A stretch of 39,859 nt of DNA. It comes from a bacterium (GTDB lineage: Bacteria; Patescibacteriota; Minisyncoccia; Phycocordibacterales; UBA5272). The notes under the pieces are model-generated. The model saw only the letters and a program-made list of their open reading frames with translations, was not told the origin of the DNA and did not search any database. The position numbers were made by a program, and so were the translations under genes. Shown here piece after piece: positions 1 to 39,859 of the stretch; the stretch's first letter is position 1; each line of letters opens with the position of its first letter. The stretch is taken from contig JAHFMZ010000004.1 of the NCBI GenBank assembly GCA_023267555.1, positions 1-39,859 on the forward strand, written 5' to 3'.

Positions 1-1
1 T

Positions 2-1345
2 GGTAACTCCCATATCTACTTCTCTGATGTTACTTTCTCTACTGTGGCTAGTTCCTATGTAGCTACTTCTACTGTATCTAATTCTACCTTTACCCAAGCT
101 ACAAGTACGGATGCGGTGGTGGCGACGTCGACACTTACTTCAAGTACGATTGATTTAAGTACAATTCAAAATACAACAATTGCAACTTCAACAATAAGTA
201 GTGGGTCATTTGTATCTGGTGGAAGTATTTCAAATGCAACACTCACTAATGCAACTTCAACAAATTCAAATATTAATGGCGGAAGCGTAAATAATTCAAC
301 ACTTACTGGGGTAACTATCACCGGAACCAGTACCATAATTACTGGAACGACACTTAATAATACAACTGTAACAAACGCAGTTATTACTAATGGAATTATG
401 TCTTCCGGCTCGATTTTGATGCCGGACGGTACGACAACTGTTGTTATATCTACTTCTACCCCTATCACGACACTTGTGAATTATCCTCAAACAGCAACAT
501 TCACTATTTCGGCAAGTAATTTAGGCGTAAGTATTTCTGATGCAAGTACTGATCCAAACGGTACTGACCTTGTAGATAATTGGACATATGCGTGGAATTT
601 TGGTGATGGCACAGGAACTACAACTGTAAGCACTGCAACGTTAAGAAATAATCAATCACATACATACGCTTCATCTGGTACGTATACAGTCACTCTTACT
701 ATCACTGATCAATATGGCGTTGTTTCTACACACACTTCCACAGTGAGCGTAAATAATCCACCATTAGGTGGGGGAGGAATTTCTGGCGGCGGCGGTTACT
801 TTGTCTCTTCTTATATACCGACAGCTTCTGTTTCGACATCTACTACAACAATTCCAACAGTTACCGTACCGTTACCTAATTCTGTAATTACAGAAGCTCC
901 TTCTGCTTCAACTACTTCAAATTATACATTTATAAATCATTTGGCTATGGGTGACGATGGAGTGGAAGTAGTTGCGTTACAACAAATATTGAAAGAATAT
1001 GGTTATTACAACTTTAATAAAATCACTGGATATTTTGGTCCGATAACTAAAGATGCGGTTATCAAATTCCAAGTTGCTTATAGTTTGAATCCTCTAGGAG
1101 AGGTGGGTCCGGCAACTAGAGCAATGTTAAATACTTTGCGTGTAAGTTATGTCGCTCCAATTATTTCAACACCAGTAACTATTACAACATCACAAGTGAA
1201 AAAGGGTACCACTGTTAAAGTTGCTCCAGTAAAAACAGAAATTAAAAAACCAGCACCAATAATTATTAAACCTAGTACAGGATTTTTGGAAGAAGTTAAG
1301 TTTATTTATGAAAAAGTGATGACTAGGATATTTGGTGAGAAATAA
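2..1345 (+). CDS. Surface protein, 5' truncated by window edge: Ser/Thr-rich beta-repeat region, PKD domain, C-terminal peptidoglycan-binding domain
   Basis: Frame is open from base 2, so the GTG at 44 is probably internal. Repeats such as NATLTNATSTNSNINGGSVNNSTLTG; PKD signature WTYAWNFGDGTG...YTVTLTITD; PG_binding_1-like MGDDGVEVVALQQILKEYGYYN...FGPITKDAVIKFQ. Confidence 0.75.
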   Translation, partial: GNSHIYFSDVTFSTVASSYVATSTVSNSTFTQATSTDAVVATSTLTSSTIDLSTIQNTTIATSTISSGSFVSGGSISNATLTNATSTNSNINGGSVNNSTLTGVTITGTSTIITGTTLNNTTVTNAVITNGIMSSGSILMPDGTTTVVISTSTPITTLVNYPQTATFTISASNLGVSISDASTDPNGTDLVDNWTYAWNFGDGTGTTTVSTATLRNNQSHTYASSGTYTVTLTITDQYGVVSTHTSTVSVNNPPLGGGGISGGGGYFVSSYIPTASVSTSTTTIPTVTVPLPNSVITEAPSASTTSNYTFINHLAMGDDGVEVVALQQILKEYGYYNFNKITGYFGPITKDAVIKFQVAYSLNPLGEVGPATRAMLNTLRVSYVAPIISTPVTITTSQVKKGTTVKVAPVKTEIKKPAPIIIKPSTGFLEEVKFIYEKVMTRIFGEK

Positions 1346-1350
1346 TAAAT

Positions 1351-1385
1351 AACTAAAAAGCCTTGCTATGCAAGGCTTTTTAGTT
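1351..1385 (+). terminator. Rho-independent terminator
   Basis: 15-bp perfect stem aactaaaaagccttg-ctatg-caaggctttttagtt followed by T-rich tract. Confidence 0.85.
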
Positions 1386-1614
1386 ATTTTTATTTTCTTT
1401 ATACATTTTTGAATGCATAAGTCATAAGCACTATGGTCAAAGCATTAAGAATTACTAACACTAACACCGTTTGCAATTTTGTTGCAAGGGGATTCTTTAA
1501 TATATAAATCGTGTATATTACTGCAACAATTGTTGCACCAATAAAATTTCCTTTTATCATATTTTAATTTAAATTATAAGTTATCTAATAAAAGTTTATC
1601 ATATAAAAAAATAA

Positions 1615-1643
1615 ACCGCCGAAGCAGATTTCTGCTTGGCGGT
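1615..1643 (-). terminator. Intrinsic terminator for the minus-strand 80-aa ORF
   Basis: accgccgaagcaga/tctgcttggcggt stem with one bulge; minus strand continues tttattttttt. Confidence 0.65.
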
Positions 1644-1658
1644 CCATATTTGTCAAAA

Positions 1659-1889
1659 TCAACCGAGAGGGAATAGCACGACGTAGGTTTTGCCTCTCAT
1701 CGCTTGAACTTCAAGCGACCACTGTAACTTCCTGAGTCCTTGATGTACTTCAGATATGGTCTGTTCATCCACATCTGTAGGGAGGGGGATTGCAAAGCCG
1801 AGGCTTTCGCTTATGGTGATTTGTGTGGCGACATCACTGATTTTCCCCGCTAACCTCTGTATCTTACTGAGTAGCTGTTGGCTGTCCAT
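1659..1889 (-). CDS. Orphan hypothetical protein (~76 aa)
   Basis: ORF with internal ATG preceded by SD-like GGAGAG (minus strand ctgtggagagccaaATGG); own terminator. Confidence 0.55.
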   Translation of the reverse strand: MDSQQLLSKIQRLAGKISDVATQITISESLGFAIPLPTDVDEQTISEVHQGLRKLQWSLEVQAMRGKTYVVLFPLG

Positions 1890-1957
1890 TTGGCTCTCCA
1901 CAGGTTAAGAAAAGAACAAAATTACTCTATAATTTTTTAGGAGACTTGTCAATGGTG

Positions 1958-2119
1958 GTGGGGGTAGGGATCGGTCACAAATCTGCCTCGCTACGCTCGA
2001 AGCAGATTTCTGACCTGTATTCGATCCCTACACGTACGACGCGCAGGCGTCGTACTCCACGGAGCACGAAAAATCAAAATCCCCCGAATGGGGGGATTAG
2101 ATTTTTCAGTGCTCCGTGG
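1958..2119. repeat. Nested inverted repeats made of tRNA-Asn 3'-end fragments plus hairpins
   Basis: gtagggatcg...cgatccctac; gtacgacgc-gcag-gcgtcgtac; ccacggagcacgaaaaatc...gatttttcagtgctccgtgg around aatcccccgaatgggggg. Confidence 0.75.
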
Positions 2120-2183
2120 GTAGGGATCGAACCTACGACCAATTCGTTAACAGCGAACTGCTCTACCGCTGAGCTACCACGGA
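2112..2183 (-). tRNA. tRNA-Asn (anticodon GTT)
   Basis: Minus strand TCCGTGGTAGCTCAGCGGTAGAGCAGTTCGCTGTTAACGAATTGGTCGTAGGTTCGATCCCTACCCACGGAG: 7-bp acceptor stem, D-loop, CTGTTAA anticodon loop, GGTTCGATCC T-arm; CCA not encoded. Confidence 0.93.
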
Positions 2184-2271
2184 ATATGGTTTTATTACAC
2201 TAGTTCTCTTGCTTCAAAATAATGGGGTATTCTTCGCAGTTCGCTTACGCTCACTGTCTATATTTATTTTG

Positions 2272-2294
2272 CCGCTGAGCTACCACGGAATATG
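2272..2294 (-). repeat. Partial duplicate of the tRNA-Asn 5' end
   Basis: ccgctgagctaccacggaatatg is identical to 2167-2189. Confidence 0.85.
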
Positions 2295-2405
2295 ATTTTT
2301 TTTGCTCACACATTTCTATAGAAATGTAACCATAATCATACAAGAAAATCATCAAATTCGCAAGAACTCGTTTTTGTCCTTATAAAATATATATAACTTA
2401 AAAAC

Positions 2406-3011
2406 TTATGCACCAGCGACAGATTCGTACGCGTGAGCAAACTTTTTATACAAGAAGGCTGTGGCCAATACCGATACAGGAATAGTTATAGCAAGTCCGA
2501 TAATGAATACCAATAAACCGACTATATTTAATAATATGATAGCTAATATAAAACCAAATAATTTCCAAAAGTGACCTTTAGTCATTTTCATACTTTTCTT
2601 GAGAGCAGCAACTGGTCTTAGATTTTCATCATCAACAATTAAAAATTTATAAAATTGAAGACGAACAGCGAGATATATACCAGGAAGGATAAATAATATT
2701 AATCCACCCAAGACAATAATTACACATAAAATTGAAGCGATTAAATAATGCCAAAATATTTTGTAATTTTTGAAAATTGAAACAGTATCTAAATAATTTG
2801 GTGTTTTACCACTAGCGATTACTAATGAAATATTAATTATGGAAATACCAATTAATATATTTATAAGACCTCCGATTATTCCTGTGTGACGTGTTACCGT
2901 CATTATCGTGACTGATACAAAAAACATTAATGCCAAAAACCAAGCATTCTTTTTTGTTGCGTGCCACGCAGAAATAAGGATTTCTTTGATTGTAAAATTG
3001 TGTTTTATCAT
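2406..3011 (-). CDS. Multi-pass membrane protein, hypothetical
   Basis: 201-aa ORF with several hydrophobic segments. Confidence 0.7.
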   Translation of the reverse strand: MIKHNFTIKEILISAWHATKKNAWFLALMFFVSVTIMTVTRHTGIIGGLINILIGISIINISLVIASGKTPNYLDTVSIFKNYKIFWHYLIASILCVIIVLGGLILFILPGIYLAVRLQFYKFLIVDDENLRPVAALKKSMKMTKGHFWKLFGFILAIILLNIVGLLVFIIGLAITIPVSVLATAFLYKKFAHAYESVAGA

Positions 3012-3132
3012 ATACTAATAGTATATACCAAAATTATAAATAGAGCTTATTTAAAGCATTTTTTATGTATATACATAAGTTATGGTGATGGTATACTAAA
3101 AATATAGAACTAATTATATATAATAAAAATAT

Positions 3133-3495
3133 ATGCATATCATTATAACTGGTGTTCATATGGAAATAACAGAATCGATAAGGGGTTATGCTCTTGATAA
3201 AATGAAAATGGTTGGAAAGTATGTGTCACACGGAGATACAAGCGCAAAGCTTTCACTAGAACTTGCAAAGACAACTAATCATCATCAGCACGGAGACGTA
3301 TTTCAGGCAGAAGCACAATTACATATTAAAGGAAAAGAAATAACATTACGAACAACACAAGATGATCTTTATAAGTCTATAGATATATTAAAAGATATGT
3401 TGGTGCGTGAAGTTACGCAACATAAAGATAAAGAGCATTCAGTTATGCGAAGAAGTGCTCACAAAGTAAAAAATTTATTTAAAAGATTAATGTAA
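3133..3495 (+). CDS. raiA: Ribosome hibernation / ribosome-associated inhibitor (HPF/RaiA family)
   Basis: MHIIITGVHMEITESIRGYALDKM...DLYKSIDILKDMLVREVTQHKDK. Confidence 0.85.
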   Translation: MHIIITGVHMEITESIRGYALDKMKMVGKYVSHGDTSAKLSLELAKTTNHHQHGDVFQAEAQLHIKGKEITLRTTQDDLYKSIDILKDMLVREVTQHKDKEHSVMRRSAHKVKNLFKRLM

Positions 3496-3499
3496 ATTT

Positions 3500-4222
3500 A
3501 TGGATAGTAATATAAAAGTAACGTATTCGGTTATAGCAGTTTTGATAGTAATTTTGGGAGGTATTGCATATTTCCTTCAAGGAAATATTAGACTTCCCCA
3601 AGTGCAAGTAATTAATGAAGCAACCAGCACTCAAGTTACAACAGAAATTAAAAAAATAACAACACCAATAAAATATACAAAAGGTACAGAATCTAATTTA
3701 AAGACATCAACTACAACCACTATGCAGCTACCAGAAAAAATCACAAGTGCGACTATTGTAACGAATAAGGGAGTTATTGAGGTTACTTTCTCTTCAACTA
3801 CTCCAGCAACAGTCACCAACTTTGCGACATTAGCAATAAATCATTTTTATGATGGCACACGTTTTCACAGAGTTATTCGTGACTTTATGATACAAGGAGG
3901 TGATCCACTATCAAAAGACATTGCTAATAAAGACAGATGGGGGACAGGAGGCCCAGGTTATGTATTTAAAGATGAAATTTCATCAGACGATAAATTTGTA
4001 CAGGGGACTCTCGCTATGGCAAATTCTGGACCAAATTCAAATGGTAGTCAATTTTTCATCGTGACGGCTATCACTGGTACACCTTGGCTTGTTGGTAAAC
4101 ACACAGTATTTGGTCACGTAACCAAAGGACTTGATGTTGTGCTTCGTATTGGAGATTTGCAAACGGATGGAGCGGATAGACCACTGCAAGATGCTATTGT
4201 CGAAAAAATCACTATAAATTAA
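3500..4222 (+). CDS. Cyclophilin-type peptidyl-prolyl isomerase with N-terminal membrane anchor
   Basis: FHRVIRDFMIQGGDP...FKDE...GTLAMANSGPNSNGSQFFI...HTVFGHV. Confidence 0.92.
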   Translation: MDSNIKVTYSVIAVLIVILGGIAYFLQGNIRLPQVQVINEATSTQVTTEIKKITTPIKYTKGTESNLKTSTTTTMQLPEKITSATIVTNKGVIEVTFSSTTPATVTNFATLAINHFYDGTRFHRVIRDFMIQGGDPLSKDIANKDRWGTGGPGYVFKDEISSDDKFVQGTLAMANSGPNSNGSQFFIVTAITGTPWLVGKHTVFGHVTKGLDVVLRIGDLQTDGADRPLQDAIVEKITIN

Positions 4223-4224
4223 TA

Positions 4225-4325
4225 AATCGCGAATCTACTTTGTCGGGCGCATATTTTTGTCAGTCAATGTACTAGCTGTACATTTTCTTCCAAAAATATG
4301 CGCCCTTCGCGTATCTTCATTGATT
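4225..4325. repeat. Nested palindromic element, copy a
   Basis: gggcgcatatttttg (4245-4259)/caaaaatatgcgccc (4291-4305), 15-bp perfect; inner aatgtac-tagct-gtacatt. Confidence 0.85.
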
Positions 4326-4328
4326 TCT

Positions 4329-5210
4329 TTATTTTAAGTATCCTCTCGAAAACGATTCAAAAGACATTTCTTTTTTTCCTTCAGGAATAACTAAGGTGAT
4401 TATATTTTTTGCAGTGTCGTTCTTTTCTATCATTGTAACAAGGTCAATCCCGGTCACTTTTACGCGTATCTGTTTTTCATTATGTGTTATAAAAAAATAA
4501 ATCCCTGGCCAAGGAGTAAGGGCACGAAATTTTCTGCGCACATCATCTGCATTATCATTTAATTTAATTTCGCCCAATGTTTTTTCTATTTTTTTGCAAA
4601 TAGTAGCCTTGCTATGCTCTTGTTCTTTTGGAATAAGGGAGCCATCAATATATGAAGGTAAAATTTGTGAAAGTAAATCGCCCCCGAGTTGCCCGCAAGA
4701 GACTTCAAGTGTTCCAGCTGTCGCTTCTTTATCAATTGTAAATGCAGTTTGCACGAGTATCGGTCCGTGGTCCATTTCGCTGTCTAGTTTTATAATACTC
4801 ACGCCAGTTTCTGTGCAACCATCTAAAAGTGCAGATTCTATCGGAGATGGTCCACGATATTTTGGGAGAAGTGATGGATGAACATTTAATATGCCGTGTC
4901 TAGGAATATTTAAAATCTCTTCTGGAATTATTTTTCCATAACTTGCCACAATGAATACATCAAATTTTTGAGAATGAAGAGGGGAGTCGGAACCGATTTC
5001 GCGAAGCGAAATTGGCTGAAACACAGGAATATTTTTCATTTCTGCCCAAGTTTTTATATGTGGTGCAGTCATTTGTAAATGACGTCCCTGAGGACTATCT
5101 GGTTTAGTAACAATTAATGTTGGTGTGTATCCATTTCTTACAAGTGAAGCCAACACACTTTCTGCAAGCGCACCTGTTCCAAAAAAAGCAAAAGAAATAT
5201 TTTTGTTCAT
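4329..5210 (-). CDS. fmt: Methionyl-tRNA formyltransferase
   Basis: FFGTGALAESVL...VASYGKIIPEEIL..HGILNVHPSLLPKYRGPSPIESALLDG. Confidence 0.93.
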   Translation of the reverse strand: MNKNISFAFFGTGALAESVLASLVRNGYTPTLIVTKPDSPQGRHLQMTAPHIKTWAEMKNIPVFQPISLREIGSDSPLHSQKFDVFIVASYGKIIPEEILNIPRHGILNVHPSLLPKYRGPSPIESALLDGCTETGVSIIKLDSEMDHGPILVQTAFTIDKEATAGTLEVSCGQLGGDLLSQILPSYIDGSLIPKEQEHSKATICKKIEKTLGEIKLNDNADDVRRKFRALTPWPGIYFFITHNEKQIRVKVTGIDLVTMIEKNDTAKNIITLVIPEGKKEMSFESFSRGYLK

Positions 5211-5212
5211 TT

Positions 5213-5755
5213 TTATTTTTTATCTTTCTGTGCGGAGGCTCTCACTTCTTCTTCCGTAAATTCTTCAAAATTAAATCCGTGGTCTATAAATAAGATACCG
5301 TCTAAGTGATCTGTCTCGTGTTGAAAAATATGAGCGACTAATCCAGATGCTCCGTAACTAAACTTATTTCCATTTATATCGTGGGCTTCAACTGTTGCGC
5401 TGATTGAGCGCGTGGTCGTACCATATGTCCATCTAACAGAAAGGCAACCTTCTTGCATTTCGGCTTTCTTTTTGGAAGCTTTTGTAATTTTTGGATTAAT
5501 AAAAACAATAGGTTTCCATTTCGCATCCTCGGGATAAGCACTTGGTGCAACGACAAATATACGGAGCGATAAACCAATTTGTGGAGCAGCGAGAGCAACA
5601 CCGTCTTGTTCACGTGCGAGAGCAGTTTGCATTGTCTCTACAACTTCTTTTAAATATGGAGTACCAAACTCTTCTTTTTTGACAGCTCGTGCTGTCGCTC
5701 GAAGTGGATTCTTCTCATTGTCATCTATTTGAATGATAGTATCTTTGACTTTCAT
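5213..5755 (-). CDS. def: Peptide deformylase
   Basis: GVALAAPQIG, EGCLSV, QHETDHLDG motifs. Confidence 0.93.
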   Translation of the reverse strand: MKVKDTIIQIDDNEKNPLRATARAVKKEEFGTPYLKEVVETMQTALAREQDGVALAAPQIGLSLRIFVVAPSAYPEDAKWKPIVFINPKITKASKKKAEMQEGCLSVRWTYGTTTRSISATVEAHDINGNKFSYGASGLVAHIFQHETDHLDGILFIDHGFNFEEFTEEEVRASAQKDKK

Positions 5756-5821
5756 TAGGCTACTTTATCATATTTTTGTAAAGAGAAGAAATATTATAGT
5801 TTTCTAGAAATAAGTAAATGA

Positions 5822-5913
5822 CCTTAGATGCTAGGCGTGGGGAAGCGAGCGAAGAAGACGTACGAGATAGTACGTTGATGAGCGAGCGGGGACCCACAAC
5901 AACGCAGATGGGG
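5822..5913. repeat. Nested palindromic element, copy b (opposite orientation)
   Basis: Minus strand ATCTGCGTTGTTG...AACGTACTATCTCGTACGTCTT...CGCCTAGCATCTAA matches the consensus of the other copies. Confidence 0.75.
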
Positions 5914-5931
5914 TTATTTAATTATTTATAG

Positions 5932-7806
5932 TTAGATGAAAAAATGGAGAGGGTTGACGAGGGGATTGCCATCATAGACAATTCGTTTTATTCTGTCACG
6001 CACCGGAAGATTATTTGCCCATTCAGTTTCTTTTACGTGAATGAATAAAAGAGTTACGCCACGACCTTGTTCGAACCATTCTACAACATAAGGTTCAAGC
6101 TCTTGTTCCATACGAGTTCGTAAATCATCTTGTAAATTATTAAACGATGCTTTAATAACTGTATAACGTGGAGGAAGCAAGAATTGCTCACGTTCTTTCA
6201 AAAGCACATCATATACTTCCCTAAAACTTGGAGAGGTGAGTTGTTTTATTACAGGCATATTTTTTAATCTAGTCTGAAGTATGAGTTTGCCGTCATCTGG
6301 ATTATCTCCAATCTTTTTTATTTTTATTTTTTCTGCCATTTCTGTCACAAGATTTAAAATCTTTTCATCAGTCCTATATTCTGGGAGTGAAAATAAAGAA
6401 TCAAGAGAAAGAATAATAATTCCGTCGCAAGTTCTTACTATATTATGTGCCATCTCTGTACCAATAAGTACGCCATACGGAGAGTCTATCCATTCCTTGT
6501 GTGCTTTTTTTACTTTGGCACGAGTAGATGTTCGTTCACCATCAATCACAAAGAGAGGTATTCCTAATCTTTTTAATTCTTCTTCTATACCCGTGGTGGC
6601 TATGCCTAATGTCGCCATTCGCCATCCACCACAGTGACGACACGATAGCGTCGTATCTTCATCTAATTGAACTATATTTTCACAACCGTGACAAACATAA
6701 GTACGCATCCCAGCAATTTTGTGCAGCACGTATGGGCGATTACATTTCGGACAGGTAAATAATGTTCCACAATCAGAACAGATTGTTGTAGGGTACATTC
6801 CTTTTCGATGAGCATATAAAAAATAATGTCCTTTTTTTGAAATAGAAGATGCGTGTAAAAGTGAAAGGGTTGTGCGCGAAAGATATGGGCTGGCACTTTT
6901 GTTTTCATCTGTCATTGGTATTACAAAAATAGGTGCATCATTCCGAAATTGTAATGGCATCACTTCGTGAGCGTCGCGTTGTTTGTGAAGTAAATGTGCT
7001 CGAAGTGAAAGCATATGTGAACCCAAGAGACAGGGTATATTACTTCCCTTTGCAAGATTTTCAATAACCACTCGCATATCATAGCCATTATCACCGTGAG
7101 TAAAATAATAATGACTGTGTTCGCGCTCTATTACTACAAGTCCCAGATCTTTTCTAATCCAAGGAAGTATAGATGGTGTGGAAAGTATTAATATTGGATG
7201 AGAAGTTTTTATTATTGATTGTTCCGCTTCTTTGTATTGTTTTTCGGTAAGACCACTATGAAGGGTGATTACATATTCTTCGATACCGTGAGCGAGTTCA
7301 TCACGGGCATATTCCAAATCTGTAATAGTTGGGAAAAACATAACCAAAGAATATTTTTTTGAGAATGATTCGCGGACAGTTGTTTTGTAACGGGTGATAC
7401 GTTCTCCATAACTTTGTTCGAGTAAAAGTAATTCAAAACCTTTTCCATTATCAGGAACTGTTACAGGTATTAATGTTTCAAATGATTTTTCCGAAAGTAA
7501 ATCATAGACTATTGTTCCTAGGGGTTGTATTAAATATGATGAACAATATGAAAGTGCTTTCCAAAGTTTTGGATGTAAGAATTGTTTTGTAATAACTTTT
7601 GAAACTTTTTTTAAACCAAATGATGCGTGACGAAGCGATTGGCGTTCTTCTTCTGCATTTTGTGCATCCAAAACCAAACCTTTACAAACTCGACGTTTGA
7701 TATTTATTTCTACCAAATCACCAGCATCAATATTGTCTTTAGAAAAATATGAAAGTTCCTCATAAGGGATTCCATTCGTGAGGGGAGCGACAGTGAGGAC
7801 GCGCAT
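5932..7806 (-). CDS. priA: Primosomal protein N' (PriA)-like, degenerate helicase motifs
   Basis: Zn-binding CSDCGTLFTCPKC...CHGC...CRHCGG, GIATTGIEEEL, VLIGTEMAHN; likely start is the internal ATG at 7806 (MRVLTVAPLTNGI). Confidence 0.8.
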   Translation of the reverse strand: MRVLTVAPLTNGIPYEELSYFSKDNIDAGDLVEINIKRRVCKGLVLDAQNAEEERQSLRHASFGLKKVSKVITKQFLHPKLWKALSYCSSYLIQPLGTIVYDLLSEKSFETLIPVTVPDNGKGFELLLLEQSYGERITRYKTTVRESFSKKYSLVMFFPTITDLEYARDELAHGIEEYVITLHSGLTEKQYKEAEQSIIKTSHPILILSTPSILPWIRKDLGLVVIEREHSHYYFTHGDNGYDMRVVIENLAKGSNIPCLLGSHMLSLRAHLLHKQRDAHEVMPLQFRNDAPIFVIPMTDENKSASPYLSRTTLSLLHASSISKKGHYFLYAHRKGMYPTTICSDCGTLFTCPKCNRPYVLHKIAGMRTYVCHGCENIVQLDEDTTLSCRHCGGWRMATLGIATTGIEEELKRLGIPLFVIDGERTSTRAKVKKAHKEWIDSPYGVLIGTEMAHNIVRTCDGIIILSLDSLFSLPEYRTDEKILNLVTEMAEKIKIKKIGDNPDDGKLILQTRLKNMPVIKQLTSPSFREVYDVLLKEREQFLLPPRYTVIKASFNNLQDDLRTRMEQELEPYVVEWFEQGRGVTLLFIHVKETEWANNLPVRDRIKRIVYDGNPLVNPLHFFI

Positions 7807-7819
7807 ATGGGGATAGTAT

Positions 7820-7951
7820 ATAGGGACTAGGGACTGGGGACTAGTGGCGGGACGAAAAAGCGAAGCTTTTTCGTCCCGCACTCTATTTTACCTTTATTTT
7901 ACAGTATTTTACGTATTTTCTATAACCTAGTCCCTAGTCCCTAAAACCTAT
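7820..7951. repeat. Inverted pair of 7-nt-period arrays in the priA/mreB divergent region
   Basis: tagggac tagggac tggggac tagtggc on the left; taaccta gtcccta gtcccta aaaccta on the right. Confidence 0.85.
7847..7879. repeat. 15-bp perfect inverted repeat between divergent priA and mreB
   Basis: gcgggacgaaaaagc-gaa-gctttttcgtcccgc. Confidence 0.9.
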
Positions 7952-7975
7952 ATTTTGTGTTAGAATGAGTCAACT

Positions 7976-8989
7976 ATGGGATTTTTCGTAAAGAAACTGG
8001 GTATTGATTTGGGGACCGCAAACACACTTGTTTACCTGCCAGGTAAAGGAGTTGTTCTTGTAGAGCCTTCTGTGGTTGCGGTTTCAGAAGTTGATAATAA
8101 AATTATGGCAGTTGGAAATGAAGCCAAAGAAATGATTGGTAAAACACCAGATTCTATTATTGCGTATCGTCCGATGCGTGATGGTGTGATTGCTGATTAT
8201 CGTGTGACAGAAGCAATGCTTCGTTATTACATCAATAAAGCTCTCAAGGGTTTTAATCTTTTTAAACCAGATGTGATGATTTCAGTTCCTGCAGGAGTGA
8301 CATCGACTGAACGACGAGCTGTGATAGAAGCTGCGCTGAAAGCTGGTGCAAGAAATGCTTATGTAGTGAAAGAACCGATTCTTGCGGCTATCGGAGCCGG
8401 TATTCCTATTCACGAAGCGCAAGGAAGAATGATTGTTGATATTGGTGGTGGCACCACAGATGTGGCGGTGATTTCTCTTGGTGGTATTGTTTGTAGTACA
8501 TCAGTTAAATGTGCGGGGAATAAAATAGACCAAGCTATTATTGATTACATCAAGAAAACATATAATCTTGCAATTGGTGATCAAACTGCCGAAGAAATAA
8601 AAATAAAAATTGGCTCGGCTTTGCCGGTAGAAGAAGAAATTGCAATGAAAGTAAAAGGGCGTGATTTTATTGCAGGACTTCCACGTACAGTTGAAATAAG
8701 AACAAATGAAATTGTAAAAGCAATTGATAAAGAGATGCGTTTGATGATAAAGGCAATCAAAGATGTACTTCAAGAAACTCCACCAGAATTAGCGTCGGAT
8801 ATTATTGATAATGGAATTATTATGAGTGGCGGTTCATCGTTGCTTCGTCATTTCCCAGATTTGGTAGAACGACGTACAGGAGTGAAAGCGGTTCTCGCTG
8901 AAGATGCTTTTTATTGTGTGGTTAAAGGCACCGGAATTGCACTGGAACACTTGGACACTTATAAGAGAAGTATCTTCGCTAAGAAGTAA
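7976..8989 (+). CDS. mreB: Rod shape-determining protein MreB (paralog 1)
   Basis: GIDLGTANTLVYLPGKGVVLVEPSVVA...MIVDIGGGTTDVAVISLGG. Confidence 0.93.
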   Translation: MGFFVKKLGIDLGTANTLVYLPGKGVVLVEPSVVAVSEVDNKIMAVGNEAKEMIGKTPDSIIAYRPMRDGVIADYRVTEAMLRYYINKALKGFNLFKPDVMISVPAGVTSTERRAVIEAALKAGARNAYVVKEPILAAIGAGIPIHEAQGRMIVDIGGGTTDVAVISLGGIVCSTSVKCAGNKIDQAIIDYIKKTYNLAIGDQTAEEIKIKIGSALPVEEEIAMKVKGRDFIAGLPRTVEIRTNEIVKAIDKEMRLMIKAIKDVLQETPPELASDIIDNGIIMSGGSSLLRHFPDLVERRTGVKAVLAEDAFYCVVKGTGIALEHLDTYKRSIFAKK

Positions 8990-9018
8990 AAATCTGCAAG
9001 GCAAGGCCTTGCAGATTT
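8990..9018 (+). terminator. Rho-independent terminator of mreB paralog 1
   Basis: aatctgcaaggc-aag-gccttgcagatt then tgtttt. Confidence 0.8.
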
Positions 9019-9025
9019 GTTTTGG

Positions 9026-9135
9026 TCACGACGAGGGTCCGGCACGAGACCTCAAGAGAGCTTGTGACTCACTTAACGAAGGCTGTTCACCTTGGCAAAT
9101 AGACCTCACCTTTTGAGTGTTGCAACTCGTCGCGA
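9026..9135. ncRNA. Candidate structured RNA, strand unresolved
   Basis: Closing stem CGACGAG(9029-9035)/CTCGTCG(9126-9132) enclosing GGTC/GACC, CAAG-agag-CTTG, AAGG/CCTT and CTCA/TGAG hairpins; lies between two terminators. Confidence 0.3.
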
Positions 9136-9159
9136 GGTTTAAATCTATCACAAAAAGAA

Positions 9160-9190
9160 AGTGCGTGAAAGCTAAAGGCTTTCACGCACT
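9160..9190 (-). terminator. Terminator of the minus-strand glycosylase-like gene
   Basis: agtgcgtgaaagc/gctttcacgcact 13-bp stem; minus strand continues ttctttttg. Confidence 0.8.
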
Positions 9191-10335
9191 CATTCATCGA
9201 ATAGATGCAAATTGATATCATCTGCAGGTCCAAGCTTAAAGGTCCTTAGACCTTTTTTCGCAAAAATTGAAGCTTCTTGCGAAGGCCACGTCCCCACTTT
9301 GTAATAATCTTTTGTTTCTATGGAACCAAGGCATTGATTGTAAACAGGGCAGAGAGATTCAATCCCTTTTACTCTGTAACATCCATTGCACAAGGTTCTC
9401 CCTAACTGCCAAAAAGCATGAGACAGAGCTACTTTATCCAGACTATGTTTCTTTGAAACTTTACAAATAAAAACTCGTAGTATGTCTTCTAACTCTTCGT
9501 TGTATGTGTCGGTTTGATTGACGATTGCTTTATTTTGAATAAACAAGCGTTGAACGTGGACATCAACAGGGAAGGAATCTTCTGGCATTTTTATTTTTCT
9601 AAGTTCAGCCAAGAAGAGAGTGTAGAGTGAAGCGATTTTCGGACCATATCCGGGGAGTGGGTCATACCCACGACCTTTCTTGGTTTTTTCTCTACGTTTA
9701 AACTCGACAATACCTTCCACACTGCTTCCGCAACATTTTAGGAGTTTCAGTGGATTGCCACCGAACTCACCAAACAACGTTCTTGCACATTTTATCCAAT
9801 AGTCGGCGGATTGGTTTGGACAACCTACTCTATGTCTACTTAGTATTCTACCAAGTTCCTCCTTTCGCATCTTCAGAACGTCCCTGGTATACATCTCTGG
9901 GTGATTTTTGTGTATCATCACGTGAGATTTGTATACCTCCATACTTACCTGACGTCTGTCGGTTAAGGTTGCAAAGAAAAGCCAAACCAAATGTTTCAAG
10001 CTACCTCTGATTATTGTGTCTATGCTCAAAACTTTCCTGTCTTCTGTTCTTTCAGGGAGTATTGATTCCTTCGTTAAATCTGCTTGATATGAATCTTGTT
10101 TGTGAATAATTACCCCAGGCATATTCAGATTTTGTGGGGCATTTGAAGAGTTGAATGCAATGTAGACTCCGAAACGTGTTTTGTAAGCATTGTAAAGGTT
10201 GAGAACCAATTGTTCGCCGATATCTTCGTGCAAACTTGGTGCAATGAGACTTCTTTTACGTAAACGCCTTGGTAGAGTTTCTGATATCGTGAGAGAATCA
10301 TCTTCTGTCACTTTTACAATACTTAGTCTGCTCAT
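9190..10335 (-). CDS. Divergent HhH-GPD (endonuclease III-like) DNA glycosylase with putative Fe-S cluster
   Basis: LPGYGPKIASLYTLFL (HhH with Lys), FPVDVHVQRLF (catalytic Asp region), CNGCYRVKGIESLCPVYNQC. Confidence 0.65.
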   Translation of the reverse strand: MSRLSIVKVTEDDSLTISETLPRRLRKRSLIAPSLHEDIGEQLVLNLYNAYKTRFGVYIAFNSSNAPQNLNMPGVIIHKQDSYQADLTKESILPERTEDRKVLSIDTIIRGSLKHLVWLFFATLTDRRQVSMEVYKSHVMIHKNHPEMYTRDVLKMRKEELGRILSRHRVGCPNQSADYWIKCARTLFGEFGGNPLKLLKCCGSSVEGIVEFKRREKTKKGRGYDPLPGYGPKIASLYTLFLAELRKIKMPEDSFPVDVHVQRLFIQNKAIVNQTDTYNEELEDILRVFICKVSKKHSLDKVALSHAFWQLGRTLCNGCYRVKGIESLCPVYNQCLGSIETKDYYKVGTWPSQEASIFAKKGLRTFKLGPADDINLHLFDE

Positions 10336-10450
10336 AATTGGAAGACCTTTCTCTCAAAATTGGGGATGGAAAAGAACTAAAAACTGATTATTTATTATTC
10401 TACATTTTTGTATTGATATAGCAACATTGACATTTTTTGGGAAAATAAAA

Positions 10451-10486
10451 ACGGAGACAACGTGGTTTTCACCAAATTATCTCCGT
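10451..10486 (-). terminator. Terminator of the 10486-11601 gene
   Basis: acggaga/tctccgt with inner ggtgaaaaccac; minus strand continues ttttatttt. Confidence 0.65.
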
Positions 10487-11601
10487 CAATTCACTTGGGT
10501 TCTGGAATGAAATTCCCTAATGAATTTTTCAGATAGGTTTATATATCTAGTCCCGTCATTTTGCGTGGGGTTCGCTTTTTCTATTGCTTCTTGTGATGGC
10601 AAAATTTCAACACGAATGCAGTTCACTGCGTGAGCAGGGTTGTGTCCGTGTTCTTTAGCATACAGAAGCTTGTCGGCATCTCTTTTTGGATGATTTGTGA
10701 CAGAAAGACTGAATCGCCCCAATATATCTTTTGCTTTGCCATTTAAAACTTGAAACAAAGAAGCGTAGAGCAAGTCCTTATCATAAGTCGTCTCCTTGAA
10801 CTTTATTTCAAAAACTTCAACTATCTGTTCAAAAAGAGACCTGACTTTTTCTGTTTCTTTTCCGAGTTTCCTCCTTATGACTTCCGCGAAGTGAGCAGGA
10901 TAATCGGCGTCGAGTAATATCTCAACTGTTTTTTTGACACTGCTGAATCGTTTGAGATCTCCTTTGGGATAATAGGCATATTTCAACCTACTGAGACGTT
11001 TCCTTGTTATTCTTACGAAGTCTGAGAGATGGACCCTGTGTCTCGCTTCAGAATCTTTCGCAAGACAAGCAAAAATCAAAACAGACTCATCTTTTGGTAC
11101 GGTGATAAATTTACCACTTGCCAACTCTTTTCCTCTTTTCCCTTTTCCTCCATAAGGGGTCGTACTGGTGTGATATATCAGGTTTCTCCGGTGGGACACG
11201 TCTTGATCTATGATGTGTTGTATTGCTCGGGAAAGTGTTGGTAAAAGACTGATAACTTTTTCGTCGGTCAATTTTACAACAGGCCGACGAACAGTTGTCG
11301 TTACCTTCTTTTTTCCATACCATTTTTCAAACCATTGATATGGAACCGAGCGGGAAAAACCGATTTCAAGGGCAATTGCAAGGCGAATTTCTTCACCTTT
11401 GTAAACAATCGGTGCGAAGACGGCGATGTAATTTCCCGTGTACGCTGATGGCCGGTTTTCCTCGTATGAAACTTCACCATTTTCGTCTAAGACGATAACG
11501 TGCCTGGCCTCGCAATACATTTTTTCACCATCACGTATTACTTTTGCAGTAGTCGGCTCTTTTCCAAGTGGAAAGGAGCGCATAATGAGAAAGTTTCTCA
11601 T
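10486..11601 (-). CDS. Orphan hypothetical protein (~371 aa)
   Basis: Long ORF; ATG at 11601 preceded by SD AGAGGAG (minus strand atcagaggagtcaaaaaATGAG), so the 11691 start is likely too early. Confidence 0.7.
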   Translation of the reverse strand: MRNFLIMRSFPLGKEPTTAKVIRDGEKMYCEARHVIVLDENGEVSYEENRPSAYTGNYIAVFAPIVYKGEEIRLAIALEIGFSRSVPYQWFEKWYGKKKVTTTVRRPVVKLTDEKVISLLPTLSRAIQHIIDQDVSHRRNLIYHTSTTPYGGKGKRGKELASGKFITVPKDESVLIFACLAKDSEARHRVHLSDFVRITRKRLSRLKYAYYPKGDLKRFSSVKKTVEILLDADYPAHFAEVIRRKLGKETEKVRSLFEQIVEVFEIKFKETTYDKDLLYASLFQVLNGKAKDILGRFSLSVTNHPKRDADKLLYAKEHGHNPAHAVNCIRVEILPSQEAIEKANPTQNDGTRYINLSEKFIREFHSRTQVN

Positions 11602-11708
11602 TTTTTGACTCCTCTGATTAATGCTAGTTAATGGGAAAGAACAATCAAATGTAATTCTATATTTAAAAAAGATAAAAAACAATCTTGCCAATTTGCTATA
11701 CTCGGGTT

Positions 11709-12362
11709 ATGAATTTTATTGATTTACCCAAACATCACGCAGTGTTGATTGTGGATAATGAGCGCGATACCAAAAGTGTTGCGCTCTGGGGCGATCTGCA
11801 AAATCTTTCTCCTATACACAGATTTTTTAATCAGACTGTACTTGATATTGATACTGCAAGAAATATTATTTCTTGGGCGAATACTCCATATAATGATGAA
11901 AAAGTCGCATTAATTTCTTTTCATACTGCCACTTTACCAGCACAAAATGCAATGCTAAAAATATTAGAAGAACCGAGAATTGGTGTACATTTTATTTTAT
12001 TAACAAGTAATAAAGATAATTTGATTGATACAGTTCTTTCGCGTGTGCACGAAATTAAAAATATTAAACGAGAATCTATCAATAATAAAGACGTAGAAAC
12101 ATTTTTGCAAACAAAACTAGAGAGTAGAATTAAATTGCCCTTCATTATAGAGCTTCTCGCTCGTACAGACGAAGAGGGAAGGAAAGACAGAGAAAGTGTG
12201 CGCGAGTTTATTTTGAATATTTCAAAAGTTTTATCTGATAAAAAAGTTTTGCCACATTATATAACTGAAACTATACAAGTTGCATCTTATGCTTCCGATC
12301 CATCCGTATCTGGTAAAGCGCTTTTTGAGTATTTAGCGTTATTACTTCCTGTTATAAAATGA
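11709..12362 (+). CDS. holB: DNA polymerase III delta'-like subunit (clamp-loader/AAA remnant)
   Basis: TLPAQNAMLKILEEPRIGVHFILLTSNKDNLIDTVLSRVHEI; TATACT 6 nt before ATG 11709. Confidence 0.65.
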   Translation: MNFIDLPKHHAVLIVDNERDTKSVALWGDLQNLSPIHRFFNQTVLDIDTARNIISWANTPYNDEKVALISFHTATLPAQNAMLKILEEPRIGVHFILLTSNKDNLIDTVLSRVHEIKNIKRESINNKDVETFLQTKLESRIKLPFIIELLARTDEEGRKDRESVREFILNISKVLSDKKVLPHYITETIQVASYASDPSVSGKALFEYLALLLPVIK

Positions 12363-12375
12363 TATAATCACAGCT

Positions 12376-12927
12376 ATGTATAATTTTGATGTAGTAAAAA
12401 CAAAAAAAGAAAGTATCGTCGATTGGTTAAGAGGTGAGTATCGTTCTATTTCTACTGGACGAGCAACTCCACAAGTTTTGGATTTGGTTCATATAGATAT
12501 GTATGGTGTGCGCACACAAATCGCACACGCTGGTAGTATAAATATTGAAGATCCACGCACTCTTCGTGTTTCTCCTTGGGACAAAACTATTTTGGGAGCA
12601 ATGGAAAAGGCAATTAATGAAGCAGATTTGGGACTTTCTGTTTCATCGGATAATGATGGTCTTCGTGTACATTTTCCAGCTCTCACAACCGAGACACGGC
12701 AGAAGCTTGTGAAATTATTAAAAGACAGATTGGAAGATGCGCGTATAAAAATTCGTTCTCTTCGTGAAGAAACAAATAAAGATATTGATGCGAAAGCCAA
12801 GGAAGGTGTATATGGTGAAGATGAACAACATCGTTTTCGTGAAGAAATGCAAAAAATTGTTGATGGAGCAAATGCTGAACTCGAAAGCCTTTTCCAAAAA
12901 AAGGAAACAGAAGTGATGGGGGAATGA
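12376..12927 (+). CDS. frr: Ribosome recycling factor
   Basis: STGRATPQVLDLVHIDMYG...KDRLEDARIKIRSLREETNKDIDAKAKEG. Confidence 0.95.
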   Translation: MYNFDVVKTKKESIVDWLRGEYRSISTGRATPQVLDLVHIDMYGVRTQIAHAGSINIEDPRTLRVSPWDKTILGAMEKAINEADLGLSVSSDNDGLRVHFPALTTETRQKLVKLLKDRLEDARIKIRSLREETNKDIDAKAKEGVYGEDEQHRFREEMQKIVDGANAELESLFQKKETEVMGE

Positions 12928-12929
12928 CT

Positions 12930-13032
12930 CAGAAAGAAGAAAACAGAAGGTAGATAAATGCAGAGCGACACCGAAGGTGTCGCTCTGGTATTTTTCTTCT
13001 CTCTTCTTTCTACATTCTGCTATACTGTCATT
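12930..13032. repeat. Inverted pair of 7-nt-period arrays flanking a terminator (frr/rseP)
   Basis: agaaaga agaaaac agaaggt agataaa ... tttttct tctctct tctttct acattct. Confidence 0.75.
12961..12987 (+). terminator. Intrinsic terminator hairpin after frr
   Basis: cagagcgacacc-gaa-ggtgtcgctctg perfect 12-bp stem. Confidence 0.65.
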
Positions 13033-13036
13033 TATT

Positions 13037-14134
13037 ATGTCTATATCCACCATTTTGCTTTTCTTTGTTATTCTTTTAGTTCTTGTTATTGTCCACGAAT
13101 TTGGGCATTTTATTTTTGCAAAATGGACAAATATGCGTGTGGATGAATTTGCTTTTGGTTTTCCTCCAAGATTATTCGCAAAAAAGAAAGGTGAAACAAC
13201 GTACTCAATCAATGCAATTCCGTTGGGCGGATATGTTTCTATTTGGGGGGAAAATGGAGAACCAAATGATATTGCGAAAAGTCATCCGCGAGCATTTGGT
13301 AATCGTCCTTGGTGGGCACAATTAATTGTACTTATCGCAGGAGTTGCTATGAATATGTTTTTGGCGTGGATTATTTTTGTGTCTATTTCTTTTGGCAAAG
13401 TAGAAGTTAGTACAAGCGATGAAGTGTATGGAAAGTTCGCAAAAGATACAATGCTTGTGGTTACCGATGTCGCACCAGACAGCCCAGCTTTTAGAGCAGG
13501 CATAATTCCAGGATCTGCAATTTTAAATGTAACAAGCGCTGGTGCAAAAGCCAATCTTGTAGATGCAACTTCGCTAATTAATTTTATCGGTGCACATAAT
13601 AATGATCCACTGACTATTACCTACAGACATATAGGTGGTGTTCCTTCCAGTACAACAATCGCTGCCGTATATGGAATTGTCCCTGATAAAAAAGCTATTG
13701 GAATATCGGTTGATAATATTGGTGTCATTGATACTACTTTTTTGGAAGCAGTAAAAATTGGATCAGCGCGGACTTATGATATGACGATGATGACATTTGG
13801 TGGTTTGCGTATGTTGGCATCGTCTGTTTATAAAGGAGAAAGTGTACTCAAGTCTCTTTCTGGTCCGATTGGTATTGCAAAAATAGTAGGGACAACCAGT
13901 GAATATGGTTATAAAGCAGTTCTCACACTTGTTGCTATTCTTTCAATCAATCTTGCTATTTTTAATATCTTGCCACTTCCTGCACTTGACGGTGGGCGTA
14001 TGGTGGTTGTGGTCATTGAAGCAATTACAAAAAGAAAAGTTCCACATAAATATTATTCTTGGGTGAATGTTGTTGGATTTGTTTTGCTGATGTTACTCCT
14101 CCTTATAGTTACAATACACGACATAAACGGCTGA
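13037..14134 (+). CDS. rseP: Site-2 (RseP-like) membrane zinc metalloprotease
   Basis: VHEFGHFIFAK, PDZ-like segment, NILPLPALDGGRM; start inferred at ATG 13037. Confidence 0.92.
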   Translation: MSISTILLFFVILLVLVIVHEFGHFIFAKWTNMRVDEFAFGFPPRLFAKKKGETTYSINAIPLGGYVSIWGENGEPNDIAKSHPRAFGNRPWWAQLIVLIAGVAMNMFLAWIIFVSISFGKVEVSTSDEVYGKFAKDTMLVVTDVAPDSPAFRAGIIPGSAILNVTSAGAKANLVDATSLINFIGAHNNDPLTITYRHIGGVPSSTTIAAVYGIVPDKKAIGISVDNIGVIDTTFLEAVKIGSARTYDMTMMTFGGLRMLASSVYKGESVLKSLSGPIGIAKIVGTTSEYGYKAVLTLVAILSINLAIFNILPLPALDGGRMVVVVIEAITKRKVPHKYYSWVNVVGFVLLMLLLLIVTIHDING

Positions 14135-14172
14135 TGCTGGTCACTGTTAATTGCCTGCTGTATACTATTTTT

Positions 14173-15465
14173 ATGAGACAATCACATCTGTTCATAAAAA
14201 CTAGAAAAGAAGCTCCAGCTGATGAAGTTTCCAAAAACGCAATTTTACTCACTCGAGCTGGATTTATACACAAAGAAATGGCAGGAGTTTATACTTTTTT
14301 ACCACTCGGTTTGAAAGTTTTAAATAATATAGAGAATATTATTCGTAGACATATGGATGGTATTGGTCGTGAACTCTTGATGTCAGCTTTGTCTCCAATG
14401 GAAAAATGGCAAAATACTGGCAGATTGGAAAAAGTTGATGTGTTAATGAAAACAAGTGGTGCTAATGAAGGTTCAAAAGCAAAATCTACTAATGAATATA
14501 TTTTAAATTCTACTCACGAGGAAATGATTACTCCTATTGTTGCAGAGTATATTCGTTCATATAAAGAATTACCTGTTGCTTTTTATCAAATACAAACTAA
14601 ATTTAGAAATGAAGCACGTGCCAAGTCTGGATTATTGCGCGGACGAGAATTTAGAATGAAAGATTTGTATAGTTTTCATACTGATGAAAATGATTTGAAA
14701 AAATATTATGATATTGCCAAGAAAGTTTATATGGATATTTTCCACGAACTTGGTATTGGAAGTGATACTTTTATCACTTTGGCTGGTGGAGGAGATTTTA
14801 CAAAAGATTATTCGCACGAATTCCAGACATTAATTGAATCAGGTGAGGATACTATTTATTTGGATAGAAAAAATAATATTGCTTATAACAAAGAAGTCGT
14901 GAATGATGAGACAGCAAAAAAATTAAATGTAGATTTTAATAAAATGGAGCAAGTACAAGCTTCCGAGGTCGGAAATATTTTTCCACTAAATGTAAAATTT
15001 AGCGAAGTACTTAATTATACATATACAAATGAGAGTGGCGAACAAAAACCAGTATATATGGGATGTTATGGAATTGGTCCATCTCGCATAATGGGTGTAA
15101 TCGTAGAAAAATTTGCTGATGAAAAAGGTTTGATTTGGCCAGAGTCTATCGCTCCATTTTCTTTGCATTTAATTGTGCTTTCAAAAGACAAAGAAAGTGA
15201 TACTTACAAACAAGCCGAAAGTATTTATGAAAAATTAAAAAATCACGGTACCGAAGTTTTGTTTGATGACCGCGATGCTTCCGCTGGAGAAAAATTTGCT
15301 GATAGTGATTTGATTGGTATTCCAATGCGTGCGGTTATATCTGATAAATCTTTGCAGGCTGGTGGGGTTGAAATAAAAGAAAGAAAAGGGGAGAAAAGTG
15401 AAATTATTTCTGTAGAACAGTTTATAAAAATGTATACAGTTTGTTGCGATGATTGTAATCATTAA
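14173..15465 (+). CDS. proS: Prolyl-tRNA synthetase, short form without INS editing domain
   Basis: MRQSHLFIKTRKEAPADEVSKNAILLTRAGFI...FRNEARAKSGLLRGREFRMKDLYSFH...GCYGIGPSR. Confidence 0.93.
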   Translation: MRQSHLFIKTRKEAPADEVSKNAILLTRAGFIHKEMAGVYTFLPLGLKVLNNIENIIRRHMDGIGRELLMSALSPMEKWQNTGRLEKVDVLMKTSGANEGSKAKSTNEYILNSTHEEMITPIVAEYIRSYKELPVAFYQIQTKFRNEARAKSGLLRGREFRMKDLYSFHTDENDLKKYYDIAKKVYMDIFHELGIGSDTFITLAGGGDFTKDYSHEFQTLIESGEDTIYLDRKNNIAYNKEVVNDETAKKLNVDFNKMEQVQASEVGNIFPLNVKFSEVLNYTYTNESGEQKPVYMGCYGIGPSRIMGVIVEKFADEKGLIWPESIAPFSLHLIVLSKDKESDTYKQAESIYEKLKNHGTEVLFDDRDASAGEKFADSDLIGIPMRAVISDKSLQAGGVEIKERKGEKSEIISVEQFIKMYTVCCDDCNH

Positions 15466-15472
15466 AAAAATA

Positions 15473-15495
15473 TAGCGCGACCCTTGGTCGCGCTA
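15473..15495. terminator. Shared convergent terminator
   Basis: tagcgcgacc-ctt-ggtcgcgcta flanked by A-run and T-rich on the minus strand. Confidence 0.75.
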
Positions 15496-15497
15496 CG

Positions 15498-15890
15498 TTA
15501 CGCACAAAAACGATTAGATTGAAGTGCCATTCTTTCGCCGTTGATACCGTTGATTATGTCGGCTCGCAAATTTTCAGCGGCTTCTTCTGGCGTGTTATGT
15601 GCGATTTTTTCCGATGTTAAAAAGAACAGATGACCTTGTTCAAAAAGTTGTCGAAACAAGAATCCTTGCTTGATGTCGTTTTTGTTTATTTTCTTGACTC
15701 CGTGAAGACTATTCCATCTTTCGCAGAATCTGGAAAGCCACTCGTCAAAACCTAGAGTATTATCCAATTTTTCTCCTTTGTATTTCGCTAGGGATTGTGT
15801 AAATCTACCATTTTTGAGATTTTTGTCAAAGAAGATATGAATTTTTAATTGTGTTAGAATACGCAAATGTTTGAGCGTTTTTATACACAT
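15498..15890 (-). CDS. Orphan hypothetical protein, start uncertain
   Basis: KYKGEKLDNTLGFDEWLSRFCERWNSLHG...; N-terminal part of the 187-aa ORF is antisense to mreB2 and probably not translated. Confidence 0.45.
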   Translation of the reverse strand: MCIKTLKHLRILTQLKIHIFFDKNLKNGRFTQSLAKYKGEKLDNTLGFDEWLSRFCERWNSLHGVKKINKNDIKQGFLFRQLFEQGHLFFLTSEKIAHNTPEEAAENLRADIINGINGERMALQSNRFCA

Positions 15891-16916
15891 TTCTCTAATG
15901 ATATTGGTATTGATTTGGGTACCGCAAATACGCTCGTTTATCTTCGTGGGCGAGGTATTGTTATTAATGAGCCTTCGGTTGTGGCCTTGAATACAAAAAC
16001 CAATCGTGTGGTTGCAGTTGGTACTGAGGCCAAAAATATGATGGGACGTACTCCAGGTCATATTCGTATTGTTCGTCCACTTGTTGATGGAGTGATATCA
16101 GATTATGAAGTAACAGAAGAAATGCTTTCATATTTGATTAACAAAGCAAATGATACTGATAAAAAAGTTTTTCGTCCGCGTGTAGTTATTGGTATTCCGG
16201 TTGGGATTACAAATGTCGAGATGCGTGCAGTATATGATGCTGCAAAATCTGCTGGTGCGCGTGAAGTATATATTGTAGAAGAACCAATGGCCGCAGCCAT
16301 CGGTGTGCATATGCCAATACACGATCCGATTGGAAGTATGATTGTAGATATTGGAGGTGGGACAACAGATATCGCCGTCATCGCGCTTTCGGGTGTTGTG
16401 CGTGCCAAGAGTTTGAAAGTTGCAGGAGATACACTCACAACAAATATCATCAGTTATATGCGTGATGAATTCAAAATGTTGATTGGAGAAAAAACTGCAG
16501 AAAATATAAAAATGACTCTTGGTTCGGCACTTCCAGATGAAGCTGGAGAAGAATTAAGTGTGAAGGGACGTGATTTGGTAACTGGTCTTCCTCGTGAAGC
16601 GATTATTACTGACGTTGATATACGTGAAGCGATGTATGCGTCGGTATCGCAACTGGTGGATGCTATACGTGAAGTATTGGAAACAACCCCACCAGAAGTT
16701 CTTTCAGATATTATGCACAAAGGTATGACATTATCCGGTGGTGGCGCGATGATTAGAAATCTTCCAAAATTACTTGAAATGCAATTAAAAGTTCCAGTCA
16801 CCGTTGCAGATGATCCATTAACAGCGGTAGCCAGAGGAACAGGAGTTATACTAGAAAATATAAATCTATACAGAGATGTATTAGTACAAAACACCGATGA
16901 CATATCTTTCCGATAA
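15867..16916 (+). CDS. mreB: Rod shape-determining protein MreB (paralog 2)
   Basis: GIDLGTANTLVYLRGRGIVINEPSVVA...MIVDIGGGTTDIAVIALSG; followed by mreC. Confidence 0.94.
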   Translation: MFERFYTHFSNDIGIDLGTANTLVYLRGRGIVINEPSVVALNTKTNRVVAVGTEAKNMMGRTPGHIRIVRPLVDGVISDYEVTEEMLSYLINKANDTDKKVFRPRVVIGIPVGITNVEMRAVYDAAKSAGAREVYIVEEPMAAAIGVHMPIHDPIGSMIVDIGGGTTDIAVIALSGVVRAKSLKVAGDTLTTNIISYMRDEFKMLIGEKTAENIKMTLGSALPDEAGEELSVKGRDLVTGLPREAIITDVDIREAMYASVSQLVDAIREVLETTPPEVLSDIMHKGMTLSGGGAMIRNLPKLLEMQLKVPVTVADDPLTAVARGTGVILENINLYRDVLVQNTDDISFR

Positions 16917-17682
16917 ATATAATAATAAAAAACGACGCTCATATTATTTTGTTTTAGCAATTATTTTAATCGCTTTATTTTATTTTTGGCCATCTATTCG
17001 TGCGAAATTGTATCCATATGTGCAACCAATAATTGTTTCATATAGTAAAAGTAAAAATATATTAACTTTTATACCTTCTTCAATACACACATATTTTTCA
17101 TCAAGAAACACACTTAGTGCGCAAAATACTGCTCTTTTATTAACAATTGAACGTTTGGAAAATAATATTGCTGAAAAAGATGCCATTATACGAGAAAATA
17201 ATATTTTAGAAACTAGTGGCACACAACTTACTTCTTCAACTCTTGTAATGTATCCATTGATTAGAGATTTAACGACAATGTATTCTACGGTTGTTCTTTC
17301 AAAAGGGTTTAAAGATGGAGTGGAAGAAAATTCCTTAGTGTATTTACGTGGCAGGCAAGCTGTGTGTACGATTGTTGAAGTGTCTGACCGTACTTCATTA
17401 TGTAAACTTTTATCTGCTTCTGGTGTTACAACAGAAGGGGTGGTAGCCTCATCTTCTTTAGTGCTTTCACTTGTTGGAAATGGAGGAGGGTCATTTATTT
17501 CGGACGTAGTGCGTGATACAGGGGTGGCGGTTGGGGATGTGATTTATCTTGCAAGTAATCCGACAATGACATTGGGTCAAATCGTGAATATTACTCGCAA
17601 TGATCAGGCCACTTCTTGGCGTGTATATATTCGTGGTTTGTATAATCCTGTAACTTCGTCATCATTTTATATGAACAAATAA
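16897..17682 (+). CDS. mreC: MreC-like shape-determining protein
   Basis: N-terminal TM, coiled coil, beta-rich C-terminus; overlaps end of mreB2. Confidence 0.8.
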   Translation: MTYLSDKYNNKKRRSYYFVLAIILIALFYFWPSIRAKLYPYVQPIIVSYSKSKNILTFIPSSIHTYFSSRNTLSAQNTALLLTIERLENNIAEKDAIIRENNILETSGTQLTSSTLVMYPLIRDLTTMYSTVVLSKGFKDGVEENSLVYLRGRQAVCTIVEVSDRTSLCKLLSASGVTTEGVVASSSLVLSLVGNGGGSFISDVVRDTGVAVGDVIYLASNPTMTLGQIVNITRNDQATSWRVYIRGLYNPVTSSSFYMNK

Positions 17683-17683
17683 T

Positions 17684-17836
17684 ATGTCACGCCACACTCT
17701 TCTTATTCTTTTCCTAATTACGCTTATTCTTGATATAAGTTTGAGCTTTATTCGTTTGCCTATGTTTACTTTAATTCTTTGTGTTATAGTAATTTTATAT
17801 GAAATTGTTTCGCCGTACATTTACTCGCCAAGCTAA
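17684..17836 (+). CDS. 50-aa hydrophobic peptide in MreD position
   Basis: Manual translation MSRHTLLILFLITLILDISLSFIRLPMFTLILCVIVILYEIVSPYIYSPS*; starts 1 nt after mreC stop and overlaps the mrdA start; absent from the supplied ORF track. Confidence 0.4.
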   Translation: MSRHTLLILFLITLILDISLSFIRLPMFTLILCVIVILYEIVSPYIYSPS

Positions 17837-19547
17837 AATAGCAGCTTCTCACGAAATCGCTCCAGAGGATGTTTTTCTCGATTCTCAAAATCTTTCAAAG
17901 TTAAATGTGAATCAAATGGAAGGGCAACTCGAACGACCACTTGGCAGGCACGTGTTTTATTTTTCCTTGATTGTGATTATTTTTCTTTTGGGTGGAGGTG
18001 TTTATAGACTTTTTAGTATGCAAATTATAGATGGAGATGTATACGCTGCTAAAGCAGATAGAAATCATTTAAAGAGTACTCCACTTTTTGCTTTGCGTGG
18101 AACTATATCAGACAGAAGCGGAAATTTATTAGCGTGGAATACTTTGGATGTTCCAGCCTTAAATACTGGTACAACAACAATCAATGCGACTAACACGCAG
18201 TCAACTATAAATGATATTCCAAAGCGTACTTATACAACACTCGCGGGTTTTTCACATTTACTTGGATATGTTAGTTATCCCAAGAAAGATCAAAGTGGTG
18301 TTTTTTGGCAAGATGAATATATTGGAAAAGATGGTGTTGAAAAAGAATATCAGGACAAACTTCAAGGTGTAAAAGGGGAACGTATTGTGGCTATAAATGC
18401 GCTTCACGAAATAGAAGCAGAAAATGTTACTGTTTCTCCAAAAAATGGTGAAAATTTAAAACTCACTATTGATAAATATGTACAAGCCAAATTATATGAA
18501 CGCATAGAAGCTTTGGCACATAAAGCAGGTTTTGTGTCTGGAGCGGGGGTGATTATGGATATACATACTGGAGAGCTTTTGGCTTTGGCTAGCTATCCTG
18601 AATATGATAATAATTTGATGACAAATTCAAGTACAAAAGAAGATAGTGCAGAAATATCTAGAGAGCTTCTTGATAAACGTAACGCTTTTCTTAATCGTGC
18701 AGTTAGTGGTCTTTTTACTCCAGGTTCTACAGTTAAACCTTTTGTGGCTCTCGCTGCTCTTATGGAAAATGTAATTACACCAGAAAAAAATATTTATAGT
18801 TCGGGACAACTCGTGATTAAAAATAAATATGGTGGGCCAGATTCTGTTTTTAAAGATTGGAAAGCTCACGGATATACTGATATGAGAAAAGCTTTGGCGG
18901 AATCATCTGATGAATATTTTTATCAAGTTGGTGGTGGATATTTGGATCAACCTGGGCTTGGAATTAATCGTATAAAAAAATATTCTGAAATGTTTGGTTT
19001 TGCTACGACAACGGGTATAGATTTACCAGCCGAATCATTTGGTAATATTCCGTCACCTGAATGGAAGAAAAAAGTTTTTGGTACAGATTGGCTTTTGGGA
19101 GATACTTATCACACTGCAATTGGTCAGTATGGATTTCAAATTACTCCACTTGAACTTGTGCGAGGTGTGGCAGCGATAGCCAATGGTGGATATTTGGTAA
19201 CACCTCACGTGCTTGGTGAATTAGATACTGCCAGCACCTCACTTAATCTTTCAAAAAAAGATTTAAAAGTTGTTCAAGAAGGAATGAGACAAGGCGTGCT
19301 TGTGGGTATTGGTGGGGCATTAAATATTCCCGGAGTAGAAGTTGCTTCAAAATCAGGAACGGCCGAGCTTGGTTCCAAAAAAGAATTAGTTAACTCTTGG
19401 ATTAGTGGATATTTCCCATACGATAATCCAAAGTATGCGTTTGTGGTAATTATGGAAAAGGGTGGACAGCATAATCCGTATGGAGCGATATTTGCAGCAC
19501 GCGAGACTCTTGAGTGGATGCGCGATAACACGTCGTATACCAAGTAA
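17799..19547 (+). CDS. mrdA: Penicillin-binding protein 2
   Basis: PGSTVKPFVALAALME (SxxK), SSDEYFYQVG, SKSGTAE (KSGT). Confidence 0.92.
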   Translation: MKLFRRTFTRQAKIAASHEIAPEDVFLDSQNLSKLNVNQMEGQLERPLGRHVFYFSLIVIIFLLGGGVYRLFSMQIIDGDVYAAKADRNHLKSTPLFALRGTISDRSGNLLAWNTLDVPALNTGTTTINATNTQSTINDIPKRTYTTLAGFSHLLGYVSYPKKDQSGVFWQDEYIGKDGVEKEYQDKLQGVKGERIVAINALHEIEAENVTVSPKNGENLKLTIDKYVQAKLYERIEALAHKAGFVSGAGVIMDIHTGELLALASYPEYDNNLMTNSSTKEDSAEISRELLDKRNAFLNRAVSGLFTPGSTVKPFVALAALMENVITPEKNIYSSGQLVIKNKYGGPDSVFKDWKAHGYTDMRKALAESSDEYFYQVGGGYLDQPGLGINRIKKYSEMFGFATTTGIDLPAESFGNIPSPEWKKKVFGTDWLLGDTYHTAIGQYGFQITPLELVRGVAAIANGGYLVTPHVLGELDTASTSLNLSKKDLKVVQEGMRQGVLVGIGGALNIPGVEVASKSGTAELGSKKELVNSWISGYFPYDNPKYAFVVIMEKGGQHNPYGAIFAARETLEWMRDNTSYTK

Positions 19548-19551
19548 AAGA

Positions 19552-19673
19552 CCGAACCAAAAATTGGCGACCTACTTGTTGATTTTCAGAAAAAGTTTTT
19601 CAACGTACGAACTAGTACGTCTCTAAACTTTTTTTGAAAATCAACGGCGTATCTCATCCAATTTTTGGTTCGG
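19552..19673. repeat. Nested palindromic element, copy c
   Basis: Outer ccgaaccaaaaattgg/ccaatttttggttcgg, middle gttgattttc...gaaaatcaac, inner acgtac-gaacta-gtacgt. Confidence 0.88.
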
Positions 19674-19770
19674 CTATCGTAGCATAGATTTAAAATTTTT
19701 AATTTGTAGAAGATTTGGGTTTGTGATAGATTTCAGACAAGTAGTTATTTTGTCTTTTGGGAGATACATT

Positions 19771-20415
19771 ATGGCAAACGTATCTGAATCTGTGTTTTTT
19801 AGTTTTGCAAACAGGCTTGGTCTTTTGCGACGAGCAATTTTGAGTAGTGACACCAAAAAATATATAAAGATGTACTACATAAAACATCTCGGTAAGACTT
19901 CTTCTTTGGCCCAGAAGTTAATCAAAGAGGATTCAGCTCTTGTAGATTTCTGGTATAAGGAATGTAGAATATCTAGTGGGTTTGATGAAGACAGGTTTGA
20001 AAGGGAAGTGAAGCGAGTTATCAAAGGTGAAGAAAAAATAGAAGAAGCTACACCAAAAGAGACTCCTTCAGTTCGCGTTATTGAACCACCTTCTTATGCT
20101 GTTCCTCCTATTCTATCTTCAGAGCCACCACAAGAAGAACCTTCTGCTATACCTACGGATATTCCAGACGAACCAAAGGAAGAAGACAGACCGCTCACCA
20201 AGGAAGAGCGACAACGTTTTATTTCTGTTTTAATTTTTTCTTTTTGTAAGTTTCACGAAGTAACAGATGAAAGTTCGGGGGAGGGTATGGTCGATTATTT
20301 TAGAAAAATTGAACCTGAAATAACAAGGGAACAAGTTATTAAATTTATCGATTCCATTCGCGTGAACTTTGCAAGGCACTTATACAGTTACCACGATGAC
20401 GATATTCCATTTTGA
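19771..20415 (+). CDS. Orphan hypothetical protein with Pro/Glu-rich linker
   Basis: ATG 19771 preceded by GGGAG; two charged domains joined by a P/E-rich segment. Confidence 0.6.
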   Translation: MANVSESVFFSFANRLGLLRRAILSSDTKKYIKMYYIKHLGKTSSLAQKLIKEDSALVDFWYKECRISSGFDEDRFEREVKRVIKGEEKIEEATPKETPSVRVIEPPSYAVPPILSSEPPQEEPSAIPTDIPDEPKEEDRPLTKEERQRFISVLIFSFCKFHEVTDESSGEGMVDYFRKIEPEITREQVIKFIDSIRVNFARHLYSYHDDDIPF

Positions 20416-20507
20416 TTTTCATTTATTGTTTCACTAATTCCGGTAAGCGAAAGCGAGCCGGTTTATTTTTTGCCAAAACATCAAAAATATGCTAATATTC
20501 AACATAT

Positions 20508-20963
20508 ATGGAATATTTAACACTAGAAAAGAAAACAGAGCTTGAAAATGAGCTCAATAATCTAAAAACCGTTCGTCGCAAGGAAATTGCAGACGCTTTG
20601 GAATATGCAAAGTCTCTTGGAGATCTTTCGGAAAACGCAGAATATCATCAAGCTCGTGAAGATCAAGCAAACACCGAAGAACGTATTGCTCACCTTGAAC
20701 AAATTCTCAAAAATGCTGTGATTATGGGAAAGCATCATTCTGGAACTGTAGAAGTTGGGACAACTGTTACAGTTGAGAAAAAAGGCGAAAAAACAGAAAG
20801 ACAATTCGTGCTTGTTGGAAGTGAAGAGTCAGACTCATTGAAGGGTATGATTTCAAATGAATCACCACTTGGAAAAGCTTTGCTCGGTAAATCAAAAGGT
20901 GATGTTGTAAAGTTTATGACACCAAAAGGTGAGATGAGTTATACAATTAAATCGATAGCATAA
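20508..20963 (+). CDS. greA: Transcription elongation factor GreA
   Basis: LGDLSENAEYHQAREDQ...SNESPLGKALLGKSKGDVV. Confidence 0.95.
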   Translation: MEYLTLEKKTELENELNNLKTVRRKEIADALEYAKSLGDLSENAEYHQAREDQANTEERIAHLEQILKNAVIMGKHHSGTVEVGTTVTVEKKGEKTERQFVLVGSEESDSLKGMISNESPLGKALLGKSKGDVVKFMTPKGEMSYTIKSIA

Positions 20964-20964
20964 C

Positions 20965-21098
20965 AGGTTTTAGTTTATAGGTTATAGGTGTTAGAAAAAA
21001 CAAGTTATTAGCTTGTTTTTTGTTGGCTAAACTCTATCCATTTGCTATTATTATTATGTATTTCTATAACCTAGTCCCTATAACCTAACACCTATCCC
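20965..21098. repeat. Inverted pair of 7-nt-period arrays flanking a terminator (greA/lysS)
   Basis: caggttt tagttta taggtta taggtgt ... taaccta gtcccta taaccta acaccta tcccta. Confidence 0.85.
20995..21021 (+). terminator. Terminator after greA
   Basis: aaaaaacaag-ttattag-cttgtttttt. Confidence 0.75.
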
Positions 21099-21099
21099 T

Positions 21100-22551
21100 A
21101 TGGCTTCAATCGAAGAACTACGCGCGGAACGTCTCAAAAAATTACAAGCTCTAGAACAATCTGGGAAATCTGCCTTTTCGAGTGTTTCTAATCGTACATA
21201 TGAATTAATTGAAATCATACGTAAGTTTAAAAAATTAGAGGAAGAAAAAGCACAAGTTATTGTTGATGGCCGTGTGATGTCGTCACGCGGTCAAGGTGCG
21301 CTTATATTTGCAGATTTGTACGACGGAACAGCAAAATTACAAATAGTTATAAAACTTCCAGAATCGGGCGAAGAGGCTCATTCTTTTTATACAAACTTTG
21401 TTGACACTGGAGATTTTATAGAAGTAACTGGTACCTTATTTACAACTAAATCTGGACAAGAAAGTATTCTTGTCTCTGATGTGTCTATGCTTTCAAAAGC
21501 TTTACTCCCGTTACCAGACAAATATCACGGACTTCAGGATGAAGAGCTTCGTATGCGTGAAAGATATTTAGATATTTTAACGAATCCAGAATTGCGTGAA
21601 CTTTTTGAAAAGAAAAGTAAGTTTTGGGATGTTGTGCGTACTTTTTTGAAAGAGAAAAAGTTTTTGGAAGTGGACACACCAACGCTTGAGGTAACTACCG
21701 GTGGAGCAGAAGCTCGTCCATTTGCAACACATCACAATGATTTTGATTTAAATGTATTTATGCGTATATCGGTCGGAGAACTTTGGCAGAAACGTTTGAT
21801 GGCGGCTGGTTTTCCACGCACATTTGAAATCGGTCGTGTTTATCGCAACGAAGGTTCGTCTGGAGAACACGTACAAGAATTTACGAACTGTGAATTTTAT
21901 ATGGCCTACGCCGATTATGAAAATGGTATGACATTGGTCCAAGAACTTTATCGCAGAATTGCGACTGAAGTATTTGGTACAACAACTTTCACCACACGTG
22001 ATCATACTTTCAATTTGGCTGATGAGTGGAAAAAGATTAATTATACCGATGAAATTTTGCGTCAAACAAATATTGATATAGGAAAAGCAACTGATGAAGA
22101 AATCAAAGATAAGCTACAAGAATTGAAAGTGAAATATGATGGTGCGAATCACGAGAGATTAATTGATACACTTTGGAAATATTGTCGTAAGAATATTTCT
22201 GGTCCGGCATTTTTGATTAATCCTCCTTTAATTATTGCACCACTTGCAAAGAAAAATAAAGAGGGAGATACTGCACAACAATTTCAAGTCATACTTGCTG
22301 GTAGTGAAATAGGAAAAGGATACAGTGAATTAAATGATCCGGTTGATCAACGCGCAAGATTTGAAATTCAACAAAAACTTTTAGCCGAAGGGGATGAAGA
22401 GGCTATGATGGCGGATTATGAATTCGTAGATATGCTCGAGCACGGAATGCCTCCAACTTGTGGTTTTGGTTTTGGAGAAAGATTGTTTGCCTTTCTAGCA
22501 GATAAACCTATACGCGAAATTCACCTGTTTCCTTTGGTTAAGCCGAAATAA
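21100..22551 (+). CDS. lysS: Lysyl-tRNA synthetase, class II
   Basis: MASIEELRAERLKKLQALEQSG...FEIGRVYRNEGSSGEHVQEFTNCEFYMAYADY...PPTCGFGFGERL. Confidence 0.95.
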   Translation: MASIEELRAERLKKLQALEQSGKSAFSSVSNRTYELIEIIRKFKKLEEEKAQVIVDGRVMSSRGQGALIFADLYDGTAKLQIVIKLPESGEEAHSFYTNFVDTGDFIEVTGTLFTTKSGQESILVSDVSMLSKALLPLPDKYHGLQDEELRMRERYLDILTNPELRELFEKKSKFWDVVRTFLKEKKFLEVDTPTLEVTTGGAEARPFATHHNDFDLNVFMRISVGELWQKRLMAAGFPRTFEIGRVYRNEGSSGEHVQEFTNCEFYMAYADYENGMTLVQELYRRIATEVFGTTTFTTRDHTFNLADEWKKINYTDEILRQTNIDIGKATDEEIKDKLQELKVKYDGANHERLIDTLWKYCRKNISGPAFLINPPLIIAPLAKKNKEGDTAQQFQVILAGSEIGKGYSELNDPVDQRARFEIQQKLLAEGDEEAMMADYEFVDMLEHGMPPTCGFGFGERLFAFLADKPIREIHLFPLVKPK

Positions 22552-22560
22552 AACTAAAAA

Positions 22561-22605
22561 TAAAAATACAAAAGCGCGACCGAAGGTCGCGCTTTTGTAT
22601 TTTTA
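22561..22605. terminator. Terminator, 21-bp perfect stem
   Basis: taaaaatacaaaagcgcgacc-gaa-ggtcgcgcttttgtattttta. Confidence 0.9.
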
Positions 22606-22685
22606 TACCCTAAACCCTAGTGGCTAGCACATTCACCAAGTTTTCCCAAGATATCCACATATTTCTTATAAAAAAACATATAAAG

Positions 22686-22719
22686 TGGAGTATAATGGGT
22701 ATTAGTGGGGCAGAGTGGG
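22686..22719 (+). promoter_or_regulatory. mra promoter with MraZ-type operator
   Basis: TATAAT at 22691; TGGA 22686, TGGG 22696, TGGG 22706, TGGG 22716, exactly 10 bp apart, as in TGGGN direct-repeat MraZ boxes. Confidence 0.8.
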
Positions 22720-22751
22720 AGATGTCTCATTAAATAATTAATAAATGGTTT

Positions 22752-23185
22752 ATGTTAATTGGCCAATACCAACACGACCTCGATCCAAAAAACGACTAAC
22801 GCTACCTTCAAAATGGCGCTCGGATTTGGGCAAGAAAGTTGTAGTAACCAATGGATTAGATAGTTCCTTGTTTGTCTTTCCAATAAAAGAGTGGGAGAAA
22901 GTGGCAGAAAAATTGTCACAATCAGGTTTTGGTAATAAAGATACGCGTGACTTCAACAGATTTATCCTAGGTAATGCATTTGAAACAGACGTTGATTCCG
23001 CAGGACGTATTGTTATACCAGACACTCTGAAAGAGTTTGCAAAATTAACAAGCAAAGTTGTCCTTACAGGAATGCACTCGCGTGTAGAAATTTGGGACGA
23101 AAATGCTTGGAAACATTTCACTACAAAAGTTAGTGGTGAAGCAGACGCTCTCGCAGGAAAGTTAAGCGAATTAGGAATTCTCTAA
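22752..23185 (+). CDS. mraZ: Transcriptional regulator MraZ, interrupted by an apparent -1 frameshift at 22787-22793
   Basis: ATG 22752 reads MLIGQYQHDLDPKND*; body in the frame of 22745 reads KKRLTLPSKWRSDLGKKVVVTNGLDSSLFVFP. Confidence 0.85.
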
Positions 23186-23189
23186 TGTT

Positions 23190-24080
23190 ATGCATATTCC
23201 AGTACTTTTACACGAATCTATAGAAGGTTTGGCAATTAAAAAAGGTGGTGTCTATGTTGATTGTACGACCAATCGTGGGGGACACAGCATAGAAATTGCA
23301 AAATTACTTGGTAAAGACGGCACACTCGTCTGTATCGATCTTGATCAAGAAGCACTTGCCGAGGCAAAAGAAAAACTTCGCAAGTTAAAAAATGCACCAA
23401 CACTTCATTTTGTTCATTCAAACTTTCGTCATATCAAGAGCATCATTGAATCATTAAGTATTTCTCAAGTTGATGGAGTAATCGCAGACTTAGGATTATC
23501 GTCACAAGAACTTGATGAATCTGGACGGGGCTTTTCATTTTTACGAGATGAGCCACTACAAATGACATTTGATGCTCATCCAACGGATGATATGACAACA
23601 GCGTATGACATTGTGAATTCTTGGAGTGAATCAACTATTGCAGATATTTTATACGGCTTTGCCGATGAAACATATCGAGGTCGTATAGCAAGAGCAATAG
23701 TTGAGTCTCGCAGAGCAAAACCGATATCAACTACAAAACAACTCGTCGATATTATCGCAAGTGTTGTTCCAGCAGCATATCGCCACCGCAAGACACATTT
23801 TGCTACCAAAACCTTTCAAGCTCTTCGAATGGCAACAAACGACGAACTCGGAAGTATCAATGAATTAATTGATTCACTTCCAAGTATTTTGGAGCCCCAC
23901 GGACGAGTATGTTTCATCACATTTCATAGCACCGAAGATCGCATCGTAAAACAGGGACTACGTTCCCACGTAGATGCACTCAAAATAATTTCTAAAAAAG
24001 CAATCGTTCCACAAGAACAAGAATTACAACAAAACCCACGTGCCCGTAGTGCTCAATTAAGAATAGTCGAAAAAATCTAA
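23190..24080 (+). CDS. rsmH: 16S rRNA (cytosine1402-N4)-methyltransferase RsmH
   Basis: HIPVLLHESIEGL, YVDCTTNRGGHS, ADLGLSSQELDESGRGFSF, ATKTFQALRMATNDE. Confidence 0.95.
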   Translation: MHIPVLLHESIEGLAIKKGGVYVDCTTNRGGHSIEIAKLLGKDGTLVCIDLDQEALAEAKEKLRKLKNAPTLHFVHSNFRHIKSIIESLSISQVDGVIADLGLSSQELDESGRGFSFLRDEPLQMTFDAHPTDDMTTAYDIVNSWSESTIADILYGFADETYRGRIARAIVESRRAKPISTTKQLVDIIASVVPAAYRHRKTHFATKTFQALRMATNDELGSINELIDSLPSILEPHGRVCFITFHSTEDRIVKQGLRSHVDALKIISKKAIVPQEQELQQNPRARSAQLRIVEKI

Positions 24081-24084
24081 CAAT

Positions 24085-24402
24085 ATGCCATCACATTATC
24101 AATCCACAACCATTTACGAACGAACAGTGCACACTTTATTTGGTACATTCGTCGTTCTTGCCCTTGTGTATTGTGTAGTGCTTTTGTCATTAGTTTTTTC
24201 TGTAATTGAGAGAAAACAAAATACTATTGCAACCAGAGATTTGGGATCACAGGTCAGTACTCTTGAAACTCATTATGCTAATCAAGTAGCATCAATAAAT
24301 GATAGTGTCCTTACTGCCAATAATTATATTCGTGTGAATAGTTCTACTTTTGCAGTACGAAAAGATCCAATAGCAAGTTATACTGTGCTCTATGCACATT
24401 AA
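24085..24402 (+). CDS. ftsL: FtsL-like single-TM protein
   Basis: Position between rsmH and ftsI; one TM then heptad-like region. Confidence 0.5.
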   Translation: MPSHYQSTTIYERTVHTLFGTFVVLALVYCVVLLSLVFSVIERKQNTIATRDLGSQVSTLETHYANQVASINDSVLTANNYIRVNSSTFAVRKDPIASYTVLYAH

Positions 24403-26143
24403 TAATGACGATACTACAAATGAAGATCAAAGATTACGCTCCGAATACAGAGCGTATCTTGTTATCTTTATTTGGTTCATTCTTGCCTTTGTTATTGTCG
24501 GACGTGCGTTTTTTATACAAGTAATTAAGCATACGTATTATATAGGACAAGCCGACAAACAATACGTATCATCCACGCCTATTAATTTTGATAGAGGTTC
24601 GATTTTATTTTCTCATTATAACGGAGAGGTTGTTCCTGCTGCACAATTAAATACGATGTATCGTATTGCGATTGACCCAACACAAATAAAAGATGTTGAA
24701 GATTTATATGCAAAACTTTCAGCTGTAATTCCACTTGATAAGACAACTTTTATTGAAAAAGCAACCAAGAAAAATGATCCTTATGAAGAAATTGCCAAAG
24801 ATATAACAAGCGATACTGTCTCTATTTTGAAAACTAAAAATTTAATTGGTGTTTCTTTTGTTAAAGATAATAAACGAGCATATCCGCAAGAAACTGTTGG
24901 CTCAAAAGTTATTGGCTTTGTTGGAAATGATGGTACGCGTGTACGTGGACAATATGGATTGGAAAGATATTATGATGATGTTTTGTCTCGCACTAGTAGT
25001 GATCAGACAATTAATTTTTTCGCAGAACTTTTTACCGATATAGAAAAAACGATGGTTTCAAATTCAGATAAAGAAGAAGGGGATATAGTTTTGACCATAG
25101 ACAGTGAAGCCGAACGTGCTTTACATAATGCTCTTCTTGATACAAAAGAAAAATGGAATTCAGATACTATTGGAGGCATTGTTATGGATCCACAAACTGG
25201 TGCAATCATCGCTATGGACGGACTTCCTTCTTTTGACCCTAATCAATATGCAAAAGAAAAAGATCCTAGTGTATTTATGAATCAAAATATTTCTGGCGTT
25301 TATGAAATGGGAAGTATTATAAAACCACTCACTATGGCAGCTGCAATTGATTCGGGTGCGATAAACGAAGCGACAACTACGTACAATGATACAGGTTTTC
25401 GTATGTTAAATGGATATAAAGTCAGTAATTATGATGGAAAACCTCGTGGACTGCATACATCTATGCAAACGATTCTTGATAAATCTCTAAACGTGGGTAT
25501 TGTTTTTATTGTTGAGCAATTAGGGGCCAAAAGATTTCAAGATTATTTTAAAAAGTATGGTTTGGGACAAGAAACAGGAATAGATTTACCGGGGGAGGCG
25601 GGAGGCTTAACCAAAAATTTAGATAGTAAAGTTTTTGTTGATAGCGCGACTGCGGGATTTGGACAAGGAATAGCTGTGACACCAATTCAGACGATACGCG
25701 CCCTTGCTTCACTTGGTAATGGTGGCAAACTTGTCACTCCGCACGTTGTAGACAGTATTATTTATCAAGATGGTACAACAAAAAAGATTGTACAAGATAG
25801 TGGAGAACAAGTTATTAGTGCAGATACAAGTGAGCGTATTTCTCGTATGCTTGTACACGTGGTAGATACGGCACTGATGAATGGTGCGGATAAAATGGAG
25901 CATTATACTGTTGCTGCAAAAACTGGAACAGCTCAAATGGTAAAGCCAGGGGGAGGATACTATGATGATAGATATTTGCACTCCTTCTTTGGTTATTTCC
26001 CAGCCTATGATCCGAAATATATTATTTTCCTTTTCCAAACATATCCGAAGGGGGCAGAGTATGCGTCGGCGACGCTGACGGATCCGTTTTATAAGATGGT
26101 TAAATTCCTTATATCTTACTACGAAGTCCCTCCCGACCGTTAG
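24392..26143 (+). CDS. ftsI: Division-type penicillin-binding protein (FtsI/PBP3-like)
   Basis: YEMGSIIKPLTMAAAID (SxxK), AAKTGTAQMV (KTGT); dcw context. Confidence 0.88.
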   Translation: MHINNDDTTNEDQRLRSEYRAYLVIFIWFILAFVIVGRAFFIQVIKHTYYIGQADKQYVSSTPINFDRGSILFSHYNGEVVPAAQLNTMYRIAIDPTQIKDVEDLYAKLSAVIPLDKTTFIEKATKKNDPYEEIAKDITSDTVSILKTKNLIGVSFVKDNKRAYPQETVGSKVIGFVGNDGTRVRGQYGLERYYDDVLSRTSSDQTINFFAELFTDIEKTMVSNSDKEEGDIVLTIDSEAERALHNALLDTKEKWNSDTIGGIVMDPQTGAIIAMDGLPSFDPNQYAKEKDPSVFMNQNISGVYEMGSIIKPLTMAAAIDSGAINEATTTYNDTGFRMLNGYKVSNYDGKPRGLHTSMQTILDKSLNVGIVFIVEQLGAKRFQDYFKKYGLGQETGIDLPGEAGGLTKNLDSKVFVDSATAGFGQGIAVTPIQTIRALASLGNGGKLVTPHVVDSIIYQDGTTKKIVQDSGEQVISADTSERISRMLVHVVDTALMNGADKMEHYTVAAKTGTAQMVKPGGGYYDDRYLHSFFGYFPAYDPKYIIFLFQTYPKGAEYASATLTDPFYKMVKFLISYYEVPPDR

Positions 26144-26263
26144 AGAGAAATCACTTCATCTGCTTTGTTGAAAGAAATTTTTTCTCCACGCGACGTACTC
26201 GCTGTACGTCTTGGTCGCAAAAATTTCTTTCGCCTCGCATCTAAAGCAATTTTTCTCTAACGG
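26137..26263. repeat. Nested palindromic element, copy d
   Basis: Outer ccgttagagagaaat/atttttctctaacgg, middle gaaagaaattttt/aaaaatttctttc, inner gacgtac-tcgct-gtacgtc; left arm includes the ftsI stop codon. Confidence 0.88.
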
Positions 26264-26331
26264 TACCCGTCTCGTTAAATTTATTGAAATAAAAAAAGCA
26301 GTCTCGCGACTGCTGATTTGTTTCATAATGT

Positions 26332-26748
26332 TTATTCTTGAAATTTTAGGTTTTTTCTTCCAACTTGGAGTATGTATTTACCATCAGGCACTATTTGGGC
26401 TTGTGTAAAATCACCGCCGACTGCTTCAATCTGAAAGTTTTCTCCACGTAAATTTTCTCCGAGATACGGCAGATTGAGTTGGGTCATTTCATATGACAAA
26501 TCAAAAACTGAAAGCGTGGGGATCGTTGATTGTAGTGAGTCGGATTCAATAATCCAAATGCTCGCCGCTCCGTTTGTGATGATTATGTCCCTTACGGTGT
26601 ACGCCCTGAAAAGGACTAGTTTTGGGATGTTTTTCTTATCAATTCTTATTTGACCAACAGCCCAGAAACTTTTTCGAAAATCTTCAAATGAATAAACTGG
26701 TTTTTCTTGAACATTCGTTTCTGTTGCCTTATTGTCTGTTGTTTCCAT
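26332..26748 (-). CDS. Orphan hypothetical protein (~138 aa)
   Basis: ATG at 26748 preceded by strong SD AAGGAG (minus strand ttcaccaaggagactgtgATG). Confidence 0.6.
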   Translation of the reverse strand: METTDNKATETNVQEKPVYSFEDFRKSFWAVGQIRIDKKNIPKLVLFRAYTVRDIIITNGAASIWIIESDSLQSTIPTLSVFDLSYEMTQLNLPYLGENLRGENFQIEAVGGDFTQAQIVPDGKYILQVGRKNLKFQE

Positions 26749-26891
26749 CACAGTCTCCTTGGTGAAAATTTGATTAAAGTGCAAATAGACCGAGCTGGTC
26801 TTACGGGGTTAACTCTACACTTATTTTAAATAAATTACAAAAAGTAGTTAATTCATTATATTTCTGCTAAAGTAGAGAATATAAATAACAC

Positions 26892-27728
26892 ATGAAAAAT
26901 CTGAAATCAAAAAAGCATTCTCTGTCACCTGTCACCTCCCACCTAAAACCTGCTAATGATACTTCCTGGGGAAAGGTCGGAGATTGGTATAACAATCACT
27001 TGGAAAAAGACAAGGACACTTATCACGAGAAAGTGATATTGCCGAATTTGATTCGTTTGCTTGGTGATGTCAAAGGCAAAAATGTTTTAGATTTGGCTTG
27101 TGGGCAAGGATATTTTTCTCGAGCAATCAGAAATGAAAGTGCGACTGTTATTGGGGTGGACATCAGCAAAGAATTAATTTCTCTTGCGACCACAAAAAAT
27201 AAAGAAGAGAAAAACAAAATAGACTTTTTCTCTGCACCGTCGGATGACTTATTTATGTTAAAAGACAAATCACAAAACATTATCGTTTGTGTGCTGGCTA
27301 TTCAAAATATAGAAAAGTTATCAGAGACAATAAAAGAATGTGCTCGGGTGATAAAACCAAAAGGCAAATTATATTTTGTAATGAATCATCCAGCATTCAG
27401 AATTCCTCAATCATCATCTTGGGATTACGATGAAGAAAATGACATACAATATCGTCGAGTTGACCAATATCTTTCAGAAGCCAAAATAAAAATTGATATG
27501 AATCCAGGTCAAAAAACAAATAAAAAGTTTACTGTATCTTTTCATCGACCACTACAAGTGTATGTCAAAGCTTTAGTCAAAAATAATTTTTTAATTTCTC
27601 GTATTGAAGAATGGGAAAGTCACAGAAAAAGTGAAAAAGGTCCTCGTCAAAAAGCAGAAGACAAAGCTCGTAAAGAAATACCATTATTTATGTGTATAGA
27701 GGCACAGAATGTAGAAAGTAGAGTGTAG
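26892..27728 (+). CDS. Class I SAM-dependent methyltransferase; start uncertain
   Basis: NVLDLACGQGYFSRAI...IGVDISKELISLA; N-terminal LSPVTSHLKP is translation of a 7-nt repeat. Confidence 0.85.
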   Translation: MKNLKSKKHSLSPVTSHLKPANDTSWGKVGDWYNNHLEKDKDTYHEKVILPNLIRLLGDVKGKNVLDLACGQGYFSRAIRNESATVIGVDISKELISLATTKNKEEKNKIDFFSAPSDDLFMLKDKSQNIIVCVLAIQNIEKLSETIKECARVIKPKGKLYFVMNHPAFRIPQSSSWDYDEENDIQYRRVDQYLSEAKIKIDMNPGQKTNKKFTVSFHRPLQVYVKALVKNNFLISRIEEWESHRKSEKGPRQKAEDKARKEIPLFMCIEAQNVESRV

Positions 27729-27822
27729 AAAGTAGACAAATACAACATAAATGCGACCTTCGGTCGCGCTTCGGTATCTTCTACCTTCTTCTCTCTGCTT
27801 TCTGCTATACTATTCTACATAT
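27711..27822. repeat. Inverted pair of 7-nt-period arrays flanking a hairpin (methyltransferase/DsbA-like)
   Basis: tagaaag tagagtg tagaaag tagacaa ... tatcttc taccttc ttctctc tgctttc tgctatac. Confidence 0.85.
27753..27767. terminator. Short hairpin between methyltransferase and DsbA-like gene
   Basis: gcgacc-ttc-ggtcgc. Confidence 0.5.
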
Positions 27823-28479
27823 ATGAAAAAATTATCACGTTTTTGGAATACTACAGAAGGTAAATTTATTGGTTGGGTAGCTTTGATTGTTGTACTTTTA
27901 TTTGCATATTATTTTTATGCGACAAGTACAAAAACTGAAACACCACCAGTAAATATAGCTATTTCCGAGACAGATCACGTGCGTGGTGCACTGGACGGCA
28001 AAGTTACTCTTGTAGAATTTGGAGATTTTCAATGTCCAGCTTGTGGAGCTTATGAACCGCTTGTTCGTCAAGTAGAAAAAGATAATGCGAAAACGTTGAA
28101 AGTTGTATTTCGTAATTTCCCATTGATTCAAATTCACAAAAATGCATTAATTGCTGCCAAAGCCGCCGAAGCTGCAGGTCTTCAAGGAAAGTTTTGGGAA
28201 ATGCACGATATTTTGTATGACAAACAATTAGAATGGTCAGAAGGAATAAACGCGCGTGATTTTATTTTGGTTTATGCCACAACTATCGGTCTTGATACCA
28301 AAAAATTTACTGCAGATTTAAATAATCAAGCTCTTGAAGATAAAATTTTAGCTGAATATAAAGAAGGAGTGAATCTCGGGGTGCAGGGAACTCCAACTTT
28401 TTTTGTGAATGGAAAGAAAATAAAGAGCCCACAGTCTCCAGAAGAGTTTAATAAAATAATCGCAGACGCTGCAAAGTAA
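27823..28479 (+). CDS. Membrane-anchored DsbA-like thiol oxidoreductase
   Basis: TM then VTLVEFGDFQCPACGAYEPLVRQ...GVQGTPTFFVNGKKI; start inferred at ATG 27823. Confidence 0.9.
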   Translation: MKKLSRFWNTTEGKFIGWVALIVVLLFAYYFYATSTKTETPPVNIAISETDHVRGALDGKVTLVEFGDFQCPACGAYEPLVRQVEKDNAKTLKVVFRNFPLIQIHKNALIAAKAAEAAGLQGKFWEMHDILYDKQLEWSEGINARDFILVYATTIGLDTKKFTADLNNQALEDKILAEYKEGVNLGVQGTPTFFVNGKKIKSPQSPEEFNKIIADAAK

Positions 28480-28483
28480 TTAT

Positions 28484-28714
28484 ATGGGAATACGAGATTT
28501 TTTTGTTAAACAAGCAGTCAAATATGGGGCAAAAGATTTACCAAAGGATCAAAAGGACAAATTAATGTCTGCTGTTGAAAAGAATCCGGAACTTTTTAAT
28601 AAGATTTCAAAAGAAATTGAAGAGTTGAAGAAACAAGGTAAGCCCGAGATGTATGCCAGTCTTGATGTGATGAAGAAGTATCAGAAGGAGTTACAAGAAC
28701 TCTTCAAGAAATAA
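28484..28714 (+). CDS. Small conserved-looking hypothetical protein
   Basis: 76-aa ORF directly downstream of DsbA-like gene. Confidence 0.6.
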   Translation: MGIRDFFVKQAVKYGAKDLPKDQKDKLMSAVEKNPELFNKISKEIEELKKQGKPEMYASLDVMKKYQKELQELFKK

Positions 28715-28726
28715 ATATAATATTGT

Positions 28727-29560
28727 ATGTCAGTCCCAACTTACGACGATCTTTTTAACCCAGTATTAGAGGCACTTCACAATCTTGGTGGTTCTGGGTC
28801 TAATTATGAAATAGATGAAAGGGTATCCAAGATCTTGAATTTAACAGAAGATGAGATAAATGAAATACATAGAGGTAATCGAACAAAACTTAGCTATCGA
28901 TTAGCTTGGTCAAGAAATTATCTTAAGCGTTTTGGCCTATTGGAAAATTCTTCTCGTGGGATATGGGCACTCACGATTAAAGGCAAGGAAACCAATAAGG
29001 TGGACAAAAAGGAAGTGAATAAAATGGTAAAGTCATTAGATCAAGTTGAGTCAATTGAATCAGAGGTAAATGAAGGTAAAGATCCAGATAGTTCTACAAA
29101 ATTATGGCAAGAAGAATTACTAGAAAATATAATGACTCTTACACCTGAAGCTTTCGAGAGATTGTGTCAGAGAATTCTACGAGAATCAGGTTTTGTTCAG
29201 GTTGAGGTCACTGGAAGATCTGGAGATGGGGGTATTGATGGCCGAGGAATAATAAAAATGGGGGGTCTTTTAAGTTTTCATATTATATTTCAATGTAAGA
29301 GGTATACAGGTTCAGTGCCTTCAAAAGAAATAAGAGATTTCCGTGGGGCAATGGTAGGACGAGCTGATAAGGGTCTTTTTATTACAACTGGAACATTTAC
29401 TAGAGATTCCAAAATTGAAGCCAGTAGAGATGGTGCCCCACCAATCGATCTTATTGACGGAGATGATCTGGTAGAAAAAATGAAAGAGTTAGAGTTAGGA
29501 GTAAATATAAAAATGCAGGAAGCTATTGAAATTGATAAAAATTGGTTCAAGAGTTTTTAA
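28727..29560 (+). CDS. mrr: Mrr-like restriction endonuclease with N-terminal winged-helix domain
   Basis: LTPEAFERLCQRILRESGFVQVEVTGRSGDGGIDGRGII...IIFQCKRY, PD-(D/E)XK pattern. Confidence 0.85.
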   Translation: MSVPTYDDLFNPVLEALHNLGGSGSNYEIDERVSKILNLTEDEINEIHRGNRTKLSYRLAWSRNYLKRFGLLENSSRGIWALTIKGKETNKVDKKEVNKMVKSLDQVESIESEVNEGKDPDSSTKLWQEELLENIMTLTPEAFERLCQRILRESGFVQVEVTGRSGDGGIDGRGIIKMGGLLSFHIIFQCKRYTGSVPSKEIRDFRGAMVGRADKGLFITTGTFTRDSKIEASRDGAPPIDLIDGDDLVEKMKELELGVNIKMQEAIEIDKNWFKSF

Positions 29561-29585
29561 GAATTTATGCTAGAATAGGACGATT

Positions 29586-30713
29586 ATGTCACTCTCTATT
29601 GGAATTGTTGGGTTGCCGAATGTTGGGAAATCAACGTTGTTTAATGCCATCACCAAAAAATCTGTGCCGGCGGAAAATTATCCGTTTTGTACTATCGATC
29701 CATCGGTGGGTGTGGTTGCAGTTCCCGACCCACGCCTTGATGTTTTATCAAAAATTTCTAATGCCCGTAAAATAATTCCCGCTATTGTGGAATTTGTGGA
29801 TATTGCTGGACTTGTGAAAGGCGCGTCATCCGGTGAAGGTCTTGGTAATGCTTTCCTTTCACATATTCGCGAAACAGACGCGATTGCCGAAGTTGTACGT
29901 ATTTATGAAAACAGTGATTTGATTCACGTCGAAGGAACAATTGATCCACTTCGCGATATTGAAATTATAAATATGGAACTTATTCTTGCAGATATGCAAA
30001 CAGTTGAGAAACGTAGTCAGACAATTGGTCGTGATGTGAAGCGTGGTGATAAAGATGCGATTAAACTCGCAGGAATACTTGAAGTGTTGAAGAAACATTT
30101 TGATGAAGGCAAACTGGCGAACTCGGTGGTATTTTCCGCCGGAGGCGGACCAGCCTCTGGCTGGGACGAAGAAGAATTGAAACTCGTGCGCGATTTGCAT
30201 TTAATAACTATGAAACCGTTTCTTTATGTTTTGAATAAACAATCAGGTGGAAAAAATCTAGACGAAACAAAAGATGAAAGATTCGAAAAACTTTTGTCGT
30301 GGTTTAAAGAAAATAATTTTAAATATGTAATTGTGGATGCAAAAATAGAAGATGAATTGAAAGAATTTGAAGATACAGAAAAAGCAGAGATGCGAAAAGA
30401 ATTAAATGCGGAGGGGGATGGGGTGGATGATTTAATTAAAGCTGGATACGATTTACTCGGATTGGAGACTTTTTTAACAACAGGGGAAATAGAAACTCGT
30501 GCTTGGACAATTAAAAAGAACAGCACTGCGCCAGTTGCGGGGCAGGCGATACATACCGATTTTAAAGATAAATTTATTCGCGCCGAAGTCGTAGCTTATG
30601 ATGATTTGGTAAAATGCGGGAGTTTTGCTGAAGCGAAAGCAAAAGGAGTTTTGAAGACAGAAGGGAAAGAGTATATCGTTCGCGACGGTGACGTAATAGA
30701 GTTTAAGATTTAA
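29586..30713 (+). CDS. ychF: Redox-regulated ATPase / ribosome-binding GTPase YchF (Obg family)
   Basis: GIVGLPNVGKSTLFNAIT, FVDIAGLVKGASSGEGLGNAFL, C-terminal TGS domain. Confidence 0.95.
   Translation: MSLSIGIVGLPNVGKSTLFNAITKKSVPAENYPFCTIDPSVGVVAVPDPRLDVLSKISNARKIIPAIVEFVDIAGLVKGASSGEGLGNAFLSHIRETDAIAEVVRIYENSDLIHVEGTIDPLRDIEIINMELILADMQTVEKRSQTIGRDVKRGDKDAIKLAGILEVLKKHFDEGKLANSVVFSAGGGPASGWDEEELKLVRDLHLITMKPFLYVLNKQSGGKNLDETKDERFEKLLSWFKENNFKYVIVDAKIEDELKEFEDTEKAEMRKELNAEGDGVDDLIKAGYDLLGLETFLTTGEIETRAWTIKKNSTAPVAGQAIHTDFKDKFIRAEVVAYDDLVKCGSFAEAKAKGVLKTEGKEYIVRDGDVIEFKI
30135..30164. repeat. 30-bp tandem double-hairpin element inside ychF
   Basis: tccgcc-gga-ggcgga ccagcc-tct-ggctgg; related to the reverse complement of 39389-39418. 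Confidence 0.88.
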
Positions 30714-30765
30714 AATAAAAAACCACCGGCTTCACGATGGTTTATATCCATTTAAACAATTTTAT

Positions 30766-31134
30766 CTAGTTCTTTTTTCTATACAAAAAGACTATCGCTT
30801 GATATGAAAACAAAAAAGCGACCAAAAACATTATGAATGAAATCACAATAATTGACCCAGAAAATAGGGAGAAGAGTGGCAATGTTAAGAGTACAAAAAT
30901 CCAAGTTTTATTTTTGGCTTTTTTATAAAACCTAGATACAACAAAATAAAGTTGAAGAAAGTAGATAAACAGAATCGCGAAGACAACAGTTCTTCCAGGA
31001 TATCCTTTTGAACTCGGAACAATCATCAAGGAATTCAAAAGAATAATAATGGAAAAATAAGAAATGAGAACAATCAGTCCTCCCCTTTGTAAAGCCGTCA
31101 ACACAAACTTTTTAAATAACGGATTCATTATCAC
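30766..31134 (-). CDS. Small multi-pass membrane protein, hypothetical
   Basis: 122-aa hydrophobic ORF. Confidence 0.55.
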   Translation of the reverse strand: MIMNPLFKKFVLTALQRGGLIVLISYFSIIILLNSLMIVPSSKGYPGRTVVFAILFIYFLQLYFVVSRFYKKAKNKTWIFVLLTLPLFSLFSGSIIVISFIMFLVAFLFSYQAIVFLYRKKN

Positions 31135-31283
31135 CTCCCCATATTTTCTAATTTAAGTGAACAGATTATGTATAAGATACTACGTATTTGTTAAAATGTT
31201 AAATAATATTCGGTAAATTGCTTTTTATATCTAAAAGAGTAGAATCCTCTTTGAGTCCTTTAATCGATAGGGAAGGAAAAATA

Positions 31284-31619
31284 ATGTTCATAATAAATGC
31301 GCTTGGTGGTGGTATTGCATACACTTTGACCAATAATAGGAATTTCCCGACCGAACAAGTCGAAGACAATGTTCGTTCGGCAGTCGAGGAAATAAAGAAA
31401 TATATACCCAAAGACCTGTGGGTTCCTATTTTGCAAAATATCTTTCGATCTGTGGTCGCCGTCAGTGCTTATTTGCCGTTGGTTGGCATAGTTTCTGATA
31501 TTCTCAAAGATTTGGATTCAGAAAACAAACTTCCATTCGACGAGATCAGAGATGCCTGCTACGCTCGTGAGTATGGCCGGTTGACGTACGCACTTGATTC
31601 AGTCGAAGAAGTTGCCTAA
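31284..31619 (+). CDS. Orphan hypothetical protein (~111 aa)
   Basis: ATG 31284 preceded by GGGAAGG SD-like motif; own terminator. Confidence 0.55.
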   Translation: MFIINALGGGIAYTLTNNRNFPTEQVEDNVRSAVEEIKKYIPKDLWVPILQNIFRSVVAVSAYLPLVGIVSDILKDLDSENKLPFDEIRDACYAREYGRLTYALDSVEEVA

Positions 31620-31644
31620 CATCAGTCTTCAAAAGAATTAATCC

Positions 31645-31672
31645 AAACGCACCCCAGGGTGCGTTTTGTTTT
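31645..31672 (+). terminator. Rho-independent terminator
   Basis: aaacgcacc-ccag-ggtgcgttt then tgtttt. Confidence 0.85.
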
Positions 31673-31745
31673 ATCTTGTTTTATTTGTATAATCAATGAA
31701 TTGATGTATTTGAGTATTCATCTAAAGTCTAATGTCTAAAATCTA

Positions 31746-33698
31746 ATGTCTGTCCCAATGACTACAAACGAAATTCGTGCAAAATATTTAGAATATTTCA
31801 AGAAAAATGGTCACATTATTGTGCCATCTTCTTCTCTTGTCCCAGAAAATGATGCGACCACGCTTTTCACGGGAAGTGGAATGCAGCCGATGGTGCCGTA
31901 TTTACTTGGCCAACCGCATCCGTTAGGCAAGGTCATCACAGATAGTCAAAAGTGTTTTCGTGCGCAAGATATAGAAGAAGTGGGGGACAATCGTCATACC
32001 ACATTTTTTGAAATGCTTGGTAATTGGTCATTCGGAGATTATTTTAAAGAGGGGCAAATAACAATGATGTGGAAGTTTTTGATTGAAGAATTAAAATTAG
32101 ATCCATCGAGATTATATTTTACTTGTTTCAAAGGAAATGATGAGCTTGGTATTTCGCGTGATAATTTTTCTGCAGAACATTGGCAAAAACTTTATAAAGA
32201 AAAGGGAATAGAAGTTTCTATTGGAGAAAATCCAGAAGTTGATGGAATTGTGGGCAATCAACATATTTTTTATTATGGAGAAAAAAAGAATTGGTGGAGC
32301 AGAACTGGTGTGCCAGCAAATATGCCCGAGGGTGAACCAGGTGGGCCAGACTCTGAAATGTTTTTTGATTTTGATCCAGAGAATAAAAATAAAATTCACG
32401 AGAATTCAAAATATAAAGAAAATCTTTGTCACCCAAATTGTGATTGTGGAAGATATGTTGAAATTGGAAATAATGTTTTTATGCAATACAAGAAAGTTGG
32501 GAATAAATTTGAGGAACTTCCCCAACAAAATGTAGACTTCGGTGGTGGTCTTGAAAGAATATCATCAGCTGTAAATGACGACGAAGATATTTTTAATTTG
32601 GATGTGTTTGATGAAGCAAAGAAAATTCTTATTGAAAAAAGCAGGAAAGGTTATGGAGCAGACGAAAAAATAACTTTTGCAATGCGTGTGATTTTGGATC
32701 ATCTTCGCGCAGTAACATTTTTGATTGGCGATGGAATAGTTCCAGGAAATAAAGATCAAATGTATTTTGTACGCAGACTTGTGCGTCGTGCGGTACGCTT
32801 TGCCCGTGATTTAGGTATCAATGAATCATTTACAAAAGATGTAGCACAAACTTTTATTGATACATATAAAAATGAATACAAAAACCTTGAAGAAAAACGA
32901 GAAGTTATTTTGAGTGAATTAGAAAAAGAAGAAAGTAAATTTAGAACAACCCTTGAGAAAGGTATTAAACAATTCGAAAAGATAACAAAAACTGTCGTAG
33001 TAACTCCCAATACTCAGACTCTTAAAATATCAATACCCAAACCAACCGTTATAACAGGTATAGAAGCTTTCGATTTACTTCAATCATATGGATTTCCACT
33101 TGAAGTAACGGAAGAACTAGCAAAAGAGCGAGGTGTAACAGTGGATATTGAAGAATTTGAAAGATTGAAAGAAGAACATTCGCAAAATTCTCGTACAGCA
33201 TCTGTTGGGAAATTTAAAGGTGGACTTGGTGGTGATGGAGAAATGGAAACAAAATATCACACAGCGACTCATTTACTTCATCAAGCACTTCGCACTGTGC
33301 TTGGCGATACGGTTGTACAGAAAGGTTCGAATATCACACCTGAGAGACTTCGTTTTGATTTTGCATATGATGAAAAGATGACAGACGTTCAAAAAAAGAA
33401 AGTCGAAGATTTGATAAATGAACAAATTAAAAAATCTTTGCCAGTTATTCGTGAAGATATTTCTATTGATGAAGCCAAAGCCCGCGGTGCAATGGGATTG
33501 TTTACAGATAAATATGGAGAGAAAGTGAGCGTGTATAGAATAGGTGAAGGAAAAAATAGGGGAGATGCCAATTTATTTTCTATTGAAATGTGCGGTGGAC
33601 CTCACGTCGAAAATATAGGTACACTCGGAACTTTTAAAATAATAAAAGAGGAAGCTGTTAGTCAGGGAGTTAGAAGAATAAAGGCAGTTTTGGAATAA
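31746..33698 (+). CDS. alaS: Alanyl-tRNA synthetase, C-terminally short form
   Basis: TLFTGSGMQPMVPYLLG...RAQDIEEVGDNRHTTFFEMLGNWSFGDYFK...ATHLLHQALR...SIEMCGGPHV; ends shortly after the editing domain. Confidence 0.95.
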   Translation: MSVPMTTNEIRAKYLEYFKKNGHIIVPSSSLVPENDATTLFTGSGMQPMVPYLLGQPHPLGKVITDSQKCFRAQDIEEVGDNRHTTFFEMLGNWSFGDYFKEGQITMMWKFLIEELKLDPSRLYFTCFKGNDELGISRDNFSAEHWQKLYKEKGIEVSIGENPEVDGIVGNQHIFYYGEKKNWWSRTGVPANMPEGEPGGPDSEMFFDFDPENKNKIHENSKYKENLCHPNCDCGRYVEIGNNVFMQYKKVGNKFEELPQQNVDFGGGLERISSAVNDDEDIFNLDVFDEAKKILIEKSRKGYGADEKITFAMRVILDHLRAVTFLIGDGIVPGNKDQMYFVRRLVRRAVRFARDLGINESFTKDVAQTFIDTYKNEYKNLEEKREVILSELEKEESKFRTTLEKGIKQFEKITKTVVVTPNTQTLKISIPKPTVITGIEAFDLLQSYGFPLEVTEELAKERGVTVDIEEFERLKEEHSQNSRTASVGKFKGGLGGDGEMETKYHTATHLLHQALRTVLGDTVVQKGSNITPERLRFDFAYDEKMTDVQKKKVEDLINEQIKKSLPVIREDISIDEAKARGAMGLFTDKYGEKVSVYRIGEGKNRGDANLFSIEMCGGPHVENIGTLGTFKIIKEEAVSQGVRRIKAVLE

Positions 33699-33710
33699 AA
33701 AAGGAAATAA

Positions 33711-33741
33711 ATAAAAGTGACGCCGTAGGCGTCTCTTTTAT
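33711..33741 (+). terminator. Terminator after alaS
   Basis: ataaaagtgacgcc-gta-ggcgtctcttttat, one mismatch. Confidence 0.7.
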
Positions 33742-33787
33742 TTGTATCCACTGCCCTCTACTCTCTGTTTTCTGCTACACTGTGTGT

Positions 33788-34171
33788 ATGAACCCATTCC
33801 TTTCTATTTCCGTTGGTGATACGGCGACATTAATCAATTATGTTGCTGATGGACAGGTTATTGTTTCTCATACTCATCCGATCGGATATAAACATATCGA
33901 AGCCGAAGGAATGAATGTAATCGCTGGTTCAAAATTACTCGACGGCATACTTTATACATTAGAATTTATTTCTTTACACGATAGAGTGCCGACAGATTTT
34001 CGTTTGATTGCACCACGTTATGCAACTTGGATAGGCGAGACTATTGAGAATGGTTCTTATACACAGTTCTATACAAACGGTGCACCGATAAGTGTTACAC
34101 TAGAGGGTATACACGAAGCTCCTATTAACTATGCAAGACATACGCAAACCATACACTCGTTCAAAGTCTAG
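33788..34171 (+). CDS. Hypothetical protein (~127 aa)
   Basis: ATG 33788 is 6 nt after TACACT; overlaps the downstream gene. Confidence 0.65.
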   Translation: MNPFLSISVGDTATLINYVADGQVIVSHTHPIGYKHIEAEGMNVIAGSKLLDGILYTLEFISLHDRVPTDFRLIAPRYATWIGETIENGSYTQFYTNGAPISVTLEGIHEAPINYARHTQTIHSFKV

Positions 34172-35543
34172 TCCGAACCAGAGTTTAAATCATCGGGTTG
34201 AAGAATTCGAATCTAATTCATATTCTCAAGAAAACGAAGATGCTCCAGTGCATATTCCTATGGATCGTCGTGCGCGTGTTCGCAGAAATATCGACAAAAT
34301 GGAAATGTTTCCACGAAAAATGCGCGAAGAGATTCCAGAAGATAGAAGAGGTGGTGGTTTTAATTCTGATATTCCTTATCGTGATCCTCGTACTAGTTAT
34401 AAAAGAAGAAAAACTTCTCTTGGAACGTGGATTTTTATTATTACTACCGTTGTGCTTGTGACAGGTGCTGGACTTCTTACTTATGTTTTTAATCGTGCTA
34501 CAGTTACTATTGTTCCAAAGCATACAGATATAAATGATTATCACAAAGCTTTAACTTTCACTCAAAATTTGGCTGACACTGGAGGAGGTGTTCCATTTAT
34601 TATTGCGACATCCTCAATTTCAAAGAGTAAAACTTTAGTTCTTTCAGAAACACGAAAAGTAGAAGCCAAAGCATCTGGAAAAATAATTATTTATAATAAT
34701 TTTGATAGTAATACACAAAAACTTATAAAGAGTACACGCTTTGAATCAAATAATGGAAAAATTTATCGTATTAATCAATCAATAACTGTTCCAGGAAAAG
34801 TTGGTGACAAGCCAGGGAGTATAGAAGTTACTGTTTATGCTGATAGTTATGGTGCAGATTATAATAGTGCGCCGACAGACTTCACTATTCCAGGATTCAA
34901 GGGTACAGCTCGTTATCAAGGATTCTTTGCACGTTCTGATGGAGCAATTACTGGGGGTTCATCAGGAAATGTATCTATTGCATCTCTCTCTGATATAAAT
35001 GCAGCCAAAGATGAACTTGCTATTGAACTAGCACAAGAAGTAAAAGATAGTTTGTCTAATATCAAACAAGATGGATACATTGGTATGTATTCTGCATCAG
35101 AAATAACTTATGACGATAATCAGCAAGAAGTGTTACAGGGAGCATCATCGGTCTATAAAGTAACAGCTACGGGATATCTTATGCTTGCGGATAGTTCGGC
35201 TTTGGCTCGCACTATTGCTCACGATGTGCGTGATTATGCAAATGAAGCTGTCCGTCTTGGTTATGAAGACACGCTTGTTTATACAAGAAAAGATACAGAT
35301 CACATAGCGACTTCCACACCTCTTTCAATACTAGTTGAAGGAAAACCTCGAGTTATTTGGGTGAGTGATGAAAATGCAATTAAAAAACTAGTTGCAGGAA
35401 AAAATAGAAGTGAGTTCAAACCTATAATGAAAACCATCGATTCAATTGAAAGTGCCGAAATTGGGTTTTCACCAATGTGGCTCTCGAGCTTCCCAACAGA
35501 TTTAAATAAAATTTCCATCATAGAATCACTCCCTAAGCGTTGA
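34131..35543 (+). CDS. Single-TM envelope protein with baseplate J-like region
   Basis: Basic N-terminus, TM (TWIFIITTVVLVTGAGLLTYVF), KASGKIIIYNNFDSNTQKLIKSTRFESNNGKIYRINQSITVPG. Confidence 0.65.
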   Translation: MQDIRKPYTRSKSSPNQSLNHRVEEFESNSYSQENEDAPVHIPMDRRARVRRNIDKMEMFPRKMREEIPEDRRGGGFNSDIPYRDPRTSYKRRKTSLGTWIFIITTVVLVTGAGLLTYVFNRATVTIVPKHTDINDYHKALTFTQNLADTGGGVPFIIATSSISKSKTLVLSETRKVEAKASGKIIIYNNFDSNTQKLIKSTRFESNNGKIYRINQSITVPGKVGDKPGSIEVTVYADSYGADYNSAPTDFTIPGFKGTARYQGFFARSDGAITGGSSGNVSIASLSDINAAKDELAIELAQEVKDSLSNIKQDGYIGMYSASEITYDDNQQEVLQGASSVYKVTATGYLMLADSSALARTIAHDVRDYANEAVRLGYEDTLVYTRKDTDHIATSTPLSILVEGKPRVIWVSDENAIKKLVAGKNRSEFKPIMKTIDSIESAEIGFSPMWLSSFPTDLNKISIIESLPKR

Positions 35544-35581
35544 TTATAAAGTACATCTCTGCTACAATAACACTCTTACTT

Positions 35582-35794
35582 ATGGATGAAACCGATATTG
35601 AACTTATTGAAGGTCGTGTAATTGAAGCGCTACCTAGCACACTTTTTCGTGTGGAAATGTCTAATAGTAAAACAATAATCGCTTATCTCGGAGGCCGTAT
35701 GCGTGTGCATAAAATAAAAGTTCTAGTGGGAGACAAAGTAACTGTTCAGCTAGACCCATACGGAGGCAAAGGGCGCATAATTAAGAGATTGTAA
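35582..35794 (+). CDS. infA: Translation initiation factor IF-1
   Basis: IELIEGRVIEALPSTLFRVEM...MRVHKIKVLVGDKVTVQLDPYGGKGRIIKR; start inferred at ATG 35582. Confidence 0.95.
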   Translation: MDETDIELIEGRVIEALPSTLFRVEMSNSKTIIAYLGGRMRVHKIKVLVGDKVTVQLDPYGGKGRIIKRL

Positions 35795-35871
35795 AAGTCA
35801 TAATTCCCAAAATCTGCCGATAGAGTTTGCATTATTTATCAATCTATAGTAGAATAGCACCTATATTTCTT

Positions 35872-35985
35872 ATGAAAGTACGATCATCAGTAAAGAAAAT
35901 TTGTTCGAAATGTCAGATGCTCAAAAGAGGTGGCGTACTTCGTGTTATTTGTGTTACCCCAAAGCATAAACAAGCCCAAGGTTAA
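35872..35985 (+). CDS. rpmJ: Ribosomal protein L36
   Basis: Manual translation [37 protein letters not shown]; not in the supplied ORF track. Confidence 0.95.
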
Positions 35986-36037
35986 AGTAATGTATTTTCT
36001 ATAAACTCTCTTCTCTTAACTCTAAACTATTAAAACT

Positions 36038-36418
36038 ATGCGTATCTCAGGTATTACACTCCCAGAAAACAAACGTCTAGAAATCGCTCTTACGGCAGTT
36101 TATGGTGTTGGTCGTCCACGCGCACAGATGATTATTAAAAAACTAGGTCTTGATGCTGGTATGAAGACCACAGCTCTTACTGCAGATCAAGAAAATCTTA
36201 TTCGTCGTGAAATAGAATTATGGAAAACAGAAGGAGACTTAAAGCGCGAAACACAGCAACACATCAAGCGTCTCAAGGATATCAAAGCTTATCGTGGTGT
36301 ACGACATATACGACACTTACCTGCTCGCGGACAACGTACAAAGACTAATAGTCGTACAGTACGTGGAAACGTACGCCGCACTATGGGTAGTGGACGCCGA
36401 AAGACAGAGAAGACATAA
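36038..36418 (+). CDS. rpsM: Ribosomal protein S13
   Basis: MRISGITLPENKRLEIALTAVYGVG...RHIRHLPARGQRTKTNSRT. Confidence 0.97.
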   Translation: MRISGITLPENKRLEIALTAVYGVGRPRAQMIIKKLGLDAGMKTTALTADQENLIRREIELWKTEGDLKRETQQHIKRLKDIKAYRGVRHIRHLPARGQRTKTNSRTVRGNVRRTMGSGRRKTEKT

Positions 36419-36438
36419 AATAATCATTAAATAACTTT

Positions 36439-36873
36439 ATGGGAAAAAAAAGAATCGTAAAAAAGAATAGCTCGGGCGTTGATAGCGCTCTTAAGGCACG
36501 CTCACTTGCAAAAGTGATAAAGAAAAAGATTGTTGAAGGAACACTCTATGTTGAGTCTTCTTATAACAACACTCGTCTTTCTTTGGCAGACCGTTCTGGC
36601 AATATTCTTGCGTGGTCTTCATCTGGGGCTCTCGGTTTTAAGGGTGCAAAGAAAGGTACACCATTTGCTGCTTCAAAAATCGGTGAACTCATCGGTGAAA
36701 AAGCACAACAAGTAGGACTTAAAGAAGTTAATGTTGTTGTAAAAGGAGTTGGATCTGGCCGTGAATCAGCTATTCGTGGGTTCTCTACCTTTGGTGTAGA
36801 TATTGTTTCAATTATTGATAAGACACCGGTGCCACATAATGGACCAAAGGCGCGTAAGCCACGTCACGTATAA
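36439..36873 (+). CDS. rpsK: Ribosomal protein S11
   Basis: VESSYNNTRLSLADRSGNILAWSSSGALGFKG...DKTPVPHNGPKARKPRHV. Confidence 0.97.
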   Translation: MGKKRIVKKNSSGVDSALKARSLAKVIKKKIVEGTLYVESSYNNTRLSLADRSGNILAWSSSGALGFKGAKKGTPFAASKIGELIGEKAQQVGLKEVNVVVKGVGSGRESAIRGFSTFGVDIVSIIDKTPVPHNGPKARKPRHV

Positions 36874-36877
36874 AAAT

Positions 36878-37498
36878 ATGAGTAGAATAACCTGTAAAAC
36901 TTGTCGTCGTCTCGGAGAATCACTATGTGGTCGTGAAAAGTGTGCTTATAAAAAGCGTCCTTATGCTCCTGGAAAACTAGATAGTGAACGTAAGCATCGT
37001 TCAAACTCTTCAGAATATGGAGAACAACTTCGTGCAAAACAAAAAATGCGTATTACTTATGGACTTATGGAAAAGCAATTTTCTGCATATGTAAAAAAAG
37101 CGACATCATCACACGAAACGGGTGAAGGAGCTGTGACTCCAGCTTTGAAGCTTGCTCGTCAATTAGAAGCACGTTTGGACAACATCGTATTTCGTATCGG
37201 TTTTGCGAATACTCGTGCTCTTGCACGTCAATTGGTCTCACACGGGCATATTCTAGTGAATGGACGCCGTATAGATGTTGCTTCTTATCAAGTCAAAGTG
37301 GGTGATGTCATCTCTATCCGTGAGGGTAGCAAGAAGGCACTCGTCTTTACGGGGCTTGCAGAGAAATTAATGGGGATGACTCCAAGTCACGTGGTTACTG
37401 TTGATCCACAAAAATTAGAAGCAAAAGTTGTGGGGGTTGTGCGTGAAGTTGAGCCGATGTTTGATACTCAGAAAGTTCTTGAGTATTACTCACGTTAG
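36878..37498 (+). CDS. rpsD: Ribosomal protein S4 with CxxC motifs
   Basis: CKTCRRLGESLCGREKCAYKKRPYAPG...LARQLVSHGHILVNGRRID; start at ATG 36878 rather than 36803. Confidence 0.96.
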   Translation: MSRITCKTCRRLGESLCGREKCAYKKRPYAPGKLDSERKHRSNSSEYGEQLRAKQKMRITYGLMEKQFSAYVKKATSSHETGEGAVTPALKLARQLEARLDNIVFRIGFANTRALARQLVSHGHILVNGRRIDVASYQVKVGDVISIREGSKKALVFTGLAEKLMGMTPSHVVTVDPQKLEAKVVGVVREVEPMFDTQKVLEYYSR

Positions 37499-37654
37499 CA
37501 GAGTTTTAATAGGAAAGTTTTCCACTAACACAGACTTGCATATTTTGCAATTTCGGGTTAGAATAGGGGAACTTTACTTATTATAACAGTGTAGCAATTT
37601 CGTTTTTCGTGTTTCCTAAGTATATTTAACTAATAATTAAGACCTAATTTGCAT

Positions 37655-38620
37655 ATGTCTTCACATTCTATTATCTTGCCTTCAAAGCCAAAAATTGTTA
37701 AAGAGGACGCTACCTCAGGTGTGTATGAAATAGATGGACTTTACCCAGGATACGGACATACGCTTGGTAACTCACTTCGTCGTATTATTCTTTCATCTAT
37801 TCCCGGAGCTGCTATTACCTCTCTTTCTATTGATGGTGTAAAGCACGAATTCTCAGCTATCGATGGTATCAAAGAAGATGTTATCGCTATTATTCTTAAT
37901 CTCAAGAAAACTCGTTTTAAGTTACACGGTGATGATGCTCAAAAAGCAACTCTTCATATCAAGGGTGCAAAATCTGTCACGGCAAAAGATATTACACTTC
38001 CAACACAGCTCGAAATTTTAAACAAAGATCAATACATTTGTGAATCAACTGCAAAAGATGTAGACATCGCTGTTGAAATAACAGTTGAAAAAGGTCTTGG
38101 TTATATTCCTCGTGAAGTTTTACAAAAAGAAAAGGCAGACATCGGAACAATAGCTCTTGATGCTTCTTTTACTCCTATCCGTCGTGCTAGTTACGAAGTT
38201 GAAAATATGCGTGTTGGTGATCGTACAGACCACAATCGTCTTCGTATTGCTATCGAAACAGATGGTTCAATTTCTCCTCACGAAGCACTCGAAGATGCTA
38301 TTCACACAATGATTACACAACTTCAAGCCGTTGTCGGTTTTCGTGAACACGTTGTAGATGTTCCAAAAGAAGTAGTTTCTGCTCCAGTAGAAGATTCATC
38401 TGATTCATTAGATACAACAGATGCTACAAAAGTAAAAATTGAAGATCTGGGACTTTCTACTCGTACCGAAAATGCACTTGTTTCGGCATCTATTCGTACA
38501 GCTGGTGGACTTGCAAGAAAATCAGAAGAAGATCTTTTAGCTATTGACGGACTTGGCGAAAAAGGAATTACAGAAATTAAAAAAGCTTTATTAGACTTAA
38601 ATCTCTCACTAAAAGTGTAA
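37655..38620 (+). CDS. rpoA: RNA polymerase alpha subunit
   Basis: GYGHTLGNSLRRIILSSIPGAAI...alpha-CTD helix-hairpin-helix. Confidence 0.97.
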   Translation: MSSHSIILPSKPKIVKEDATSGVYEIDGLYPGYGHTLGNSLRRIILSSIPGAAITSLSIDGVKHEFSAIDGIKEDVIAIILNLKKTRFKLHGDDAQKATLHIKGAKSVTAKDITLPTQLEILNKDQYICESTAKDVDIAVEITVEKGLGYIPREVLQKEKADIGTIALDASFTPIRRASYEVENMRVGDRTDHNRLRIAIETDGSISPHEALEDAIHTMITQLQAVVGFREHVVDVPKEVVSAPVEDSSDSLDTTDATKVKIEDLGLSTRTENALVSASIRTAGGLARKSEEDLLAIDGLGEKGITEIKKALLDLNLSLKV

Positions 38621-38673
38621 TTTACGCTAGTAAGTAATCAAAGAGCGTGATATAGTATAGAACCAACAGACGT

Positions 38674-39027
38674 ATGAAACATCATAAAGCATTCAGAAAA
38701 TTCGGAAGAGAAAAAAATCAACGCAAAGCTTTTGTGCGTGGACTTCTTGTGAATCTTATTCGCAATGGACGCATCGAGACCACTCTTGCTCGTGCAAAAG
38801 AAATTCGTCCTCACGTTGAAAAACTTGTAACTCTTGCAAAAGAAGATACAGTATCACATCGTCGTCTTGTAATGTCTCGTATAATGAATCAAGCCCCAGA
38901 AACAACAAAATTGTTTTCAGAATATGCTCCAAAATACAAATCGGTTACAGGTGGATACACACGTATCTTAAAACTTCCTGCACGTCTCGCTGATGGTGCT
39001 TTAAAAGCTATTATCGAATTCGTATAA
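38674..39027 (+). CDS. rplQ: Ribosomal protein L17
   Basis: FGREKNQRKAFVRGLLVNLIRNGRIETTLARAKEIRPHVEKLVTLAK. Confidence 0.97.
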   Translation: MKHHKAFRKFGREKNQRKAFVRGLLVNLIRNGRIETTLARAKEIRPHVEKLVTLAKEDTVSHRRLVMSRIMNQAPETTKLFSEYAPKYKSVTGGYTRILKLPARLADGALKAIIEFV

Positions 39028-39036
39028 TTAACTACT

Positions 39037-39381
39037 ATGAACTACACAATTGACGCCACAGATAAAGTTTTGGGAAGACTCGCTTCAGAAGTCGCGGCTC
39101 TTCTTAATGCCAAGAATAGTATTCATTTTGTAAAAAATCGTGTTTCGGATGTGACAGTCAAAGTTACGAACGCTCGTAAGATAAAAGTTACAGGAAATAA
39201 AATGAAAGAAAGTGTTCATAAATCATATTCAGGTTTTCCTGGAGGATTAAAAGAGATGCCACTTTCTTATGTTGTAGAAAAGAAGGGTTATACAGAACTT
39301 CTAACACACGCAGTACGTGGTATGCTTCCAAAGAACAAGTTGCAGGATATTCGTATGAAGAATCTCACTATTGAGGAATAA
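39037..39381 (+). CDS. rplM: Ribosomal protein L13
   Basis: DATDKVLGRLASEVAALLNAKN...HAVRGMLPKNKL. Confidence 0.95.
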   Translation: MNYTIDATDKVLGRLASEVAALLNAKNSIHFVKNRVSDVTVKVTNARKIKVTGNKMKESVHKSYSGFPGGLKEMPLSYVVEKKGYTELLTHAVRGMLPKNKLQDIRMKNLTIEE

Positions 39382-39388
39382 TAATTTT

Positions 39389-39418
39389 CCAGCCAGAGGC
39401 TGGTCTGCCTTCGGCAGA
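39389..39418. repeat. 30-bp tandem double-hairpin element, rplM-rpsI spacer
   Basis: ccagcc-aga-ggctgg tctgcc-ttc-ggcaga. Confidence 0.88.
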
Positions 39419-39448
39419 AATAATAATCACTAATTTAATCAAAAAACT

Positions 39449-39856
39449 ATGTCAGCCGATACAAAAAACCGTTATATAGAAGCCGTGGGACGCAGAAAAA
39501 CCGCAACTGCTCGTGTTCGTATTACTCCAGCAGCAAAAACATCTTTTGTTGTGAATGATAAAGATGTAAAAGAGTATTTCGTAACAGAAGAACTTCAAAT
39601 GATTGCGCAAGAAGCGATTTCAAAATCAGAAGTAGGGGAAAAGTTTGCAGTATCTGTTCACGTGTTAGGCGGAGGAATACACGCTCAAGCCGAAGCTGTT
39701 CGTCACGGTATTTCTCGTACGCTTGTGATGCGTGATGAAGAGTTAAAGAATAAATTAAAGAAGCTTGGATTCTTGAAAAGAGATTCAAGACAGGTGGAAA
39801 GAAAGAAATTTGGTCTTAAAAAAGCTCGTAAGGCACCAACCTGGAGTAAGAGATAG
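39449..39856 (+). CDS. rpsI: Ribosomal protein S9
   Basis: EAVGRRKTATARVRI...GGGIHAQAEAVRHGISRTL...KKARKAPTWSKR. Confidence 0.97.
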   Translation: MSADTKNRYIEAVGRRKTATARVRITPAAKTSFVVNDKDVKEYFVTEELQMIAQEAISKSEVGEKFAVSVHVLGGGIHAQAEAVRHGISRTLVMRDEELKNKLKKLGFLKRDSRQVERKKFGLKKARKAPTWSKR

Positions 39857-39859
39857 CAA

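Follow-up and report, generated by a model that had tools for sequence, protein, structure and literature searches.

Inverted pairs of degenerate heptad arrays at spacer edges in Patescibacteria as a candidate REPIN-like intergenic repeat

Introduction

Between a methyltransferase-like gene and a DsbA-like gene of a Patescibacteria draft genome, a purine array of degenerate heptads faces its approximate reverse complement across the spacer, and the question raised by this locus is how the two arms came to match. The spacer lies in a stretch of 39,859 nt, here called the window, which is contig C23 of a 514-kb draft genome with 36% GC and 24 contigs (G000). Heptameric repeats have long been noted in bacteria, but no mechanism has been given for them, and in Xanthomonas and Nostoc the units GGGAATC/GGGGAYT have been described, with convergent pairs in Xanthomonas (PMC4692102). 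In the open-access literature, subscription literature being outside the search, neither arrays of this kind in Patescibacteria nor a match of family between arms was found described. The many unit families that coexist in Patescibacteria expose copying through matched partners, a change of family between species and phrases at unlinked sites, and thereby make a long-standing curiosity testable as a question of how intergenic DNA is copied.

Results

The layout reported in the first-pass annotation was found at this spacer and at the three further sites that it named (12930-13032, 20965-21098 and 7820-7951). In all four spacers, purine heptads follow the left gene and matching pyrimidine heptads precede the right gene. 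Housekeeping genes flank these spacers (priA | mreB, frr > rseP, greA > lysS and methyltransferase > DsbA-like gene), with names from our own reading of the translations; the gene calls were simple ORF calls and the drafts are incomplete. An Rfam search of the window gave a tRNA at 2112-2183 as the only match above the gathering score.

In the methyltransferase-DsbA-like spacer, the left arm is a GTAGAAA/GTAGAGT array of family A (AGAARNN) on the + strand at 27711-27737, which was also detected by TRF (27706-27736, period 7/14). The array itself supplies the TAG stop codon (27726-27728, + strand) of the methyltransferase-like ORF (26892-27728). It is followed by the terminator-like hairpin core GCGACC-TTC-GGTCGC (27753-27767, + strand; whole-spacer RNA fold z -5.86) and by the right arm, also family A, on the - strand at 27779-27805, which has its pyrimidine strand on + and pairs with the left arm in the minimum-free-energy fold. 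A -10-like TATACT (27806-27811, + strand), recognised from sequence only, abuts the right arm and lies ahead of the DsbA-like gene (ATG at 27823). As predicted, the methyltransferase-like ORF has the N-terminus MKNLKSKKHSLSPVTSHLKP, a translation of a CTGTCAC heptad array (26892-26940), so the true start may lie further downstream. Arrays running into genes explain spurious N- and C-terminal extensions.

The frr-rseP spacer also carries family A arms, assigned by the genome-wide array and family analysis, on the + strand at 12931-12955 and on the - strand at 12995-13020. The hairpin GAGCGACACC-GAA-GGTGTCGCTC (12961-12987, + strand; hairpin scan and RNA fold) lies between them, and TATACT (13021-13026) follows the right arm. 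In the greA-lysS spacer, array scan, TRF and family assignment gave a left arm of family B (AGGTTAT/AGTTTAT/AGGTGTT) on the + strand at 20965-20994, and a right arm of the same family (CTATAAC/CTAGTCC/CTAACAC) on the - strand at 21064-21099, which runs into the lysS start codon (CTATG); an AT-rich hairpin, AACAAGTTATTAGCTTGTT, was located by RNA folding at 20995-21022 (+ strand). In the divergent priA-mreB spacer, a -10-like TATACT of the priA-side gene (7815-7820, - strand), which is kept in array-free relatives, adjoins a left arm that is a TAGGGAC array (7821-7842, + strand). A 15-bp perfect hairpin, GCGGGACGAAAAAGC-GAA-GCTTTTTCGTCCCGC (7847-7879, + strand; hairpin scan and RNA fold), and a right arm CTATAAC/CTAGTCC/CTAGTCC/CTAAAAC (7920-7953, - strand) follow, and a 25-nt phrase of this right arm was found again near position 44644 of contig C12 of G000. 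A one-armed array (TCTAAAG/TCTAATG; 31721-31751, - strand), found by TRF and the array scan, abuts the alaS start codon at the 5' edge of that gene.

At equal score, 55 noncoding arrays of period 7 were detected in G000, compared with 3-9 for periods 4, 5, 6, 8-11 and 13, and at lag 7 at least 15 of 21 matches were obtained in 40 of 266 spacers, compared with 3-6 at other short lags. The excess in G000 was confined to spacers. The same excess was found in the congeners G003 and G012 and in G034, a member of another family, while 400 kb of a complete genome from another family (G022) showed none. Elsewhere in the phylum or order, only 2 of 380 and 1 of 397 genomes had perfect two- to three-unit arrays of the G000 and G034 types, a rarity that makes surveys by exact pattern miss the class. 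The paired layout was general for about 25-40 spacer edges of G000, and about half or more of the arrays had no recognisable partner.

The median distance between array start and gene edge was 6 nt, and some arrays overran the coding end. The purine strand ran outward from the gene at 91 array edges and inward at 17 (5' edges 51:10, 3' edges 40:7), compared with 46% purine-rich outward among non-array edges, and this polarity held in all four gene orientations. Being outward at both edges, it makes each spacer read purine array, core, pyrimidine array, with a core that may consist of a terminator hairpin, a promoter region or other sequence. An AAATAC box often lay inward of the array in G000 (11 of 41 arrays vs 12 of 325 other edges), and was not seen as a frequent feature in G003, G012 and G034. 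A purine bias of the Szybalski type was rejected, since it would give opposite signs at 5' and 3' edges and both were purine-outward. Gene cassettes capped at both ends were rejected for G000, where the two edges of one gene were no more alike than random (mean percentile 0.56); some likeness was measured in G012 (0.31) and G034 (0.39).

The first-pass annotation had proposed that a whole spacer could fold as one long imperfect hairpin and so link the end of one gene to the promoter of the next. The folding part of this proposal agreed with the predictions, in which all four spacers lay far below dinucleotide shuffles (z -5.9 for methyltransferase-DsbA-like, -8.3 for priA-mreB, -3.6 for greA-lysS and -6.1 for frr-rseP), but maintenance of pairing in register was not supported. 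When the order of heptads was shuffled in one arm, the match was equally good (38 pairs, mean difference -0.24, 1 pair with p ≤ 0.05), which indicated that the arms are matched in family and vocabulary and not by base pairing in register. The long hairpins predicted here result from the common family plus the central hairpin and do not show that pairing is maintained. The proposed link to the promoter was not supported either, as arms in divergent spacers lie upstream of both -10 boxes and arms in convergent spacers beyond both stops, with the polarity still outward.

No special link to terminators was found. Individual array spacers do contain terminators, but hairpins were no commoner in array spacers than in other spacers for any gene orientation, and a GC-rich hairpin with a U-tract was not tied to the arrays. 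Five species had paired arms in the priA-mreB spacer, and in three or more of these no strong hairpin separated the arms; copies in Kaiserbacteria were often without a hairpin, and the hairpin is not an invariable component of the layout. An extended terminator hairpin kept by selection was therefore rejected as the general cause, given no hairpin enrichment and no in-register excess. Many terminator-like hairpins of G000 have a common core, GAGCGACC...GGTCGCTC, with GGGTCGC counted 28 times in intergenic and 10 times in coding DNA, and these cores are more alike than independent terminators need be.

Covariation of the arms was evaluated for six orthologous spacers in 16 genomes of the same genus, which gave 50 species-spacers, and the arms were found to vary together as a pair and not independently. 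With an ungapped similarity statistic, and with several unit families spotted by eye before testing, arms of the same species were alike far beyond arms of different species (554 vs 381 ± 19 when permuted, 0 of 20,000 permutations), and the first four spacers alone gave 459 vs 321 (0 of 20,000). A first test by word sharing was weak owing to A/T runs. Permutation over species ignores shared ancestry; in a within-genome control independent of ancestry, the partner arm scored 474 vs 381 ± 23 for the remaining array-bearing spacers in that genome (2 of 20,000), which indicated that the match is more than a genome dialect. The arm pairs of G000 were AA in five cases, BB in one and mixed in none.

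The unit families changed between species at orthologous spacers. The greA-lysS arms consisted of AGGTTAT-type units in G000, AGTTTAC in G002, TAGCCAC in G005, AGTTTCC in G008 and AGATGTT in G013; the frr-rseP arms of AGAANNN in G000, AAAGTCCAT in G005, AGTCAAA in G007 and AGTTTCM in G008; and the divergent priA-mreB arms of TAGGGAC in G000, CAGTTGT in G002, TAGGGNN in G006, AATTATC in G008 and AGATNNC in G012. G005, which belongs to the same genus as G000, has a second family with the unit AAAGTCYAT, of about 9 nt mixed with 7-nt steps, which forms matched inverted arms in the frr-rseP, recA and rplI spacers (L153, L222 and L237). Paired arms were absent from the priA-mreB spacer in nine other species compared. 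Array-bearing spacers were mostly longer than array-free orthologues (131-187 vs 103-120 nt for priA-mreB, 56-131 vs 3-77 nt for the recA spacer), and in priA-mreB the native core was retained between the arms. The spacers thus behave like insertions relative to their shorter orthologues, as the first-pass idea of an insertion unit had it. Sampling at species level hides single events in the arrays. Something appears to copy the arms in matched pairs, since both sides carry one family even where it differs in the next gap or at that gap in a related species.

These data also bear on a functional reading, in which a nucleoid or regulatory protein reads the arrays, or long RNA hairpins insulate neighbouring genes, and selection keeps the match. 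The strong predicted folds, the constant polarity and one ordered phrase conserved across distant Patescibacteria (TAGCCACTAGGGTATAGCC) agree with such a role. It is nevertheless improbable, considering that several unrelated families occur in one genome, that families are replaced at orthologous spacers and most orthologues are array-free, that pairing in register is no better than in unit-shuffled arms, and that paired arms occur in divergent spacers upstream of both promoters.

The 19-mer TAGCCACTAGGGTATAGCC was detected in 22 copies in G001 and 7 in G005 (at most 1 mismatch), and at the same tolerance was absent in 14 congeners; the reversed control was never found. The copies at gene edges are mostly preceded by TAGTNNT and followed by TAG, then often AAATAC, and the core between the arms differs at each copy. 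Private variants of left arms in G001 were, by eye, mostly missing from the partner arm, so that arms there are not often copied directly from each other. Phrases of 24-25 nt were repeated at unlinked spacers in G000, G012 and G034. In a scan of 84,980 species, the exact 19-mer was present in 42 stretches, nearly all from Patescibacteria (Nomurabacteria, Kaiserbacteria, Harrisonbacteria, Collierbacteria and unnamed bins) plus one from Planctomycetota, with a chance expectation over the whole collection estimated at about two. Among 44 sites of the phrase, each selected through a single arm, 25 had an inverted partner no more than 230 nt away on the spacer side, 3 had a direct one, and none had a partner on the gene side; inverted partners were found in 0 of 40 random stretches. 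The Collierbacteria hit L311 (MFAQ01000042) and the G005 (UBA11704) copy L259 have surroundings alike almost letter for letter, which, judged from the sequences, may be the same DNA binned elsewhere (a binning error) or a recent transfer. Five IMG/VR contigs (L324-L328) with three exact TAGGGAC units may be viruses or mis-binned host DNA.

Polymerase slippage acting on each arm independently, with the likeness of arms due to one genome dialect and purine bias, has a precedent, since an excess of heptameric repeats has been noted in many bacteria, with slippage as a proposed cause (PMC4692102). For the present arrays it is quite improbable, because partner arms are more alike than arms of other array-bearing spacers in the same genome, identical multi-unit phrases stand at unlinked spacers, and inverted partners exceed direct ones by 25:3.

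The core distinguishes clustered copies in G034, where the middle between the inverted arms is also conserved in five spacers, from the copies in G001 and G005, which have no common core. The G034 copies would suit a MITE-like mobile element, whose arms would be terminal inverted repeats moved together at each insertion by a putative transposase, as would the inverted orientation, the dispersal of copies and their presence or absence relative to shorter orthologues. In G001/G005 and at priA-mreB, however, the middle is native-looking and unshared between copies, and the clustered G034 copies may be gene-plus-spacer duplications. No target-site duplication was noticed by eye in the highly diverged orthologous spacers, and the Y1 transposase is absent in G000, G003 and G012. 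A MITE-like origin is considered unlikely.

Discussion

The explanation to which we give about an even chance is a dispersed, non-autonomous, REPIN-like intergenic repeat that is copied as DNA in inverted pairs, the mechanism being an inference. The element would consist of two inverted arms of 3-5 degenerate heptads from one unit family at both spacer edges, with the core of the spacer between them, be it a terminator, a promoter or something else. The DNA of an arm would be copied from further arrays that belong to its family, the opposite arm included, either by template switching between inverted repeats or by ectopic gene conversion in a shifted register, and arm length would change in 7-nt steps through slippage. 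No function would be needed, and the arrays would be tolerated at gene edges. Template switching is an established way in which the arms of inverted repeats become homogenised (PMC8794818, PMC8604942), and it could link the two arms of one spacer. Identical multi-unit phrases at unlinked loci make copying between arrays the simplest reading, and exchange in a shifted register would leave partner arms with words in common but not word order. Of the original suggestion of an insertion unit or gene-conversion-like copying, the paired arms and insertion-like spacers were thus retained, and a matched order of units was not.

Several observations stand against this copying model: partnerless arrays, unshared variants in G001, the ~9-nt unit of G005 and no identified mobilising enzyme. 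Copying does not account for the outward purine polarity, which needs an extra cause. The Y1 transposase (Y1_Tnp, PF01797; RAYT type) was absent from G000, G003, G012 and other array-bearing genomes, and the RVT_1 reverse transcriptase from G002, G003, G008, G012 and the array-rich G034, which is listed as 100% complete. Neither enzyme is therefore required, and mobilisation by RAYT and templating by RVT_1 were rejected. The same absence of RVT_1 bears on a telomerase-like process, in which heptads would be added from an RNA template to 3' ends at spacer breaks. If both ends at a break were extended, the polarity and the same-family arms would result in one step, and the dialects are indeed genome-specific; with the native core often kept between the arms and no template RNA found, such a process is extremely improbable.

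The arrays have position, pairing and polarity in common with the heptads of Xanthomonas and Nostoc: tandem 7-nt units are enriched between genes, and convergent inverted pairs have the G/purine strand away from genes. Those genomes have one unit family each, so arm matching could not be tested there, whereas here there are many families, with the two arms of a spacer matching and the family changing from species to species. Tracts of G that could form G-quadruplexes are not general here, as most families are without GGG (AGAAAGT, AGTTTAT, AATTATC and AGATGTT). REPINs of REP-RAYT systems (PMC3116915) are alike in their inverted doublets, less conserved middle, extragenic dispersal and genome-particular families, and here, too, two inverted short conserved copies around a variable middle are dispersed outside genes. 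The halves of REPINs are palindromic REPs, unlike the non-palindromic heptad runs of these arms, and REPIN systems come with RAYT, which several array-bearing genomes lack. The TAACTGA repeats of Beggiatoaceae and related cyanobacterial heptads (PMC4679880) are similar in start-codon proximity and patchy spread across phyla, but TAACTGA is reported as direct arrays of one unit, apart from a single indirect repeat in the main genome. MITEs likewise have gene-free terminal inverted repeats; they differ in that the core here is usually not common to copies and no partner transposon is known. A broader view, which we hold only tentatively and rate as rather doubtful, is that the arrays represent a widespread selfish repeat class of Patescibacteria, in which inverted pairs of degenerate heptads would be copied from array to array without transposase or reverse transcriptase, with dialects crossing genera and spacer edges rewritten while the core is kept.

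Other repeats were also observed in G000. Dispersed intergenic repeats of another type (CCATCTACTTTGTCGCTACGGAATTTTTCTCAGTCGCCGTACTAG... and GTACGTC words) occur at C16:5000, C22:2230, C6:5080, C19:13158, C12:3569 and C15:1215, several of them between convergent genes, with related copies in G003 and G012. Perfect palindromes with arms of 30-31 bp lie next to tRNA-like sequence at C16:1363 and C16:5263, and another with 30-bp arms at C20:1571. A separate stretch of 48 nt is common to positions 26144-26331 of the window and C9:8972.
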